From Rheinheimera sp. MM224 (lineage in GTDB: Bacteria; Pseudomonadota; Gammaproteobacteria; Enterobacterales; Alteromonadaceae): a stretch of DNA of 64,000 bases. The DNA is taken from contig NZ_OX352320.1 in NCBI RefSeq assembly GCF_947090785.1, positions 4,391,001-4,455,000 of the forward strand, in the 5' to 3' direction. Under the pieces are notes generated by a model that was not told the DNA's origin, made no database searches, and saw only the letters and a program-made list of their open reading frames with translations. The position numbers were made by a program, and so were the translations under genes. Numbering within the stretch: position 1 is the stretch's first letter; the number at the start of each line of letters is the position of its first letter. Below are positions 1-64,000 of the stretch, one piece after another.

Positions 1-41
1 GGTACAAGCTTTATGCCATCATTAAAAGGCCATACAATTTA

Positions 42-806
42 ATGACTTACACTAAAATCATCGCAAATCTGGCCCCCAGAGCGGAAGCCTTGCTTCCGCT
101 ACGGAAGTGGTTAATTTTCCTCCTGTTGTGTTTTCCGCTGGCCGCTTTTGCCAATGCGCAGCTGGAACAGCAGATCCGGTCTCATATCAGTGCCGAAGTA
201 CAAAATTTTGCCCGCCAGCTTGGTGCGCAAGGCCAGATCAAGCAGGAATTGGAGTTAATTTTACCCAGTGGATTAGACAAACAAGGTCGCTGTAGCAAAC
301 TGGACATCAGTCGCAGTAATAGCCAAAAAGCCCCCTGGGGGCGGGTCAGTTACAGTTTAAATTGCAAAGACAAAACCAGCTGGCAAAGCAGGGCAACCGC
401 AAAAGTCCGGGTCTGGCTGCCGGTTGTGGTGGCGAATCAGGCTATTCAAAAAGACGAACTCTTAACTGAAGCTATGTTGGGTACCCGCCTGACTGAATTG
501 ACCCAGTCCAAACTCAGTATCGAATTAAAACCTGAAGCTTTAGTCGGCATGCAAACCAAACGCCGGATCCAGGCCGGGCAAGTGATTAGTCGCCATTTGC
601 TGGAACACAAACTGCTGGTGGAAAAAGGCAGCCATGTGCTTATTCGGGTGCAAACACAAGGTTTTGAAGCCAGTACCAAAGGAATAGCTTTAGAGGATGG
701 CCAGTTAGGCCAGCGTATTAAAGTGCAGAATATAAGCTCTGGCACTGTGTTGGAAGCCGATGTAGTGGCTGAAGCGACGGTACAAAGTATTTTTAAATCA
801 CATTAA
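42..806 (+). CDS. flgA: Flagellar P-ring assembly chaperone FlgA
   Basis: FlgA is the periplasmic chaperone that helps FlgI assemble into the P-ring around the flagellar rod. The 254-residue protein has a basic stretch followed by a hydrophobic signal segment (about residues 20-38, ending AAFANA), then a long N-terminal region and the C-terminal SAF-like domain with the family's typical run 'VVVANQAIQKDELLTEAML' (about 126-145) and 'AGQVISRHLLE'. Length is normal for the family. It lies directly before flgM and flgN, the usual order in gammaproteobacterial polar-flagellum clusters. The ATG chosen is the only one that leaves the signal peptide intact, although it gives a rather long n-region of about 20 residues. 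Call is secure from these motifs and from the neighbours. Confidence 0.93.
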   Translation: MTYTKIIANLAPRAEALLPLRKWLIFLLLCFPLAAFANAQLEQQIRSHISAEVQNFARQLGAQGQIKQELELILPSGLDKQGRCSKLDISRSNSQKAPWGRVSYSLNCKDKTSWQSRATAKVRVWLPVVVANQAIQKDELLTEAMLGTRLTELTQSKLSIELKPEALVGMQTKRRIQAGQVISRHLLEHKLLVEKGSHVLIRVQTQGFEASTKGIALEDGQLGQRIKVQNISSGTVLEADVVAEATVQSIFKSH

Positions 807-884
807 AGTTTCTTTACTAAGCTGTCGCTTAACAAAGATAGCAGCAGAATTTCGGATCATTATCCGGGTAACCAGGTATCTATC

Positions 885-1172
885 ATGGTAAAAATTGACC
901 ATTACAGTCAGGTTCAGCCGCTGATTAAAACTGATCAGCACAACCAGACCAGCCAAAGCAAAACCAGTGTCACGGCGACAGCGGCTCCTGAAGCCCAGGC
1001 CGCGATCAGCAGCACCACCCAAGCTGTGCAACAGGCTTTTGAGCAGTTGCAGCAACAAAGCGAAGTGGATTTGGACAAAGTGGCCAAAATTAAACTGGCA
1101 TTGTCCGAAGGTTCATTGCAACTGGACGATGATGTATTAGTGCAATCTATGCTGGATTTTCATAAAAAATGA
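885..1172 (+). CDS. flgM: Anti-sigma-28 factor FlgM
   Basis: FlgM binds and holds inactive the flagellar sigma factor FliA until the hook is finished, when it is exported. The 95-residue protein is small, Gln/Ala/Thr-rich and apparently disordered in its first half, with the conserved C-terminal sigma-binding part 'VDLDKVAKIKLALSEGSLQLDDDVLVQSML' region at about residues 61-92 (DLDKVAKIK and the SEGSL motif are the family hallmarks). It sits 78 bases after flgA, so it may have its own promoter, and its stop overlaps the start of flgN by four bases (ATGA), indicating translational coupling. Identification by motif and position is strong. Confidence 0.93.
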   Translation: MVKIDHYSQVQPLIKTDQHNQTSQSKTSVTATAAPEAQAAISSTTQAVQQAFEQLQQQSEVDLDKVAKIKLALSEGSLQLDDDVLVQSMLDFHKK

Positions 1173-1603
1173 ATCAGACCGCTCTGAAGCACATTATTGC
1201 CGGCCTGCAACATGATGCTGATCTGCTGCAACAGCTCAGCCCTATGCTGCAAAAACAGTATGTGTTAATGAGCATGCGCCAGAGCAGCGAACTGGAGCAG
1301 TTAAATCAAAAAGCCGCCATGCTGCTTGAGCAATTACAGCGCAATGCAACAGAGCGCTATCAGGCCATGAGCGTATTGCAGTTACAGCCAACGGAACAAG
1401 GCTTCGAACGTTTGTTGTCCTCCTTGCCGGAAAAAATCCGCGAGGCCAGCAAGCAATTACTGAACAAAGTGCAGCGGCACACCGAACTGTGCCAGCAGCT
1501 GAATCAGAAAAACGGCGAACTCTTGGCTCATCAACGCCAGTTGATGCAAAACCTGCTGGGAATGGAAAACAAAACCAGCTATCCGGATATGCCACTGGGC
1601 TAA
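1169..1603 (+). CDS. flgN: Flagellar export chaperone FlgN
   Basis: FlgN is the cytoplasmic chaperone for the hook-associated proteins FlgK and FlgL. The 144-residue product is almost entirely helical and rich in Gln, Leu and Glu, as expected for this family (about residues 5-135 form long amphipathic helices; 'LEQLNQKAAMLLEQLQRN' is typical). The start codon overlaps the flgM stop. Sequence conservation in FlgN is low, so the call relies on length, helical composition and the invariant flgA-flgM-flgN order. It is the last gene of the flagellar strand before a convergent glycosidase gene. Confidence 0.9.
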   Translation: MNQTALKHIIAGLQHDADLLQQLSPMLQKQYVLMSMRQSSELEQLNQKAAMLLEQLQRNATERYQAMSVLQLQPTEQGFERLLSSLPEKIREASKQLLNKVQRHTELCQQLNQKNGELLAHQRQLMQNLLGMENKTSYPDMPLG

Positions 1604-1675
1604 GCCTGCATCAGGAAACATGGAGTAAGCTGACAGTGTTGATTGTTAACAATGCCAACTTACCCCATTGTCATT

Positions 1676-3898
1676 TCAGGATCCGAACTCAAATTCCAGC
1701 GTGCCGCCAGCGGTCAGTTGCTGATGGCTGATCACTGGCTTCGTCAGCTCTTGACCATTCAGATACAGCTTGTGCACATGACCGGCTCTATCGCCTCTGG
1801 TCAGAATTTTAAATACCTTTCCTGCGCCTACAGCAATATTCGCTTGTTCGAACAAAGGTGTACCAATCACATAGTCACCACCAACAGGATTAAGCGGATA
1901 GAAACCCAAAGCGCTGAACACAAACCAGGCCGACATCTGACCTAAATCGTCATTACCAGCCAAACCATCAGGTTTGGCCTGATACATAGTGTCGCGGATC
2001 TGCCTTATCCTTTGTTCGCCTTTATAACGGTCTTTAGTAAAGGCATACAAATAAGCCACATGGTGTACAGGTTCATTGCCGTGTGCGTATTGGCCTATCA
2101 GGCCTGAGATATCAGGAGATACATCACCCTGCATTTCAGAGCTGGTACTGAACAACTCATCCAGTTTGGCCAAAAACGCCTGTTCAGAGCCATACAATCC
2201 AATCAATCCCTTCACATCATGTGGCACAAAAAAGTTGTACTGCCAGGCATTGGCCTCGGTGTAATCTGTAGTGCGGTGCGCCACATAAGTGGGGTTAAAA
2301 GGGCTGACCCACTGTCCTTCTTTGGTTTTACCACGCATAAAGCCGGTTTCTGCATCAAACAACTGGCGATAACTCTGGGCTCTTTGGCTGAATAACTGAT
2401 AGTCGTCTTCTTTCTGCATAGCCTTGGCTAACTGCGCTATAGCCCAGTCGTCATAAGCGTACTCCAGGGTCTTGGATACAGCTTCCACATCCAAATCCGA
2501 CGGTACATAGCCATACTGGCGATAAAAATCTATACCAAACTTATTCTGCATGGCAGAAGCTTTGGCTGCTGCCAGCAGATGTTCAGGTTTCGCCGTGGTC
2601 AGGCCTTTTAAGTAGGCATCCACCAGTACAGGCACAGCGTGATAACCTATCATCACATCGGTTTCGTTGGACATCAGATCCCAGGTTGGCAGTAAGCCCG
2701 TTTCATCATAAAACCCAAGCAAGGATTTCACCATATGGTCCACTTTGTCCGGATTGGAAATAGTGAGTAACGGATGCAAAGCACGGAAAGTATCCCAGAG
2801 TGAAAACAAGGTATAACGCTGGTAATCAGCGCCCTGATGCACAGCACCGTCAGCACCAAAAAAGGCACCGCTGACATCGCTGAACTGCTGAGGAGCTATA
2901 AAGGCATGGTACAAGGCGGTATAAAACTTGGTTTTATTGGTTTGATCCGGGTCTGTGACCTGAAACTTAGTAAGCTGCACAGCCCATGCCTGCTCTGCGG
3001 CCGCTTTTACAGCAGCAAAATCCTGTGTTGCCACTTCAACTGCCAGATTCGCTTTGGCGCCGTCTATGCTGACATAAGATAAAGCGACCTTAGCCTGAAG
3101 GGCTTGCTGCTGTGGCTTGCCAAAATTCAGCACTATTTGTGCTTTCTCCGTCTGTATGCCTGAGCCTTTGACCGGCTGCTGATCCTGATACAACTGATGG
3201 CTGAAAGGCTGGTTAAAACGGGCAACAAAATACAGGGGCTGATGTTTAGCCCAGCCTGTCGACAAACGGTAGCCTGACACCGTATAAGCATCTTCCACCT
3301 TCAACATGCTCACTATGGCTTTGTCATAGTTCTGGGCATACCCCAAATCCAACAATAGCTTGGCATCTTGCTCGCCACTGAAACTGTATTGATGTACACC
3401 GACACGACTGCTGGCTGTCAGCTCTGCTTTGACCTGCTCTTGCGGCAAAGACACGGCATAATAGCCCGGACTTGCTTGCTCATCTTTGTGTTGATACAAA
3501 CTGAAAATACGGCCTTTGTCATCACGTTTTCGCGTCAGATAATCACCACGAAACGGCATCACCAGCACATCCAACATATCTCCGACCCCTGTACCGGATA
3601 AATGGGTATGGCTGAAGCCCAGCAAGGTATTGTCGGAATAATGATAACCAGAGGTCCAGTCCCAGCCTTTAGACGGATTATCCGGGCTCAGCTGCACCAT
3701 ACCAAAAGGCACCAAAGCGCCAGGAAAAGTATGGCCATGACCGCCAGTGCCAATAAAAGGATCCACATACTGCAGCACTGCGGTGGACTGCTGCGCAGGC
3801 AGAGCTTTTGTGCTTTGTGCTGCAGTTTCAGTTTCTGCGGCGCAGCCACAGAGAGAGGCCACTACACAAAGCAGCCCCGAATAAAGTAATGTTTTCAT
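1676..3898 (-). CDS. GH92 alpha-mannosidase, lipoprotein (copy 1)
   Basis: Calcium-dependent inverting exo-alpha-mannosidase of family GH92, expected to trim mannose from N-glycan or mannan chains in the periplasm or on the outer membrane. The 740-residue precursor has a lipoprotein signal with lipobox SLCGC (Cys about residue 19). Family motifs visible: YVDPFIGTGGHGHTFPGA at the start of the mature domain, FSHTHLSGTGVGD, TEANAWQY (Glu548, aligned with the catalytic acid of characterised GH92), YAHGNEPVHH, and AGNDDLGQMSAWF with the metal/base Asp. It lacks the Trp and His-Glu pair that build the +1 subsite of alpha-1,2-specific enzymes, so another linkage (1,3, 1,4 or 1,6) is inferred. It is the last gene of the minus-strand operon, 23 bases after the symporter. 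Confidence 0.9.
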   Translation of the reverse strand: MKTLLYSGLLCVVASLCGCAAETETAAQSTKALPAQQSTAVLQYVDPFIGTGGHGHTFPGALVPFGMVQLSPDNPSKGWDWTSGYHYSDNTLLGFSHTHLSGTGVGDMLDVLVMPFRGDYLTRKRDDKGRIFSLYQHKDEQASPGYYAVSLPQEQVKAELTASSRVGVHQYSFSGEQDAKLLLDLGYAQNYDKAIVSMLKVEDAYTVSGYRLSTGWAKHQPLYFVARFNQPFSHQLYQDQQPVKGSGIQTEKAQIVLNFGKPQQQALQAKVALSYVSIDGAKANLAVEVATQDFAAVKAAAEQAWAVQLTKFQVTDPDQTNKTKFYTALYHAFIAPQQFSDVSGAFFGADGAVHQGADYQRYTLFSLWDTFRALHPLLTISNPDKVDHMVKSLLGFYDETGLLPTWDLMSNETDVMIGYHAVPVLVDAYLKGLTTAKPEHLLAAAKASAMQNKFGIDFYRQYGYVPSDLDVEAVSKTLEYAYDDWAIAQLAKAMQKEDDYQLFSQRAQSYRQLFDAETGFMRGKTKEGQWVSPFNPTYVAHRTTDYTEANAWQYNFFVPHDVKGLIGLYGSEQAFLAKLDELFSTSSEMQGDVSPDISGLIGQYAHGNEPVHHVAYLYAFTKDRYKGEQRIRQIRDTMYQAKPDGLAGNDDLGQMSAWFVFSALGFYPLNPVGGDYVIGTPLFEQANIAVGAGKVFKILTRGDRAGHVHKLYLNGQELTKPVISHQQLTAGGTLEFEFGS

Positions 3899-3921
3899 GG
3901 AATAGCCCGTTTTTGAAGTCT

Positions 3922-5712
3922 TTAGTCTTTGAGTTTATCCAGCCAGTTTTTCTTCAGGATCCAGGACGTCAATACAGCCAGCATGCTGGCCAGAGCCAGG
4001 TAGTACCACTGCTGGATCACCAGATAAATTGGCATTGCCACTAAAGCGATCTGCCAGGTCATGCCCACCAGAATATTAAAAGCGTCACGCCATGGATGGG
4101 TATCAGGGTCAAAATTCGGGTCCTGAGCTTTGACTTTGTCATACACAGGTCCCCAGAAACCCCAGGGCCGCACCTGCCGATAGAAGCTGCACAACACTTC
4201 ATCCGGTTCAGCCGGTGTCAGCAGAGTTCCGGCAATAGAGCCCACTAAACTCAGTAGCAACAATAGAGGAAAGGCATACAAAGGATGAGTATCAGGCAGC
4301 AGCAGAGGTAAAAACAACGCCGCCACTAAACCCGCCATCATGCCCCAGAAATAACCATAGGCATTAAAACGCCACCAATGCCATTTCAGTAAGTTAGCCG
4401 CGGCATAACCGCCAAAAAGGGCACCAAAAATCCACTGCATAATGTCATTGATACTGCCCAGCATAAAGCCAAGACCTATGCCCACCACCACCAGTATTAA
4501 GGACACCCAATAACTTAAGCGAACATAAGTCTGAGTCGGTGCATCAGGCCGGAAATAACGTTTGTAGATATCGTTGACTATGTAGACAGGGGCCGCATTC
4601 AACGACGCCGCCAGTGTCGACATAAAGGCCGCCAGCAAACCGGCAATCAATAATCCGGCCAGGCCTACAGGCACAAAATTCTGAATGGCGTAAGGCAAAA
4701 TCTGTTCAAAATCAAAAGCTGCGCCCTGAGCCTGAATTTCCGGCCCCATAAACACCAGCGCCAGCACAGTCAGACCTGCCACCATCATATAACGTGGGAA
4801 AAACATCACTAGCGAGACAAAACCACTCATTTTGGCCGCCTCTTTAGGGGTGCGGGCCGCCAGAATGCGCTGCATATCGTAATTGGGCACCGGGCCTGCC
4901 AGACTAAACAGCACTCCTTTAAACAGCATCATCATAATCATCAGGCCAAACAGCTCCAGATTATCGTCCTGCACTTTGTGTTGTACGCTGTCAATCAAGC
5001 CGGTCCAGTTCAGATCCAGTTGCCAGCCAAACCAGATAGTGTCCCAACCTTGTGGGGTAGCAGCTTTAATTTGTTCCGGGCTGACCAGCGTAATAGCAAT
5101 AACGCCGACAGCCAAAGCCGCTATGGTCATAATGACAAACTGCATCACCTCAGTGAACACCACTGAATACATACCACCTTTGATCACATACAAAGTGGTG
5201 ACGGCAAAAATAATCAATGCATAAGTATCGGGCGACAACTGCCAGGGGAAAAAGATAGCGGCGAACTTGCCTATGCCTTTAAAACCATAAGCAATAAAAC
5301 CAATAGCGCTGACAATAGCAAAGGCCACGACGATCAACTGACAAAGCTCAACCCCCCGGCCTGTGCCAAAGCGGGTTTCCAGCCACTGAGCTCCTGTCAT
5401 TACATTAGAACGGCGTAACCAGAGTGACAGATAAATCATCAGAAAAACCTGATTAAAAATCGGCCAGACCCAAGGCAACCAGACACTTTTTAAACCATAC
5501 ACAAAACACATGGCAACCAGCCACATGGTGCCTGCTATATCAAACATACCTGAAGCATTGGACACCCCCAGCGCCCACCAGGGGATTTTTTTACCTGCCA
5601 GAAAATAGGCGTTCATATCTGTGCTGGCCATTTTTGCGATGTACATACCCAGGCCTAAAGTTCCGGCCATGTACAAGGCAATAATCAGCAGGTCAATCCA
5701 GCTTAAGCTCAT
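3922..5712 (-). CDS. Sodium:solute symporter (SSS family)
   Basis: Inner-membrane sodium-coupled symporter of the SSS/SGLT family, 596 residues with about 14 predicted hydrophobic segments. The N-terminus has the family pattern 'YFLAGKKIPWWALGVSNASG' (about 36-55) and the central sodium-site region 'LLAAFMSTLAASLNAAPVYIVNDIY' with the conserved small residues after AAFMST. It starts 5 bases after the cytoplasmic beta-mannosidase and is followed by a GH92 enzyme. Since both the beta-mannosidase and the GlcNAc kinase of this operon appear cytoplasmic, the natural cargo inferred is the disaccharide Man-beta-1,4-GlcNAc or one of its monosaccharides; the sequence alone does not settle this. The C-terminal part (about 480-596) has extra membrane segments found in the sugar-linked SSS subgroup. 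Confidence 0.88.
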   Translation of the reverse strand: MSLSWIDLLIIALYMAGTLGLGMYIAKMASTDMNAYFLAGKKIPWWALGVSNASGMFDIAGTMWLVAMCFVYGLKSVWLPWVWPIFNQVFLMIYLSLWLRRSNVMTGAQWLETRFGTGRGVELCQLIVVAFAIVSAIGFIAYGFKGIGKFAAIFFPWQLSPDTYALIIFAVTTLYVIKGGMYSVVFTEVMQFVIMTIAALAVGVIAITLVSPEQIKAATPQGWDTIWFGWQLDLNWTGLIDSVQHKVQDDNLELFGLMIMMMLFKGVLFSLAGPVPNYDMQRILAARTPKEAAKMSGFVSLVMFFPRYMMVAGLTVLALVFMGPEIQAQGAAFDFEQILPYAIQNFVPVGLAGLLIAGLLAAFMSTLAASLNAAPVYIVNDIYKRYFRPDAPTQTYVRLSYWVSLILVVVGIGLGFMLGSINDIMQWIFGALFGGYAAANLLKWHWWRFNAYGYFWGMMAGLVAALFLPLLLPDTHPLYAFPLLLLLSLVGSIAGTLLTPAEPDEVLCSFYRQVRPWGFWGPVYDKVKAQDPNFDPDTHPWRDAFNILVGMTWQIALVAMPIYLVIQQWYYLALASMLAVLTSWILKKNWLDKLKD

Positions 5713-5717
5713 CCGTC

Positions 5718-8279
5718 TTACTCCGTATAACTGTCGTACAGGCTACGACAACGCAGGGTCTGGGCGACAGATCTGACGTCAGACTGGCTTAAACCCGGCA
5801 TAACCAGTTGGATTTGTTTTGGCTGCCCTGCCAGCAAATCAAAGAAATTATCGGAAAAATTACCCTTTGCGCCGTCCACTTCAATACAACACTGACGGAT
5901 CAGGGCAGTGCTGCAAAGGTGGAGCGATAACAATCCATCCTGAACCTGCATCCTGATGTCCAGCTTGGGTGCAACCAGCTTTTGCTGTTTGGCTGGTACA
6001 AAATAATACAGGTTATCTGTCAGTAAACCCTGCTCTTTGTTAGTTAATCTGACCTGTAACACCAGCTCTTCGGCGTTTTTGTTGGCCAGCAATAAGGCTT
6101 TATCCAGCTCAAGCAGCACCACTGAAGCGTTGACTGGTGTCTGCACCAACTGGTTTTGCTGCCAGACTAAATGACCATTGAAGGTCCAGAGCTCCAGCTG
6201 CAGTTCAGCATCCAGACTCTGTAGACGATCACTGATTAAGCGCACTGTGATCTGATCGGCGCCTTCATCCAGCACCAGTAAATCAGGCCTGAAACTACGT
6301 TTGGCTTGATAGTGCAGAGCTTTCCAGCGACCGTAATAATCGATACCCGACCAGGATGCTGCCGGCCAGGTGTCGTTCAGTTGCCAGTACAACGTGCCCA
6401 TACAAAACGGCATTGCAGCACGATGCGCTTCAAAGGCCTGCTTTAGCCCTTCAGCCTGCTGCACCTGACTTAAATACAACAAGGCAGAAAAGTCTTTTGG
6501 ATCCTGATATTCCTGCTGCATGTAACTGCGGATCAGCGCGTTGCCTCTGGGGTGCTTCTGATGCACTTTCAGCACTTCTGAGCTTAACTGCCAGTCTTCT
6601 GGCAAGGTAAAACGTGCCATAGAAGCATCAATAGGGAAGGACTGAAAACCAAACTCACTCATAAAACGTGGAATACGGGTTTTGTATTCACTAAAAGGTT
6701 GTTCACCATGCCAGACGCCCCAAAAATGGTGATTACCCATATGGTCGGCATCTTCTTCCCAGAAGCCTATAGGCGAGGAGCGCAGGTAAAAACGCTCTGT
6801 ATCCAGTTCTTGCACTGCTTGTGGCAGGCATTGATCAAATAAACGGATATAGTCTTGTTTCAGGCGCTGATACAACTCGTCGCTATAACCAAACTTTTCC
6901 GGCCACTGCCAGTGTTTGATCGCCATATCCACTTCATTGTTACCGCACCACAATGCCAGACAAGGGTGGTTACGTAAGCGTTTGATATTGTAGTGAGCCT
7001 CAGCACGTACGTTCTCCAGAAAAGCCGGATCGGCCGGATACAAAGTGCAGGCAAACATAAAGTCCTGCCAAATCAGGATGCCGTGTGCATCAGCCAGCTT
7101 ATAAAACTCATCATCCTGATAAATACCACCGCCCCAGACCCGCAACATATTCATATTGGCCGCGGTCACAGCAGCAAAGTCGGCTTGATGGCGTTCAGGG
7201 GTCATCTGATGGATAAAACTGTCGCCCGGAATATAGTTAGCACCTTTCATAAACACAGGTACGCCGTTTACTTTCAGGAAAAATGACAATCCCATCTCAT
7301 CCGGCTGGTTCACTACTTCTATGGTGCGCAGGCCTATACGCTCAGAACGGCTATCGGCCTTACGACCGTCAATCAATACTGTGAAACTGAAATCATACAA
7401 AAAGGCGTCGCCCAAACCATTGGGCCACCAGAGTTGTGGCTCTGCCAGAGAGAAATCCAGCCGCTGCAACTGTTCAGAACCGTCTAATTGCAGCTGCAAT
7501 TGCAACTCCAGGGTCTGATTAAGCTCTGGTGCTTGCTGGCATTCCACCACTAGTGTGACTTTTTGGGCCGCCAGTACCTGCAGTTGCAGATCAAAACTAA
7601 AGCGGGCTTCCGCTGCATTGAGGCTATGCTGCACGTAATGGGCATCTGCAATACGGACAATATCGACGCGCTGTAAATAAATCGGACGCCAGACACCGCT
7701 GGTGACAAAACGTGGGCCCCAGTCCCAGCCAAAATGGCAAGGCGCCTTGCGGCAATACACACTGAGTTTTTCTTCGGATTTGTCGTTCTCAGCCGGATAA
7801 GTAAAACCAGCTGCTTTGTGTGCCGGTAAGGTTTCCTGAATAGGCGAGCGGAACTGCAGCTCCAGCAGGTTTTCACCGGCTTTCAGCAAGGAGTGGCAGC
7901 CTATACGTTGCCCCACAAACATATTCTGGCTGCTGCCGACTTTCTGGCCATTCAGATACAAATCGCAGAAGGTATCCAGGCCTTCGGCCACCAACTCAAT
8001 ACTCTGGCCGGCCTGTTGGCTTTCAGTTAACCAAAGTTCATCCAGCCAGAAAGATTTACGGTAATGCCAGTCCTGTTGTTCTATCCATTGCAGATGATTT
8101 TCGTTATCCCGGTAAAAGGGGTCCTCTATCAGACCATTGGCCAACAGGTCAGTGAAATTGCAGCCAGGCACTGTAGCCGCTTGCCAGTTGTTCGTACCCG
8201 CCTGAGAAAAAGTCCAGTCGCCATTCAGACTAAAAATAGCATCAAGAGAGTGAGTGTGATCTGTTGTCATAATGTCCAT
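5718..8279 (-). CDS. GH2 beta-mannosidase, cytoplasmic
   Basis: Retaining exo-beta-mannosidase of family GH2 that would cleave the Man-beta-1,4-GlcNAc core of N-glycans. Domain order: jelly-roll sugar-binding domain (LNGDWTFSQAG at the N-terminus, then 'YRKSFWL', 'DTFCDLYLNGQKVG'), Ig-like domain, TIM barrel with 'MLRVWGGGIYQDDEFY', the acid/base motif WCGNNEVD and the nucleophile motif FMSEFGFQSFP, then C-terminal beta domains. No signal peptide is present, so it should act in the cytoplasm. A longer reading frame begins at an unlikely TTG overlapping cutC (position 8342); I prefer the ATG at 8279 (a second ATG lies at 8270), which leaves 53 bases after cutC and gives 853 residues, normal for the family. 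Next gene: symporter after 5 bases. Confidence 0.92.
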   Translation of the reverse strand: MDIMTTDHTHSLDAIFSLNGDWTFSQAGTNNWQAATVPGCNFTDLLANGLIEDPFYRDNENHLQWIEQQDWHYRKSFWLDELWLTESQQAGQSIELVAEGLDTFCDLYLNGQKVGSSQNMFVGQRIGCHSLLKAGENLLELQFRSPIQETLPAHKAAGFTYPAENDKSEEKLSVYCRKAPCHFGWDWGPRFVTSGVWRPIYLQRVDIVRIADAHYVQHSLNAAEARFSFDLQLQVLAAQKVTLVVECQQAPELNQTLELQLQLQLDGSEQLQRLDFSLAEPQLWWPNGLGDAFLYDFSFTVLIDGRKADSRSERIGLRTIEVVNQPDEMGLSFFLKVNGVPVFMKGANYIPGDSFIHQMTPERHQADFAAVTAANMNMLRVWGGGIYQDDEFYKLADAHGILIWQDFMFACTLYPADPAFLENVRAEAHYNIKRLRNHPCLALWCGNNEVDMAIKHWQWPEKFGYSDELYQRLKQDYIRLFDQCLPQAVQELDTERFYLRSSPIGFWEEDADHMGNHHFWGVWHGEQPFSEYKTRIPRFMSEFGFQSFPIDASMARFTLPEDWQLSSEVLKVHQKHPRGNALIRSYMQQEYQDPKDFSALLYLSQVQQAEGLKQAFEAHRAAMPFCMGTLYWQLNDTWPAASWSGIDYYGRWKALHYQAKRSFRPDLLVLDEGADQITVRLISDRLQSLDAELQLELWTFNGHLVWQQNQLVQTPVNASVVLLELDKALLLANKNAEELVLQVRLTNKEQGLLTDNLYYFVPAKQQKLVAPKLDIRMQVQDGLLSLHLCSTALIRQCCIEVDGAKGNFSDNFFDLLAGQPKQIQLVMPGLSQSDVRSVAQTLRCRSLYDSYTE

Positions 8280-8332
8280 TACAAGGTTAAAACTGTTGCT
8301 GTTTATGCGATATGAGCGGTCATAAGGCGTGT

Positions 8333-9055
8333 TTACTGGCAAAGCCGGACCAGAGCCGCCACTTTTTCCGGGTCTACTTTGCCCTGGCTGAACACAGCTG
8401 AATAACTGTGTACAGACCAGAGCTGTCCCGCAGGTCTTAGTCTGTTGGTGACTGCGGCCAGGTTGTCTAAACTCACACCGCCCCCCACCACTAATTCAAT
8501 TCGGCCAGCAGCCTGAATTTTCAGTTGCAGTAATAGGTCAAGCCCATGCATTACTCCTAAATCACTGCCCCATAAAGTACCGGCACTCAGCACTCTGTCG
8601 ACACCCAGCTCAATCAGTTGATTCAATGCCTGACTCCGGTCATGAATGGCATCAAAAGCACGGTGAAAAGTCACCTGCAGCCCCAGCCGTTTAGCCTGGC
8701 TGATCAATAGTTCCAGAGCAGGTAAATCCAGACCACGTTGGTTCGTTAACAACCCCAGCACAACACCATCGGCCCCCGCATCAGCAGCCTGACTAATGGC
8801 CTGTTGCATAGCTGCAAGCTCCGCTTTTGTCTGGATTTGGTCGTCACTGCGAAAGCGCACCATCACCAATAAACCTGGCCTATCGGCAAAAGCGCGACGG
8901 GCTTTTTGTATAGCAACAAGGCCCGGAGTCATGCCTTGTTGCTGCATATCAGCACAAAGCTCAATACGGCTGGCTCCGCCTTGCCATGCTGCACCGACAT
9001 TGGCTTCGAGCTGTTGCAGATCGTCGGCGTTAATACAAATTTCCAACTGCGTCAT
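8333..9055 (-). CDS. cutC: CutC family protein
   Basis: CutC is a TIM-barrel family named for copper homeostasis, but its biochemical function is unproven. The 240-residue protein has full family signatures: 'EICINADDLQQLEANVGAAW' at the N-terminus, GGASRIELCADM, 'GADGVVLGLLTNQRGLDLPAL', 'VTFHRAFDA', RVLSAGTLWG and the late GGGVSLDNL. It overlaps the preceding GH85 gene by four bases (ATGA) and is followed by the beta-mannosidase, so it is translationally coupled inside an N-glycan degradation operon. That setting suggests a role in sugar or amino-sugar metabolism rather than, or besides, copper handling; this is inference. No signal peptide is seen, so it is cytoplasmic. Confidence 0.92.
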   Translation of the reverse strand: MTQLEICINADDLQQLEANVGAAWQGGASRIELCADMQQQGMTPGLVAIQKARRAFADRPGLLVMVRFRSDDQIQTKAELAAMQQAISQAADAGADGVVLGLLTNQRGLDLPALELLISQAKRLGLQVTFHRAFDAIHDRSQALNQLIELGVDRVLSAGTLWGSDLGVMHGLDLLLQLKIQAAGRIELVVGGGVSLDNLAAVTNRLRPAGQLWSVHSYSAVFSQGKVDPEKVAALVRLCQ

Positions 9056-10779
9056 GGCAAAATCTCCAGTAAACCCAGACGGGCGTCCAGAGTTTCAGTA
9101 GCACCTTGTGTCAGTAAACCTATCTGGACTATCTGGCGACCTGCCAAAGCGGCTAAAGACTGACTCTGAATAGTCCAGTCGCTGGAGGACTGCAATGGCA
9201 GCAGAAAACGTTCACCCTCTGCCGTTTGTAAATACAACTCCAGCCCCTGACTTTGGCCCTGACTGATCAGGCGGATTTTGCTGTTTACACTCAGTACCAC
9301 AGCACTGTGATACAAAGGCATCAGACTTAGTGTTGTGGCTTTTCCGCGCACAGCTAAAGAACTGCCGCCCTGATAAGGCTGGTCAAAATCGTAACTTAGT
9401 TGCAGTGTGTTACTGCCCTGTACAGCAAATTGCCAGGTGGGTAACACATCCTGCCGACTCATATCAGTCCAGGCACCGCCCGTTTTTTTGCCTTGCTGCA
9501 TCATGACTTTGCCCTGACCCGTATTAAAACTGGTGCTAAAAGGCAAACTCAGCAGGCTGGATTTAGCCGGCAAATAAGCCCCTAATCCTTTCCAGCCGGC
9601 TTTGTCCACCAGCGCAAGGTTCAGATCATCACCGGCAAAAATCCGGCTTTCGGTGGCATAAAAAGACGACACGTCAGTGGGGTCAGTACGAAAACGGCTG
9701 AAGACTGGGGTGTGGGCTTCACCATCAAAGTTAAAATTCACATTAGGCGCAAATAAAGCAATAGAACTCTGTGCTTTATGGCCATCAAATAACCAGTCCA
9801 GCCATTGGTACGAGCTAAAAGCTCGCTGCGCATCCCGGCTTGGCCAGAGGTCAACGCCAGTGTAAACATCATAAGGGCTGCGACCCAGCTCCAGCGCTTT
9901 TTGCCGGGAAGACAGCACCATAGCTTTGTCCCACCAGTAATTGAGGAAAATCGCGTCTGATGAAGGTACTTGTGCTTGCAGGAACTGCTGATTTTTAGCA
10001 TTCAGTTGGTTTTGCCAGCGTACTTCGCCTGAAGCGAGCATCGAATCGTACCAGTGAATTTCCATGCCTTGAGGGGCATTGGCGGTCAGATACTGCATAA
10101 AAGCCAATAAACGCTTGGCTAAATCGCGGCCACGCTGCAGGTCTTTTTTGCCTTTGACCAGTTGATTCTGCGCATCTTTGACTGCGGTTAAGTCCGTTTC
10201 CTGATTAATAAGCCAGCCATCAAAACCGTAGTAGTCTGCAATCTGGAGCAGCTTGTCCGCCAGAATAAAACGGCCTTGGTTATCTTGTTCCAGTAAGGCT
10301 TCCACTGTATCCGGATTACCGCCCCACTGGGCTATCCCCAAAAACACTGAGCCTATCACTTTAACGCCATTTTTATGGGCTGTATCAACCCAGGGTCTGG
10401 CTGGAATTTGCACTGTTAAATCGGCCGTACCAGCAAACCAGTTCAGCACATCAATCTGTGACCAGTGGGTGAAGTTGTATAAGTTAAACTGCGGCTGCAT
10501 CTTGAGGTAGTTGGCAAAATTGTTCATGCCATCAGGCGCATACAAGACTTTAGCCTGAGAATCCAACTGCTGTTGGCCAGCCAGCGGTGCGCTAATGCGA
10601 CGGGCCAGCGGCACCTTCGATACATTATCCGCTGACGCTGTCTCAGCCTGTGGCGACCAGTCCCTGGCCTGCTTAAGAGTTAAAGCAAAAGGCGGCTGAT
10701 CGGGCTGAAGTTGCGCCTGAGCCTGTGCAGTGAGAGAAAAGCCAGATACACAGAAAAAAACAAACCAGAACCGTAACAT
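9052..10779 (-). CDS. GH85 endo-beta-N-acetylglucosaminidase
   Basis: Hydrolyses the GlcNAc-beta-1,4-GlcNAc bond in the chitobiose core of N-glycans, leaving one GlcNAc on the Asn and freeing the oligosaccharide. The 575-residue precursor has a Sec signal peptide ending TAQAQA (about residue 21). The GH85 barrel is clear: 'YNFTHWSQIDVLNWF' (101-115), 'GVKVIGSVFLG' and the catalytic pair Asn192-Gln-Glu194 in GFDGWLINQET, matching the NxE motif of Endo-A/Endo-D type enzymes that use substrate-assisted catalysis. A C-terminal beta-sandwich (about 440-575) is probably carbohydrate binding. The gene overlaps glycosylasparaginase by one base upstream and cutC by four bases downstream, placing it centrally in the operon. 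Confidence 0.92.
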   Translation of the reverse strand: MLRFWFVFFCVSGFSLTAQAQAQLQPDQPPFALTLKQARDWSPQAETASADNVSKVPLARRISAPLAGQQQLDSQAKVLYAPDGMNNFANYLKMQPQFNLYNFTHWSQIDVLNWFAGTADLTVQIPARPWVDTAHKNGVKVIGSVFLGIAQWGGNPDTVEALLEQDNQGRFILADKLLQIADYYGFDGWLINQETDLTAVKDAQNQLVKGKKDLQRGRDLAKRLLAFMQYLTANAPQGMEIHWYDSMLASGEVRWQNQLNAKNQQFLQAQVPSSDAIFLNYWWDKAMVLSSRQKALELGRSPYDVYTGVDLWPSRDAQRAFSSYQWLDWLFDGHKAQSSIALFAPNVNFNFDGEAHTPVFSRFRTDPTDVSSFYATESRIFAGDDLNLALVDKAGWKGLGAYLPAKSSLLSLPFSTSFNTGQGKVMMQQGKKTGGAWTDMSRQDVLPTWQFAVQGSNTLQLSYDFDQPYQGGSSLAVRGKATTLSLMPLYHSAVVLSVNSKIRLISQGQSQGLELYLQTAEGERFLLPLQSSSDWTIQSQSLAALAGRQIVQIGLLTQGATETLDARLGLLEILP

Positions 10780-11759
10780 CAGACTTTGGCTCCAAGCAGG
10801 CTTTTGCCATCAATCAGCGTGCTGCCCGCTTTGTTTTGTACGGCATAATTGAAACCAGGCTGAATACCATAAGCGCCATACTGGCCCTGTTTATTTAATG
10901 CCAGAAAGCCGACCTGAAACTGAGCATAATCGCCCAGCTTACGGGCAATTCGCAGCACGGCCTGTTTACAGGCTTCTTCAGGACTTGCGCCCTGACGCAT
11001 CAGTTCAACTACCAAATGGCTGCCGACTGTTTTGATCATCAGCTCGCCCATGCCTGTGGCTGTGGCTGCGCCAATATCGTTATCCACATACAAACCAGCA
11101 CCAATCAGCGGCGAATCACCGACCCGGCCATGCATTTTGTAAGCAGCACCACTGGTGGTACAGGCTCCGCTTAAATTGCCGGCAGCGTCCATCGCCAGCA
11201 TGCCGATGGTGTCGTGATTTTCGATATTAATTTGCTGAATTTTTTGATCCTTTAACCAGGCTTTCCAGTCGGCTTCGGATTCAGCGGTCAGCAGATTTTC
11301 TTCTTTAAAACCCTGCTGCAATGCAAACTGTTTTGCGCCTTCGCCAACCAGCATCACATGAGGTGTTTTTTCCATCACCAGCCGGGCGACCGAAATCGGG
11401 TGTTTAATATTCTGCAGAAAGGCCACTGAACCACAGTTCATATGCTCGTCCATAATGCAGGCATCCAGTGTGACTATTCCGTCCCGATCCGGATAACCGC
11501 CATAACCTACAGTCCGTACTTTAGGGTCGGCTTCAGGCACCCGAACTCCGGTTTCAACCGCATCCAAAGCACGACCACCTTTGGCCAGTACTTGCCAGGC
11601 GGCTTCATTTGCAGCCAAACCATGTTCCCAGGTGGATACCACTATGGCTTCAGGTTGTTTTTTAACTGCCGCAAAAGCTGGTGTGGTTTTGCTCAAACCG
11701 ACCAGTCCCGTCATACCTAAGAGTGCAGATAATTTCAGAAAATCACGTCTTGAGCGCAT
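10779..11759 (-). CDS. N4-(beta-N-acetylglucosaminyl)-L-asparaginase, Tat-exported
   Basis: Ntn-hydrolase that splits the GlcNAc-Asn bond after the protein has been degraded, giving aspartate and GlcNAc. The 326-residue precursor begins with a twin-arginine signal (RSRRDFLKL, then a hydrophobic stretch ending PAFA near residue 30), so the enzyme is folded before export. The autoproteolytic site is HDT with nucleophile Thr184 in ENHDTIGMLAMD; substrate residues GRVGDSPLIGAG (211-222) and TGMGE (235-239) are present, all typical for glycosylasparaginase rather than plant-type isoaspartyl peptidase. Its start overlaps the kinase stop by one base (TAATG) and its stop overlaps the GH85 start (TGATG). 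Substrate assignment is strengthened by the adjacent GH85. Confidence 0.93.
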   Translation of the reverse strand: MRSRRDFLKLSALLGMTGLVGLSKTTPAFAAVKKQPEAIVVSTWEHGLAANEAAWQVLAKGGRALDAVETGVRVPEADPKVRTVGYGGYPDRDGIVTLDACIMDEHMNCGSVAFLQNIKHPISVARLVMEKTPHVMLVGEGAKQFALQQGFKEENLLTAESEADWKAWLKDQKIQQINIENHDTIGMLAMDAAGNLSGACTTSGAAYKMHGRVGDSPLIGAGLYVDNDIGAATATGMGELMIKTVGSHLVVELMRQGASPEEACKQAVLRIARKLGDYAQFQVGFLALNKQGQYGAYGIQPGFNYAVQNKAGSTLIDGKSLLGAKV

Positions 11760-12682
11760 TAGTTTTCCTTAGCGACACACAGAGCCGCCTGATGAGACTG
11801 TCGGGCAAATAAAATGGCTCCCTGCTCCGGTGAAGATAAAGCAGGATTGATACATACCGATAATTGAGGATCCAGCCAGGGCTTAATACGTTCAGAAATA
11901 CCCCCTATCATCGACACTCCAGATACTTGCGTGCTCAGAAGTTTGCGGATCACCTGATTAATAAAAGCAGCGCCATGCTGAATAAAAGACAGACACACTT
12001 TGTCGCCCAGATCCGCCAGCTCAAACACCAGCGGTGCAAGCTTTGCGTACTCTGTGGCAGAAGCATTCATATATTGTTCCGCCAGTGCTGTGGCCGTTTT
12101 ATCTTTCAGCAGCACAGAAGTCAGTCGGGTGGGTAAGCCAACGCCATCTGCATCAAGTAATACAGCTTTAACAGCTTCAAGGCCAAACCATGAACCGCTG
12201 CATGTTGCATTAATAGGAAAGCCATAACCACCAATTTGGGTAAGTTGGCCCTGATGGGCAGATAAAGAGCTAAAACCAGTCCCCAGAATAATCACTGCCC
12301 CATCCAGCCCCTGATGGGCTCCTGTTGCTGCTACATGCAAATCTGTGGTCAGGTATAAAGCTTTGAACGGATGTTGCCACTGCTGCATCGCCTGCTGCAT
12401 CAAGGGTAGATGTAAACCAGCCAGGCCTGCACCTACAATCAGTTGGTTTTTATCCGCAGGAGTCAGACCAGCCTGTAACAAAGCTTGGTCTGTTGCTGTG
12501 AGAATAGACTGAATAGCTTGTTCTGTGCCGTAGACAGGATTGGCTGGTCCGCCACGACCCTCGCCCAGTAAAAGGCCGGTATCGTCCTGTAACATCACGC
12601 GGCAATGGCTGCCACCACCGTCTATTCCAAGATACCAGGTTTTACTTGGGGTCTGTTCGACGGATGCCACTCTATCAGTCAT
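11759..12682 (-). CDS. N-acetylglucosamine kinase (BadF/BadG ATPase family)
   Basis: ASKHA-fold sugar kinase expected to make GlcNAc-6-phosphate in the cytoplasm. The 307-residue protein carries phosphate-1 motif YLGIDGGGSHCRV (17-29), the GRGGPANP substrate loop, 'AVIILGTGFSSLS' as phosphate-2 motif and a C-terminal adenosine motif around MIGGISERIKPWL. No transport signal. It is the first gene of a tightly packed run (1-base overlap with glycosylasparaginase). NagA and NagB, which would be needed to take the product to fructose-6-P, are not in this window. A possible alternative is glucosamine kinase, which belongs to the same family; the neighbours favour GlcNAc. Confidence 0.88.
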   Translation of the reverse strand: MTDRVASVEQTPSKTWYLGIDGGGSHCRVMLQDDTGLLLGEGRGGPANPVYGTEQAIQSILTATDQALLQAGLTPADKNQLIVGAGLAGLHLPLMQQAMQQWQHPFKALYLTTDLHVAATGAHQGLDGAVIILGTGFSSLSAHQGQLTQIGGYGFPINATCSGSWFGLEAVKAVLLDADGVGLPTRLTSVLLKDKTATALAEQYMNASATEYAKLAPLVFELADLGDKVCLSFIQHGAAFINQVIRKLLSTQVSGVSMIGGISERIKPWLDPQLSVCINPALSSPEQGAILFARQSHQAALCVAKEN

Positions 12683-12737
12683 GGTGTGCTTGTTCCTTTT
12701 GTGTTCAGGACAGCAGCCCCTGAATCACCTTATTTTT

Positions 12738-12768
12738 CAAAAAAGTGGCCAGTTTCACACTGGCCACT
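12738..12768 (-). terminator. Rho-independent terminator or attenuator after the discoidin lipoprotein gene
   Basis: Read on the minus strand, AGTGGCCAGT and ACTGGCCACT form a perfect 10-base stem with a 5-base loop, followed by six T. It stands between the discoidin lipoprotein gene and the GlcNAc kinase gene. No palindromic LacI-type operator is seen in the remaining ~55 bases before the kinase, so the operon below may depend on read-through or on an unrecognised promoter. Confidence 0.85.
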
Positions 12769-12776
12769 CATCGGAC

Positions 12777-15671
12777 TTACAGCTCAGGTCCTATCAACTC
12801 AATTTCAGCAATCTGCATCAGGGTGTCATCCCCTTTGTTTTTGGTGATATTGATACGGTAGGTGGTAAAGGCAAAACCATTACCCATTTCAAACAGTTTA
12901 CGTTCTGCTCTGTTATCCCAGGATTCACCAACCCAGCTGCCAATGCGGGTCCAGGTGGTACCGCCATCGTTCGAACCTTCAATATTAAAGTTCTCCGGAT
13001 CACGGCTGTCTGCATCACCAGCACTGGTAATAGCTATACTGCTGACAATTTTTGCCGCTGGTAAATCCAGCTGGATCCAGGAAGGATTGGCTTCTGTAGG
13101 TGCGCCTTTCCATTCGTTATGATCCAGCCACTTGGTCGCGACATCATCATCAAAAGCTTTGTCTTCAGATTCAGCATCACCAATACGGTTACGGGCACTA
13201 ATAGCTACACCAGCAGCAGAAGAGTGATCCACAGACTGATACTGCGGACCAATCAGCTCAATTTCGGCCACTTGCATCAGTGTGTCATCCCCTTTGTTTT
13301 TGGTGATATTCACTCTGTAATAACTGAACGCAAGTTGGTTACTGAAAGAGAACAGCTTACGTTCCAGTCGTTGTTCAAAACCTTCACCCACCCATGACGC
13401 CAGTTTGATCCAGCTCACACCATCATTGGAGGCTTCAATATTAAAGTTCTGTGGATCACGGCTGTCTGCATCATTAGCACTGATCATAGCTAGTTTATTA
13501 ACTGTGGCAGGTGCTGGTAACTGAACCTGCACCCAGGAAGGATTTGCTTCTGTCGGAGCTCCTTTCCAGTCGTTGTGATCCAGCCATTTGGTGTCTTTTT
13601 TACCATCAAAAGCCATAGCGCCAGCTTCTGCATCACTAATGGCATCACGTTCAGTCACAATAATGCCAGCGGTCAGACCGTGGTTCAGATCAGGTAACTT
13701 AGGGCCCACCAGACCAATCTCAGCAATCTGCATCAGGGTGTCATCCCCTTTGTTTTTGGTGATATTCAGTCTGTAAGTATCAAAAGCCAAAGTATTTCCA
13801 ACACTGAACTGACGACGTTGCAGACGGCTGTCAAAACTTTCGCCGACCCAACTGGCCAGGTTCTGCCAGGTGACACCACCATCTGAACTAGCTTGTAACT
13901 CGAAGTTTTCCGGGTCTCTGGCATCTGCATCATTAGCACTGGTCAGCACCAATGTGTCTACAGCTTTCGCCTCTGGCAATACCACTGTCACCCAAGACGG
14001 GTCTTCAACTGTTGGTGCGCCCTTCAACTCGTTATGATCCAGCCACTTAGTATTCACGTCGTTATCAAAGGCTTTAGCAGGAGCTTCTGCTTCACCAATA
14101 AAATTGCGGGCAGTGATGGTTGCCGAACCTACAGGGTCTGTATGATCAGCACCAGTGTAGATGGGCCCGACAAAAGACACTTCAGCAATTTGCATCAGCG
14201 TATCATCACCTTTGTTTTTAGTGATGTTCAGGCGGTAATAACTAAATTCCAGAGCATTGGAGAATCTGAATTCCTTGCGCTCAAAACGCTCATCAAAAGT
14301 TTCACCAATAAATTCAGCTAAGGTAACCCAAGTCACACCATCATTGGACGCCTGCAGATTAAAGTTTTCAGGGTCACGGGCCGGTGAATCGTTGGCACTG
14401 GTGATAAACAGACTACTAACGGCCTGCGGCGCAGCAAATTGCACTTGCAACCAGGACGGAGCCACTGCTGTCGGTGCACCTTTCCAGTCATTGTGATCCA
14501 GCCATTTAGTATCTGTTTTACCGTCAAACACCATAGCACCAGCTTCAGCATCGCTGATTGCATTGCGGGTAGTAATAATGGCAGAGGCTATATTTTCTTT
14601 GGTTGTTACTTCTTGAACAGGTGCAGAACTACCTTCTTCTTCGATAAAAGGCAAAGAAAGATCAACAACATCCTCCGCTGTCATCGACAACTGCGCCAGA
14701 TAAGGCACAGCGCTGATTGAAGCCAGCATGCGTTCCCGCAGCGGTTGTAACACAGTCACGTCGCCTTCATTTGCGATGGCGATAGCTGCGACTACTTCAT
14801 TCATCAAGCCGGCTAAGCTCTCGCCTTCAGTGATATTGGCAAAAGCGGCATTAAGCAAAGATAACTTGATGGTATCAGTGCTGACCAAAACGTCTGTGCA
14901 TACTTCTTCCAACACGGGCTGACCCTGACCATCCAATACCGGATTGCCGTCAGCATCTACAGCTGGTACCTCTTCACAGTCTTCGCCAGTGACGAAGTTT
15001 TCATAAGCTTCAGCACTGATCAAAGTGCTTTGAAACACATTAGCTTTGGCACTGACGCCTAAAGCCTTCAACAGGGTCTGCGAATTATCAGCCAGCGCCA
15101 TTTCATACAACTGACGAACCGACACATTACGACCGCCAGCTACATCTGCTGCCACCAAATCTGTGGCCATAGTAGTTAAAGCAGTGGCCTGAAAACTGGC
15201 ATCAGCCACAGCATCAGATACATTGGCATAAGGCACAGCCACATAAGTCAGAGTGCTGAATTGAGTACCACTCAGCCCTGTACCTTTCAGGCTGCCGCCT
15301 AAAGCAACACCGGCACAAGAGGCCGCGTCACAGATCATGCTAGTCTGATCGTCGGCACTGACTACGACTTTAAACATACTGTTCAGGCCAAAGCCTTCTT
15401 TGCTTTGCACACTGAAACTGATGTTGCCACTGGCATCAGTCCGATCAGCAACTTGCATTGTTACAGGTGCGCCATTTAACTGAGATACGCTGACTGCAGC
15501 GTTACTCAAAGTACCTTTGACCGCCGAACCTTTTATATCTGCATAAGTGAAGTCCAAAACTACAGGAACATCATCAGGTTCTACTTCACCAGCACCACCG
15601 CCACAACCATATAAAGTGCCAAGCGCCAGTACTACGACAGCATATAACTTATTTTTATGAAATCTGTTCAT
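12777..15671 (-). CDS. Surface lipoprotein with four tandem discoidin (F5/8 type C-like) domains
   Basis: Predicted outer-membrane or surface lipoprotein, 964 residues, with lipobox LYGC (Cys about 23) followed by a Gly-rich linker. Residues about 30-370 form an Ala/Val-rich region of unknown fold with a DUF-like helical part. From about 375 to the end there are four galactose-binding-like repeats of about 153 residues, each with the block KWLDHN-x-KGAPT, 'PSW', 'SAND/SAGD..DPENF', 'YRxNITKNKGDDTLMQ' and a final GP. Such domains bind glycans or cell surfaces, so a glycan-capture role beside the TonB receptor is inferred, comparable to SusD in Bacteroidetes but unrelated in sequence. Start: the ATG at 15671 has AGAGGA six bases upstream; an in-frame TTG at 15689 is rejected. 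Confidence 0.85.
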   Translation of the reverse strand: MNRFHKNKLYAVVVLALGTLYGCGGGAGEVEPDDVPVVLDFTYADIKGSAVKGTLSNAAVSVSQLNGAPVTMQVADRTDASGNISFSVQSKEGFGLNSMFKVVVSADDQTSMICDAASCAGVALGGSLKGTGLSGTQFSTLTYVAVPYANVSDAVADASFQATALTTMATDLVAADVAGGRNVSVRQLYEMALADNSQTLLKALGVSAKANVFQSTLISAEAYENFVTGEDCEEVPAVDADGNPVLDGQGQPVLEEVCTDVLVSTDTIKLSLLNAAFANITEGESLAGLMNEVVAAIAIANEGDVTVLQPLRERMLASISAVPYLAQLSMTAEDVVDLSLPFIEEEGSSAPVQEVTTKENIASAIITTRNAISDAEAGAMVFDGKTDTKWLDHNDWKGAPTAVAPSWLQVQFAAPQAVSSLFITSANDSPARDPENFNLQASNDGVTWVTLAEFIGETFDERFERKEFRFSNALEFSYYRLNITKNKGDDTLMQIAEVSFVGPIYTGADHTDPVGSATITARNFIGEAEAPAKAFDNDVNTKWLDHNELKGAPTVEDPSWVTVVLPEAKAVDTLVLTSANDADARDPENFELQASSDGGVTWQNLASWVGESFDSRLQRRQFSVGNTLAFDTYRLNITKNKGDDTLMQIAEIGLVGPKLPDLNHGLTAGIIVTERDAISDAEAGAMAFDGKKDTKWLDHNDWKGAPTEANPSWVQVQLPAPATVNKLAMISANDADSRDPQNFNIEASNDGVSWIKLASWVGEGFEQRLERKLFSFSNQLAFSYYRVNITKNKGDDTLMQVAEIELIGPQYQSVDHSSAAGVAISARNRIGDAESEDKAFDDDVATKWLDHNEWKGAPTEANPSWIQLDLPAAKIVSSIAITSAGDADSRDPENFNIEGSNDGGTTWTRIGSWVGESWDNRAERKLFEMGNGFAFTTYRINITKNKGDDTLMQIAEIELIGPEL
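12780..14580 (-). repeat. Four in-gene tandem repeats of about 460 bases
   Basis: Inside the lipoprotein gene the stretch encoding the NITKNKGDDTLMQ block recurs near 12811, 13269, 13724 and 14187, a spacing of about 455-463 bases. The units are similar but not identical at DNA level, so they are an old domain amplification. Confidence 0.85.
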
Positions 15672-15732
15672 TACTAATCCTCTACCCAAGGTTCCAGGCT
15701 CTTACAGCCATGTTGTCTCGTCGTTTAATCCA

Positions 15733-18639
15733 TCAGAATCTGTAAGTTGCACCCAGATAGGCACGACGGCCACTGTAGGAGTTCTGGATAAAACGATTGT
15801 CCGTGTCATCGCCCAGATAGCGGTATACTTCCGACTCTGTCAGGTTGATGACGGATGCTGACACCACCAGACTTTCGGTCAGGTTATAACTGGCATTGAG
15901 GTCGACCTGATCATAAGCAGCGCTGTACACGTTCATTTCCCAGTCTGAGTTGTACTCACCCACTGTAGGACCACGTTTGTTGTAAGAAGCCCGGACGCTG
16001 AATAAATCGTCCTCGTAAAAGGCAGAGAAGTTCATCTGGTATTTGGAGCTGCCGATCAGAGGTGATTCACCTATTTTCTGACCGTCCAGTTCTACATTTG
16101 CCTGATTTGTATTGTTTCTGGTGTAGTTGGCAGAAAAACCAAAACCATTTTCATAGAAATGCTGAATGTAGACTTCAACACCGGACGAGGTAGCATCAGT
16201 ACCATTGGCGGCAGTGCTGAAATCCCGAACATTCAGATTGTCACCACCAGCAGTCACCACTTTGTCACCGGCATTACTTAACACAAATTCCCGCACCGGC
16301 ACATTACGGCTGGCATCGATAATCAGCGGCACCACAAAGTTATCAACATTCTTTTGGAACAGCGCGATACCTAAGCCTGAACCATTGCCATAGTAATACT
16401 CCAGTGAACTGTCAAACTGGGTCGATTCCAGAGGTTGTAACGATGGGTTACCACCTGAACCTGTCCAGCCTTCGCTATCATTGATTTCGTCAAAATCCGG
16501 GGCGCCGGAACGATCCGCAGCATATTCGCTTGAGGTATAAGTTAAAGTCTGGTACTGACCTAAATCATCATAACCAGGTCTGGCCATCACTTTAGCTGCT
16601 GCAAAACGCCATACCCAGTTTTCATTGATATCCCATGCCAGGTTCATACTGGGTAACAACTTGTTCTGAGTACTTTCTTTTTCTATATAAAAGAACTCTT
16701 CAGGCGCCCGTTGTGCCTGAGGCAGCTCTACACCATTGGCGTCTTTCCAGTCCAGTCGGTATACAATTTTATCCGAAGAGCCTGAAGTGGTAGTGGTGCT
16801 GACATAACGCACACCGACGTTACCACGCAGATCGGCATAACTGTAGTCAGCCTGTAAGTACGCAGCACTGATTTCTTCGCTGACGTTGTATACATAGTTA
16901 GGTTCTATACGAGTGTATTGAACGAAGTTTTGCTGCAAAATATCGTTGTATTTATACCAGTCCACTGCAGGAAACAGGTTGGTATTAATCGCATCAGACA
17001 GGTTGTCCAGTGATTCAGCCCGAATAACTGACGTCAACAAAGGAATACCGCCGTGGCGGGAATAGTCATCATCCAGAGAAATACCATCACCTGCTTCAGC
17101 GGCCGGGATATCAAAGTCTTTGGCTAAATAGAAAGTGTTGCGGGTATCACGATGGATTTCGCCATTGCGGTACTTAGCACCAAAATGCAGAGTGTTGAGG
17201 ATTTCATAATCCAGATCATAGTCCACATCAATACTAGCGTAATCTTCTTCCTGAGTACCGGTAACAAAACTTGAATCTGTCGCACCTGGATCAGCCTGAC
17301 CGCCTATGCCCGCCTTCATGTTATTGATCATGTTGGGGTCCATATAGGTTTTCATTCGATGGCCGGACAGATCATAGCCATAATACAAGGAAGACTCACC
17401 CGCATAATAAGCAGCACGGTATTTCTCGGAAGGTCCACCTTCGGCTTCGGTATGGCCAAAAGTCAGTTTGGCGTTGTAGTTGTCGCCTTCATAGTTGGCA
17501 AAAAAATCAAAGGTATCTGAGGTTGCTTCTTCACGTTTAAACTCACCGTTAATACGTGGAATATTAGAAACCAACTGCGGACCTGAAACACCAACTGAGT
17601 AGTCGATACCAGTGACAAACTGGCTGGCTGCATCTACCCGTACATCTGTCCAGAACTTGTCGTTATTGTTCCACTCCGGATACTCGAGCTGGTTTAATAC
17701 TGAATCCTGACCTAATTTAAACTGGAAGTAATTCATGCCCACTTCAAGCCGGTCATTCAAACGCCACTGACTGGTAAACTGCACACCTTCACGGTTACGT
17801 TTTTCTTCCAAAACTTCCTGCACCATACTTTGGGCTGCATAACCTGAGGCTCCACCCTCTACAACCTGGTTATTTTCCCGTTCTGCGTACAAAAAGTTCT
17901 TATTCATGATGTTAACGCGGGAACTCTGAAATCTGTTGGTTCTGTCCTGGCGGGTATAACCAAACAGCATGCCAAAATCTTCGTCGTCATTTTTCCAGGA
18001 GTAAATGCCGCTGAACTGAGGCTCGTTTTTATCTGTAATATCTGAGTTACTGTATTCAACATTCAACACGCCGGAGTTTTTATCCATATCCAGCGGTTTA
18101 CGGGTAAACATTAATACGGTACCACCTATACCACCTTCATCCAGTCGTGCTTCAGACGACTTATACACTTCCACTTTCTGGATCATGGTCGAAGGTAACA
18201 AAGCATAGGAGAAAGAGCGGGATGGTTCACCAGGTGAAGACGCAACAAAATTGCCGTTTAACTGGGTAAAGGTTAAATCTGATGATAAACCACGGATACT
18301 GACAGTAGCGCCTTCACCACCGCTGCGGGAAATAACCACACCAGGTACACGCTGCAAAGAATCTGCTACGTTTTTATCAGGAAATTTACCTATATCTTCT
18401 GCCGTAATAGCGTCCACTGTGGCTACAGATATACGTTTGATTGCAAGATTTTCTGCGGAGGAAGCCCGTATACCTCTGACTTCAATCACCTCTGTTGCTT
18501 TAGCTTCAGCTTCTTCCTGCTTATTCGGTGTTTCCTGAGCATAAGCCAGACCCATAGCACTGAGCATTGAAAGGTAAAGTACTGATTTGCTGAAACCACG
18601 CCGATAAACGTGATGTCCTGTTGTATTCCTTGTAGCCAT
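15733..18639 (-). CDS. TonB-dependent outer-membrane receptor (glycan type)
   Basis: Large 968-residue TonB-dependent receptor for energised uptake across the outer membrane. It has a signal peptide (about 18-35, ending LAYA), a TonB-box-like EVIEVRGIRAS (about 50-60), a plug domain with 'DAITAEDIGKFPDKNVADSLQRVPGV' and SIRGLSSD, and a long beta-barrel ending in aromatic YRF. The DIGKFPD..ADSLQR plug signature marks the TonB receptors found with sugar loci in Xanthomonadales and Alteromonadales. Given its position before the discoidin lipoprotein and N-glycan enzymes, the cargo is probably a GH85-released or partially trimmed high-mannose oligosaccharide. A palindromic operator lies 130 bases upstream and a degenerate one just before the start. 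Confidence 0.92.
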   Translation of the reverse strand: MATRNTTGHHVYRRGFSKSVLYLSMLSAMGLAYAQETPNKQEEAEAKATEVIEVRGIRASSAENLAIKRISVATVDAITAEDIGKFPDKNVADSLQRVPGVVISRSGGEGATVSIRGLSSDLTFTQLNGNFVASSPGEPSRSFSYALLPSTMIQKVEVYKSSEARLDEGGIGGTVLMFTRKPLDMDKNSGVLNVEYSNSDITDKNEPQFSGIYSWKNDDEDFGMLFGYTRQDRTNRFQSSRVNIMNKNFLYAERENNQVVEGGASGYAAQSMVQEVLEEKRNREGVQFTSQWRLNDRLEVGMNYFQFKLGQDSVLNQLEYPEWNNNDKFWTDVRVDAASQFVTGIDYSVGVSGPQLVSNIPRINGEFKREEATSDTFDFFANYEGDNYNAKLTFGHTEAEGGPSEKYRAAYYAGESSLYYGYDLSGHRMKTYMDPNMINNMKAGIGGQADPGATDSSFVTGTQEEDYASIDVDYDLDYEILNTLHFGAKYRNGEIHRDTRNTFYLAKDFDIPAAEAGDGISLDDDYSRHGGIPLLTSVIRAESLDNLSDAINTNLFPAVDWYKYNDILQQNFVQYTRIEPNYVYNVSEEISAAYLQADYSYADLRGNVGVRYVSTTTTSGSSDKIVYRLDWKDANGVELPQAQRAPEEFFYIEKESTQNKLLPSMNLAWDINENWVWRFAAAKVMARPGYDDLGQYQTLTYTSSEYAADRSGAPDFDEINDSEGWTGSGGNPSLQPLESTQFDSSLEYYYGNGSGLGIALFQKNVDNFVVPLIIDASRNVPVREFVLSNAGDKVVTAGGDNLNVRDFSTAANGTDATSSGVEVYIQHFYENGFGFSANYTRNNTNQANVELDGQKIGESPLIGSSKYQMNFSAFYEDDLFSVRASYNKRGPTVGEYNSDWEMNVYSAAYDQVDLNASYNLTESLVVSASVINLTESEVYRYLGDDTDNRFIQNSYSGRRAYLGATYRF

Positions 18640-18664
18640 TGGCCGCTCCCCGTTGTTTCTGCAA

Positions 18665-18678
18665 TGTAATCGTATTCA
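18665..18678. promoter_or_regulatory. Degenerate LacI-type operator half-palindrome
   Basis: TGTAATCGTATTCA keeps the left half of the perfect TGTAATCGATTACA sites found nearby and a damaged right half. It lies about 26 bases before the TonB receptor start, where bound repressor would block initiation or elongation. Confidence 0.45.
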
Positions 18679-18768
18679 AACGTCACTTGCTTTGATAATA
18701 ATTTGTTTTATTTCTTATGCTTACAATCAAAACACAACAAGAAATCAGCGTCAGGCTGAAAACTGAAA

Positions 18769-18782
18769 TGTAATCGATTACA
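18769..18782. promoter_or_regulatory. Palindromic LacI-family operator before the TonB receptor
   Basis: TGTAATCGATTACA is a perfect 14-base palindrome with the central CG typical of LacI-family operators. It is 130 bases upstream of the TonB receptor and about 200 bases from the LacI gene end. The identical sequence occurs before the plus-strand GH92 gene, so the adjacent LacI protein is the likely binder. The intergenic stretch 18640-18982 otherwise holds only AT-rich promoter-like sequence. Confidence 0.75.
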
Positions 18783-18982
18783 GAGCAGGAAAAAATACTA
18801 GCCCCAGAATTCAGGGCTGTCAACATGGCATCGCAACGGAGTTGTAGTATCGTGGAATATTCAGACGGGATGGTTCAATAAAAACTAAGGTATCTATTTG
18901 TTTTTATTTAATTAAATATTTCATCGCACGGGTCTATTTTTCTGGCGAATCACTGTACCTTTGGCAGAACCAGCAGCAAAAA

Positions 18983-20002
18983 TCAGTGCTGGCCTGGCTT
19001 AAATACAGGTCCTGTACTTTGTCGTTCTAACAGACTAAAAGGCAGAATTTCTCTGGTTCTGGTTAAAGGCTGACGGTTAATCTGCTGGATCAGCACTTCA
19101 ACGGCCCGGCGCCCCATCTGATAAGCGGGTTGGTCCACAGTCGTCAGTGGCGGGTCCATATAAGCTGCAACCCTGATATTATCAAAGCCAGTCACAGAAA
19201 TATCATCAGGCACTGTTAACCCATGCTTTTTGATGGCGTACAAAGCGCCAATGGCTATGTCGTCATTAAAGCAAATAATGGCGGTAGGCCGCTGCGAAAG
19301 GCTTAACAACTGCTGCACGCCTTCCACACCAGTTTCAATCTTATAGCTGCCGCCAACCAGCATGGCGTCATCAAAAACAATGCCTTCTTCTGCCAGCACA
19401 CTTTTAATACCAGCCAGTCGGTCATGGTGGATTTGACTGCTGATTTGTCCGGCAATAATACCAAAACTGCGGTGGCCATAACTGATCAGATGATGAGTCA
19501 CAGCGCGGGCTGCGGCGTAGTTATCCAGCTCAATCACCGGATACTTTTTATCACCTTCAATACGCTCACAGACACTGACTACGGGCAAATTTTCCACCAG
19601 ATGAGCATCGGCCTGCGAAAAAGGAAAAGAGTGGTCCAGCTGGATCAGGCCATCGGCTCTGTTGGTCAATAACATGCTGGCATATTCGTGCTCACGACTG
19701 GCCGATCCCTGAGTATCACCTAATAGCACTGAATAGCCTTTTTCCTGCGCAGCTTGTTCTATGCCTTCAATGATCCGCATAAAGAAAGGGTTAACCAGGT
19801 TAGGGACCAGTACCACTATAGAATTGGATTTACCGGTTTTGACACTGGTGGCCATCCAGTTTGGGCGATAACCTGCTTGCTGTACCGCAACCATCACCTT
19901 TTCCCGGGTCAGAGGCGACACCAGCTCAGGATCTTTTAATGTCCTTGAAACTGTTGCTGTCGATACCCCGGCTAACTCACTTACCTTTTTAATATTGGTC
20001 AT
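18983..20002 (-). CDS. LacI-family transcriptional regulator of the N-glycan locus
   Basis: LacI/GalR-type regulator, 339 residues. N-terminal helix-turn-helix and hinge: 'IKKVSELAGVSTATVSRTLKDPELVSPLTREKV' and AGYRPN (about 4-52). The rest is a periplasmic-binding-protein-like effector domain with 'IVVLVPNLVNPFFMRIIEGIEQAA', 'RADGLIQLD' and 'DDISVTGFDN'. It sits between the two divergent arms of the locus, and perfect palindromes occur upstream of each arm, so it probably represses both and is relieved by a mannose- or N-glycan-derived sugar. The effector cannot be read from sequence. Two operator-like sites (20113 and 20216) lie upstream of its own start, which would also allow autoregulation. 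Confidence 0.93.
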   Translation of the reverse strand: MTNIKKVSELAGVSTATVSRTLKDPELVSPLTREKVMVAVQQAGYRPNWMATSVKTGKSNSIVVLVPNLVNPFFMRIIEGIEQAAQEKGYSVLLGDTQGSASREHEYASMLLTNRADGLIQLDHSFPFSQADAHLVENLPVVSVCERIEGDKKYPVIELDNYAAARAVTHHLISYGHRSFGIIAGQISSQIHHDRLAGIKSVLAEEGIVFDDAMLVGGSYKIETGVEGVQQLLSLSQRPTAIICFNDDIAIGALYAIKKHGLTVPDDISVTGFDNIRVAAYMDPPLTTVDQPAYQMGRRAVEVLIQQINRQPLTRTREILPFSLLERQSTGPVFKPGQH

Positions 20003-20112
20003 GAACTATAAAAATTCCGTTACTTTCCAGATCAACGGATTAAATCCCGTTTACAAGGTAATTTAGCAGTAAATCCTATGTTCCCACCACTGTATGACAA
20101 TATCAAGGACGA

Positions 20113-20126
20113 TGTAATCGGTATCA
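20113..20126. promoter_or_regulatory. Degenerate LacI-type operator in the lacI/GH92 divergent region
   Basis: TGTAATCGGTATCA matches the left half of the perfect palindrome at 20216 exactly and most of the right half less well. The 103-base separation from the perfect site (about ten helical turns) would suit looping. Confidence 0.4.
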
Positions 20127-20215
20127 GTGATATTTATCAACAATTCCTCACTTATCTGGAAAAACAGCGCTAAATCCGGCCAAAAATCCGCTTATTTTTT
20201 GCTGGACTCACCATA

Positions 20216-20229
20216 TGTAATCGATTACA
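20216..20229. promoter_or_regulatory. Palindromic LacI-family operator before GH92 copy 2
   Basis: Perfect 14-base palindrome TGTAATCGATTACA, identical to the site at 18769. It stands 90 bases before the plus-strand GH92 gene and about 214 bases before the divergent lacI start, in a 317-base intergenic region. Confidence 0.75.
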
Positions 20230-20319
20230 GTCAGGCCACTTATTCACTAAACCTTGTGTCAGGCATAACCCCATCTGGTAGGCCGTGGCAATAAAAAGGG
20301 TATTTTCAGAGTTGAACCT

Positions 20320-22695
20320 ATGATGACGCGTAAAGTCAGCCTTGCCGCCATTGTCAGCCTGCTTATGGTCGCCTGCACACCATCGCTACAACACACAACA
20401 ACAGAACCCCAGCACCAGACTGACCTCAGTCTGGTATCGCAGGATTTGGTCAGTTATGTCAATCCGCTGATGGGCACAGACTCCAGCTTCAGTTTATCCA
20501 ACGGCAATACCTATCCTGCTGTTGCTACGCCATGGGCCATGCATTTCTGGACGCCTATGACGGGTGCTATGGGCGATGGCTGGACCTACAAATACGATGA
20601 TGAAAAAATTCGTGGTATTAAGCAAACCCACCAGCCAAGCCCCTGGTTAAACGACTATGGTGCTTTTTCGCTGATGGCGGTGACAGGTGAGCTGAAGTTT
20701 AAAGAAGAAGAGCGGGCTTCCTGGTTTTCGCATAAAGCTGAACAGGCCAGCCCTCATCATTATTCGGTGTATCTGGCCGACTATGACGTTACAGCCGAAG
20801 TCACCCCAACAGAGCGGGCTGCACAATTTCGTTTTACCTTTCCACAAACACAGCAGGCTTACATTATTCTGGATGCCTTTAATCAAGGTTCCATGGTGAA
20901 AATACTGCCAAAACAACGCAAAATTATTGGCTACGCCCGCAATAACCATGGTGGTGTGCCGGAAAATTTTCATAACTACTTTGTGATTGAATTTGATAAA
21001 GATTTTGAATTAACTCACACCTGGCATGACAGTTGGCAGCTCAACACCAATAGTCAGCAAAGTGAAGGTCAGCATGTAGGAGCTGTCATTGGTTTTAAAA
21101 CCAAAAAAGGCGAGCAAGTGCATGCCCGCGTCGCCTCTTCTTTTATCAGCCCGGAACAAGCCCAGCTGAATCTGGACCGCGAACTGGCAAAAGACGACTT
21201 CAACAACACATTGGCCAAAGCCAAAGCCAGCTGGCAAAAAGAACTATCACGTATCAGAGTGGACGATCAGGACCTGGAGCAGGTGCGGACTTTTTACTCT
21301 ACCTTGTATCGACTGATGCTGTTTCCGCGTAAGTTTTACGAGCTGGATCAAAACCAACAGGTGGTGCACTACAGTCCTTACAATGGCCAGGTATTGCCGG
21401 GTTATATGTTTACTGACAATGGCTTCTGGGACACCTTCCGCGCCGTATTCCCGTTTTTCACCCTAATGTATCCGGAGCTGGATGCGCAAATCATGCAGGG
21501 GCTGGTCAATACCTACAAAGAATCCGGCTGGTTACCTGAATGGGCCAGTCCTGGTCATCGTGACGTCATGATAGGCTCCAACTCGGCTATTAATATTGCC
21601 GATGCTTACCTCAAAGGTATCCGTGGTTTTGATATTGAAACCTTGTATCAGGCGGCACTGAAAAATGCTGAAGTGGAACAAGGCCGTCCGGTTAATTCAG
21701 TCGGCAGAGCAGGCCTTGAGTACTACAACACTTTGGGTTATGTACCTTATGACTCCGGTATTCATGAAAATGCGGCCCGCACTCTGGAGTATGCCTTTGC
21801 CGATTTTAATCTGTATAAGCTGGCGACTGCTTTAGGCAAAACAGAAGAGGCGAAGACCTTTTATCAGCGCTCTCTGAATTACCGGCATTTATTTGATCGC
21901 GAGTCTGGTTGGATGCGCGGTAAAAATAAAGATGGCAGTTTCCAGGCACCATTTAATCCACTGAAGTGGGGCGACGCTTTCACCGAAGGCAATGCTTTGC
22001 ACTACAGTTGGTCTGTGTTTCATGACATAGCCGGCCTGAAACAACTAATGGGTGGCAATCAGGCTTTTCTCGATAAACTGGATCAGGTATTTGAGATGCC
22101 GCCGGTTTTTGATGACTCCTACTATGGTTTTACTATCCACGAAATCCGTGAGATGCAAATCGTTAATATGGGCAACTATGCTCATGGCAATCAGCCCATT
22201 CAGCATATGATTTATCTGTATAACTACGCCGGGCAACCGTGGAAAACCCAGCAGAAGATCAGAGAAGTACTGAATAAGCTGTATTCAGCAACTCCTGATG
22301 GCTACAGCGGTGATGAAGACAACGGCCAAACCTCAGCCTGGTATGTATTCAGCGCTATGGGGTTTTATCCTGTCACACCAGGTGCAGGTCAATATGTGAT
22401 TGGCAGCCCTTTGTTTGACAAAGTGACGCTGACGTTACCCAACGGCAAAAACTTTGTGATCACAGCACAGCAGAATAACCCCGACTCCCCTTATATCCAG
22501 CAAGCCAGTTTAAATGGTCAGCCGCTGCAACAAAGCTGGCTGGATCACAAAACTATTCAGGCAGGTGGCCAGCTGAATTTCCTGATGGGATCTGAACCAG
22601 AAAAAAGCTGGGCCAGTGCAGAACATGCAGTGCCTTATTCCATGTCGTTGGAGCAATCCAGCCCTGAAACCCCTAAAGCAAAAACAAGAGATTAA
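20320..22695 (+). CDS. GH92 alpha-1,2-mannosidase, lipoprotein (copy 2)
   Basis: Exo-alpha-mannosidase of family GH92, 791 residues, with lipobox MVAC (Cys about 19). It has the whole catalytic set in the spacing of the characterised Bacteroides enzyme BT3990: Glu556 in TEGNALHY (acid), Asp665 and Asp667 in SGDEDNGQTSAWY (base/calcium), and the alpha-1,2 +1-subsite residues Trp109 in THQPSPW and His607-Glu608 in IHEIREM. It is the only one of the four GH92 proteins here with that W/HE set, so alpha-1,2 specificity is predicted for this copy alone. YAHGNQPIQHMIYLY is also typical of that subgroup. Two ATG codons stand together at the start; either preserves the signal. First gene of the plus-strand arm, with an operator 90 bases upstream and the permease three bases downstream. 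Confidence 0.93.
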   Translation: MMTRKVSLAAIVSLLMVACTPSLQHTTTEPQHQTDLSLVSQDLVSYVNPLMGTDSSFSLSNGNTYPAVATPWAMHFWTPMTGAMGDGWTYKYDDEKIRGIKQTHQPSPWLNDYGAFSLMAVTGELKFKEEERASWFSHKAEQASPHHYSVYLADYDVTAEVTPTERAAQFRFTFPQTQQAYIILDAFNQGSMVKILPKQRKIIGYARNNHGGVPENFHNYFVIEFDKDFELTHTWHDSWQLNTNSQQSEGQHVGAVIGFKTKKGEQVHARVASSFISPEQAQLNLDRELAKDDFNNTLAKAKASWQKELSRIRVDDQDLEQVRTFYSTLYRLMLFPRKFYELDQNQQVVHYSPYNGQVLPGYMFTDNGFWDTFRAVFPFFTLMYPELDAQIMQGLVNTYKESGWLPEWASPGHRDVMIGSNSAINIADAYLKGIRGFDIETLYQAALKNAEVEQGRPVNSVGRAGLEYYNTLGYVPYDSGIHENAARTLEYAFADFNLYKLATALGKTEEAKTFYQRSLNYRHLFDRESGWMRGKNKDGSFQAPFNPLKWGDAFTEGNALHYSWSVFHDIAGLKQLMGGNQAFLDKLDQVFEMPPVFDDSYYGFTIHEIREMQIVNMGNYAHGNQPIQHMIYLYNYAGQPWKTQQKIREVLNKLYSATPDGYSGDEDNGQTSAWYVFSAMGFYPVTPGAGQYVIGSPLFDKVTLTLPNGKNFVITAQQNNPDSPYIQQASLNGQPLQQSWLDHKTIQAGGQLNFLMGSEPEKSWASAEHAVPYSMSLEQSSPETPKAKTRD

Positions 22696-22698
22696 CCT

Positions 22699-23967
22699 AT
22701 GGCTATCATCCACCACAGCAATCACAGTGCCAGTCCCGGAGTCAGCAGCAACTTTGCTTTTATTGCTATGACCACTCTGTTTTTTATCTGGGGTTTTATC
22801 ACGGCGCTGAATGACATACTGATCCCTCATCTGAAGGCCGCTTTTGAGCTGAGTTACACTCAGGCCATGCTGGTTCAGCTGTGTTTTTTTGGCGCTTATT
22901 TTATTGTCTCACCTTTTGCCGGCAAGCTGATTGAACGTATAGGTTATGTGCGTGGCATCATTACCGGCTTATGCACTATGGCTTTAGGTTGCCTGCTGTT
23001 TTATCCGGCCGCCGAGGTATCGGTTTATGCAGTGTTCTTATGTGGCCTTTTTGTGCTGGCCTCCGGCATCACCATTTTACAGGTATCGGCCAACCCTTAT
23101 GTAGCTGTGTTAGGTTCAGAAAAAACCGCTGCCAGCCGGTTAAGCCTGGCTCAGGCCATTAACTCTTTAGGCCATACACTGGCGCCTTTATTTGGTGCTG
23201 CGTTAATTTTTGGTGCGGCCACAGCCGACAGCGCCAGCGCAGTACAACTGCCTTATCTGATATTGGCAGGCGCTGTACTTTTGACTGCCTTTGGTTTTTT
23301 ATTTCTGAAACTGCCACAAATGCAAACAGAACAAAATACAGAAACCTCTGCTGGCGGTAGTATCTGGCAACAAAAACACCTGGTGTTTGGTGCTGTGGCG
23401 ATATTTTTGTATGTAGGCGCTGAAGTCTCTATCGGCAGTTTTCTGGTGAACTACTTTGCTGACAGCAGTATTGCCGGACTCAATGAACGTGAAGCCAGTC
23501 AAATGGTGTCCTATTACTGGGGCGGTGCCATGATAGGCCGTTTTGTCGGTGCTTTATTAACACGTTTTATTGCGCCCATTTATGTGCTGGCGACCAATGC
23601 AGTCATAGTGATCCTGTTATTAGTCCTGAGCATCAATAGCAGTGGCGAGCTGGCAATGTGGTCTGTGCTGGCTGTGGGATTTTTTAACTCTATTATGTTC
23701 CCTACTATTTTCACTTTAGCTATTCGTGGCCTTGGCCCTCTGACCAGCAGAGGTTCAGGTTTGTTATGTCAGGCCATAGTAGGAGGTGCTGTATTGCCTC
23801 TGCTGCAAGGCCTGGTCGCAGACCACAGTTCAGTGCAATGGAGCTTTGTGGTGCCTATGCTGGCGTATTTTTATATCTGCTGGTATGCGTTGTCAGGCTC
23901 TCGCCTCTCTGTCACCACAGCGCAGCCAGAGACCATTTCCCATCCTCAGACTGAGACTCGATCATGA
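22699..23967 (+). CDS. FHS-family MFS sugar permease (probable mannose:H+ symporter)
   Basis: Major facilitator of the fucose/glucose/galactose:H+ symporter group (FucP/GluP-like), 422 residues, about 12 membrane segments. Signatures are 'LFFIWGFITALNDILIPHLKAAFELSYTQAMLVQ' (about 27-60), 'FFGAYFIVSPFAGKLIERIGY' and 'LQVSANPYVAVLG' in the fourth-fifth segments. It begins three bases after GH92 copy 2 and its stop overlaps the fructokinase start by four bases, so it is co-translated with mannose catabolic genes. Mannose freed in the periplasm by the GH92 enzymes is therefore the most likely cargo; glucose, galactose or fucose cannot be ruled out from sequence. Confidence 0.88.
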   Translation: MAIIHHSNHSASPGVSSNFAFIAMTTLFFIWGFITALNDILIPHLKAAFELSYTQAMLVQLCFFGAYFIVSPFAGKLIERIGYVRGIITGLCTMALGCLLFYPAAEVSVYAVFLCGLFVLASGITILQVSANPYVAVLGSEKTAASRLSLAQAINSLGHTLAPLFGAALIFGAATADSASAVQLPYLILAGAVLLTAFGFLFLKLPQMQTEQNTETSAGGSIWQQKHLVFGAVAIFLYVGAEVSIGSFLVNYFADSSIAGLNEREASQMVSYYWGGAMIGRFVGALLTRFIAPIYVLATNAVIVILLLVLSINSSGELAMWSVLAVGFFNSIMFPTIFTLAIRGLGPLTSRGSGLLCQAIVGGAVLPLLQGLVADHSSVQWSFVVPMLAYFYICWYALSGSRLSVTTAQPETISHPQTETRS

Positions 23968-24974
23968 GAAAAATTCTTTGTTTCGGCGAAGCCTTAATCG
24001 ACTTTTTAAACACAGGCCATAATCCGCAAGGACCGCTGAATTTAGCAGTGTTTTGCCAGTATCCGGGCGGTGCTCCGGCCAATGCTGCTGTAGCTGTAGC
24101 GCGTTTAGGCGGCCGGGCTTATTTTGCCGGTCAGGTGGGTCAGGATATGTTTGGTAACTTTCTGCGCAACGCTTTAGTGGCTTATGGCGTTGATACCCGC
24201 TTTTTATTGCAACATCCAACGGCCAGCACAGCTTTGGCTTTTGTCGCTTTGGATGATAAAGGTGAGCGCAGTTTTTCTTTCCATCGCCATCAGACGGCTG
24301 ATGTGATTTTGCGCTCCGACCAGGTCAGTGATCTATGGTTCAGCGGCGACACTATGCTGCATTTTTGCAGCAACACCCTGACCACAGCAGACATTGCCAG
24401 TTGCACTAATACTGTAGTCCGTAAAGCCAAAGCGGCAGGTAATCTGGTTAGTTTTGACGTCAACCTGCGGCACAATTTGTGGGCCAGCGGCCAGGCTGAC
24501 AGAAACCTGGTGAACCAACTGGTCACTCAAGCTGATCTGGTGAAATTCTCCCGTGATGAGCTGGAGTATTTAGCCCAAGGGCAAACTGAAGCTTATATTC
24601 AGCATTGCCTGGCGCAGGGTTGCCAATTATTGCTGGTGACAGATGGCGCTAAAACCATAGAGTATTTTACCCAGACCAGCTCAGGACTGATCACGCCACC
24701 CAAAGTGCAGGCTGTGGATACCACGGCTGGCGGTGATGCCTTTATTGGTGGTTTTTTATATGGCTTAAGCAGGCACACTGATTTAGCGGGCTTTTTTAGT
24801 CAAACCAAAGTGCTGGAACAGACGCTACATTTTGCCGCCCACTGCGGTGCTTATGCAGTGACCCAGCCCGGCGCCTTTACCGCCTTACCCGACTTGGCGG
24901 CCGTTAAAGCTCAGTTAACATGGCATGGCCATAAACTGCACGACTTCCCTTCTTCACTCTTTATTGGGGCCTGA
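23964..24974 (+). CDS. PfkB-family fructokinase
   Basis: Ribokinase-fold sugar kinase, 336 residues, expected to make fructose-6-phosphate from fructose in the cytoplasm. The N-terminal PfkB signature reads GGAPANAAVAVARLGG (about 34-49) followed by GQVGQDMFG; the C-terminal ATP/catalytic signature is DTTAGGDAFIGGFLYG with the catalytic Asp in GGDAF (the usual GAGD is AGGD here, as in many proteobacterial fructokinases). The start overlaps the permease stop (ATGA) and the AGE isomerase begins one base after its stop. The adjacent mannose isomerase supports fructose as substrate. Other PfkB substrates such as 2-keto-3-deoxygluconate are less likely in this context. Confidence 0.87.
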   Translation: MRKILCFGEALIDFLNTGHNPQGPLNLAVFCQYPGGAPANAAVAVARLGGRAYFAGQVGQDMFGNFLRNALVAYGVDTRFLLQHPTASTALAFVALDDKGERSFSFHRHQTADVILRSDQVSDLWFSGDTMLHFCSNTLTTADIASCTNTVVRKAKAAGNLVSFDVNLRHNLWASGQADRNLVNQLVTQADLVKFSRDELEYLAQGQTEAYIQHCLAQGCQLLLVTDGAKTIEYFTQTSSGLITPPKVQAVDTTAGGDAFIGGFLYGLSRHTDLAGFFSQTKVLEQTLHFAAHCGAYAVTQPGAFTALPDLAAVKAQLTWHGHKLHDFPSSLFIGA

Positions 24975-24975
24975 T

Positions 24976-26163
24976 ATGAACTATTATTCGCAAGATTTCC
25001 TGCTGGCGCACTGCCAGAGCATTCTGGATTTTTATACCGACAGAGTAGTGGACAGCACTGGCGGCTATCATCAAAACTTTCTCGACGATGGCAGCCTGTT
25101 TGATACCCACTTTAAGCAGCTGGTCAGCAGCACCCGTATTATTGTTAATTACGCCACAGCGGCTTTGGTATTTCAGCGCGATGACTATCTGCAGATAGCA
25201 AAACATGGCCTGAATTATCTGGAGCAGGTGCACTGGCAAGCTGACACCGAAACCTACGCCTGGACCTTAGAAAACCATCAACCGCTGGATATGACACAAC
25301 AAGCTTATGGTTATGCTTTTGTGTTGCTGGCCTACGCAGCTGCCCGTAAAGCCGGTTTAATTCACAGCGACGAGCCGTTATTCCGGGTCTATCAGCTATT
25401 GGAAAAACGCTTCTGGCAAGCCGATGCGGGTCTGTATGCAGATGAACTCAGCCCTGCAGGAGTACTGAGCGACTACCGGGGTCAAAACTCCAATATGCAT
25501 TTATGTGAAGCCATGCTGGCAGCCTTCGAAGCCACAGGCAATGACCGTTTCCTGCAACGCGCCAATCAGCTGGCGTATAACATAGCTGTACGTCAGGCTG
25601 ATTTAACTCAGGGCCTGGTGTGGGAACACTACAGCACGTCGTTCCAGCCGGACTGGGACTACAACAAAGCCGATCCAAAAAACCTGTACCGCCCCTGGGG
25701 TTTCCAGCCTGGACACCAGACCGAGTGGACCAAGTTATTGCTGATATTAAACCGTCATCAGCCGCAAGCCTGGTTAACAGAGCGTGCCGCGTCCTTGTTT
25801 GACCGTGCTTACCAGCAGGCATGGGATGCTGAACATGGCGGTTTAATTTATGGCTTTAATCCGGAAGGCCAATGGTGTGACGACGACAAATACTTCTGGG
25901 TTCAGGCTGAAAGTTTTGCCGCTGCCGCTTTACTGCACACAAGCACAGGCCAGCAAAAATACTTGCAGCAGTACGAGTCTTTATGGAATTACAGCTGGGC
26001 TCATATGATTGATCATCAGTACGGCGCCTGGTTCAGAGTGCTCAGACGTGACAACAGCAAGTATTCCAATCAGAAAAGTGCGGCTGGCGCCAAATGTGAT
26101 TACCACACTTTATGTGCCTGTTTTGAAGTGTTGCGTGATTTAGGTCATCCGGCGCTGAAATAA
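24976..26163 (+). CDS. AGE-family mannose isomerase/epimerase
   Basis: Alpha6/alpha6-barrel enzyme of the N-acylglucosamine 2-epimerase superfamily, 395 residues. Visible family residues: 'NYATAALVFQRD' and 'YLEQVHW' early, NSNMHLCEAMLAAFEATG, PGHQTEWTKLLL, YFWVQAESFAAAALL and AKCDYHTLCACFEVL, with His residues for proton transfer. The HQTEW form and the neighbouring fructokinase point to a mannose-fructose isomerase (YihS/ManI type) rather than a GlcNAc or cellobiose epimerase. Start ATG at 24976 follows the kinase stop by one base and has a GGGG ribosome site; an upstream in-frame ATG at 24925 inside the kinase gene is rejected. With the kinase it would take mannose to fructose-6-P without mannokinase or ManA. 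Confidence 0.87.
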   Translation: MNYYSQDFLLAHCQSILDFYTDRVVDSTGGYHQNFLDDGSLFDTHFKQLVSSTRIIVNYATAALVFQRDDYLQIAKHGLNYLEQVHWQADTETYAWTLENHQPLDMTQQAYGYAFVLLAYAAARKAGLIHSDEPLFRVYQLLEKRFWQADAGLYADELSPAGVLSDYRGQNSNMHLCEAMLAAFEATGNDRFLQRANQLAYNIAVRQADLTQGLVWEHYSTSFQPDWDYNKADPKNLYRPWGFQPGHQTEWTKLLLILNRHQPQAWLTERAASLFDRAYQQAWDAEHGGLIYGFNPEGQWCDDDKYFWVQAESFAAAALLHTSTGQQKYLQQYESLWNYSWAHMIDHQYGAWFRVLRRDNSKYSNQKSAAGAKCDYHTLCACFEVLRDLGHPALK

Positions 26164-26184
26164 TATTTTCTGCCCGATGCAAAG

Positions 26185-26215
26185 CCAGAGCGGTTTTCTG
26201 CTAAATCCGCTCTGG
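26185..26215 (+). terminator. Intercistronic hairpin between isomerase and GH92 copy 3
   Basis: CCAGAGCGG and CCGCTCTGG form a perfect 9-base stem with a 13-base loop but no T-run follows. It may slow or partly terminate transcription, or protect the upstream message, rather than fully separate the two halves of the plus-strand operon. Confidence 0.55.
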
Positions 26216-26236
26216 TTGACTTAGAACGAGAAGCTT

Positions 26237-28492
26237 ATGAAAAAAATTGCCGCCTTTTTGGCCATCGCACTTTTAACGTCCTGCCATCAGATGCAGCCGT
26301 CCTCCTCTGCATCTGTTGTGCAGGCTTTTGATCCGCTGTTGTATGTCGACCCTTTTATTGGCACCGACGGCAAAGGTAAAACCTTTCCAGGCGCTACAGT
26401 GCCACATGGTATGGTACAACTCAGTCCGGATAATGGCAGAACAGGCTGGGACTGGATTGCCGGCTATTTTTATCCGGATAAGCTGATTGCTGGTTTTAGT
26501 CATACCCATTTATCCGGCACTGGTGCAGGAGATTTATACGACATCTCTTTTATGCCACTGACCAGGCCTTACAAAAAGGTAAAGACTGAAGGTGGCCCGG
26601 CCGATGGCACACTGGTCTCGCACTTCAGTCATAAGCAGGAACAAGCTTCTCCTGGTTATTACCAAGTGTATTTAACCGACTATGACATTAACGTCGAGCT
26701 GACGGCTGGCGAGCGCAGCGGCTTACAACGTTATAGCTATGCACCAGACACCAACACCGCCATAGTCCGGCTGGATTTAGGCTACAGCCGCAACTGGGAT
26801 AAAACTACAGAAACCCATTTCAGGCTGATAGACCCCTACACTATTGCGGGCTACCGTAAATCCACAGGTTGGGCCAAAGACCAGAGAGTGTATTTTTACA
26901 GCCGCCTTTCTGTGCCTGTGGCGCAACATCAACTGCAGGTTGATGGCAAAACTCTTAATGCAACTGCAGCTTCAGGTCAGGATCTGGCAGTAGAACTGGA
27001 ATTCTTATTCGCCGATACGCCTTTATCAGCCCCCAAAGAAGTGCGGATCCATACCGCCATTAGCTCAGTCAGTATCGACAATGCGAAAGCCAATCTGGCT
27101 GCAGAACCCCATCAACTCGACTTTGAGCAAGTGAAACTGAAGGCTCAACAAGCCTGGCGCACTGAACTGAGCAAAGTTAAAGTTCAGGCCTCCGAAGACA
27201 ATAAAACCCAGTTTTATACTGCTATGTATCATGCCTCTTTAGCACCGCGACTGTACTCAGATGTGGATGGCCGCTACAAAGGACCTGATGGCCAAATCCA
27301 TCAGGCAAGCCCTTATCCGCATTACGATTTCTTTTCCTTGTGGGATACCTTCAGAGCCTTACACCCGTGGAATACTTTGATCGATCAGAAACGCAGCACA
27401 GAAATGATGCAAAGTATGCTGGACCATTACAAGGTGGCAGGCCGTTTGCCGGTGTGGATTTTTCAGGGCAACGAAACCGATATGATGTTGGGTTACCATT
27501 CGGTGCCTGTGCTGGTGGATGCTTATCTGAAAGGTTTAACAGATATACCGGGTGAAGAATTACTGGCGGCAGCTTTGCAAAGCGCCAATCAGGATGAGTT
27601 TGGCCTGAAAAGTTATCGCAGCTTAGGTTATGTGCCTTATGCCGAACGTATCTGGAACGTGGCGCTGACACTGGAATATGCCTATGACGATTGGGCTATA
27701 GCCCAGTTGGCAAAAGCTTTAGGTAAACAGGATATTTATCAGCAGTTTATCCAAAGGTCGCAAAACTACCGCCACCATTACGACCGACAGAGCGGCTTTA
27801 TGCGGGCTTTGGATCCACAAGGTGCTTTTCGTGTGCCTTTTGACGCTAACGCCTATCATCCGGAAGATTACTGCGAAGCCAATGCCTGGCAGTACAGCTT
27901 TTTTGTACCACACGATGTTGCGGGTATGGTACAGATGATGGGTGGTACAGCGGCAGTCAGCGCTAAACTGGATGCGATGTTCAGCACAGAACAAAGCCAA
28001 TCTGAACTGCCGGAGTGGATTTCGGGCTACATAGGCCAGTATGTACATGGCAATGAACCCAGTCATCATGTGCCTTATTTATATCAGTATCTGGGCCAGG
28101 GCCATAAAACTCAAAAACTGGTGCGGCAGATTATGCAGACTCTGTACACCACAGCACCTGATGGTTTGGCTGGCAACGAAGATGCAGGCCAGATGTCAGC
28201 CTGGTATATGTTTAGTGCTTTAGGTTTTTATCCTGTGGATCCTGTGTCTGGTCAGTATGTGCTGGGCAGTCCTGAAGTCGACAGCGCCACTTTGTATCTG
28301 GAAAATGGTAAAGAGTTTCATATCAACACGCTGAACCAATCGCCTGAACATATTTATGTGCAATCCGTTCGCCTCAATGGCAAAACCTTGTCCGGTTATA
28401 CCCTGAGCCATGCTGATATTCTGCAGGGTGGAGAACTGGAATTTGTCATGAGCGCAACGCCATATACAGGACCTCAAGAGCAAAAACTATGA
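26237..28492 (+). CDS. GH92 alpha-mannosidase, lipoprotein (copy 3)
   Basis: GH92 exo-alpha-mannosidase, 751 residues, lipobox LLTSC (Cys about 16). Motifs: YVDPFIGTDGKGKTFPGA, FSHTHLSGTGAGD, CEANAWQY with predicted catalytic acid Glu547, YVHGNEPSHHVPYLY and AGNEDAGQMSAWY. It is closest in motif form to copy 1 at the other end of the locus (HTHLSG and HGNEPxHH in both) and, like it, lacks the Trp and His-Glu residues of alpha-1,2 enzymes. A linkage other than 1,2 is inferred. It follows the isomerase by 73 bases that contain a hairpin, has a CGAGAAG ribosome site, and overlaps copy 4 by four bases. Confidence 0.91.
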   Translation: MKKIAAFLAIALLTSCHQMQPSSSASVVQAFDPLLYVDPFIGTDGKGKTFPGATVPHGMVQLSPDNGRTGWDWIAGYFYPDKLIAGFSHTHLSGTGAGDLYDISFMPLTRPYKKVKTEGGPADGTLVSHFSHKQEQASPGYYQVYLTDYDINVELTAGERSGLQRYSYAPDTNTAIVRLDLGYSRNWDKTTETHFRLIDPYTIAGYRKSTGWAKDQRVYFYSRLSVPVAQHQLQVDGKTLNATAASGQDLAVELEFLFADTPLSAPKEVRIHTAISSVSIDNAKANLAAEPHQLDFEQVKLKAQQAWRTELSKVKVQASEDNKTQFYTAMYHASLAPRLYSDVDGRYKGPDGQIHQASPYPHYDFFSLWDTFRALHPWNTLIDQKRSTEMMQSMLDHYKVAGRLPVWIFQGNETDMMLGYHSVPVLVDAYLKGLTDIPGEELLAAALQSANQDEFGLKSYRSLGYVPYAERIWNVALTLEYAYDDWAIAQLAKALGKQDIYQQFIQRSQNYRHHYDRQSGFMRALDPQGAFRVPFDANAYHPEDYCEANAWQYSFFVPHDVAGMVQMMGGTAAVSAKLDAMFSTEQSQSELPEWISGYIGQYVHGNEPSHHVPYLYQYLGQGHKTQKLVRQIMQTLYTTAPDGLAGNEDAGQMSAWYMFSALGFYPVDPVSGQYVLGSPEVDSATLYLENGKEFHINTLNQSPEHIYVQSVRLNGKTLSGYTLSHADILQGGELEFVMSATPYTGPQEQKL

Positions 28493-30744
28493 AATCATTT
28501 CTGATCAGTCTTTTATTAAGTGTCAGTTGCAGTGCACTGGCAGACAACAGTCAGTATGTGAACCCTTTTATTGGCAGCTCCAACTTCGGCGCTACTCATC
28601 CGGGGGCTCAGTATCCAAATGCGCTGGCCTCTGTCTCGCCTTTTAATGTGGCTTTTGGTGACAAACTGAATCCAATCGAAAAAGATGCTGCCTGGAATTC
28701 CAGGGTTTATATCGACGAAAACCGTTTCCTGACTGGCTTTAGTCATTTAAATTTAAGTGGCGTCGGCTGCCCTGAAGCAGGCGTGTTATTGCTGATGCCC
28801 ACTCATGGCAAGTTGCAACTGGACGCCCGCGACTACGGCAGCACTTATTCAGCTTCTGCCGCCAGCCCTGGTTATTACCGCACCAGTCTGGATAAATATA
28901 AAATTCAGGCCGAACTGACCAGTACCCTGCGTACAGGCTTAAGTCGTTTTACTTTCCCTAAAGGCGAATCTCATCTGCTGCTGAATTTAGGGCTTGGCCT
29001 GACTAATGAAACCGGCGCCAGCCTGAAAATCATCTCTAATCAGGAAGTCGAAGGCAGCCGAATGATTGGTACCTTTTGTTATCACCCTGAAGATGTGCGT
29101 CCTGTGTATTTTGTCGCCCGTTTTAGCAAAGCGGCTAAATCTTTTGGTGGTTGGAAAAAGATGCCTACCTACAAAAACGTCGAAGCAGAGTGGATGCAAT
29201 ACCACAACAGCATCAAACCTTATCCGGGTTATCAGCAAGAACTATCAGGCGACGATATAGGGGCCTGGTTTGATTTTGATACCAAAGAGCAGGAAGCTAT
29301 TGAGGTCAAACTGGGCATTTCTTTTGTCAGTATAGAAAATGCCCGCCAGAACCTGAACGCTGAGCAACCCGGTTTTGCTTTTGAGCAAACCCGGCAAAAA
29401 GCCGTTGCGGCCTGGGATCAATTGCTTGATAAAGTGCAGATTGAAGCCAGCGGCCCTGATCAGGCCAACCAAAAAACCATGTTCTACACAGCGTTGTACC
29501 ATAGCCTGATCCACCCGAATATTATTCAGGACGTCAACGGCGACTACCCCTTGATGGGTCAATCAGCCGCTGGAAAAAGTGGAGTGGGTAATACCGGCGG
29601 CAAAAACCGTTACAGCGTCTATTCCTTGTGGGATACCAACAGAAATCTGCACCCGCTGCTGAGCCTGCTGTATCCGGCTTTACAAAACGATATGCTGCAG
29701 TCGGCAGTGGCTATGGCTGCTGAATCTGGCTGGCTACCGAAATGGGAGCTGTATGGCATGGAAACTCAGGTGATGGTCGGTGACCCGGCCACCCCTATGA
29801 TTGCCGACAGTTATTTACGTGGTATCCGCAATTTTGATATCGAAACCGCCTACAAAGCCATGGTGCGGGCGGCAGACCAAGCTGATAACAATCCACTGCG
29901 ACCAGAAAATAAAGATTATTTAAAGCTGGGGTATGTGCCTGTAGATGACGAAGGCCCTTATGATGGCAGCGTATCCACTAGTCTGGAGTATTATCTGGCC
30001 GACTTTAATCTGGCTCAGCTGGCCGGCGCTTTAGGCAAAACTGCCGATCAGCAAAAGTATCTGGCCCGTTCCGGCAACTACCGCACCCTGTTTGACGCAA
30101 GCACAGGCATGCTCAGACCTAAAAAACGCAATGGCGAATGGCTGACACCTTATAACCCTGAACTAGGCCGTAACTTTGAACCAGCACCCGGTTATATTGA
30201 AGGTAACGCCTGGAACTACCGCTTTTATGTGCCACATGACACGCCGGGGTTAATCCAGCAACTGGGTGGCCAGGACAAGTTTTTACAGCAACTGGAGTTA
30301 ACCTTCAGCTCAGGCAACTTTGATATGGCCAATGAGCCGGATATCACCTATCCCTTCCTCTATCATTTTGTTGAAAGCCAAAGCTGGCGCAGCAGTCAAA
30401 GGGTAAAACAGCTGATTGCACAGCATTACCACAATAGCCCAGGTGGTATACCTGGCAATGACGACACCGGCACTTTATCGGCCTGGCTGGTTTTTTCGAT
30501 GCTGGGTATTTATCCGTTAAGCCCCGGTGTAATGGATTACGCCGTGTTTGAACCCAGCTTCGATAAAATCACTATTCAGCTGGACCCCACTTATTATCCG
30601 GGCAAAACACTGACCATCCATAAACAGCGCTCCAGAGCGGCTGCAGGCCAAAATCCTGTGCTGCAATTCAATGGCAAAGCTCTGACACGACCTTTTATTT
30701 CGCATCAGCAGTTGGTGCAAGGTGGCACTTTAGTGCTGCAATAA
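28489..30744 (+). CDS. GH92 family alpha-mannosidase, Sec-exported (copy 4)
   Basis: Most divergent of the four GH92 proteins, 751 residues, with a Sec signal peptide ending SALA (about residue 18) and no lipobox, so probably soluble in the periplasm. Motifs: YVNPFIGSSNFGATHPGA, FSHLNLSGVGCPEAG (in place of HTHLSGTG), IEGNAWNY with predicted acid Glu571, MANEPDITYPFLY (in place of HGNEPxHH) and PGNDDTGTLSAWL. The changes in the sugar-binding loops suggest a different linkage or aglycone from the other three copies. Start overlaps the copy 3 stop (ATGA), making the two co-translated. It is the last gene of the plus-strand arm and is followed by a strong bidirectional terminator. Confidence 0.89.
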   Translation: MKSFLISLLLSVSCSALADNSQYVNPFIGSSNFGATHPGAQYPNALASVSPFNVAFGDKLNPIEKDAAWNSRVYIDENRFLTGFSHLNLSGVGCPEAGVLLLMPTHGKLQLDARDYGSTYSASAASPGYYRTSLDKYKIQAELTSTLRTGLSRFTFPKGESHLLLNLGLGLTNETGASLKIISNQEVEGSRMIGTFCYHPEDVRPVYFVARFSKAAKSFGGWKKMPTYKNVEAEWMQYHNSIKPYPGYQQELSGDDIGAWFDFDTKEQEAIEVKLGISFVSIENARQNLNAEQPGFAFEQTRQKAVAAWDQLLDKVQIEASGPDQANQKTMFYTALYHSLIHPNIIQDVNGDYPLMGQSAAGKSGVGNTGGKNRYSVYSLWDTNRNLHPLLSLLYPALQNDMLQSAVAMAAESGWLPKWELYGMETQVMVGDPATPMIADSYLRGIRNFDIETAYKAMVRAADQADNNPLRPENKDYLKLGYVPVDDEGPYDGSVSTSLEYYLADFNLAQLAGALGKTADQQKYLARSGNYRTLFDASTGMLRPKKRNGEWLTPYNPELGRNFEPAPGYIEGNAWNYRFYVPHDTPGLIQQLGGQDKFLQQLELTFSSGNFDMANEPDITYPFLYHFVESQSWRSSQRVKQLIAQHYHNSPGGIPGNDDTGTLSAWLVFSMLGIYPLSPGVMDYAVFEPSFDKITIQLDPTYYPGKTLTIHKQRSRAAAGQNPVLQFNGKALTRPFISHQQLVQGGTLVLQ

Positions 30745-30760
30745 AACAGCTGACCCGCTC

Positions 30761-30793
30761 AAAAAGACCAGAGCCACTCCAACTCTGGTCTTT
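30761..30793. terminator. Bidirectional terminator between GH92 copy 4 and acyltransferase
   Basis: AAAGACCAGAG and CTCTGGTCTTT form an 11-base perfect stem flanked by A-rich and T-rich sequence on both sides, fitting the convergent gene ends at 30744 and 30800. Confidence 0.85.
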
Positions 30794-30799
30794 GATTAT

Positions 30800-32020
30800 T
30801 TAGCGCACAGAACCTGTTGCCAATAAGTCAGAAGATGTTGAGTTCTGAGTGGTCTGCCGGGCTTTGCCCACCCCAAAACACCAACGCAATAGGCTAACAC
30901 GGCGTATCAGTTCATAGCCCAGATAACAGCCTGCAACAGTCAACCCCAGCAACAACGGAAACTCTGCAACTGCTGGTATAGCCAGAGGTTTAAGCCAACT
31001 GGCAAACAGAATAATTAACGTCTGATGCAAAATATACCAGGGCAATACGGCGTCATTGCAGTACCTTAGCAGCGGGCTATTTGCTTTTGCCAGATAAGCT
31101 CCGGCGTAACCCAACATCGCCAGTAACCACACCCAATGATTGATCACCAATACAGTACCAAACAGTGTGTTGTGCAGAGTTTCACTCTTTGTCGGGCCTG
31201 AGTAATAGTCAAAAACATCCTGGCGCTCAGCAATAATCAGGCTGTAACACAACAGAGCTAAACCCAGCCACAGCCTTCTATTCAACACCAGTTGTTGCCA
31301 CCATAAATCCTGTCGCGCCAGTAAAAAACCAGCAATAAATACCAGAAAATATTTGGCATGGTTATACCAGTCATCAACCAAGGCATGAGTACTGGGAAAA
31401 TCAGCCCGTAAAGTCCACCAGGCCCAAAACATCAAACCGAACACCAGCGCCAACGCATAACGACCCGGCAACTGCTGCAACAAAGAGGATTGCGAAACAA
31501 GGTTCAGCAGCGGGTAAAACAACAGCACCAGCAGGCTGTAACACCATAAATACGGGATAAACCAGGCATGGTTCCAGGTCAGTAAACCTATAGGGCTATG
31601 ATGATCGGGCAATAAGTCGGTGACAGGATTGACATACTGCCACCAGAACTGCAAATAACCCGGTTGGATCAGTTGTTGACTTAAGGCCTCGTAATAGACT
31701 TGCGGCACTACGACGACAAACATAGTGAATAACAAAGGGATCAATAACCTTTTGGAACGTAGCCCTAACAGTTTCAATCGACTGATACGCGGCAACACCA
31801 GACTCAGCGCCATACCTGCCAGTAAAAATAATAAAGACATACGCCATGGGTTGGTCAAAATCATCAAATCCTGCAGGCCGGTAAAGGTCTGCTCACTTTT
31901 AATATGCCAGCCCCAGTCGGTAACATAATACATACCAATGTGGTACAAAATCAGCAATGCAAAAGCAATACTGCGTAACCAGTCGAGTTCATATCGACGC
32001 GCGGTTAGTGTTCGTGTCAT
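30800..32020 (-). CDS. Acyltransferase family 3 membrane protein
   Basis: Integral membrane acyltransferase of the Acyl_transf_3 family, 406 residues, about ten to twelve hydrophobic segments. The N-terminus shows the family pattern 'RRYELDWLRSIAFALLILYHIGMYY' (about 8-32), including the catalytic-type His in the first helix and Arg in WLRS; 'HNAWFIPYLW' and 'PWYILHQTLIILFA' follow later. The family transfers acyl groups to glycans or lipids at the inner membrane; a subgroup is annotated as glucan or osmoregulated-glucan modification proteins. The substrate cannot be read here. It is divergent from a LytTR regulator across a 67-base gap, which suggests joint control. Confidence 0.85.
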   Translation of the reverse strand: MTRTLTARRYELDWLRSIAFALLILYHIGMYYVTDWGWHIKSEQTFTGLQDLMILTNPWRMSLLFLLAGMALSLVLPRISRLKLLGLRSKRLLIPLLFTMFVVVVPQVYYEALSQQLIQPGYLQFWWQYVNPVTDLLPDHHSPIGLLTWNHAWFIPYLWCYSLLVLLFYPLLNLVSQSSLLQQLPGRYALALVFGLMFWAWWTLRADFPSTHALVDDWYNHAKYFLVFIAGFLLARQDLWWQQLVLNRRLWLGLALLCYSLIIAERQDVFDYYSGPTKSETLHNTLFGTVLVINHWVWLLAMLGYAGAYLAKANSPLLRYCNDAVLPWYILHQTLIILFASWLKPLAIPAVAEFPLLLGLTVAGCYLGYELIRRVSLLRWCFGVGKARQTTQNSTSSDLLATGSVR

Positions 32021-32087
32021 GCTAAGTCTCCTGTGTGATTTGGCTTAGTCTGTCTGCTGTAAATCCTGGTGCACAGAGCTGAATAGG

Positions 32088-33017
32088 TTGGTGGTGGAAT
32101 TGAGGGATAAGAGGTGGCTGGTGGGGACGAACGCTGTGGCTAAAAACTGGTTTGAACTATTTGACCAACACAAGGTGCTATATAGCTATCTGCTCTTTGC
32201 TTTGTATTTGCTGATCAACAACAGCATTAACGCCAGTTCGGTATGGATGGAGCACCACAGAGACCCTTTTTCTACTTTGCAATGGTGGGAACCTTTAGTC
32301 TGGGAATACAGCAGCGCCATAGGTACTTTGATCCTGACGCCGTTTTTAGTCTGGTTTTTTCACAAAGTGCCACCCCGGTTTAATGCGGTACGCTGGCAGT
32401 TATCACTGCATTTTGTCGCCAGTTTGTTGTTTTGTATTGGTCATATCAGCCTGATGGTGGCACTACGTAAACTGGTGTATGGCCTGCTGGGCAGAGGTTA
32501 TGATTTTGGCCCTTTAGCCCGTGAGTTTTTCTATGAATACCGCAAAGATGTCTGGGGTTATCTGTTTTTGTTTGCCCTGTTTCATATCGCGCAGTTTATC
32601 TATCGCCGCTTAAAAGGCGACGCCATGCTGATTGGTGCAGAACAAAACGAAGACACAACAGCCGTCAGCCACAATACCAGCTCACCCGAACATTTTCTGG
32701 TGCGTAAACTGGATAAAGAATTTCTGGTGAAAGTGGACGACATCGACTGGCTGGAATCATCCGGTAACTATGTCAATTTACACAGCAAAGGCCGGATTTA
32801 CCCACTGCGCGCTACCCTTGCTAACACAGTAGAGCTGCTGCAACACAAGGGTTTCAGTCGTATTCACCGCAGTTTAGCCATCAATCATCATGCCATTCAC
32901 AGTATTAGTTACGACCCCAGTGGTGATGGTGAAATTTTACTCAACAGCGGCGAGCGGCTGAATTTATCCCGGCGTTTTAAAGACGAATTCAGGGCTCGTT
33001 TTCAGGGCAAGTTGTAG
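32088..33017 (+). CDS. Membrane-anchored LytTR-type transcriptional regulator
   Basis: Regulator of about 307-309 residues with an N-terminal membrane domain of about four hydrophobic segments (roughly 30-180) and a C-terminal LytTR DNA-binding domain (about 200-300; 'FLVRKLDKEFLVKVDDIDWLESSGNYVNLHSKGR', 'FSRIHRSLAINHHAI', and a final LSRRFKDEF). LytTR domains bind DNA by beta-strands, and fusion to a membrane sensor without a receiver domain is known in gammaproteobacteria. Start is uncertain: TTG at 32088, GTG at 32091 and GTG at 32094 are in frame; the last has the best spacing from a TAGG. Divergent to the acyltransferase, which may be its target. Confidence 0.85.
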   Translation: MVVELRDKRWLVGTNAVAKNWFELFDQHKVLYSYLLFALYLLINNSINASSVWMEHHRDPFSTLQWWEPLVWEYSSAIGTLILTPFLVWFFHKVPPRFNAVRWQLSLHFVASLLFCIGHISLMVALRKLVYGLLGRGYDFGPLAREFFYEYRKDVWGYLFLFALFHIAQFIYRRLKGDAMLIGAEQNEDTTAVSHNTSSPEHFLVRKLDKEFLVKVDDIDWLESSGNYVNLHSKGRIYPLRATLANTVELLQHKGFSRIHRSLAINHHAIHSISYDPSGDGEILLNSGERLNLSRRFKDEFRARFQGKL

Positions 33018-33075
33018 TAGTTCGTCTGAAAATTTGCTACAAATTGTGTTGTTCTCAAAACAGCTAAGGAAGGTT

Positions 33076-33951
33076 ATGAATTCACTTAAGATAAAAAGCA
33101 AAGCCCTGGTATTGATGCTCGGCACTTGTGCGCTATTGCTACAGGGCTGCAGCAGTCCAACGGCCAGCACGTCGCTGGCAAAAGCCACTCCTGTCGGTCA
33201 AATCACTGTGGTGCATGCGTTGCCGAAAGCTATTCCGTCTGAAGGCAGCAGTTTTGCAGGCTCACAGTATATTTTTGTCCAGGCGGAAAGTGCGGCGCTG
33301 ATGTTGAACCCTATTCCTTTTGTCGGCGAACTGGCTGTGGATGCGTACAACAAGTCCACCACCTCACACTACAAAGATGAGTTTATTGGCGTAGACCCTT
33401 ATCAGATCACTGCAGATCTCAGCAAAAGCAGGCCTCTGTTCAGTGGTGCAGGTAGCGGCAACGGCAAAGCGGCTTCACTATATCCTTATGTGGTGATCCA
33501 GGAAGGGGCTGATGATGTTTATCGTATGTCCTTGATATTCCAACTGGAAGAGCCAGGCTGGACAGGCCGTTATTTATACCATTTGCCGACCAAAATCCCG
33601 GTGAAGGATATTAAAAAACCATCGCAGGCTGAGCTTGATAAATTCAGAGCTGAACTGACAGCAGGTGCACAAGTTTTGCTTGGATTAATTGAGCGTGATA
33701 AAGCAGACCAACTGGAATCCAGCGGCAAAAAGGTCGATGTAGGCAGTTATTACATAGTAGGCAGCAGACTGATAGGTTTAATTTCACCAGACATTATGGT
33801 GTTCCCAAACGAAGATCTGGTGGAAGAAACAGCAGACCATGTGATTTTACGTTGCTCAGGTAAACCCACAGACGATGCCCATGCCGGTGGCTTGTTATTT
33901 GGTGTGCACTATTTTGCCAAAGATCAGCTACATAGTTACAAAGTGCATTAA
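33076..33951 (+). CDS. Lipoprotein of unknown function
   Basis: Predicted lipoprotein of 291 residues with lipobox LLQGC (Cys about 25). I do not recognise the family. After a Ser/Thr-rich linker there is a mixed alpha/beta region with 'VVHALPKAIPSEGSSF', a stretch 'RYLYHLPTKIPVKDI' and a helical segment 'AELDKFRAELTAGAQVLLGLI', then 'YYIVGSRLIGLISPDIMVFPNEDLVEE'. Start at ATG 33076 has an excellent AAGGAAGG ribosome site; an earlier in-frame codon at 33034 is rejected. It begins 58 bases after the LytTR gene on the same strand and ends at a convergent hairpin. A cell-envelope role is all that can be said. Confidence 0.8.
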   Translation: MNSLKIKSKALVLMLGTCALLLQGCSSPTASTSLAKATPVGQITVVHALPKAIPSEGSSFAGSQYIFVQAESAALMLNPIPFVGELAVDAYNKSTTSHYKDEFIGVDPYQITADLSKSRPLFSGAGSGNGKAASLYPYVVIQEGADDVYRMSLIFQLEEPGWTGRYLYHLPTKIPVKDIKKPSQAELDKFRAELTAGAQVLLGLIERDKADQLESSGKKVDVGSYYIVGSRLIGLISPDIMVFPNEDLVEETADHVILRCSGKPTDDAHAGGLLFGVHYFAKDQLHSYKVH

Positions 33952-33958
33952 CGCCATA

Positions 33959-33990
33959 CTGACAGGCTGGGCATTCGCCTGGCCTGTCAG
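33959..33990. terminator. Convergent terminator hairpin
   Basis: CTGACAGGC and GCCTGTCAG form a 9-base stem with an inner GGC/GCC extension, located between the ends of the lipoprotein gene and the permease gene; the right arm overlaps the permease stop codon. Confidence 0.7.
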
Positions 33991-35294
33991 ATAAAACTTA
34001 ACACCAGACTGATAATGACACCTGTCACCAGCAACTGCAGCAAACAATAACCCATGATATCTTTGGCTTTAAGGCCAGCTATCGCCAGAACAGGCAAAGC
34101 CCAAAAGGGTTGGATCAGATTAGTCCAGGCATCGCCCCAGGCCACAGCCATGGCAATACGATTCACTTCAGCCCCTAACTCCAAAGCTGCTGGCAACATC
34201 ACTGGAGCTTGCACCGCCCACTGACCACCACCGGATGGAATAAAAATATTTACTAAACCGGCACTGATAAAAGTCCAGAACGCCAGACTTTCTGCCGTGG
34301 CAAAGCTAACAAACCACTGCGATAAAGACTGAGCTAAACCCGACTGCATCATCACCGCCATAATACCGGCATAAAACGGAAACTGAATAATAATGCCAGC
34401 TCCACCCTGAATAGCCTGCTGCAGGCTATGCAATAAACGCCTTGGAGTGCCATGCAGCAAAATCGCCAGAAATAAAAACAGGAAGTTCACTATATTCAGA
34501 TTCAACCCACCAGCTTTGGCAAAGTACTGCAGCAAATAAGCCCCGGCGGCCAAGGCAATGAAAGCTGTAATGACAAAGCTGTTTTCCAGCTTATCGGCAG
34601 GGCGCTCTGTGGTTAAATCAGGTTGGGTTTCAGGTGCTAACTTAGCTGGGTCTATATAGACCGAATCTTCAGCTTTAGGCCGCATCAGGTAATTCAGCAA
34701 GGGCACAGCAATAAATAAAGCCGCCACCAGCACCAGATTAAATAACGAAAAAATAGTGTCGGATGTTGGAATAATGCCAATCTGAGCTTCCGCAAAATGG
34801 CCGGGCGTAGCAATAGTTAAAGGCACTGAACCCGACAGGCCTCCATGCCAAATGACAAAACCTGAATAAGCACTTGCGATCAGTAAGGGGTAATCGACTT
34901 GTATCCGCCTCGCCAAAGCTTTAGCAAACAAAGCGCCAACTACTAAACCAAAACCCCAGTTCAGCCAACTCGCAGCTAAAGACACCAGCGTCACCAGCAC
35001 TATGGCCTGACCTGCAGTGGAAGCTAGCATAGCCAGCCTGTCCAGCAACTTGCTGACTAGCGGAGTACTGGCCAGCATAAAACCTGTCACCAGCACCAAC
35101 AGCATTTGCATCGAAAAACTCAGTAAACCCCAAAAGCCGTCGCCCCATTGCTGCGCTACAGCCAAAGGACTTTGTTGTTCAAAGACTATGGCTGCGACAA
35201 ACACCAGCAAACTGAGCAACAACACAAAAATATAAGGGTCAGGCAGGTAACGTTCCACCATTTTAACCAGCGGTTTAGCAACGGCATTCAGCAT
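33987..35294 (-). CDS. Short-chain fatty acid transporter, AtoE family
   Basis: Inner-membrane permease of the AtoE family (short-chain fatty acids such as acetoacetate or butyrate in E. coli), 435 residues with about 12 hydrophobic segments. Typical signatures are 'KMVERYLPDPYIFVLLLSLLVF' at the N-terminus, 'SWLNWGFGLVVGALFAKALARR', 'YSGFVIWHGGLSGSVPLTIA', 'FIPSGGGQWAVQAPVMLPAA' and 'WGDAWTNLIQPFWALPVLAIAGL', all of which are strongly conserved in the family. No beta-oxidation or CoA-transferase genes are adjacent, so it stands alone here. Function by family only. Confidence 0.9.
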   Translation of the reverse strand: MLNAVAKPLVKMVERYLPDPYIFVLLLSLLVFVAAIVFEQQSPLAVAQQWGDGFWGLLSFSMQMLLVLVTGFMLASTPLVSKLLDRLAMLASTAGQAIVLVTLVSLAASWLNWGFGLVVGALFAKALARRIQVDYPLLIASAYSGFVIWHGGLSGSVPLTIATPGHFAEAQIGIIPTSDTIFSLFNLVLVAALFIAVPLLNYLMRPKAEDSVYIDPAKLAPETQPDLTTERPADKLENSFVITAFIALAAGAYLLQYFAKAGGLNLNIVNFLFLFLAILLHGTPRRLLHSLQQAIQGGAGIIIQFPFYAGIMAVMMQSGLAQSLSQWFVSFATAESLAFWTFISAGLVNIFIPSGGGQWAVQAPVMLPAALELGAEVNRIAMAVAWGDAWTNLIQPFWALPVLAIAGLKAKDIMGYCLLQLLVTGVIISLVLSFI

Positions 35295-35439
35295 CTTTTA
35301 TCCATCATTTTTCTCTGCTTCTGCTGTTACCATAAAGCACTGCGTTTATTCGGGCAATCGGTGTTGTTTATATAAGCCAGTCAGAATGTCATTTGTGATG
35401 CAGCCTTTCATATACAACAGCTCTTGTGTTCTGTGCAGC

Positions 35440-35868
35440 TTATAACTTTGTACTCATTTTTCCGAAGATTGTGGCCATCGACGCTGGATCTATAGTCTGC
35501 ATATCAATAAGTTTCAGTGACTTCACCATTTTAAGTGTCGTGGTTTTGTATTTAATAAAGTGAGGGGTCTTCAAATGCAATTCGTAAGCCTGACGGCTGG
35601 CATAAATTTCCAAAACCCTGATCTGATTTGGCTGTTCTTTTTGAAACATGGGGAAAATAGCAAGCACGCCCGGTTCTAACCTTACTGAAGCTTCGGCTTC
35701 TTCCTGCAGGATCTGATTATAGTCCTGCAGATAATCCGGCTCTATTTCAATTTCCGATATTCGCACAATCATCCCTGAGTCAGAAGCCGCAAAGGCATTA
35801 GTTGTAAAAACGAACATGGAGACTATACAAAGCATAGTACTAAACGTGGTTTTTAAAAAAAGGCGCAT
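35440..35868 (-). CDS. Exported antibiotic-biosynthesis-monooxygenase (ABM) fold protein
   Basis: Small exported protein of 142 residues with a Sec signal peptide ending NAFA (about 27) and an ABM/dimeric ferredoxin-like domain: 'IVRISEIEIEPDYLQDYNQILQEEAEASVRLEPGVLAI' and 'RVLEIYASRQAYELHLKTPHFIKY' are the family's typical stretches, including the His in LHLKTPHF. Cytoplasmic relatives act as quinol monooxygenases without cofactor or degrade haem; exported versions are less well studied. It is divergent from an AraC regulator across 219 bases, which probably controls it. Confidence 0.85.
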   Translation of the reverse strand: MRLFLKTTFSTMLCIVSMFVFTTNAFAASDSGMIVRISEIEIEPDYLQDYNQILQEEAEASVRLEPGVLAIFPMFQKEQPNQIRVLEIYASRQAYELHLKTPHFIKYKTTTLKMVKSLKLIDMQTIDPASMATIFGKMSTKL

Positions 35869-36087
35869 AACTCTAGTCCTCTGTTTCAGAGCTTGTCTGA
35901 TTTCTGTAGTTGAATATAAGTTGCTTCACATCTTAAGCCTGCAACAAGGATACAACTTGCCTGATCCTGCCTATGTCCTGCCCAATCCTTTTAGGGCATT
36001 GCCAGCCGAAGCAATGTACATACACTATGTTTAGTACAATTAGCACACTACGCAACTCAGCGCATCGACTTAGGAAGCAGAACCCAT

Positions 36088-37014
36088 ATGACAACAGCAA
36101 CAGCAGCGGAAGGTAATGAATTCAGCTTGATCCGTGACCATTTGCTGAATGTTTTACGTGAGAAATTAGCCCAAAGCTCACCTTATTCGTCAGCACTGGA
36201 TGGTCTGCGTTTTTTTCGCTATGAACAGCCCACAATAAAAAGCAGCTACACTCAGGAGCCCAGTATTTGCATTATTCTGCAAGGTGCCAAGCGGGTGTTT
36301 TTAGGTCAGGAAGGATACACCTATGACAGCACACACTTTTTAATGAGCGCAGTCGACTTACCTTTTGTCGCCAGTATTGTAGAAGCTACGCCAGAGCAGC
36401 CTTATCTGGGCCTTGCATTCAGATTTGACCGGAATTTATTAACTGAATTAGTGCTGGAATTGCAGTTGTCTCCGCGAAAGATGACCGCCAGCAAATCAGC
36501 GCCTGGTCTGGGTGTCGCAGAGCTTACTTTGCCTATTCTTTCGGCCATGCGCCGCCTGATCGATTTAGACAACGAGCCTCAAAGTATTCCCACCTTAGGC
36601 AACACCTATCAGCGGGAGCTGCTGTACCGGGTTCTGCAAAGCCCATTGGGATACAAATTATGTCAAACAGCACTGACAGATAGCAAAAGCTCACAGGTAT
36701 CAAAGGCTATAGGCTGGTTAAAAGAAAACTATGCAGCCCCGCTGCGTATTGAGCAGTTGGCCCAATTGGTCGGCATGGGTAGTTCAACCTTACACCATCA
36801 TTTTAAAACTATGACGGCCATGAGCCCACTGAGTTTTCAGAAATGGTTGCGGCTACACGAAGCACGCCGTCTGATGCTGAGCCAGAACATAGACGTTGCT
36901 ACCGCCTGTTACACAGTGGGTTATGAGAGTCCTTCACAATTCAGCCGCGAATATTCCAGACAGTTTGGCGCAGCTCCTTCCAAAGATATCCGCAAACTTA
37001 AAGCCACTTTTTAA
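36088..37014 (+). CDS. AraC-family regulator with AraC_N domain
   Basis: Transcriptional activator of 308 residues. The N-terminal cupin-like AraC_N domain (about 25-175) shows 'YEQPTIKSSYTQEPSICIILQGAKRVFLG' and 'YLGLAFRFD'; the C-terminal part (about 205-305) is the double helix-turn-helix domain with 'IEQLAQLVGMGSSTLHHHFKTMTAMSPLSFQKWLRLHEAR' and 'VGYESPSQFSREYSRQFG'. Members of this subgroup usually regulate a nearby oxidoreductase or efflux gene. Here the divergent exported ABM protein and the convergent RND pair are the candidates. Confidence 0.9.
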   Translation: MTTATAAEGNEFSLIRDHLLNVLREKLAQSSPYSSALDGLRFFRYEQPTIKSSYTQEPSICIILQGAKRVFLGQEGYTYDSTHFLMSAVDLPFVASIVEATPEQPYLGLAFRFDRNLLTELVLELQLSPRKMTASKSAPGLGVAELTLPILSAMRRLIDLDNEPQSIPTLGNTYQRELLYRVLQSPLGYKLCQTALTDSKSSQVSKAIGWLKENYAAPLRIEQLAQLVGMGSSTLHHHFKTMTAMSPLSFQKWLRLHEARRLMLSQNIDVATACYTVGYESPSQFSREYSRQFGAAPSKDIRKLKATF

Positions 37015-37080
37015 CTATTACTGCTCTGCATCCTGACCGCCAGATTTCTGCTCGCTCCTGTCGTTTGGTTAAGGCCTTGT

Positions 37081-38274
37081 TTACCCAGCCACCACCCTCA
37101 CCAGATCACCGGTCCGAATCGCATCTGGTGGTGTGCTGATCACCTGATCATCAAGATTCAATCCTGAGACAATTTCAACCTGTGAGCCCTGATCCCGGCC
37201 TATAGTGACAGTTTTTAACCTGACAGTATTTGTGGCATCTACAGTTGCTACAGCCGGAGACTGGTCACGGTATAAAATAGCGCTGCCGGGTATATGCACA
37301 CGACTGCTGTTGTTGCTGCTGAGTGTAAAACTGACCTGCGCGTAAGCACCAGGTAACAAAGCACCATCTTTATTATCAGCCTGTAATTCCACCAGCACTG
37401 AACCTGAGACTGGATCGACTGCACCAGCGCTGCGGCTAACCACAGCTTCAAAAGGCCTGTTGTCGTATTCCGGCAACAGCAAAGCAGCTTGCTGGCCAGC
37501 AACCATCTGCGGCGAGTCATGTTGTGGCACCCGAACAAAAACCCGCATTTGTGTCGTGTCGGCAATAGTAAATAACGGGGTTGAACTGGCAACACCAGCC
37601 ACCACAAGTTCGCCTAATTGTGCTGAACGGCTGGTGACCACACCGGCAAAAGGTGCGGTCAAACGGGTAAAACCTTTTAATGCTTCAAGCCGGCGTACAT
37701 TGGCTAAAGCAGCACTGCTAAAAGCAGTTCGGGCTTGCGCATCGCGTACCCGCTGCTCTGCAGTTTCAGCTGAAATAGCGCCGCTATTGAGTTTCAGCAG
37801 TTTGGTCGCTCGTTCTGCCATGCTCTGGGCATTATTTTGCTCCGCCAGTGCTGTACTGTAATCTGCCTTGGCCTGAGCTAACTGATGATCCAGCTCCGGC
37901 GCTTCCAACACAGCCAACAACTGACCTTTAGCCACCTTATCGCCTATATCCACCAGCCACTGCTGAATATATCCATTGGTCTGGGCGTAAATAGCAGCAC
38001 TGTTTAATGGTTCCAGATTACCGGGTAAGACTAGGCTGACAGAAGTATCAGCAGCGGATGGATGCACCACAGAAACTGTTGGAATAGCAGATTGTCCGGC
38101 TACGGCCCGCAGCTCTTCAGTGGCACTTTGACGCTGCATAATGCCTGCAGCAGCCAAACCAGCTCCGGTTAAACCCAGTAGCAAGCTGACCAGCACAATG
38201 GTGCGTTTTGTCGAACGAGCAGTAGCTTTGCTGCCGCCGGTATTTTGAGTGCTGTGAGTGTTTTGATTAAGCAT
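37081..38274 (-). CDS. RND efflux periplasmic adaptor (membrane fusion protein)
   Basis: HlyD/AcrA-type adaptor of 397 residues that links the RND pump to an outer-membrane channel. It has an N-terminal membrane anchor (about 24-46), a first lipoyl half 'QQWLVDIGDKVAKGQLLAVLEAPELDHQL' (about 108-136), an alpha-helical hairpin (about 137-185), the second half 'TRLTAPFAGVVTSRSAQLGELV' and beta-barrel / membrane-proximal domains. Its start overlaps the pump gene stop by eight bases, so the two are co-translated. No outer-membrane factor gene is present nearby. Confidence 0.9.
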   Translation of the reverse strand: MLNQNTHSTQNTGGSKATARSTKRTIVLVSLLLGLTGAGLAAAGIMQRQSATEELRAVAGQSAIPTVSVVHPSAADTSVSLVLPGNLEPLNSAAIYAQTNGYIQQWLVDIGDKVAKGQLLAVLEAPELDHQLAQAKADYSTALAEQNNAQSMAERATKLLKLNSGAISAETAEQRVRDAQARTAFSSAALANVRRLEALKGFTRLTAPFAGVVTSRSAQLGELVVAGVASSTPLFTIADTTQMRVFVRVPQHDSPQMVAGQQAALLLPEYDNRPFEAVVSRSAGAVDPVSGSVLVELQADNKDGALLPGAYAQVSFTLSSNNSSRVHIPGSAILYRDQSPAVATVDATNTVRLKTVTIGRDQGSQVEIVSGLNLDDQVISTPPDAIRTGDLVRVVAG

Positions 38275-41200
38275 GGGACAGATTTAACTCCGGATCAAAA
38301 GCAGGTTCAGTGGGCTTATCTGGGTGCGCCAGACTAAAAACAACAGGAACAAATAATAAGGTGGCTATGGTGGCAAAAACTAAACCACCGATCACAGCCC
38401 GGCCTAAAGGCGCATTTTGCTCGGCACCATCACCCAGGCCAAGCGCCATAGGGATCATGCCGATAATCATGGCCAGGGCTGTCATCATCACAGGGCGGAA
38501 ACGGGTATAACCAGCCTCCAGCGCGGCTTGTATCGCATTGCCAGTTTCGGCCAGGCGTTCACGGGCAAAACTCACAACCAGAATAGAGTTGGCCGTCGCC
38601 ATGCCCATACACATAATGGCACCAGTCAGCGCAGGCACAGACAAAGGTGTACCTGTAACAAACAAGATCCAGACAATACCGGCCAAGGCGGCAGGCAAGG
38701 CAGAAATAATCACCACCGGGTCTTTCCAGCTTTGGAAGTTGACCACAATCAGCAGGTAAATCAGCACTATGGCGCCCAATAAACCATAACCTAAACCGGA
38801 AAAGGCCGTATTCATGGTCTGGTACTGGCCCCGCAACGTCACATTCACACCTACTGCTTTATCTGCTGCAAGTTCAGCAATCGCAGCCTGAATATCTGCA
38901 GCTACTGCGCCTAAATCCCGTCCTGAGGTGGCAGCAAAAATATTGATCATCGGTTGAATATTGTATTGCGACAATACTGGCAAAGTGGTGCTGCGGCTAA
39001 TTTTGGCCACGCCACCTAAATGGTGCAGCTGCGAGGCTCCAGCACCGGATACCGGCACGTTTTCCAGCTCACTGATACTGGACATTAAATACTCTGGTAC
39101 TTGTGTCACCACAGGATAAGACACGCCTGTAGTCGGGTGAATAAAAAACACCGGAGCTGACTGCGAACTACCTGCAAGAGAACCACCTAAACTGGCCGTA
39201 ACATCCAAAGCCGTCAGGCCATATTGGCTGATGCGGGAGCGGTCTATATCAATATTCAGTTGAGGTGTCGCATCAGGTTGTTGAATACGGGCATCCACTA
39301 AACCAGGTATCGTATTGATGCGGCGTAATAACAACTGAGCATAATCGCGGTTCGCCTGCAGATTCCGGCCTGTAATTTGAATATCAATAGGCGAAGGTGC
39401 GCCAAAGTTCAGGATCTGACTGGTGATATCCGCTGGTAAAAACGAAAAACTGGTACCGGGAAACAGTTTAGGCAGTTCAGCCCTAAGCTTTTGCATATGC
39501 TGCTGTGTCGGACTATGACCAGGCTTTAAGCTAATCATCATATCGCCGTCCTGCGAGCCGATAGTTCCCGAGTTGTTATAAACCACGTTCACCATACTGG
39601 CTGGCAAACCCACGTTATTAATAATGGAATCCAGCTCGGAGGAGGGAATTAAATCACGTACTGCCCGGCCTATCAGCTCAAAACGAGCCGCAGTTTCTTC
39701 AATTTTTACGCCTTGTGGCACCCGCACATGCATCAGCATGCGGCCGGAATCGACATCAGGAAAAAAGTTCCGGCCTAAAAAAGGCAACAACACAAAAGAC
39801 AGCAGCACCAAAGCCATAAAACTGGCTACAAAAGTTTTTCTGCTGCTCATTAAGGCCGCGAGGTTATTACTGTAGCCATTACGCAGCTTTTCAAAACCAG
39901 TTTCAAAACCCTGTTGCAGTTTTTTCAGCGGACCCAAAAAACCAGATTTAGCGGCCTGATTACTGTTGTGCTGATGAGGTTTTAATAAATACATCGACAT
40001 CGTCAGCACTACGGTTAAAGACAACAGAAACGAAGCCACCATCGCAAAGACCACAGCCAGCGCCATAGGCACAAATAAGAAACCTGAAATACCTGGCAGG
40101 AAAAACATCGGCACAAAAACTATACAAATACAGAGCAAGGCAACAAAAGACGGCATCACAATTTGCGAGGCCCCCAACATAATAGCTGGTCTTACTGCTT
40201 TGCCTTCTTCCAGATGACGGTTGATGTTTTCAATAATAACTGTCGAACCATCCACCAGAATACCTATAGCGATAGCCAGGCCACCCAGGGTCATCGCATT
40301 CAGGGTTTGGCCAAAAGCATTCAGCACAGCTATAGCTGCCAGAATAGATAACGGAATGGACATAGCAATAATTAACGTAGAGCGCCATGAGCCTAAAAAC
40401 AGCAATACCAGTAACGAAATCAAAGCGGCCACTAACACAGCTTCATGGATCACATTTTCAATAGCAGCACGAACAAACACCGACTGATCACCCACAGGCA
40501 ATACCTTCAGGCTGTCCGGTAAACCAGCAGTAATACGGGGCAAAGCTTGTTTGACACTTTCAACAATATCCAACGTAGACACGGCACCATTTTTCAGTAC
40601 TGTTAACAGCACTGAGCGGCTGTCTTCCACATGCACTACGTTTTGCTGTGGGCTGCTGCCATCCCGCACTGTGGCCACATCGCGAATATAAACAGTGCCG
40701 CCATTCACAACTTTCACCGGAATAGCACTGAAATCCTCCAGACTCTCAGCTGAATTATTTAACTTGACGTTGTACTGACCAGAACCAATTTTCATAGTTC
40801 CGGCCGGATTAACCTGATTTTGCGCCGCTATAGCAGCGGTCACATCACGCGCAGCCAGACCATAAGACTGCAAAGCCACAGGGTTTAAATCAATCTGAAT
40901 TTGCCGCTGTTTACCACCGGAAGGCAGAGGCATGGCGACACCTGGCAAAGTAATTAACTGAGTACGGATTTGCGACATACCCAAATCATTCAGTTGCTGC
41001 TCCGTTAAGCCCTCACCCGACATCGCCAGCTGTAAAATTGGCACTGTAGAGGCGTCATAGTTAACGATAAAAGGCGGGTTAGCGCCAGGTGGCATTTGCC
41101 GTAACATGGTTTGTGAAATAGCCGTCACTTGAGCATTTGCAGTACGGATATCTACATTCGGCTGAAAAAAGATCTTGATAATGCCCATGCCCGGTAAGGC

Positions 41201-41455
41201 TTGGGCTTCAATATGTTCAATGTCACTGACAGTGGTGGTTAAAGCACGCTGATACGGAGTGACAATACGGTTAGATACCTCTTCAGGAGCCAAACCTGTG
41301 TATTGCCAGGCCACTGCAATCACTGGGATCCGTATCGACGGGAAAATATCTACAGGCATACGCAACGCCGCCAGAATGCCAAAACCTGCAATCAGGATCG
41401 CCAGTACAATAAAAGTCAGTGGCTTTTGCAGCGCAATTTTAATCAGACCATTCAA
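38267..41455 (-). CDS. RND-family efflux pump, inner-membrane component
   Basis: Proton-driven RND transporter of about 1062 residues with 12 membrane segments and two large periplasmic loops. Typical stretches: 'LRMPVDIFPSIRIPVIAVAWQYTGLAPEEV' near the N-terminus, the TM4 proton-relay region 'GGLAIAIGILVDGSTVIIENINRHLEEG' with the conserved Asp, and 'GRAVIGGLVFATIATLLFVPVVF' at the end. It resembles the multidrug (HAE1) rather than heavy-metal group. Start: the frame extends to a TTG at 41527, but the TTG at 41455 has GGAG eight bases upstream and yields the standard N-terminus (MNGLIKIALQKPLTF), so I use it. Operon with the adaptor downstream. Confidence 0.9.
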   Translation of the reverse strand: MNGLIKIALQKPLTFIVLAILIAGFGILAALRMPVDIFPSIRIPVIAVAWQYTGLAPEEVSNRIVTPYQRALTTTVSDIEHIEAQALPGMGIIKIFFQPNVDIRTANAQVTAISQTMLRQMPPGANPPFIVNYDASTVPILQLAMSGEGLTEQQLNDLGMSQIRTQLITLPGVAMPLPSGGKQRQIQIDLNPVALQSYGLAARDVTAAIAAQNQVNPAGTMKIGSGQYNVKLNNSAESLEDFSAIPVKVVNGGTVYIRDVATVRDGSSPQQNVVHVEDSRSVLLTVLKNGAVSTLDIVESVKQALPRITAGLPDSLKVLPVGDQSVFVRAAIENVIHEAVLVAALISLLVLLFLGSWRSTLIIAMSIPLSILAAIAVLNAFGQTLNAMTLGGLAIAIGILVDGSTVIIENINRHLEEGKAVRPAIMLGASQIVMPSFVALLCICIVFVPMFFLPGISGFLFVPMALAVVFAMVASFLLSLTVVLTMSMYLLKPHQHNSNQAAKSGFLGPLKKLQQGFETGFEKLRNGYSNNLAALMSSRKTFVASFMALVLLSFVLLPFLGRNFFPDVDSGRMLMHVRVPQGVKIEETAARFELIGRAVRDLIPSSELDSIINNVGLPASMVNVVYNNSGTIGSQDGDMMISLKPGHSPTQQHMQKLRAELPKLFPGTSFSFLPADITSQILNFGAPSPIDIQITGRNLQANRDYAQLLLRRINTIPGLVDARIQQPDATPQLNIDIDRSRISQYGLTALDVTASLGGSLAGSSQSAPVFFIHPTTGVSYPVVTQVPEYLMSSISELENVPVSGAGASQLHHLGGVAKISRSTTLPVLSQYNIQPMINIFAATSGRDLGAVAADIQAAIAELAADKAVGVNVTLRGQYQTMNTAFSGLGYGLLGAIVLIYLLIVVNFQSWKDPVVIISALPAALAGIVWILFVTGTPLSVPALTGAIMCMGMATANSILVVSFARERLAETGNAIQAALEAGYTRFRPVMMTALAMIIGMIPMALGLGDGAEQNAPLGRAVIGGLVFATIATLLFVPVVFSLAHPDKPTEPAFDPELNLSHA

Positions 41456-41733
41456 AAGTCGAGCTCCAGATACAGGCCAGTCAGGGTGAAGCTGGCAGTA
41501 AAACAGAATTAGCCCTGTCAGAGACAAAAAGCAGGATAAGCAGCGGCAAAGCTGCGCCGGATTGTGCTAAACAATCCAGCGTTGCTGCTAACCCTGTCGC
41601 TACGGAATAAAGTCACTACTTTAAGATAAAGCCTGCTGCTGATTCCGGTTTGCCTGATACTGGCGTATCTCTGCCCAAAACTATGATTTTGCCTTTTCAG
41701 TCAGTTTTCGACTGTTGTTTATTCCTCAAATCG
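41456..41733. other. Intergenic region before the RND pump, no gene seen
   Basis: 278 bases between the RND pump start and the LysR gene end. Contains an upstream in-frame extension of the pump (to 41527) and AT-rich sequence; no convincing gene or terminator was recognised. Confidence 0.4.
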
Positions 41734-42684
41734 TTATTCCAACTGCCAGTAAAGCGGCGAGCCATAGACCTCAATAAAATAATCAATCAGCACACGCACA
41801 TTAAGCGGTGGATGACGCACATGAGGGTAAATAGCAGCTATACACTGTGGCTCGGTTTTAATGGCAGCGTCATAGTCGGGCAATAACCTCACCAACCTGC
41901 CTTGTTTCAGGCTGTCGCCAATCAGCCAGTCGGGAAACAACACCAGCCCCATACCTGTCAGCGCTGCTGTATATAAGCTGTCGGCATTGTTGGAGGTTAA
42001 AATTGCGTTTACTGGCGAATGCACCCAACTGGCTTGTTTTTCTTTGGCTTGTGCCTCCCTAAAGAGCCATCGATTTGGTCCTGAAGATCCGCGATACACC
42101 AAGGCCTGATGCTGAGGAAGATCGGCTGGTGTTTTTGGCTCGCCGTGTTTGTTTATATAGTCAGGAGAAGCCGCCAGATAATAAGTTTGCTTTCCGATAA
42201 CCCGTGCATGAAAAGAAGAGTCAGTCAAAGCACCAATACGGAAAATCAGGTCGGCCGCTTCACGGTGAGGGTCAATAAAATCGTCTGTTAAACTAAGCTC
42301 TATCTGTAACCTGGGGTATCTGTTGTTTAATTCTGCTAACCAGGGCGCTATATGTTTTTGGCCAAAAAATACCGGCGCATTGACCCGAATCACACCGGCT
42401 GGCTGCAGTGTTTTGTCTTGTAACTCTTTTTGCGCTGCACTTAACTGCTCAGCCATGGTGCGCGCATAGTCCACAAAAGTCCGCCCCGCTTCTGTTGGGA
42501 TCACAGCCCTGGTATTGCGATAAAACAATTGTTGACCCAGTGCGTCTTCTAATTGCTGCACAGAACGCGACACCATAGAAGCAGATACTCCTTCCCGTCG
42601 CGCCACTATTGAAAAACTCTGTGCATCAAACACGCTGATAAAAAACAGCAGATTTCTGATACTAATTGCATTTAAGTCATTCAT
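41734..42684 (-). CDS. LysR-family transcriptional regulator
   Basis: LysR-type regulator of 316 residues. N-terminal winged helix: 'IRNLLFFISVFDAQSFSIVARREGVSASMVSRSVQQLEDALGQQLFYR' (about 8-56), followed by a co-inducer domain with 'GVIRVNAPVFFGQKHIAPWLAELNNRYPRLQIELSLTDDFID'. The start at ATG 42684 places the helix-turn-helix at the normal distance; the frame also runs back to a GTG at 42741 which would give an unusual 19-residue leader. Divergent to a pair of small DUF606 membrane proteins (107 bases apart), its likely targets. Confidence 0.88.
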   Translation of the reverse strand: MNDLNAISIRNLLFFISVFDAQSFSIVARREGVSASMVSRSVQQLEDALGQQLFYRNTRAVIPTEAGRTFVDYARTMAEQLSAAQKELQDKTLQPAGVIRVNAPVFFGQKHIAPWLAELNNRYPRLQIELSLTDDFIDPHREAADLIFRIGALTDSSFHARVIGKQTYYLAASPDYINKHGEPKTPADLPQHQALVYRGSSGPNRWLFREAQAKEKQASWVHSPVNAILTSNNADSLYTAALTGMGLVLFPDWLIGDSLKQGRLVRLLPDYDAAIKTEPQCIAAIYPHVRHPPLNVRVLIDYFIEVYGSPLYWQLE

Positions 42685-42791
42685 TCGTGCAAATCCTGCA
42701 AAGGTGATTTCTGGATTATAGCGTTTTTCGCAATCACTCACTGCTATATGCTGCGCCGCTTAAATCAGCCCTGGAGCAGCGGAGAATAGTT

Positions 42792-43226
42792 ATGCAGATG
42801 GTGTTATTGCTACTGGTGGTAGCAGGTGGAATGGGATTGTCGGTGGAAGCGGGTTTACTTGGGCCATTGGGGCTTGAAGTGGGTAAGTTATGGGCCACCT
42901 TCAGTATTTTTGCTGTGGGTGCTGCCATCACTTTTCTGCTGATGCTGTTTTTTAGCCCACGTAACAGCCCATCTTTTTTCAGCCAGCCGTCATGGCAATT
43001 ACTCGGCGGCATATTAGGGCCTGTTTATGTGGTTATTCTGACGCTTGCTGCGCCCATTATTGGTATAGCTATGACCATGGTCGGCATTTTGGCCGGTCAG
43101 GTATTTAAAAGCCTGATCATTGATCACTATGGCTGGTTTGGTGTGCCGCACCGCAGAATGGATACCAAACGTCTGACCGCTTTGGCTTTTATTGTGATTG
43201 CATTGATATTAATGGCCAACAGTTAA
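42792..43226 (+). CDS. DUF606 / YdcZ-type small membrane transporter subunit A
   Basis: Small DMT-superfamily membrane protein of 144 residues with about five hydrophobic segments. The DUF606 pattern is 'LSVEAGLLGPLGLEVGKLWATFSIFAVGAAITFLLMLFF' then 'WQLLGGILGPVYVVILTLAAPIIGIAMTMVGILAGQVFKSLIIDHYGWFG'. Family members are thought to act as half-size drug/metabolite transporters; the substrate is unknown. Begins with a GGAG ribosome site. The next gene is a paralogue nine bases downstream, so the two probably pair as a heterodimer. Confidence 0.82.
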   Translation: MQMVLLLLVVAGGMGLSVEAGLLGPLGLEVGKLWATFSIFAVGAAITFLLMLFFSPRNSPSFFSQPSWQLLGGILGPVYVVILTLAAPIIGIAMTMVGILAGQVFKSLIIDHYGWFGVPHRRMDTKRLTALAFIVIALILMANS

Positions 43227-43235
43227 GGAAAAACC

Positions 43236-43715
43236 ATGACGATTTTAATGATTATTCTGGCTGTGCTTGCCGGTGCAGTATTAAGTATTCAGGCCGCTAT
43301 TAATGGCCGTTTGGGCGCTCAGGTGGGTGTATTTCGTTGTGCTTTTCTGACTTTTGCGTTAGGGGCTTTAATCACAGCTTTATTAATTTTCTTCTTTGAA
43401 CCTAAATACAGTGTCACTTTGCTGGATGTGCCTAAATGGCAATTGCTCGGGGCGCTATTGGGTGTGCCTTACATAGTGATTATGGTGCTGGCGGTGCAAC
43501 GTATAGGCACAGCTATAGCCACGGTTGCAGTGATTTTTGGCCAGTTAACTATGAGTATGTTAATTGATCATTTTGGCTGGCTGGGCAACAACGCCATGCC
43601 ACTTTCAGAGCAGCGGCTAGGCGCTATTTTATGTCTGGGTATAGCGCTGTATTTTATCTATAGCAGCGGGAAAAACACCGAAGCTAAGCAAAACGACAAA
43701 CTAGCGTCCGAATAA
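43236..43715 (+). CDS. DUF606 / YdcZ-type small membrane transporter subunit B
   Basis: Second DUF606 protein, 159 residues, about five membrane segments: 'AVLSIQAAINGRLGAQVGVFRCAFLTFALGALITALLIFFF' and 'WQLLGALLGVPYIVIMVLAVQRIGTAIATVAVIFGQLTMSMLIDHFGWLG', aligned over its length with subunit A. The spacing (9 bases, AAGGA ribosome site) indicates one operon. The hydrophilic C-terminal tail is about 15 residues. Tandem unequal pairs are characteristic of small DMT transporters that assemble with opposite topology; the role here is inferred only. Confidence 0.82.
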   Translation: MTILMIILAVLAGAVLSIQAAINGRLGAQVGVFRCAFLTFALGALITALLIFFFEPKYSVTLLDVPKWQLLGALLGVPYIVIMVLAVQRIGTAIATVAVIFGQLTMSMLIDHFGWLGNNAMPLSEQRLGAILCLGIALYFIYSSGKNTEAKQNDKLASE

Positions 43716-43752
43716 ACCAGCCAGTGAAACCAATAACAACATCAGCAGCTAC

Positions 43753-43926
43753 TTAGTTTGTAATCAACTGCTGATGAAAACGCTGCGGGTCCTGAATATG
43801 TGGCGAATGGCCTAAACCCGCAAAAGTGATTAAATAGACGTTTGGTCTAGCCTTGATGATCACAGGGTCAGGGCTACTCGGGTGCATGAATATAGACAAG
43901 CCATCCACTGACTTGTCTACTCCCTC
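43753..43926 (-). pseudogene. C-terminal remnant of an alpha/beta hydrolase
   Basis: On the minus strand an open stretch of 57 codons (43926 to a TAA at 43753) encodes the unmistakable tail of an alpha/beta hydrolase, including FAGLGHSPHIQDPQRFHQQL, where the His of GHSPH is the catalytic-triad His position. No start, nucleophile elbow or upstream part exists; beyond 43926 the frame is closed. It is therefore a decayed fragment left by a deletion, lying in the 413-base gap between the DUF606 pair and the peptide locus. Confidence 0.6.
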
Positions 43927-43991
43927 TTATAAAAACGCGATCTGATCAGACTATGCCCGGCACACCACCATCAGTCCCATCCTTTGAACCT

Positions 43992-44007
43992 TGTACATTG
44001 TGATACA
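43992..44007 (+). promoter_or_regulatory. Direct-repeat site TGTACA-N4-GATACA before precursor 1
   Basis: TGTACATTGTGATACA: two hexamers 10 bases apart, the downstream one a perfect GATACA and the upstream one degenerate. It lies 122-137 bases before the first EGKCG precursor. The same arrangement in the same orientation occurs before precursor 2 (50531) and before the reductase-like gene (46914). A 10-base direct repeat is what OmpR/PhoB-type regulators bind, and one is encoded at 44862. Confidence 0.5.
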
Positions 44008-44128
44008 TACAGGGACTTTTCAGACACTCTGCAGATACTTAGGTTAGGTATTATTTGCTCGTTGTCTTTGACAGTAGTCAAGGCAACTAATAATCAACCT
44101 TATACAGAAACTACAGAGAGAACATTTT

Positions 44129-44563
44129 ATGAGTACTGTTAAATCACTGAATAACCGCGCTCTTCTTATCGGCGTTGCTCTTACCGGACTGACTTTAGGT
44201 CAGCAGGCGTTTGCTGTTGAAGCACTGCCTCAGGGTTATCAACTTAGTACTTTTCATGCCGGAGTTGAAGGTAAATGTGGCGAAGGTAAATGTGGCGGCA
44301 CAGAACCTAAAACTGCAGAGGGTAAATGTGGCGAAGGCCAGTGTGGTGATGCGAAGTTCAATGCCGTCGATACAGATGATGATGCAAGAGTTTCTCTGGC
44401 AGAATTTCTTGTTGTCGCACCGAAAAATAAGGCTGTTTTTGACAAAAAAGATACGAATAAAGACGGCTATATCGACGAGCGCGAATCCTACTTAAGCGTC
44501 AAAGCAGCCTATAACGAAAACGGTAAAGCATTGCCTACCGGGTTATTTTCGACAGAATATTAA
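44129..44563 (+). CDS. hvfA: HvfA-like RiPP precursor with EGKCG repeats and two EF-hands (precursor 1)
   Basis: Secreted 144-residue protein: Sec signal peptide ending AFA (about 29), then VEALPQGYQLS, four Cys motifs ([10 protein letters not shown] near 47-56 and EGKCGEGQCG near 64-73), then an EF-hand pair (DTDDDARVSLAEF and DTNKDGYIDERES). EGKCG repeats are the hallmark of HvfA-type copper-binding ribosomal peptides whose Cys residues are converted by a DUF692 (MNIO) enzyme to oxazolone/thioamide groups; the matching enzyme and partner are encoded at 48.3-49.9 kb. These four Cys are the only ones in the protein. The EF-hand fusion is unusual for such a precursor and suggests calcium-dependent folding or a calmodulin-like carrier. 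A paralogue lies at 50392. Modification and metal binding are inferred. Confidence 0.85.
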   Translation: MSTVKSLNNRALLIGVALTGLTLGQQAFAVEALPQGYQLSTFHAGVEGKCGEGKCGGTEPKTAEGKCGEGQCGDAKFNAVDTDDDARVSLAEFLVVAPKNKAVFDKKDTNKDGYIDERESYLSVKAAYNENGKALPTGLFSTEY

Positions 44564-44573
44564 GTAACTTTTA

Positions 44574-44598
44574 CAGCCCCAACATCAGGTTGGGGCTG
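44574..44598 (+). terminator. Stem-loop after precursor 1
   Basis: CAGCCCCAAC and GTTGGGGCTG form a perfect 10-base GC-rich stem with a 5-base loop, 11 bases after the precursor stop. A clear T-run is absent, so it may act as a leaky terminator or 3' stabiliser that keeps precursor mRNA in excess. The rest of 44599-44861 is AT-rich with no gene seen and probably holds the promoter of the response regulator. Confidence 0.65.
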
Positions 44599-44861
44599 AT
44601 TGAAAAACTAAAGGTGAAATTGCCGCAGCTTCACTATTTAATAGGTTGAAGCTGTGTTTTATTTTTACTTCGTCTGGTCAGAGCTTCAATAGCTGTTATC
44701 CATTGAAGTTTCGCTCTAAGCTATGTGCAGTTTTAGTTAGCCGACCGTTCATCAAACTGGCTGGCTAATGAACCCAGGATAAGCTAACACTCAATATCAC
44801 GAGTTCAGGTTATTTCGGTATTTCATATAAAATAAGTGTATCTCCTACACTAAGGGCAGTC

Positions 44862-45602
44862 ATGGAACAGGTTGAGCATATTCTGGTTGTTGACGACGAC
44901 AGAGAAATCCGTGAATTGGTGGGCAACTACCTGACAAAAAATGGCATGAGGGTCAGTTTGGCCGCAGATGGCCGGCAAATGCGGGCTTTTCTTGAAGCCA
45001 ATACGGTCGATTTGATTGTGCTCGATATTATGATGCCGGGTGACGATGGCCTGCGCCTATGCCGTGAATTGCGAGTCAGCAAACACAAAGCAATTCCCAT
45101 AGTGCTGCTCACTGCCCGCAGTGACGAAACCGACCGCATCATAGGGTTGGAAATGGGCGCTGACGATTACCTGACTAAACCTTTTTCTGCCCGTGAGTTG
45201 CTGGCGCGTATTAACGCAGTACTGCGACGCACCCGCATGTTACCACCGAATCTGCAGATCACTGAAAGCAGCCGTTTAATCGGCTTTGGTGACTGGCGAC
45301 TGGATACCAGCGCCCGGCATTTGCTGGATGATACAGGCACAGTGGTTTCTTTAAGTGGCGCTGAATACAGATTGCTTCGGGTCTTTCTGGACCATCCACA
45401 ACGGGTGCTGAGCCGTGAACAACTTCTGAACCTGACTCAAGGCCGTGAAGCTGATATTTTCGACCGTTCGATAGATTTGCTGGTCAGTCGTTTGCGCCAG
45501 CGCCTGCGTGATGATGCCCGCGAAGCGGCTTGTATAAAAACAGTGCGCAACGAAGGTTATGTGTTTACTTTGCCGCTGCAACTGCTTGAGCCAGGCTCTT
45601 GA
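44862..45602 (+). CDS. OmpR/PhoB-family response regulator
   Basis: Response regulator of 246 residues. Receiver domain 1-120 with acidic pocket DDDRE (11-15), phosphorylation Asp55 in LIVLDIMMPG, switch Thr in LLTARSDE and Lys in DDYLTKPFS; C-terminal winged helix with 'VVSLSGAEYRLLRVFLDHPQRVLSREQLL' and 'RSIDLLVSRLRQRL...IKTVRNEGYVF'. It sits between the EGKCG precursor and its histidine kinase (two bases before the kinase ATG), so it probably controls the modified-peptide locus, through the GATACA repeats. A single TGTATC lies just upstream of its own start (near 44837), which may indicate autoregulation. Confidence 0.93.
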   Translation: MEQVEHILVVDDDREIRELVGNYLTKNGMRVSLAADGRQMRAFLEANTVDLIVLDIMMPGDDGLRLCRELRVSKHKAIPIVLLTARSDETDRIIGLEMGADDYLTKPFSARELLARINAVLRRTRMLPPNLQITESSRLIGFGDWRLDTSARHLLDDTGTVVSLSGAEYRLLRVFLDHPQRVLSREQLLNLTQGREADIFDRSIDLLVSRLRQRLRDDAREAACIKTVRNEGYVFTLPLQLLEPGS

Positions 45603-45604
45603 TC

Positions 45605-46900
45605 ATGAAGCTGCGTTTGCCTCAAAGTCTGGCCGCCCGTCTGGCCTTAATCTTATTAGTTGGCCTGGTACTGGCTTATGGTTTGTCATTCAGCTCGCAG
45701 TTTTACGAGCGCTACCAGACTGGCCGTAACGTGATGCTGAATAATTTATCCACAGATGTCAGTACTGCTGTGGCGCTGCTGGACAGGTTACCTGCTGAAG
45801 AAAGAGCGGGCTGGTTACCGTTAGTGGAAAGGCGCAACTATCGTTATCTGCTGGACCAGCCCATCCTTGGCGAACCTATGGATATGAAGCAGCCCCCAAT
45901 GGCAGCTCTGACTATTGCGCAGACCGTCGCCAAACGATTCGAACCTGTATTTCAGACCATGCCAGGGAAAAGACCCCATTTCCAGGTGCATATGACCTTG
46001 AGTGACGGCAAATCACTAACGCTCGATGTAACACCTGGCGCTATACCTGTTGCTCAATGGTTGCCACTAGTGCTTATTCTGCAGTTGCTGGTGTTGCTGG
46101 GTTGTACCTGGCTGGCTGTGCATATGGCCATTCGGCCTTTAACCCGTCTGGCGCAGGCTGTAGATCAGCTGGATCCGGATGCGCCCAGCCCGGATCTGGA
46201 TGAGAAGGGCCCCAGCGAAGTGGTGTACGCAGCCCGTGCTTTTAATACGTTGCAAAGCCGTATTGCTACTTTTCTGAAAGAGCGGATGCAACTGCTGGCC
46301 GCTATTTCTCACGATTTGCAAACCCCTATCACCCGGATGAAACTGCGGGTGGAGCAAATGGATGGCTCGCTGGAAAAAGACAAGTTATGGAGTGATCTAA
46401 GTGAAATGCAGCATCTGGTGCGGGAAGGTGTGGCCTATGCCCGCAGCATGGACAGTGCTGCAGAGCCAGAATGCCGTATAGACCTGGATGCCTTTCTCGA
46501 TAGTTTAGTTTGTGATTATCAGGACAGCGGTCAGGCCGTCAGTCTTAATGGCAGTACAGCAGCAGTGATCAATACCAGACCTCATGCATTGCGCCGTATC
46601 CTGACTAATCTGACAGATAACGCGCTGAAATTTGGCGGCAGTGCCGAATTTAAAGTGCAAACCACAAAGTCCGGCATCCAGCTGCAGGTACTGGATAACG
46701 GGCCTGGTATACCTGAAGCCGAACTGGAACAAGTGCTGCAACCTTTTTATCGTGTCGAAAGTTCACGTAACAGAGAGACAGGTGGCACAGGACTGGGGCT
46801 GGCTATAGCACAACAACTCAGTCAGGCACTGGGCGGGCGCCTGAGCTTAAATAACCGCGCTGAAGGTGGCTTATGTGTCACTGTTGAATTACCTCGCTGA
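45605..46900 (+). CDS. Sensor histidine kinase of the peptide-locus two-component system
   Basis: Membrane sensor kinase of 431 residues. First membrane segment about 8-28, periplasmic sensor about 30-148, second segment about 149-172, HAMP linker, dimerisation helix with phosphorylated His236 in AAISHDLQTP, N-box 'LRRILTNLTDNALKFGG', G1 DNGPGIPEAE and G2 GGTGLGLAIAQQL. The periplasmic domain has no Cys- or His-rich copper motif that I can identify, so the signal is unknown; metal, oxidative or envelope stress are candidates from context. The ATG at 45605 is preferred over a TTG at 45599 that overlaps the regulator stop. Confidence 0.92.
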   Translation: MKLRLPQSLAARLALILLVGLVLAYGLSFSSQFYERYQTGRNVMLNNLSTDVSTAVALLDRLPAEERAGWLPLVERRNYRYLLDQPILGEPMDMKQPPMAALTIAQTVAKRFEPVFQTMPGKRPHFQVHMTLSDGKSLTLDVTPGAIPVAQWLPLVLILQLLVLLGCTWLAVHMAIRPLTRLAQAVDQLDPDAPSPDLDEKGPSEVVYAARAFNTLQSRIATFLKERMQLLAAISHDLQTPITRMKLRVEQMDGSLEKDKLWSDLSEMQHLVREGVAYARSMDSAAEPECRIDLDAFLDSLVCDYQDSGQAVSLNGSTAAVINTRPHALRRILTNLTDNALKFGGSAEFKVQTTKSGIQLQVLDNGPGIPEAELEQVLQPFYRVESSRNRETGGTGLGLAIAQQLSQALGGRLSLNNRAEGGLCVTVELPR

Positions 46901-46913
46901 TGTAACAAGCCCG

Positions 46914-46929
46914 GATACACAGAGATACA
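46914..46929 (+). promoter_or_regulatory. Direct-repeat site GATACA-N4-GATACA before the reductase-like gene
   Basis: GATACACAGAGATACA contains two perfect GATACA hexamers 10 bases apart, 106-121 bases before the reductase-like gene and just after the kinase stop. It suggests an internal promoter driven by the upstream response regulator. Same orientation relative to the gene as the sites before both precursors. Confidence 0.55.
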
Positions 46930-47034
46930 AAAGGCCTAATCGCCGACATATTGGGGATACAGCAAACACAGAGAATGGACAGCGAAGCAGCGACTGCATT
47001 CCGCATGGCGCGCTTAATCTGAAGGATCCTGTCC

Positions 47035-47667
47035 ATGACTTATACCAACTCCGGGTCCGGCCTGCGTGGCTGGACTTTATTTGCGCTGCTGTCTTTAGCT
47101 GTGTTGTTGTTTGCAACCAGTACCATGCTGTGGCACACCGAATTAGTGGATGCATTACGCAGCGCTATTCGTGTGACAGCACGCACCTCCTTTACGTTAT
47201 TCCTGTTGACCTTTTTAGCCTCTTCGCTCGCTATTCTGGTGCCAAATCAGGGCACCAAAGCACTCCTTCGGGAAAGACGCTTTCTAGGCTTGTCCTTTGC
47301 CTTTTCACATCTGGTGCACGGCATTCTGATCCTGATTTACGCCAATATGTTTCCTGAAACCTTCTGGAATGGCCGCACTGCAGCCGCCAATATTCCTGGT
47401 TCTATCGGTTATCTGTTTATTTTGTTGCTGACGGTCACCTCCTTCCCTGTGATGGTCCGACTGCTGGGTAGCAGCCTTTGGAAACTTCTGCACTCGACCG
47501 GCACCTGGGTCATAGCCGCTATTTTCTGTCTGTCGTTTTATAAACGTATTCCGATGCATCCATGGTATCTGATTGGTTTTAGCATCATGGTGTCGGCCAT
47601 TGTGTTAAAACTCACAGCAAAAGTAGCAGTCAGTGCCCGCAAAAAGTCGAAAGCCGGAGTGGTTTGA
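47035..47667 (+). CDS. Ferric-reductase-like transmembrane protein (haem-type)
   Basis: Membrane protein of 210 residues with about six hydrophobic segments, related to the ferric-reductase-like transmembrane domain (MsrQ/YedZ type, usually binding haem b). Marks: 'RVTARTSFTLFLLTFLASSLAIL' (about 41-64), 'RRFLGLSFAFSHLVHGILI' with two His, and 'LLHSTGTWVIAAIFCLSFYKRI' with another His, as expected for bis-His haem ligation. Unlike YedZ it has no sulfite-oxidase-like partner next to it. Its stop overlaps the doxX start (TGATG). In this operon a plausible task is moving electrons to or from the periplasm for metal reduction or for the redox state of the Cys-rich peptides; this is inference. Confidence 0.8.
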   Translation: MTYTNSGSGLRGWTLFALLSLAVLLFATSTMLWHTELVDALRSAIRVTARTSFTLFLLTFLASSLAILVPNQGTKALLRERRFLGLSFAFSHLVHGILILIYANMFPETFWNGRTAAANIPGSIGYLFILLLTVTSFPVMVRLLGSSLWKLLHSTGTWVIAAIFCLSFYKRIPMHPWYLIGFSIMVSAIVLKLTAKVAVSARKKSKAGVV

Positions 47668-48155
47668 TGAATCACTCCTTGCTCAAAATGGCGTCGACTC
47701 AGTTAAATACATTAGGTCTATGGCTGGCCGATATCCCACTGCGGCTGTTTCTGGCCTGGGAGTTTTTTGATGCAGGTATCGAGAAATGGAATGGCGAAAA
47801 CTGGTTTGCTCAAATCCAGTCGAATTTTCCGATGCCGTTTAATCTGTTACCGGTCAACCTGAACTGGCAGTTGTCGATGTGGGCAGAGTTAATTGCCCCA
47901 GTTTTGATACTGCTTGGTTTTGGTACCCGTCTGGCCAGCCTCGTGCTTATCGTACTGACGATAGTGGCGACCGCTGCGGTGCACTGGCCAGCAGAATGGT
48001 CCACCTTGTCAGAGCTGGCGATGGGCTATTCCATCAGCAATAAAGGCTATGGCAACTACAAGTTACCGTTGATTTATATGGTGGGGTTATTTTTCCTGCT
48101 GCTTAAAGGCTCAGGCCAGTTAAGCATGGATGCGTTGCTGCGTAAGCGCAGTTGA
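47667..48155 (+). CDS. DoxX-family membrane protein of the peptide locus
   Basis: DoxX-like membrane protein of 162 residues with four hydrophobic segments. Family stretches: 'IPLRLFLAWEFFDAGIEKW' (about 20-38), 'WAELIAPVLILLGFGTRLASLVLIVLTIVA' and 'GNYKLPLIYMVGLFFLLLKGSGQLSMDALL'. DoxX-type proteins are recurring partners in bufferin/HvfA loci beside DUF692 and DUF2063 genes, thought to serve redox or copper handling in the membrane. The start at ATG 47667 overlaps the reductase stop by one base; a TTG at 47664 is possible but less likely. Followed by a clean terminator. Confidence 0.87.
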   Translation: MNHSLLKMASTQLNTLGLWLADIPLRLFLAWEFFDAGIEKWNGENWFAQIQSNFPMPFNLLPVNLNWQLSMWAELIAPVLILLGFGTRLASLVLIVLTIVATAAVHWPAEWSTLSELAMGYSISNKGYGNYKLPLIYMVGLFFLLLKGSGQLSMDALLRKRS

Positions 48156-48181
48156 TATAATACTGTTGTATTGATAGGACC

Positions 48182-48209
48182 AGGGCTGAATAAACTTCAG
48201 CCCTTTTTT
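48182..48209 (+). terminator. Rho-independent terminator after doxX
   Basis: AGGGCTGAA and TTCAGCCCT form a 9-base stem with a 5-base loop followed by five or more T, 27 bases after the doxX stop. Confidence 0.9.
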
Positions 48210-48231
48210 ATTGCCTCTATTTCAGCCCAAA

Positions 48232-48255
48232 TAAAAGGCCCCGCTATGGGGCCTT
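48232..48255 (-). terminator. Rho-independent terminator after hvfC
   Basis: On the minus strand AAGGCCCC-ATAGC-GGGGCCTT is followed by TTAT, ending the hvfA2-hvfB-hvfC transcript convergent with doxX. Confidence 0.85.
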
Positions 48256-48292
48256 GGCATAACAGTATCTGTATAAAAAGGACGAGAGCGCT

Positions 48293-49030
48293 CTAGCCAG
48301 AAATTACACCCTGCAAAAACAATTGCTCAAGCAGTGCCTGACCTGAAGGTAAAACGGCATCCAGTGTCACACCCATACTCTCTGCCAACGCAGCAAGGTG
48401 CTGTCGCCCCGTCCACTGCTGTTGCTGCACAGATGCCAGCACAGCATAAGCCAGAGGGGCCAGGCGAGAGAAATACACTTTATGGTCGTCTTTGCGCTGC
48501 GCCAGCAATAAGGTTGGCTCTGACAAGGGGTTCTTCGGCAGATGACCAGGTCCTATATCACAGACCGGCCACTGATAAGCTAAAGGCCAGGCCAACTCAG
48601 AGAGGACAAGCACAGTATCCAGCACGCCAGCCGATGGATGAACAACAGGTGGTTGTGCATTACTGAGCAACAATACACTCTCAACGCGCTCGTAGTGTGC
48701 AAGCTCACTTAGCCACTGTGGTAACTTCAGACCGTCACTTGCACCTTGCTCCAGATAGAGTACAAATTCAGAGGCAAGTTCGGTGAATAACGGCGTTTGG
48801 CAGCGGTAATGGGCATAAAAATCCTGCACTAATCGATGCCAGTCGGCAGAACCCAGACTGGCACACAACACCGGAAAACCTGAAGCCAACATCGATTCGA
48901 TATTGCCATAAAACAAGCGGCGGTAAATCGCCAGACGCCGCGGTTCCATTCCTTCTGGCGGAGCAGAACCGGCAGGATCTCGCACATAGTGCGCCAGACA
49001 AAGCAATTGCTGCTCTAAAGTCTTATCCAT
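48293..49030 (-). CDS. hvfC: HvfC-type RiPP maturation partner (DUF2063)
   Basis: DUF2063-family protein of 245 residues that works with the DUF692 enzyme, probably presenting the precursor. The N-terminal DUF2063 domain has '[30 protein letters not shown]' (about 28-57), '[31 protein letters not shown]', followed by an Asp/His-poor C-terminal domain ending in helices. The ATG at 49030 overlaps the hvfB stop by eight bases; an upstream in-frame extension to 49174 lies inside hvfB in another frame and is rejected. Coupled translation with hvfB supports a fixed complex. The family name and role follow known HvfA/bufferin systems. Confidence 0.88.
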
Positions 49031-49856
49031 GGCGGACTCCCTGCTGTTGCAACTGGCGTATCTGTGACACTTCCCCCAATAACTCCGACAAAGGCGGAAA
49101 GTTAAAGTCCCGCTCCAGCAGCGATGGCACAGCGCCAAAACGCTGATAAGCCTGCCGCAGTAAACTCCAGACATCGTTTTTTACAGGCGCGCCATGAGTG
49201 TCTATCTTCAAATCAGCCGCTTCGTCATAGTGACCCGCCACATGCATATAAACCACCCGATCAGCCGGAAGAGCCGCCAGATAGGCCGCAGCGTCATAGT
49301 TATGATTGATGGAATTCACGTATAAATTGTTAACATCCAACAGCAAATCACAATCGGCTTCGCTCATCACTGCTTTTAAGAAATCAATTTCAGCCAAGGC
49401 CTGAAAAGGCGCGCCATAATAAGAGATATTCTCCACCGCAATACGTCGCCCAAGCACCTCCTGCACCTGACGGATACGCGCCGCCACATGCAACACCGCT
49501 TCGTCCGTAAAAGGCAGAGGCAATAAATCGTATAAGTGGCCTTCATCGGAGCAATAGCTCAGATGCTCACTGAACAGAGGCACCTGATAACGGTCGAGAA
49601 AAGCACGGGTGCGTTGCAACAGCTGCATATCCAGTGGCGCAGGGCCTCCTAACGACAAGGACAAGCCATGACAGCTCAGTGGAAAACGCTCCGCAAGGCT
49701 CATCAGTTGCAGGCCATAAGCACCACCGACATCTATCCAATTCTCCGGCGCACATTCAAGAAAATCAACCGCATGGGTATCCATGGTCAGTAATTCAGGC
49801 AACAAGCCCCGGCGTAAACCCAGGCCAGCACCTTGTATAGCAGGAACTCTAGTCAT
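49023..49856 (-). CDS. hvfB: HvfB-type multinuclear non-haem iron enzyme (DUF692, MNIO)
   Basis: TIM-barrel enzyme of the DUF692/MNIO family, 277 residues, which oxidatively remodels Cys residues of ribosomal peptides using two or three iron atoms. Metal-ligand motifs are all present in order: '[13 protein letters not shown]', [72 protein letters not shown] and LLERDFNFP. The start at ATG 49856 has a strong GAGGAG seven bases upstream; longer frames are rejected. It follows precursor 2 after 74 bases containing a terminator, and overlaps hvfC. Substrates are predicted to be both EGKCG proteins of this window. Confidence 0.93.
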
Positions 49857-49873
49857 TTGTTCTCTCCTCAAAT

Positions 49874-49908
49874 AAAAAAGCCCCCGACAGCACAAGCATG
49901 GCGGAGAC
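49874..49908 (-). terminator. Terminator-like attenuator between precursor 2 and hvfB
   Basis: On the minus strand GTCTCCGCC (49908-49900) pairs with GTCGGGGGC (49888-49880), allowing G-T pairs and one mismatch, followed by six T (49879-49874). It lies between the precursor stop and the hvfB ribosome site, so most transcripts would end after the precursor and a minority would read into the enzymes, a usual way to keep precursor in excess. Confidence 0.7.
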
Positions 49909-49930
49909 AGTTCGCAGAACAACGGCTGAA

Positions 49931-50392
49931 TTAGTTGGTCTGATTCAGGCTGGTAAACAAGCCTTTTGGCACCGCTTTGCCATTGCTCTCATACACAGTT
50001 TTCAGGTAGTTGTAGGCTTCCAGTTCAGAGATAAAGCCATCTTTATCGGTATCAATGGTATTGAAATCGCTGGCGCGGGTTGGCGCTACGGCGATGAATT
50101 CTTTACGAGAAACCAGAGCGTCACCATCGGTATCTGTACTTGCAAAAGAGGCATCACCACATTTACCTTCGCCACACTTCCCTTCAGTTGCTGCTACTTT
50201 CGTGTTGCTTTCTGCTGCACCACATTTACCTTCGCCACATTTACCTTCACCCACTTTAACCAAAGTCGTCAGTTGGTAACCTTGAGGTAAAGAGTCCATT
50301 GCAAAGGCAGCTGAGCTCAGATTTAAACCACCGACTAACGCAACGGCCATAAATCCTAAACGAGTTGTTTTTAACGATTGATTACGAGACAT
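49931..50392 (-). CDS. hvfA: HvfA-like RiPP precursor with EGKCG repeats and two EF-hands (precursor 2)
   Basis: Paralogue of precursor 1, 153 residues. Signal peptide ending AFA (about 31), [13 protein letters not shown] (compare VEALPQGYQLSTF in precursor 1), two blocks [10 protein letters not shown] separated by an Ala/Thr/Glu linker, then two EF-hands with [13 protein letters not shown] and [13 protein letters not shown], and the shared tail [10 protein letters not shown]. All four Cys are in EGKCG motifs. The ATG at 50392 has GGAG seven bases upstream; a longer frame to 50440 adds an implausible leader. It is in one transcription unit with hvfB and hvfC but separated from them by an attenuator. 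A GATACA repeat is 139 bases upstream. Confidence 0.87.
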
Positions 50393-50530
50393 GTTGTTTC
50401 TCCAGATAGGTAACGCGGCATGTCCGCGTGCTGATGCCATGATGGCTTGTTGCCAAACAAACTCTATTTGTTCGGGTAGAGCTATTAAGCCCTACGCTTG
50501 TATCCGCAACGTATCGGGAGCAACTGAATT

Positions 50531-50546
50531 TGTATCACTCTGTATC
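50531..50546 (-). promoter_or_regulatory. Direct-repeat site GATACA-N4-GATACA before precursor 2
   Basis: On the minus strand this reads GATACAGAGTGATACA, two perfect hexamers 10 bases apart, 139-154 bases upstream of precursor 2. Same orientation as the sites at 43992 and 46914 relative to their genes. The rest of the 318-base region 50393-50710 has no gene and should hold the divergent promoters of precursor 2 and the ohr-like gene. Confidence 0.55.
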
Positions 50547-50665
50547 TGTAAGGCTTGCTGCTACAAAACATTACACCTGAGCCTGATCAAGACATATCTA
50601 CAGCATATTGACGTGAAAAACTACATCACATCGGGCTGTTGCAACCCGACATAGACCAACTATGT

Positions 50666-51114
50666 ACAACGCCTTAATGGCAAAGCATCCACCACTGATA
50701 GGAAAGAATCATGATCACTACAATTGAAAAAGTTGTTTACACAGGTAAAACCCACACCACTGGCGGTCGCAATGGTGAATCTCATAGCTCTGATGGTCGT
50801 TTAGAGATCAAACTGTCAGCCCCAGGTTCATCAGGTCCAGGCACCAATCCGGAGCAACTGCTGGCTGCTGGCTGGTCGGCTTGTTTTATTGGCGCTATGG
50901 GTAAAGCTGCGGCTGAGTTAAAAGTAGCACTACCAAAAGATACAGCTGTAGATGCTGAAATTGATTTGGGCCTGACAGATGACGCCTATTTTTTACAGGC
51001 GCGTCTGAATGTCAGCTTGCCTGGTCTGGATCCACAAATTGCAAAACAGCTGACTGAAAAGGCACATCAAATCTGCCCTTACTCTAAAGCGACTCGTGGC
51101 AATATCGCTGTAAC
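50666..51114 (+). repeat. Near-identical duplication, copy A (ohr gene and leader)
   Basis: 449 bases identical to 52529-52977 (offset 1863) except one silent change I found (C50788 versus T52651). It starts 45 bases before the ATG and stops 12 sense bases before the stop codon, after which the copies differ at 6 of 18 positions, all but one change silent. Confidence 0.9.
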
Positions 51115-51130
51115 CATACAGCTGGTCTAA
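50711..51130 (+). CDS. Ohr/OsmC-family organic hydroperoxide reductase (copy A)
   Basis: Thiol peroxidase of the Ohr subgroup, 139 residues, expected to reduce organic hydroperoxides using its two Cys residues: Cys58 in GWSACFIGAMG and Cys122 in AHQICPYSKATRGN. Arg20 in GGRNGES is the conserved partner residue. The CPYSKATRGN motif separates Ohr from OsmC. The protein differs from copy B (52574) only in its last residue (Val versus Ile). It is divergent from the EGKCG precursor 2, so metal peptide and peroxide defence share a regulatory region. No OhrR gene is seen in the window. Confidence 0.92.
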   Translation: MITTIEKVVYTGKTHTTGGRNGESHSSDGRLEIKLSAPGSSGPGTNPEQLLAAGWSACFIGAMGKAAAELKVALPKDTAVDAEIDLGLTDDAYFLQARLNVSLPGLDPQIAKQLTEKAHQICPYSKATRGNIAVTIQLV

Positions 51131-51141
51131 GCCAGAAAAAG

Positions 51142-51164
51142 GCCCGCATTTGATAAATGCGGGC
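51142..51164. terminator. Hairpin after ohr copy A
   Basis: GCCCGCATTT and AAATGCGGGC form a 10-base stem with a 3-base loop, 11 bases after the ohr stop. A T-run follows it only on the minus strand. It is related in sequence to the hairpin after copy B. Confidence 0.6.
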
Positions 51165-51528
51165 AAAATCCTAAACCAATAGATACAGCAATCAGAAGCA
51201 CCGCAGTCGCAGCAATCTGCTGAGCCAGACAAAAAATCTGACGCTAAAACCAATCCTCCATTCCTTATTTCAAATTGCTAACAACAGCGCACTATCCTTG
51301 TATGGTCAGTTGTATCAGTTGACTGATCAGTCTCTAATGCCAAGTCATTTCATACCAGCCCAGCTATTATTGATACATCGTCAAGAAAGCAGATGTTTTC
51401 AGCCAAATTAGTTACATGATGTATCATTTGAATCAACTGTATCTATATTTATTGGGTTAATAATTAAACGTAAAGTGCCCTTGTTGACCGGCTGACGGTG
51501 CCAACATTCCAACAACGAGGAGCAAGAT
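51165..51528. other. Non-coding region with TGTATC motifs and an inverted repeat
   Basis: About 360 bases before the SDR gene with no convincing gene. It contains several TGTATC hexamers (near 51314, 51421 and 51440) and an inverted repeat TGATACATC (51371-51379) / GATGTATCA (51418-51426), 47 bases centre to centre. Regulatory use is likely, but the hexamers here are not in the 10-base spacing seen at the peptide locus. Confidence 0.4.
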
Positions 51529-52272
51529 ATGAGCAACAGTAAAAAGACAGTTATAGTTACAGGTGCATCCAGTGGTATTGGTTTTGCCATAGCGCAAGCC
51601 TACTTGCTACGGGGTGACAATGTAGTAGGTAATGCCCGCACAGTAGAACGCCTGCAGCAAGCGGCCGCAAAACTGGATAATGCAGAAAACTTTTTAGGCG
51701 TAGCAGGTGATATTGCAAAACCGGAAACAGCAGAAGCACTGTTCACTCAGGCTATTGCGCGTTTTGGTCGTGTAGATGTGTTAGTCAACAATGCGGGCGT
51801 CTTTATCGCCAAGCCAGTAACTGAGTATACGGAAGCTGATTTGGCCTCATTAGTGGCCACTAACCTGCAGGGTTTTTTCTTTCCTGCACAACAAGCTGCG
51901 GCCCATATGAAAACTCAGGGCGGCGGACATATTGTTAGTATCACCGCTAATATCGGCTTGCAACCGACGGCTAAGCTACCAGCTACATTACCTGTACTCA
52001 TTAAAGGTGGTATCAACGCCGCAACCCGCCACATGGCGGTGGAGTTAGCATCTGATAATATCCGTGTCAATGCGGTTGCCCCAGGCATTATTGAAACGCC
52101 ACTACATACCAGTTTTGCGGATTCTGAAGCGTTTTTGAATCAGCTTTCGCCTAGCGGCCGCGTCGGTTCAGTACAAGATGTTGTCGCAGCCGTACTCTAT
52201 CTGACCGAGTCAAGTTATGTTAGCGGCACCATTATGGCCGTTGATGGCGGCGCTGCTGCCGGTGTTTGGTAA
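51529..52272 (+). CDS. SDR-family protein with substituted catalytic Tyr
   Basis: Short-chain dehydrogenase/reductase fold, 247 residues. The NAD(P)-binding motif VTGASSGIGFAIA (about 11-23) and NNAGVF are normal, and the C-terminal SGTIMAVDGGA is classical. The active site is not: the Lys of YxxxK is Lys159 but the Tyr position is Pro155 (LPVLIKGG), and the usual catalytic Ser falls in ITANIG, without Ser at the expected place. It may be a binding or regulatory protein or an SDR with altered chemistry. Next gene: a small tautomerase 23 bases downstream. It lies between the two ohr copies, suggesting a peroxide- or electrophile-response unit. Confidence 0.88.
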   Translation: MSNSKKTVIVTGASSGIGFAIAQAYLLRGDNVVGNARTVERLQQAAAKLDNAENFLGVAGDIAKPETAEALFTQAIARFGRVDVLVNNAGVFIAKPVTEYTEADLASLVATNLQGFFFPAQQAAAHMKTQGGGHIVSITANIGLQPTAKLPATLPVLIKGGINAATRHMAVELASDNIRVNAVAPGIIETPLHTSFADSEAFLNQLSPSGRVGSVQDVVAAVLYLTESSYVSGTIMAVDGGAAAGVW

Positions 52273-52295
52273 GTCACTGTATCAGGAGCAAAACT

Positions 52296-52514
52296 ATGCC
52301 GTACGTTAATATTCGAGTTACCGAAGAAGGTGTGACTGCAGCCCAAAAACTGCAGCTGATAGAAGGTGTTACAGATTTACTCAGCGACGTATTGGGTAAA
52401 GACCCTACCACAACTTTTGTCATTATCGATGAGGTAAAAACCGACAATTGGGGCCTGAACCGAGAAAATATCACTAGCCGTCGCCAGCGCGAAGCTGCGA
52501 AAAAGGTTAAATAA
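52296..52514 (+). CDS. 4-oxalocrotonate tautomerase-family protein
   Basis: Small tautomerase-superfamily protein of 72 residues. Met is followed by Pro2, which becomes the catalytic N-terminal Pro after Met removal, then 'YVNIRVTEEGVTAAQKLQLIEGVTDLLSDVLGKDPTTTFVIIDEV' with the family's helix-strand pattern. The ATG at 52296 is the one that supplies the Pro; the frame also extends back to 52266, overlapping the SDR stop, and is rejected. CAGGAG is the ribosome site. It follows the SDR gene, so the pair is an operon; substrate unknown. Confidence 0.87.
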   Translation: MPYVNIRVTEEGVTAAQKLQLIEGVTDLLSDVLGKDPTTTFVIIDEVKTDNWGLNRENITSRRQREAAKKVK

Positions 52515-52528
52515 ATTCCGGCGATCTG

Positions 52529-52977
52529 ACAACGCCTTAATGGCAAAGCATCCACCACTGATAGGAAAGAATCATGATCACTACAATTGAAAAAGTTGTT
52601 TACACAGGTAAAACCCACACCACTGGCGGTCGCAATGGTGAATCTCATAGTTCTGATGGTCGTTTAGAGATCAAACTGTCAGCCCCAGGTTCATCAGGTC
52701 CAGGCACCAATCCGGAGCAACTGCTGGCTGCTGGCTGGTCGGCTTGTTTTATTGGCGCTATGGGTAAAGCTGCGGCTGAGTTAAAAGTAGCACTACCAAA
52801 AGATACAGCTGTAGATGCTGAAATTGATTTGGGCCTGACAGATGACGCCTATTTTTTACAGGCGCGTCTGAATGTCAGCTTGCCTGGTCTGGATCCACAA
52901 ATTGCAAAACAGCTGACTGAAAAGGCACATCAAATCTGCCCTTACTCTAAAGCGACTCGTGGCAATATCGCTGTAAC
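52529..52977 (+). repeat. Near-identical duplication, copy B (ohr gene and leader)
   Basis: Partner of 50666-51114. It carries the ribosome site and gene but not the distal promoter of copy A, so copy B is probably transcribed from the SDR-tautomerase promoter. Confidence 0.9.
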
Positions 52978-52993
52978 TATTCAGTTAATTTAA
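52574..52993 (+). CDS. Ohr/OsmC-family organic hydroperoxide reductase (copy B)
   Basis: Second Ohr peroxidase, 139 residues, same Cys58, Cys122 and Arg20 as copy A, differing in the last residue only (Ile). It is the third gene of the SDR-tautomerase-ohr run, 59 bases after the tautomerase stop. The DNA identity stops near the 3' end of the gene, where silent differences suddenly appear, which fits recent gene conversion between two older paralogues better than a fresh tandem duplication. Having two promoters for the same enzyme would allow expression under two conditions. Confidence 0.92.
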   Translation: MITTIEKVVYTGKTHTTGGRNGESHSSDGRLEIKLSAPGSSGPGTNPEQLLAAGWSACFIGAMGKAAAELKVALPKDTAVDAEIDLGLTDDAYFLQARLNVSLPGLDPQIAKQLTEKAHQICPYSKATRGNIAVTIQLI

Positions 52994-53001
52994 ATCTGAA
53001 C

Positions 53002-53030
53002 AAGGCCCGCTTTCACTGCGGGCCTTTGCT
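53002..53030 (+). terminator. Terminator after ohr copy B
   Basis: AAGGCCCGC and GCGGGCCTT form a 9-base stem with a 7-base loop, followed by a weak T-rich tail. The remaining 53031-53430 holds no gene I can support and should include the promoter of the TonB receptor. Confidence 0.75.
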
Positions 53031-53430
53031 ATATCCTTTTAAACTGCGCCCTGTCTTACTTTTATCTCTTTAATTAAAAATCATCTCTTTGATTAGTCTT
53101 TGTCTGCCAGGCAGCAGACTATGCTTTAGCAAATCCCTAATTTAGCTGATGCTTTTAGCTGTTAAACGCCTTGTTCAGTTCTTCGCCAGTTAAAAATGTA
53201 AAAAAAAGCAAGAGGGTAACGCATTTTGGCAACTTCAAGGTTCTGGCAGTATCACTACAATGAATTTTGGGGAGTTGGCAATACGGCGTGGAAGTGGGAG
53301 TGGAGAAAGCCGGTAAGTTCAGCACCTTAAAAAAAACAAGCAGCATGACGGCATTCAGCGGGTGCATCGCACTTCGCTGGTTATCTGTTTGATTCAGGTG
53401 ACTAATACAAATCAAGAGGGTATGGATAGA

Positions 53431-56400
53431 ATGAAAAATAATAAGATATTTACCAGAACAGCAGTAGCAAGGGCTGTCACCCTGCTACTCAGTGGCACAG
53501 CAGTATTGCCACTTTATGCGCAGGAAACACAACAAGCACAAGAAACTAAAGCCGCAGAAGCACCAGTTGAAATTATCGCAGTTTATGGTGTGCGTTCCAG
53601 CTTGCAACAAGCAGCTGAAATTAAACGTAATTCGATGGGGGTGGTAGACGCCATCTCTGCTGAAGATATAGGTAAGTTCCCTGATACTAACCTGGCAGAG
53701 TCTCTGCAACGTATTTCAGGTGTGTCCATTAGCCGTACTAACGGTGAAGGTACTGAAGTCACAGTACGGGGTTTTGGTGGTGACAATAACATGGTCACAC
53801 TAAACGGCCGTACCATGCCTGCTGCTAACACTTATGCGGCAGGTTCAGGTGCAGATGGTTCAAGCCGTGGTGGTAGTGCCCGCGCTTTTGACTTCTCGAA
53901 TCTGGCTTCTGAAAGTATCAGCGGCGTCGAAGTTTATAAAACCAGTAAAGCCAACGTGGCCACTGGTGGTATAGGCGCTACTTTAAATATCAAAACAAAC
54001 CGTCCGCTGGAAAACTCTGAAGATATAGCCAGCATAGGTGTCAAAGCTGCACATGACACCACCAACAGAGCTGGTGATGATGTGACCCCTGAAATTTCAG
54101 GTATTTTCAGTCATGCCAGTGAGGACGATAAATTTGGTGTCAGTGTGTCCGCCAGCCATCAGCAACGTGACTCAGGTTACACTGGCGCTACAGTCAATGA
54201 CTGGCAAGTGGGCTACTGGGACGACCTAGCTGATGCAGATCGGTTATGGAACAATGCTGCTACTGTTGTCAATAACGCCCCAGACCAGGGTCAGTTGTAC
54301 GCCCGCCCTAACGATATTCGTTATGCCTTTTCAGACTCACAACGTGAACGCGACAACGCTCAGCTGACGTTACAATTTAAACCAACAGAAAAATTTACAG
54401 CAACAGGTGATTACACCTACGCTGAAAACAATATTGTTGAACACAGAGGTGAAGTCACGAACTGGGTTCAAACCGGTAACAACACCAAGCAAGTTGATTT
54501 TGATAATAACTTAGTAAAAACGCCTACTTACATTAAAGAAGAGTATGCAAGCACTGTAGATGAAGGCTACGAGCAGCAATGGCGTGAACAAACCAATACG
54601 CTGAAGTCTTTGGGCCTGAATTTAGCCTATGACGTGAACGACGATTTGACACTGGTATTCGATGCTCACGACTCCAAGATGCATAGTCGCGGCACAGGCC
54701 CACGCAATTCAGGTGAATTAGCTGTAGGTTTAGGTGCTCCTATAGTGGAGTCCCGTGAATGGTTCTGGGGTGCAGATTTACCAACTTATCTGAACGTTTA
54801 CAATGATTCAGCTCCTGGTAAAGGTGCCAATGGCAACGGTATGGTGGATGCAGGTGACGTAGGTTCCTCTATAGCTCGTATCCGTAACGCTGGCCAGGAA
54901 AGTGATATTCAGCAATTTAAACTGGATGCCATTTACCTGGTGGACAACGGTCGTTTCGATTTTGGTGTCGAAATACGCAATATGGAATCCCGTACCATTC
55001 AAACCGCTGGTAATAACATTGCCTTGGGTAACTGGAACGTCGGTAACCCTGGCGAGTTTGGTGATTTAATCCAACCATTTGATTTGCCTGGCGAGTTCGA
55101 TGACTTCACAGCTTTACCTGGCGGTTATGGTTTTATTGCTGATCCACGCGCTTTATATACCGCAGCTTTAGATCTGTATCCTGGCATTCCTACTGCCTCT
55201 GAAACCTCCTTGTCTTCTGACAATATAGTCAAAGAAGACACCATGGCGGCTTACTTCCAGATCTCTTTGGGTGGTGAAATCGGCAAAATGCCATTTGATG
55301 TATTAACTGGCTTACGTTACGAAGAAACTGAATCTGAATCCAGCTCGCTGGTCAGCAGAAACTATTTCCGCTGGGAAGATAATAACGACATCGTGTCTTA
55401 TGTGGACAGTACTGTGCCTGCACAACCATTTAATGCCGAAAACAAGTACGACTATCTGTTACCAAGCTTAGACTTTACGCTACACCTGAGTGACGACTTA
55501 ATCAGCCGTTTCTCCTTTAGTAAAACTATTGCCCGTGCAGGTTTAGGTAGCTTAGGTGTATCGGCTTCTAACTTTGGTGGTGGCGGTGGTTCTACACTTT
55601 TAGGTGCTCAGCCAACAGCCAACGCATCAAACCCTGCTCTGCTTCCGCTGGAATCATCCAACTACGATTTGTCGTTAGAATGGTACTACGACAATGGCAG
55701 CTATATGTCGGCTGGTTTATTCCAGAAAGACGTAGTGAACTTTATCGGTAGCCGTCAGGTCGACCAGCCATTACTGGGTATTCTTGATGTCACAGGTGGC
55801 CCTCGTGCCATAGCTGCTGCACAAGCAGTACAGGATGCAGGTTTCCCGCTGGATGATACTTATCTGTATGCGATGATGGTATTTACTGAATACCGTAACC
55901 ATCCGGATATGATTGCCGAATTTGGCGCTAACCCTCAATTTACCGGTACTCCGGAGCAAATTGACTTCCTGGCGAGCAACCCAGGGTTTGACTTATTGGC
56001 CAATCCTGACGATCCGGAAATGGTATTCCGTACCAGTACACCGGATAACAACAGAGCAGCCAAAATTCATGGTGCCGAGTTTGCTATTCAGCATTTCTTT
56101 GGTGAAACAGGTTTTGGTGTGCAGGCGAACTACACCATAGTTCGGGGTGACGTTGGCTTTGATGTCAACGCCGACCCGGGTGTGTCTCAGTTTGCGTTAC
56201 TGGGTCTGAGTGATACAGCTAACTTAATCGGTATTTATGAAAAAGAAGGCTGGACAGCACGGGTAGCATGGAACTGGCGTGATGAATATCTGGCAGAGGT
56301 TAACAAAGGGGGGTCAAACAACCCACGCTTTGAAGAAGCTTATTGGCAACTTGATATGAACCTCGGCTACGATGTAAACGATCAATTGACGGTATTTATC

Positions 56401-56517
56401 GAAGCGCTGAACCTGACAGGTGAAGACAGCCGCTCACATGCCCGTAATGAATCCATGCTGTGGTATCTGACAGACCTGGATGCACGTTATCAGGTAGGTA
56501 TGCGTTACCAGTTCTAG
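53431..56517 (+). CDS. TonB-dependent receptor (carbohydrate-linked type)
   Basis: TonB-dependent outer-membrane receptor, about 1028 residues. Signal peptide about 8-33 ending PLYA, TonB-box-like EIIAVYGVRSS, plug with 'DAISAEDIGKFPDTNLAESLQRISGVSISR' and EVTVRGFGGD, and a long barrel ending with aromatic YQF. Same subgroup as the receptor at 15.7-18.6 kb. It precedes SapC, cupin, halogenase-like and DUF6445 genes, a set that recurs beside such receptors in marine gammaproteobacteria, and a GH3/esterase pair follows. A beta-linked glucan or xylan-like cargo is conceivable. Start: ATG at 53431 or 53422 (GAGGG lies too close to the latter). Confidence 0.92.
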   Translation: MKNNKIFTRTAVARAVTLLLSGTAVLPLYAQETQQAQETKAAEAPVEIIAVYGVRSSLQQAAEIKRNSMGVVDAISAEDIGKFPDTNLAESLQRISGVSISRTNGEGTEVTVRGFGGDNNMVTLNGRTMPAANTYAAGSGADGSSRGGSARAFDFSNLASESISGVEVYKTSKANVATGGIGATLNIKTNRPLENSEDIASIGVKAAHDTTNRAGDDVTPEISGIFSHASEDDKFGVSVSASHQQRDSGYTGATVNDWQVGYWDDLADADRLWNNAATVVNNAPDQGQLYARPNDIRYAFSDSQRERDNAQLTLQFKPTEKFTATGDYTYAENNIVEHRGEVTNWVQTGNNTKQVDFDNNLVKTPTYIKEEYASTVDEGYEQQWREQTNTLKSLGLNLAYDVNDDLTLVFDAHDSKMHSRGTGPRNSGELAVGLGAPIVESREWFWGADLPTYLNVYNDSAPGKGANGNGMVDAGDVGSSIARIRNAGQESDIQQFKLDAIYLVDNGRFDFGVEIRNMESRTIQTAGNNIALGNWNVGNPGEFGDLIQPFDLPGEFDDFTALPGGYGFIADPRALYTAALDLYPGIPTASETSLSSDNIVKEDTMAAYFQISLGGEIGKMPFDVLTGLRYEETESESSSLVSRNYFRWEDNNDIVSYVDSTVPAQPFNAENKYDYLLPSLDFTLHLSDDLISRFSFSKTIARAGLGSLGVSASNFGGGGGSTLLGAQPTANASNPALLPLESSNYDLSLEWYYDNGSYMSAGLFQKDVVNFIGSRQVDQPLLGILDVTGGPRAIAAAQAVQDAGFPLDDTYLYAMMVFTEYRNHPDMIAEFGANPQFTGTPEQIDFLASNPGFDLLANPDDPEMVFRTSTPDNNRAAKIHGAEFAIQHFFGETGFGVQANYTIVRGDVGFDVNADPGVSQFALLGLSDTANLIGIYEKEGWTARVAWNWRDEYLAEVNKGGSNNPRFEEAYWQLDMNLGYDVNDQLTVFIEALNLTGEDSRSHARNESMLWYLTDLDARYQVGMRYQF

Positions 56518-56588
56518 TAGGGGCGGGGCTTGTCCCCGCCCGTCTGGACGATAACACGGTTTGGAACGGGCTTACCCACGCCCGTTTA
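56517..56588. repeat. REP-like inverted repeat pair 1
   Basis: GTAGGGGCGGGGCTTGTCCCCGCCCG forms a GC-rich hairpin, and a second inverted unit AACGGGCTTACCCACGCCCGTTT follows about 23 bases later. The layout (two facing hairpins with GGGGC..CTTGT..CCCGCCC) matches the second pair at 60690. It starts at the receptor stop codon and may also terminate transcription. Confidence 0.7.
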
Positions 56589-56677
56589 AACGACAAAGAT
56601 AAACAGGGAAAAGTTGCATCTGCAGCTTTTCCCTGCTCTGCTGTACATGCTACCTAAGAAGTCACAGGGACAATAAT

Positions 56678-57427
56678 ATGACCAGGCATGTGTTACTGAA
56701 TAATATCGACCATCAAGATACCCGCGTTATCCACTACTTTGGGCCGGAGTTTGGCGACAATCTGCATAGCGCTCTGGTATTCCCCACTGAATTTATTGAA
56801 TTACAAAAAGAATATCCGATCCTGCTGCGAAAAGACGACCCGCAAGGCTCCTATCAGGCTGTCGCTTTATTAGGTTTTGCCGCGGCAGAAAATTTGTATC
56901 TGAATGACCAGCATGCAACAGGTTGGGATGCCCGTTATATTCCGGCCAGTATTGAAAAAGGCCCTTTTCTGATTGGCTTCCAGCGCTCTATCGGCATGCA
57001 GGACGAAATGCCACACGCTGTGGTGCATATTGATATGGATCATCCCAAAGTAAACACAGAACAAGGCCAACAATTGTTTTTGTCGCAGGGCGGCAACAGC
57101 CCGTATCTGGAACATATCTCAGCACGTTTAGAAACTATCCATCAAGGCACAACTTTAGCGCCGGTGTTTTACAAAGCGCTGGAGCAACTCGAGCTGGTAG
57201 AGCCTGTCACCATTGAATTTGCTTTGCACAACAGTGAAAAAATCCGCCTGTTGGGTAACTATTGCATTAACGAACAACGGCTGGCGACTTTACCTGCAGA
57301 AGCACTTGCCAAGCTGCAGCACTCCGGCTTTTTAGCGCTGATTTACGCTATGGTGTTTTCGATGGGTAATATCCGTCATTTAATTGAGCGCAAAAATACT
57401 AGTTTGCGCCAGCAAAATAGCTTGTGA
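56678..57427 (+). CDS. SapC-family protein
   Basis: SapC-like protein of 249 residues without signal peptide. Typical stretches: 'LVFPTEFIELQKEYPILLRKD' (about 32-52), 'VALLGFAAAENLYL', 'WDARYIPASIEKGPFLIG' and a late 'GFLALIYAMVFSMGNIRHLIERKN'. The biochemical role of this family is unknown. In many marine gammaproteobacteria it is encoded between a TonB receptor and cupin/halogenase-like genes, as here. The stop is 13 bases before the cupin gene start, in a shared operon. Confidence 0.9.
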   Translation: MTRHVLLNNIDHQDTRVIHYFGPEFGDNLHSALVFPTEFIELQKEYPILLRKDDPQGSYQAVALLGFAAAENLYLNDQHATGWDARYIPASIEKGPFLIGFQRSIGMQDEMPHAVVHIDMDHPKVNTEQGQQLFLSQGGNSPYLEHISARLETIHQGTTLAPVFYKALEQLELVEPVTIEFALHNSEKIRLLGNYCINEQRLATLPAEALAKLQHSGFLALIYAMVFSMGNIRHLIERKNTSLRQQNSL

Positions 57428-57440
57428 CCGAGGAGTGCTT

Positions 57441-58487
57441 GTGACACAAAACTCCATTCTGGCTATTAGCCGCACAACCAGAGAAATCCAGTGCCCAAAC
57501 GGTGTGATCCCGGCTGAAGTTCTGTCGGGCGCTGAACCTGTGATCCTCAAAGGTCTGGTGAGTCACTGGCCTTTAGTGCAACTGGGCCAACAAGGTTCTG
57601 CTGCAGTGGTGGATTATCTCTGCAGTCATTACAACGGCAAAGCCACTCAGGTTTTTTATGGCGACCCGACTCTGAATGGCCGTTATTTTTACGACGAAAG
57701 CTGCAAAAAACTCAATTATGAAACCCGGCTGGGCCAGGTTGATCAGGTGCTGCAGCAAATTTTACAGTGGCAAGAGCTGGAGCAACCGCCTTCTGTTTAC
57801 ATTGCCTCCAATTTGCTGAGCACTCATTTTCCAACCTTGCGGCAACACAATGACATTCAGCTGCCCAAACCGGTATTAGCTTATGAGACCGAACCAGACA
57901 GAGTCAGTATCTGGCTTGGCAACAAATCTCTGGCCGCTTGCCACTACGATTCCTCAGAAAATCTGGCCTGCTGTGTGCTCGGTAAAAGACGCTTTAGCTT
58001 GTTTCCGCCGGATCAGATCAGCCATTTATATCCTGGGCCTTTAGAGCCAACACCAGGTGGTCAGGTCATTAGCATGGTGGATTTCGACAAGCCGGATTTA
58101 GAGCGTTTTCCTGATTTTCCAAAAGCTATAGCTGCAGGACAAATTGCAGAACTTGAGCCAGGAGATGCGCTGTATCTGCCGAGCATGTGGTGGCATCAGG
58201 TGGAAGGGTTAATGTCATTTAATATTCTGATCAACTACTGGTGGAGCACAGCGCCACGCTATACAGGCTCAGGTATGAATTTGTTGTATCACGCCCTGCT
58301 ATGTCTGCGTGACAAACCCGAACATGAACGCAAAGCCTGGCAAGCCGTGCTGAATCATTACATTTTTGACGATCCGAAAAAAGCAGGACAACACTTACCA
58401 GAACAAGCCCGTGGTGTGCTGGGGGAGCTAGACGAGATGCAGGCCAGGCAGCTGCGCGCCATGCTGCTAAACAGATTAAATCGCTAA
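57441..58487 (+). CDS. Cupin-like (JmjC-type) oxygenase-fold protein
   Basis: Protein of 348 residues with a JmjC/cupin_8 fold. Candidate iron ligands His168-x-Asp170 in CHYDSSEN and His252 in MWWHQVEGL give the HxD...H triad, and 'LYLPSMWWHQVEG' is the family signature. Such proteins are 2-oxoglutarate/Fe(II) hydroxylases of proteins or small molecules; the target is not known. The start is GTG 57441, with GAGGAG five bases before it; an in-frame extension back to 57384 inside SapC is rejected. Followed by the halogenase-like gene after 31 bases. Confidence 0.9.
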   Translation: MTQNSILAISRTTREIQCPNGVIPAEVLSGAEPVILKGLVSHWPLVQLGQQGSAAVVDYLCSHYNGKATQVFYGDPTLNGRYFYDESCKKLNYETRLGQVDQVLQQILQWQELEQPPSVYIASNLLSTHFPTLRQHNDIQLPKPVLAYETEPDRVSIWLGNKSLAACHYDSSENLACCVLGKRRFSLFPPDQISHLYPGPLEPTPGGQVISMVDFDKPDLERFPDFPKAIAAGQIAELEPGDALYLPSMWWHQVEGLMSFNILINYWWSTAPRYTGSGMNLLYHALLCLRDKPEHERKAWQAVLNHYIFDDPKKAGQHLPEQARGVLGELDEMQARQLRAMLLNRLNR

Positions 58488-58518
58488 AAAAATTATAAAA
58501 AATCACAGGGGATAGAGA

Positions 58519-60000
58519 ATGCAACAAGTAAAAAAAGTAGTGATTGCAGGTGGTGGCACAGCAGGCTGGGTTGCAGCTGCGGCTTTGTCCAAACGCCTGA
58601 AAGGCCTGATTGATGTAGTGCTGATTGAGTCAGAAGAAATTGGCACTGTAGGTGTAGGCGAATCCACAGTACCGCCGGTGCAGCTTTTCCATAACTTACT
58701 TGGCATAGACGAACAAGACTTTATGAAAGCCACGGACGCTACTTTTAAACTGGCCATCTCCTTTGAAAACTGGGGCCAGACCGGCGATCAGTATTTCCAC
58801 CCTTTTGGTGTCACAGGCAAAGGCAGTTTTCTGACGGACTTTCAGCACTATTATTTGCACGGCTTAAGCCAAGGCGTCGATGCGCCTTTTGGTGACTACT
58901 GCTACGAATTACAGGCTGCTAAATTACATAAGTTTGGTAAAACCGAAAAGTCAGTGATCAACTATGCCTACCATCTGGATGCCGGCCGTTATGCCCGTTT
59001 TCTCCGCAAGTTCAGCGAAGATTTAGGTGCTGTGCGTATTGAAGGCAAAATTGCTCAGGTGCAGCAGCATGTCAACGGCGATATCCGTTCCTTAGTGCTG
59101 GAATCAGGTCAGGAAATAACAGGGGATTTGTTTATCGACTGCACTGGCTTTAGAGCATTGCTTATCGAACAAACCTTAAAAACTGGTTATGAGCGCTGGG
59201 ATCATTGGTTGCCCTGCAATAAAGCCGTAGTAGTACAAACAGAACCTGGCCCAACCATGCATCCTTACACCAGAGCTATAGCTCATGACAGCGGCTGGCA
59301 GTGGAAAATTCCATTGCAGCACAGAGTAGGCAATGGTCTGGTGTATGCCAGCGATTATTTATCGGACGAAAAGGCGAAGCAACGCTTGCTGGATGGGCTG
59401 GAAGCTCCGGCCTTATTTGAACCTCGGGTACTGAGTTATCAAACAGGACGGCGCAAAAAGCTCTGGAATAAAAACTGTGTGGCTATCGGCTTATCCAGTG
59501 GCTTTATCGAACCACTGGAGTCGACCAGTATTTTCCTCTTTATGAGCGGCATCATCCGTTTATTACGGCTATTCCCCTTTAACGGTGTTACTCCGGCTTT
59601 AACCGAAGAATACAACCAACAGTCCATTACTGAAGTGGAAAAAATCCGCGACTTTATTATTCTGCATTACCACCAGACTGAAAGAACTGACAGCCCATTC
59701 TGGGACTATTGCCGCACCATGACCATTCCGGACACGCTCGCGCACCGGATGGAATTGTTCAAAGAAAGTGCTCATGCTTTCCAGACCGGCGATGAAATGT
59801 TCCGGCTGGAATCCTGGAGCCATGTGATGTTGGGGCAACGGCTGCAGCCACAAAGTTATCATCAGTTGGTGGCAGGTTTAGGTCAGGGCGAATTAAGCCG
59901 TCATCTGCAAAGTATCCGCGAGACCATTAACGCTGCAGTAGACAGATTGCCATCGCACCGTGATTTCTTGCGTCAGTATTGCCCATCTGATCTGAGCTGA
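58519..60000 (+). CDS. Tryptophan-halogenase-family flavoprotein
   Basis: FAD-dependent halogenase-type protein of 493 residues. Nucleotide motif VIAGGGTAGWVAAAAL (8-23), GVGEST (45-50), catalytic-type Lys77 in ATFKLAIS (the Lys of PrnA and relatives), and the WxWxIP box as Trp260-Gln-Trp262-Lys-Ile264-Pro265, which separates halogenases from monooxygenases. The enzyme needs a flavin reductase, not seen here. As in other TonB-receptor loci the natural substrate is unlikely to be free Trp; a modification of a peptide, aromatic sugar or receptor-related molecule is possible but unproven. It lies in the SapC-cupin-halogenase-DUF6445 module. Confidence 0.9.
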   Translation: MQQVKKVVIAGGGTAGWVAAAALSKRLKGLIDVVLIESEEIGTVGVGESTVPPVQLFHNLLGIDEQDFMKATDATFKLAISFENWGQTGDQYFHPFGVTGKGSFLTDFQHYYLHGLSQGVDAPFGDYCYELQAAKLHKFGKTEKSVINYAYHLDAGRYARFLRKFSEDLGAVRIEGKIAQVQQHVNGDIRSLVLESGQEITGDLFIDCTGFRALLIEQTLKTGYERWDHWLPCNKAVVVQTEPGPTMHPYTRAIAHDSGWQWKIPLQHRVGNGLVYASDYLSDEKAKQRLLDGLEAPALFEPRVLSYQTGRRKKLWNKNCVAIGLSSGFIEPLESTSIFLFMSGIIRLLRLFPFNGVTPALTEEYNQQSITEVEKIRDFIILHYHQTERTDSPFWDYCRTMTIPDTLAHRMELFKESAHAFQTGDEMFRLESWSHVMLGQRLQPQSYHQLVAGLGQGELSRHLQSIRETINAAVDRLPSHRDFLRQYCPSDLS

Positions 60001-60008
60001 CAAAACCA

Positions 60009-60686
60009 ATGCAGATCACCAGGCTGAGTGTTGGCAATGAACAATCCCCACTGTTGGTGGTGGATAACTTTATCCCTCAGCCTGAAACACTGGTCGACTA
60101 TGCAGCTAGCCAGCAGTTTCTGGCTAATTCGCCTTATTATCCCGGCGTGCGTTCCGCAGCACCAGCAGCCTACCGGCAATTTATGCTACACAGCCTGCAA
60201 GCCACTTTGATTGACTACTTTGAACTGCCAGCGACAAAGCTTGGTTTTTCAGTCTGTCATTTTTCAATGGTGACTACGCCGCCAGAGCAATTAAAACTGC
60301 TGCAGCGTATCCCCCATTTTGATACGACGGAAAAACATGCGCTGGCGGCTGTGCATTATTTATTTCAGGGTGATCAGGGCGGCACAGCCTTTTACCAGCA
60401 TCGGAAAACAGGTTTTGAATGCATAGATGAAAGCCGCACGCTGGAGTATTACCGCTCACTGGAAAGCGAAAATAACGGCCCTTATTTGCCTAAAACAACC
60501 GATGGTTATATTCAGGGTGATACGCCCTTGTTCGAACAAATCAATGAGCAACAAGGGGTGTTTAACAGGCTTATTGTGTATCGCCGTCATTTGCTACACA
60601 GCGGCGTGATCACCAAAGACACCCACTTATCAGCCGACCCACGATTAGGAAGGCTGACCATCAGTAGTTTTATTGACCCGTTGTAA
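60009..60686 (+). CDS. DUF6445-family protein, 2OG-oxygenase-like
   Basis: Protein of 225 residues without signal peptide, of a domain family I know as DUF6445. It carries an HxD pair (His103-Phe-Asp105 in PHFDTTEKH) and a late His197 in HLLHSG, spaced like the iron facial triad of prolyl-hydroxylase-type 2-oxoglutarate oxygenases, and 'GGTAFYQHRKTGFE' in between. Activity is not known. It follows the halogenase-like gene by eight bases, so the two are co-transcribed. REP-like repeats begin three bases after its stop. Confidence 0.82.
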   Translation: MQITRLSVGNEQSPLLVVDNFIPQPETLVDYAASQQFLANSPYYPGVRSAAPAAYRQFMLHSLQATLIDYFELPATKLGFSVCHFSMVTTPPEQLKLLQRIPHFDTTEKHALAAVHYLFQGDQGGTAFYQHRKTGFECIDESRTLEYYRSLESENNGPYLPKTTDGYIQGDTPLFEQINEQQGVFNRLIVYRRHLLHSGVITKDTHLSADPRLGRLTISSFIDPL

Positions 60687-60689
60687 CTT

Positions 60690-60769
60690 GTAGGGGCCGT
60701 GGCTTGTCCCGGCCCTTTCCATCCGTACCGCGGTATCATTAGACGGGCGGGTACAAGACCCGTCCCTAC
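60690..60769. repeat. REP-like inverted repeat pair 2
   Basis: GTAGGGGCCGTGGCTTGTCCCGGCCC (60690 onward) and GACGGGCGGGTACAAGACCCGTCCCTAC (60742-60769) are inverted relatives facing each other, as in a BIME. The element sits between the convergent DUF6445 and esterase genes. Together with the pair at 56517 it brackets the four-gene module. Confidence 0.75.
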
Positions 60770-60773
60770 GGAT

Positions 60774-62693
60774 TCATTTCATTATTTTTGCTTCAAAAGG
60801 TCCTGCGGGTAGACCTTCGCTATTAAAAAGTACCGCCTCTGGATTATCAGCCCAGGCATAACGCACTTTGACCGGAGCGTTGATATCAGGGTGTGACAAC
60901 AGCAATTGCTGATCTTTGAGCTGAACTTGTGCCCAACGATACTGACCATCTGCGCCAGCTATAGCAAAGCTGTTGCCTGTGCCTTTCAGCACTAAGCTTT
61001 TACCGCTGTGATTAAAGCTGAGTTTGAGCTGCGAGCCTTCAGCCATCACAGACTCCAATTCAGGCCCCTGATACCCGACCTTTTCACCCAAAGCCACGGC
61101 ACGGGCTGCTAATGCCAGCCGCTGGCCTAAGGTCTTTTTATCGACCGGGTGAATATCATTCCATTCGCCTTTATCGATGGCCACTACCATAGCTGTATTG
61201 GCTTCAGATAAGCTTTGACGCTGTGCTTCGCGTAAACCTGCCCAGGAACTTTCTACAGGCGCAGGAGTTTTCTCCAGGTAATTAGCCAGTTGTACAAATA
61301 AAAACGGGAACTGATTTTGCTGACCTGTGCCTTGTGCCCACTTAGCCCGCCAATCGCGGATCATGGTAGTAAAACGTGGTTGATAGTCCGCATAAGCACC
61401 CACATTAGATTCGCCCTGATACCAAATCACACCTTTAATAGGCAAAGAGGTTAAAGGGGCCAATAAACCATTGTATAAACCTAGCGGTTTCCAGCGGATA
61501 AAAGTATCGCCCGGCAAATTCTGAGCCGCAGCTGCGGTTTGCATTTTCCATTGGCCAGTCAAAGGCAACGGATTAGCATCTGTACCTATCCAATAAGGCT
61601 TATCCGGTATCAGACCGGTTTTACCATTAGTGGCAGTCACCCGTACTGCAATCAGGTTAGTGCCGGCTTTCAGCGCTCCGGCAGGCAACTCATAACGGCG
61701 TGGCGGATACATATAAGTGGTATTGCCCACTTGTTTGCCATTGATATAAACCTCGTCGGCATCCACTATCGAGCCCAAACGTAAAATGTTGGCCTCTTTT
61801 GCTTGTGCTGCTGTCAGCTCTATTGTTTTACGTAGCCACCAGACACCGGTAAAAGGCTCTGGTCTGAAGCCGGGCACGCTAAAGTTTTGCCAGTTGCTGT
61901 CATCTAAAGTTTCGCTGTACCAGGGCGTTTTACTGGTTAAACCCGGGTCACGGCGTTGTAAATCACCATACCATTGATCGTTTTTGCTTTTATCAGCCGC
62001 TGTGATGGACCGAATTAACTGGTCATCACGAAATTTAATGCCTTCTGCCAAAGCTTCAGGAAAAGGACGCAGCGCTTCTTCACTCATCCAGGCTTCGACA
62101 GGCGAGCCGCCCAGAGCATTATTTAAAATACCGATCGGCACGCCGTTATGCTGAAACAGGTCCCGACCAAAATAAAAGGCCAAAGCAGAGAAGTTATCTA
62201 TGCTTTGTGGGCTGGCAGAAACCCATTCACCGCCGCTGAAATCCTGCTGTGGTGTTTTAAAATTGTATTCTTGCGGCACCTTAAACTGGCGGATAAGCGG
62301 GTAGTTGGCGCTGGTTAAATCTTCTGGATACGCCTCAGCCACCCTGATCATTTCCAGTTCCATATTGGACTGGCCAGACGCCACCCAAACATCACCAAAA
62401 TAAATATCTTTCAGCTCAATTAGGTTTCGGCCTTTAAAACTTAATTGATGTGGCCCACCGGCCTGCTGCGCTGGTAATTGCAGTATCCAGCGACCCTCTT
62501 TTGTTTTGACCTGCCCTACTAACTGACCATTAAAACGCACTTCAACGGTTTCATCCGCGGCAGCCCAGCCCCACAGTGGAATGGCCGTATCACGCTGCAA
62601 TACCATGCCTTCGCCAATCAACTTAGGCAGACGAATATCAGCGTGGGCCAAAGGGCTTAGCAGTAAAGCGGCGGTTAGTAAGAGTCTTAACAT
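60774..62693 (-). CDS. Sialate O-acetylesterase-family esterase, exported
   Basis: SGNH-type carbohydrate O-acetylesterase of 639 residues with Sec signal peptide ending LAHA (about 18). The first SGNH block reads VASGQSNMELEMIR (catalytic-type Ser), a galactose-binding-like insert with 'WWLRKTIEL' and 'VDADEVYINGKQVGN' lies near 260-340, and the second block has GVIWYQGESNVGAYADY and later 'DIHPVDKKTLGQRLA' (Asp-x-x-His dyad in DIHP). Family members remove acetyl groups from sialic acid, but relatives in GH clusters act on acetylated xylan or other glycans. ATG 62693 gives the intact signal. Follows the GH3 gene by 69 bases on the same strand. Confidence 0.88.
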   Translation of the reverse strand: MLRLLLTAALLLSPLAHADIRLPKLIGEGMVLQRDTAIPLWGWAAADETVEVRFNGQLVGQVKTKEGRWILQLPAQQAGGPHQLSFKGRNLIELKDIYFGDVWVASGQSNMELEMIRVAEAYPEDLTSANYPLIRQFKVPQEYNFKTPQQDFSGGEWVSASPQSIDNFSALAFYFGRDLFQHNGVPIGILNNALGGSPVEAWMSEEALRPFPEALAEGIKFRDDQLIRSITAADKSKNDQWYGDLQRRDPGLTSKTPWYSETLDDSNWQNFSVPGFRPEPFTGVWWLRKTIELTAAQAKEANILRLGSIVDADEVYINGKQVGNTTYMYPPRRYELPAGALKAGTNLIAVRVTATNGKTGLIPDKPYWIGTDANPLPLTGQWKMQTAAAAQNLPGDTFIRWKPLGLYNGLLAPLTSLPIKGVIWYQGESNVGAYADYQPRFTTMIRDWRAKWAQGTGQQNQFPFLFVQLANYLEKTPAPVESSWAGLREAQRQSLSEANTAMVVAIDKGEWNDIHPVDKKTLGQRLALAARAVALGEKVGYQGPELESVMAEGSQLKLSFNHSGKSLVLKGTGNSFAIAGADGQYRWAQVQLKDQQLLLSHPDINAPVKVRYAWADNPEAVLFNSEGLPAGPFEAKIMK

Positions 62694-62762
62694 AAAGCCT
62701 ATCCCGTTAAACACATAGATTTCGTCGGACATAGGGTCAGAGCCAAGGCTCTGACCCTGATT

Positions 62763-64000
62763 TTAGTTACCGCATTGGCCCTGGCCTTCATTTTCTGCCA
62801 GACGAACTTTAGCCAATTGCAGCTTTAAGCCTGCAGTTGCTTCCAGCACCAAAGGCTGGCTGATTTTGGTCAGATCAAAAGCGCTGTTGGCTTCAGTGAA
62901 ACAGCGAAGTGGTATCTTCACACTGTTCCAGCCTTTGCCCGCCATACCGGCAAAATAACCACTGAAATCCAGAGTAGATTTACAGTTATCACCACACTGC
63001 ATCGCCAAACTGACTTTACCAGCAGTCATAGCAACCACCTGATATTCCAGCTCCAGCGTCATATCGCCATTGGCCTGACGACTTAGATCCAGCGCCACAC
63101 CCTGAGCATGGTTTAAAGCCACAGCTGCGTCTTTGTGGAAAGTCAGTAACACTGAGTCTTCCTGTTGTAATCTGTCTGTAGCTGCTGCTTCCAAAGCCCC
63201 ACCAGCAGATTTTTGCAGCGGTTCAGTCACTACTGTCACCTGACCCTTATCCAGCAATTGCAACTGCCATGGGTTGACCGCTTTACCCGCATGCAGATAA
63301 CGACTGAAGTTCAGCACCTGATCGGCGCTGATGCCAGACTCTTCGCTGAGCTTCGCCAGTTCCGTTTTGTCGCTGTACGTCAGGCCATAACCATAAGCAA
63401 ACTGTGGTTGATAATTTTTGTCACCCAGATTCAGCAACTCGCCCGTCGCTTTGGCTGGCCAGGAGAAGGACAACTTTCCCTGAAAATCATGACGGATTTC
63501 ACCTTCCGGCGAACGGATCAGCAGATCAGCCACTGCGCCACCTTCACTGCCAGGTAAAAAGGCGGCGACAAAAGCATCGGATTGATTCAGCTCAGGATTG
63601 ACCCACAAAGGCCGGCCTGACAAAAACACCGAAACCGTTGGAATACCCAGCGCTTTTAATTCAGTCAGAATTTGCAAAGCACGACCATCATCAAAAGCCA
63701 GATGACTGCGATCGCCAACAAATTCGGCATAAGGTTCTTCACCAAAGACCACAACGGCGACATCAGGTTTGTCAGTAAAGCGGCCATTTTCGCTCAGCTC
63801 TACTTTGCCACCACCAGTTTCTACCGCCTGTTTAATACCGGCATAAATGGATTCACCATTCGGGAAATCGGTATTTTTATTGCCAGAGCCTTGCCAGCTT
63901 AAGGTCCAGCCGCCACTTTGTTTGCCAATGTGGTCGGCACCATCGCCAGCTACTAACACCTTGCTACTGGTTTTGAGTGGCAGCAGTTGTTGGTTGTTTT
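62763..64000 (-). CDS. GH3 glycosidase, C-terminal part (runs off the window)
   Basis: C-terminal part, at least 411 residues, of a family GH3 beta-glucosidase/exo-glucanase; the gene is open to the window edge, so the start and catalytic nucleophile are outside. The visible part includes the C-terminal GH3 domain: 'LLPLKTSSKVLVAGDGADHIGKQSGGWTLSWQG', EEPYAEFVGD, 'LGIPTVSVFLSGRPLWVNPEL' and 'LLNLGDKNYQPQFAYGYGLTY', followed by a galactose-binding-like extension of about 170 residues as in ExoP-type marine enzymes. Linkage is likely beta-1,3 or beta-1,4-glucan. The stop is TAA at 62763. Confidence 0.92.
   Translation of the reverse strand, partial: NNQQLLPLKTSSKVLVAGDGADHIGKQSGGWTLSWQGSGNKNTDFPNGESIYAGIKQAVETGGGKVELSENGRFTDKPDVAVVVFGEEPYAEFVGDRSHLAFDDGRALQILTELKALGIPTVSVFLSGRPLWVNPELNQSDAFVAAFLPGSEGGAVADLLIRSPEGEIRHDFQGKLSFSWPAKATGELLNLGDKNYQPQFAYGYGLTYSDKTELAKLSEESGISADQVLNFSRYLHAGKAVNPWQLQLLDKGQVTVVTEPLQKSAGGALEAAATDRLQQEDSVLLTFHKDAAVALNHAQGVALDLSRQANGDMTLELEYQVVAMTAGKVSLAMQCGDNCKSTLDFSGYFAGMAGKGWNSVKIPLRCFTEANSAFDLTKISQPLVLEATAGLKLQLAKVRLAENEGQGQCGN

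Follow-up and report, generated by a model that had tools for sequence, protein, structure and literature searches.

The locus considered here lies in a window of 64,000 nucleotides from Rheinheimera sp. MM224 and comprises eight genes, all of them intact (Table 1). Two secreted EGKCG proteins, precursor 1 (P1) and precursor 2 (P2), bracket a response regulator, a sensor kinase, a reductase-like membrane protein, HvfX, HvfC and HvfB, at the positions given in a preliminary description. Its view of an HvfA-like MNIO locus with a precursor at each far end was borne out by family models: both precursors score above the cut-off of NF050137 (HvfA-type KCGExKCG repeat), as do HvfX with NF050144, HvfC with NF050145 and HvfB with NF003818. 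The full-length HvfA model NF050188 stays below its cut-off of 95 bits for P1 and P2 (28 and 35 bits). HvfB matches PDB 3bww (E 6.5e-81). A second locus with HvfB, HvfC and an EGKCG precursor is present elsewhere in the same genome (G000:C1, near 3.083 Mb).

Table 1 Features of the locus, with positions in the window.
Feature	Position	Strand	Remarks
Apparent remnant, 3' end of an alpha/beta-hydrolase-like gene	43727..43834	-	Sister loci L003 and L004 have the full ORF
Predicted BfmR box, P1 promoter	43994..44007	+	TACATTGTGATACA; among 5 genomic TACAN4GATACA sites
P1	44129..44563	+	Signal peptide, 10-residue stretch plus EGKCGEGQCG, two EF-hands
Stable hairpin without T-run, after P1	44574..44598	+	
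Response regulator, BfmR orthologue	44862..45602	+	84-89% to 41 Pseudomonas-group loci
Sensor kinase, BfmS orthologue	45605..46900	+	64% to P. aeruginosa PA7
Predicted tandem BfmR box, reductase-HvfX promoter	46914..46929	+	GATACACAGAGATACA
Ferric-reductase/MsrQ-like membrane protein, PA4103 orthologue	47035..47667	+	63% to PA7
HvfX (DoxX), PA4104 orthologue	47667..48155	+	NF050144 and PF07681 above cut-off
Terminator-like hairpin, 3' of the plus-strand unit	48182..48204	+	
HvfC (DUF2063, RiPP recognition partner)	48293..49030	-	NF050145 256 bits, cut-off 142
HvfB (MNIO, DUF692)	49023..49856	-	NF003818 425 bits, cut-off 360; PF05114 above cut-off
P2, EfhP orthologue	49931..50392	-	Signal peptide, 2 x 10-residue stretch, two EF-hands
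Predicted tandem BfmR box, P2-HvfB-HvfC promoter	50531..50546	-	GATACAGAGTGATACA
Ohr-family peroxiredoxin, divergent from P2	50711..51130	+	TIGR03561 above cut-off

EGKCG motifs had been described for both precursors and are present in both, except that the last motif of P1 reads EGQCG. The preliminary description did not mention the EF-hands at the C-terminal end of both proteins. The first EF-hand was identified mainly by eye, and the signal peptides were likewise judged by eye; the second scores above cut-off with PF13405 and PF00036 in P2 and is sub-threshold in P1. With its EGKCG repeats and two EF-hands, P2 sits in the efhP position. The membrane protein is the weakest family call, its MsrQ score being sub-threshold (24 bits, cut-off 130); Pfam at E 0.01 returned no match and PDB at E 1 no relative. 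His92, His95 and His153, putative haem ligands, are nevertheless invariant in two alignments (28 and 26 sequences).

BfmRS and its predicted targets

BfmRS is known from P. aeruginosa, where it regulates biofilm formation and virulence. A genome neighbourhood comparison, recommended in the preliminary description, revealed that seven of the eight genes match the known P. aeruginosa locus bfmRS / PA4103-PA4104 / efhP(PA4107)-PA4106-PA4105, with order and strands alike (PA7 locus). The kinase and the regulator are both orthologous to those of BfmRS and keep the same gene neighbours, which identifies the two-component system as BfmRS. The response regulator is of the OmpR/PhoB type, and the kinase is closest to the EnvZ, CpxA and RstB models, all below cut-off; CusS/CopS-type copper-sensing kinase models are far below cut-off. 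In the BfmS sensor, Met44 is present in all 68 sequences and His129 in 66 of them. Met92, Met99 and His125 occur in 46, 43 and 48, respectively, of the 48 Rheinheimera- and Pseudomonas-group sequences, and were not seen among those listed for the remaining 20 sequences.

The seven-gene set is conserved in order and strands in 5 of the 6 Rheinheimera-group loci (L003-L008, including two records labelled only Gammaproteobacteria) and in 15 of the 41 Pseudomonas-group loci including PA7 (L009-L049, with L042 labelled Pantoea); the split layout is therefore not the novelty it was first taken for. A further 8 of these 41 are short of only a detected reductase, which makes 23 of 41 if the reductase is ignored. 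Absences are to be read as lower bounds, since the contig end cuts 11 of the loci L003-L072 to less than 20 kb, and the relatives compared are not independent of one another. Lineage counts use 67 of the 72 bfmS loci, excluding L068-L070 (partial kinase matches) and the remote L073 and L074. L068 carries HvfB and a precursor.

For the search, the published BfmR box TACAA-N3-GATACA was relaxed to TACAN4GATACA. Five such sites were found in the 4.64-Mb genome, three of them at this locus, against two for a backwards control; the other two genomic sites adjoin genes without evident relation (L105, L106), and the second HvfB/HvfC locus has none. The tandem form GATACAN4GATACA occurs twice in the genome, both times at this locus (control, 0). 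Each of the three promoter boxes is one mismatch away from the full consensus. Where two transcription units were previously described, the boxed units number three or more (P1, reductase-HvfX and P2-HvfB-HvfC), with bfmRS in between. Across relatives, 33 of 36 loci have a box in the 150 bp that follow bfmS, compared to 15 of 1800 random segments; precursor boxes with at most one mismatch were found in only 17 of 28 loci, and two-mismatch boxes were scored without a control.

The three boxed promoters are predicted BfmR targets, and P1 appears to share its regulator with the other units. In P. aeruginosa, BfmR is reported to activate three operons directly, namely bfmRS, pa4103-pa4104 and pa4107-pa4106-pa4105. 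This published control, together with the boxes, agrees with the earlier view that the two-component system is part of the locus; calling it dedicated was an overstatement, as 174 ChIP regions are reported for BfmR in P. aeruginosa. Upstream of bfmR, one GATACA half-site is present here (at 44837) compared to four in PA7, and four of the five Rheinheimera-group loci checked have none within 400 bp, which suggests that the autoregulation of P. aeruginosa bfmR may not be conserved.

Origin and maturation of P1

P1 and P2 are not equivalent copies and fall into separate, strongly supported clades. The P-numbered proteins of the tree are those of P0002-P0060 that exceed 125 aa, among 120 of 746 matches listed, and were picked by likeness to P1, so the size of the P1 clade mirrors sampling. 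Two candidate identities were rejected: P1 is neither a tandem copy of P2 (separate clades, 100/100 support) nor an orthologue of EfhP, with which it shares only the architecture (clade of 100/100 support).

Among 21 further genomes of the genus, no P1 orthologue was found and no match exceeded 57% identity; 393 other genomes drawn from the order gave none at E 1e-25. The five relatives with a syntenic P2 (L003-L006, L008) lack P1 at this site; L003 and L004 have a hydrolase ORF in its place, L006 and L008 other genes. The hydrolase remnant upstream of P1 has 85-86% DNA identity to L003 and L004, and homology is then absent until 44822. The closest relative among the matches listed is the metagenomic protein P0002 (76%), which groups with P1 and is without the first EGKCG pair; the other kin among these matches come from Pseudomonas, Lysobacter and metagenomes. 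We read P1 as a member of a different precursor subfamily, probably acquired horizontally and inserted beside bfmR, where it carries a box of its own. That P1 is instead an old paralogue lost in the rest of the genus seems quite improbable given the occupants of its place in the relatives and the distribution of its kin. Two findings speak for such a loss: P0002 clusters with P1, so that a very recent import of P1 is not required, and in the same search a P2-type match was obtained in only 5 of 22 genus genomes, so that the locus as a whole is patchily distributed and absences count for less than they seem to. The origin is not readable from base composition (G+C: cassette 0.43, P1 0.446, P2 0.455, window 0.481).

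The hairpin after P1 is stable (positions 44555-44625 fold with -22.4 kcal/mol, z -4.26) and was not among the terminator-like hairpins found. It apparently acts to stabilise the 3' end or as an attenuator, not as a canonical terminator.

FonBC is reported to need two repeats and to accept Ala, Arg or Thr as a replacement for Lys, which makes the EGKCGEGQCG pair of P1 a plausible substrate; Phe and Glu at this position are reported to impair processing severely, and Gln is not among the variants described in the part of that work considered here. In the same work, a two-repeat test peptide is reported to have lost 8 Da, about 4 Da for each modified Cys. In five of five other genomes examined with a P1-type gene, an HvfB (66-78% identity) lies within 4 kb of a bfmS orthologue, a count made without a background rate. 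In one of the hosts, G525, two genes encode P1-type precursors; they lie apart from the bfmS-linked HvfB, which is the only HvfB of this genome at E 1e-40. This argues against maturation of P1 by the second HvfB/HvfC pair of the genome, or an unmodified P1 that competes for HvfC, as do the leader motif LPQGYQL and the EGKCG pairs common to P1 and P2, and the BfmR box that P1 shares with the P2-HvfB-HvfC unit and that the second locus lacks. We therefore regard these alternatives as unlikely, even though that second locus is available and some P1-type genes have no detected MNIO gene nearby (four 15-16 kb stretches, L141-L144, and L145). The four Pseudomonas genes L141-L144 have no box at up to one mismatch, L144 having three half-sites; the more distant L145 is the only one of the five with a box, about 150 bp upstream.

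A putative envelope defence module

We consider it likely that this is a Rheinheimera BfmRS-EfhP-HvfBCX locus with three BfmR-switched units, in which P1 is an extra precursor. BfmS would sense envelope stress, our best guess being thiol/peroxide or metal stress, and phosphorylated BfmR would bind the GATACA boxes and switch on P1, reductase-HvfX and P2-HvfB-HvfC. In the cytoplasm, HvfB and HvfC may convert the EGKCG-pair cysteines of P2, and probably those of P1, into 5-thiooxazoles before the precursors leave via Sec. Outside, these could hold soft metals such as copper on the modified cysteines and calcium on the EF-hands, and HvfX and the haem-type membrane protein might supply or restore the envelope redox state. 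The redox and metal theme of the preliminary description is upheld.

A calcium-centred role was also weighed. EfhP is reported to bind Ca2+ (PMC9132961) and to control the transcription of iron-uptake genes by calcium (PMC11559002), a role in Ca/Fe signalling has been proposed for it, and an alignment of 17 precursors has EF-hand positions among its invariant columns. The EGKCG/EF-hand proteins might thus be mainly calcium sensors in a BfmRS-controlled Ca/Fe pathway, with MNIO modification as a tuning step and copper buffering secondary. We hold this to be rather doubtful, because the precursor is accompanied by HvfB, HvfC and mostly HvfX genes, and because BfmRS also adjoins bufferin loci whose BufA1 and BufA2 have no EF-hand match (families checked on L051).

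In 12 of 20 Rhodanobacteraceae/Trinickia loci, BfmRS adjoins Ohr-BufA1-DoxX-hydrolase-BufA2-BufB-BufC, with boxes. An Ohr-like match is present in 42 and a TlpA-like match in 61 of the 72 BfmRS loci. We read BfmRS as a recurrent regulator of putative MNIO metallophores and of thiol/peroxide defence. The balance tips slightly towards a broader version, in which BfmRS at its root regulates an envelope defence module (MNIO metallophores, Ohr-type peroxidase, TlpA-like thioredoxin), with two MNIO classes in separate lineages (EGKCG/EF-hand and BufA1/BufA2) and with new precursors captured as P1 was, so that one enzyme pair would serve two subfamilies.

No paper containing both 'BfmR' and 'MNIO' was found in the literature searched. 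The locus joins work on P. aeruginosa BfmRS and EfhP to that on MNIO metallophores, and suggests that a modified-peptide pathway makes up the strongest of the known BfmR targets. It offers testable signals for BfmRS (envelope thiol, peroxide or metal stress) and a natural test case for the acceptance of two divergent precursors by one HvfBC pair.

Comparison with known systems

The captophorins comprise HvfABCX (oxazolin), fontiphorin and gonophorin. For HvfA, FonA and the gonococcal peptide, cysteine modification and, generally, copper binding have been published; in the literature considered, the copper-binding family members are not described as having EF-hands. The present locus shares with them the signal peptide (described for HvfA), EGKCG repeats, an HvfB-type MNIO and an HvfC-type partner, as well as the HvfX of the hvf operon; its precursors differ in having EF-hands and four motifs. 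No EF-hand-type precursor proven to be modified was found in the literature searched. The layout of both precursors corresponds to the Buf_EGKC|EF-hand_5 fusions described in PMC12452194, in whose main text the term 'two-component' does not occur, unlike the linkage seen here. The DoxX/UPF0276/DUF2063 cluster of H. influenzae, taken here as hvf, is reported in connection with RpoE2 and the hypochlorite response, whereas the regulator here is a two-component system. The Dyella/Luteibacter BufA1/BufA2 operon likewise combines BfmRS, Ohr, a box, MNIO, DUF2063, DoxX and two precursors per MNIO; it differs in its bufferin-type precursors, BufB-type MNIO, single gene run on the strand opposite bfmRS, TlpA-like thioredoxin and lack of a reductase match. 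One feature that sets the window apart from the P. aeruginosa locus is P1, an additional, phylogenetically distinct precursor that precedes bfmR and carries its own box. The layout itself is known; new here are the recurrence of BfmRS beside another MNIO class and the probable gain of this second, distantly related precursor gene, apparently controlled by BfmR as well.

Gene content and conservation of the locus

The window lies within a complete genome of 4.64 Mb. Gene positions and family scans confirmed the preliminary description of two EGKCG precursors (P1 and P2) flanking genes for a two-component system, a reductase-like protein, HvfX, HvfC and HvfB. Family scans back every assignment except that of the 210-aa membrane protein, which has three invariant histidines and a sub-threshold match to MsrQ. 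Each precursor carries two EGKCG-type pairs and, at its C-terminal end, EF-hands (family scan; the first hand mainly by eye). Since the P. aeruginosa counterparts are named bfmRS, PA4103-PA4104 and efhP-PA4106-PA4105, the two-component system is BfmRS, whose link to these genes is already published. The initial reading, a locus with a dedicated two-component system, is partly supported: the tie between this system and its neighbours held, and the locus itself is of a known kind.

Features of the locus, with a BfmRS-linked gene run from a Rhodanobacteraceae/Trinickia locus (L051, own coordinates)
Feature	Position	Strand	Remark
Predicted BfmR box	43994		P1; the three boxes are 3 of 5 genome sites
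P1	44129-44563	+	first in order
Response regulator (BfmR)		+	second
Sensor kinase (BfmS)		+	third
210-aa membrane protein	47035-47667	+	fourth
HvfX/DoxX	ends 48155	+	fifth
Predicted BfmR box	46916		reductase-HvfX
P2 (EfhP orthologue)	49931-50392	-	first in order, starts 50392
HvfB		-	second
HvfC		-	third
Predicted BfmR box	50531		P2-HvfB-HvfC
Ohr with flanks, copy 1	50666-51151
Ohr with flanks, copy 2	52529-53013
L051 BufA2	5998-6282
L051 BufA1/DUF2282	7643-7918
L051 BufB/BufC			single

Relatives' loci were picked by a kinase search in which the MNIO enzyme played no part (n=72; the relatives are not mutually independent). Among those carrying a name, the closest to the window belong to Rheinheimera. 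The full order, response regulator, kinase, reductase and HvfX convergent with HvfC, HvfB and precursor, is kept in 5/6 Rheinheimera-group and 15/41 Pseudomonas-group loci, P. aeruginosa PA7 among the latter, and 8 further Pseudomonas-group loci are complete except for a reductase match. HvfB of at least 50% identity is present in 5/6 and 25/41 loci, respectively. One 21-kb locus (L007, 12221 onward) keeps bfmRS, reductase and Ohr, with no match to hvfX, hvfC, hvfB or efhP.

BfmR boxes, linked genes and a possible signal

The BfmR box was published as TACAA-N3-GATACA. Relaxed to TACAN4GATACA, it occurs at five sites genome-wide vs two for the reversed pattern, and the tandem GATACAN4GATACA occurs at two sites, both at the locus (control 0). 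Of the 36 loci in which reductase or HvfX follows bfmS, 33 have a box within 150 bp after bfmS (random segments 15/1800); a box upstream of the precursor, with no more than one mismatch, is present in 17/28 loci (random 42/1400); the two-mismatch form, a figure without control, was found in 10 of 11 loci missing the precursor box. Within 400 bp upstream of bfmR, GATACA half-sites number none in 4/5 Rheinheimera-group loci, one in the window, and 1, 3 and 4 in the three Pseudomonas loci checked.

Among the 72 loci, 42 contain an Ohr-like gene and 61 a TlpA-like thioredoxin gene. The window's Ohr gene and P2 are transcribed away from each other, a box separating them. In 19/20 Rhodanobacteraceae/Trinickia loci, Ohr and TlpA form a divergent pair next to bfmR, separated by one or two boxes (L057 has another arrangement). 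In 12 of these 20, the Ohr strand runs on to BufA1 (DUF2282), DoxX, a hydrolase, BufA2, BufB and BufC, the families having been checked in L051 only. This cross-lineage link between BfmRS and MNIO enzymes is the main gain of the analysis; an open-access literature search found no paper with both "BfmR" and "MNIO" or with both "bufferins" and "histidine kinase", and print beyond open access may differ. The window's Ohr gene is duplicated with its flanks (486 bp, 97.5% identity), enclosing SDR and tautomerase genes, the only repeat listed in the self-comparison (E 1e-20).

Across all groups, the BfmS sensor has an invariant Met44 and a nearly invariant His129; only the Rheinheimera and Pseudomonas groups share Met92, Met99 and His125. 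Because of these conserved residues, the sequences make a metal site possible in the sensor of both groups, though PA7 BfmS lacks Met92 and Met99. The H. influenzae DoxX/UPF0276/DUF2063 cluster, which we take to be hvf, was studied within the RpoE2/hypochlorite response. We infer envelope thiol/peroxide or metal stress as the BfmS signal.

Precursor 1 and its candidate modifying enzymes

P1 and P2 fall into two separate clades (support 100/100). Of the best 60 P1 matches, P1 included, 52 have EGQCG as their final motif; in the 45 precursor rows taken from the loci it is always EGKCG. A P1 search of 21 further genomes in the genus gave P2-type matches at 54-57% in four, no match in two, and otherwise 36-46% matches resembling short HvfA-like precursors; no other genome matched at E 1e-25 among 394 drawn from the order. 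Kin of up to 76% among the matches listed include Pseudomonas, Lysobacter and metagenome proteins. P1-type genes are rare, with 2/398 genomes in one genus (that of G024, E 1e-44), 2/299 in one order (that of G025, E 1e-35), and one 74% match among 18 genomes of G023's genus (rest 55-60%). Rheinheimera loci differ in what occupies the slot upstream of bfmR; P1's place is taken by a hydrolase-like ORF in L003 and L004, of which ~0.1 kb is left in the window. By eye, the slot SDR of L006 resembles that adjoining a P1-type gene in L141, and similar-looking regulators are close by (regions compared: L006 7027-8871, L141 6492-10676, L142 6171-7604).

Six stretches around strong P1-type matches (L141-L146) were sampled. 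The precursor was present with no other hvf gene seen in L141, L143, L144 and L145, and HvfX adjoins it in L142. The L146 stretch contains BfmRS, HvfC, HvfB, precursor, HvfX, TlpA, Ohr, SDR and tautomerase. No box with at most one mismatch precedes the P1-type genes of L141-L144; in L145 (15 kb), a one-mismatch box (7104-7117) lies ~150 bp upstream of the precursor (7265-7699), and the contig also carries BfmS and HvfB at a distance of ~25 kb. HvfB (66-78% identity) lies less than 4 kb from a bfmS orthologue in 5/5 genomes behind these stretches, and G525 has two P1-type genes, neither adjoining its bfmS-linked HvfB, with no other HvfB at E 1e-40. Together, these fit precursors served in trans, a co-occurrence lacking a background control.

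HvfB/HvfC-type pairs convert EGKCG cysteines to 5-thiooxazoles, and the products generally bind copper (PMC13097082, PMC13419390). The smallest substrate tested had two repeats; the Lys position tolerates Ala, Arg or Thr, and processing is severely impaired with Phe or Glu there (PMC13097082). The Rheinheimera genome encodes two HvfB/HvfC pairs, either of which is a candidate modifier of the EF-hand precursors. The second locus (L001, contig C1, ~3.082-3.084 Mb; HvfB 55% identical) has a short EGKCG precursor without EF-hands (by eye).

Comparison with known systems

EGKCG/EF-hand fusions, ferric reductase in a few clusters and, for bufferins, both tandem and MNIO-unlinked precursors have been described (PMC12452194). 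The locus is a variant, with an extra precursor, of the known bfmRS-efhP-hvf locus.
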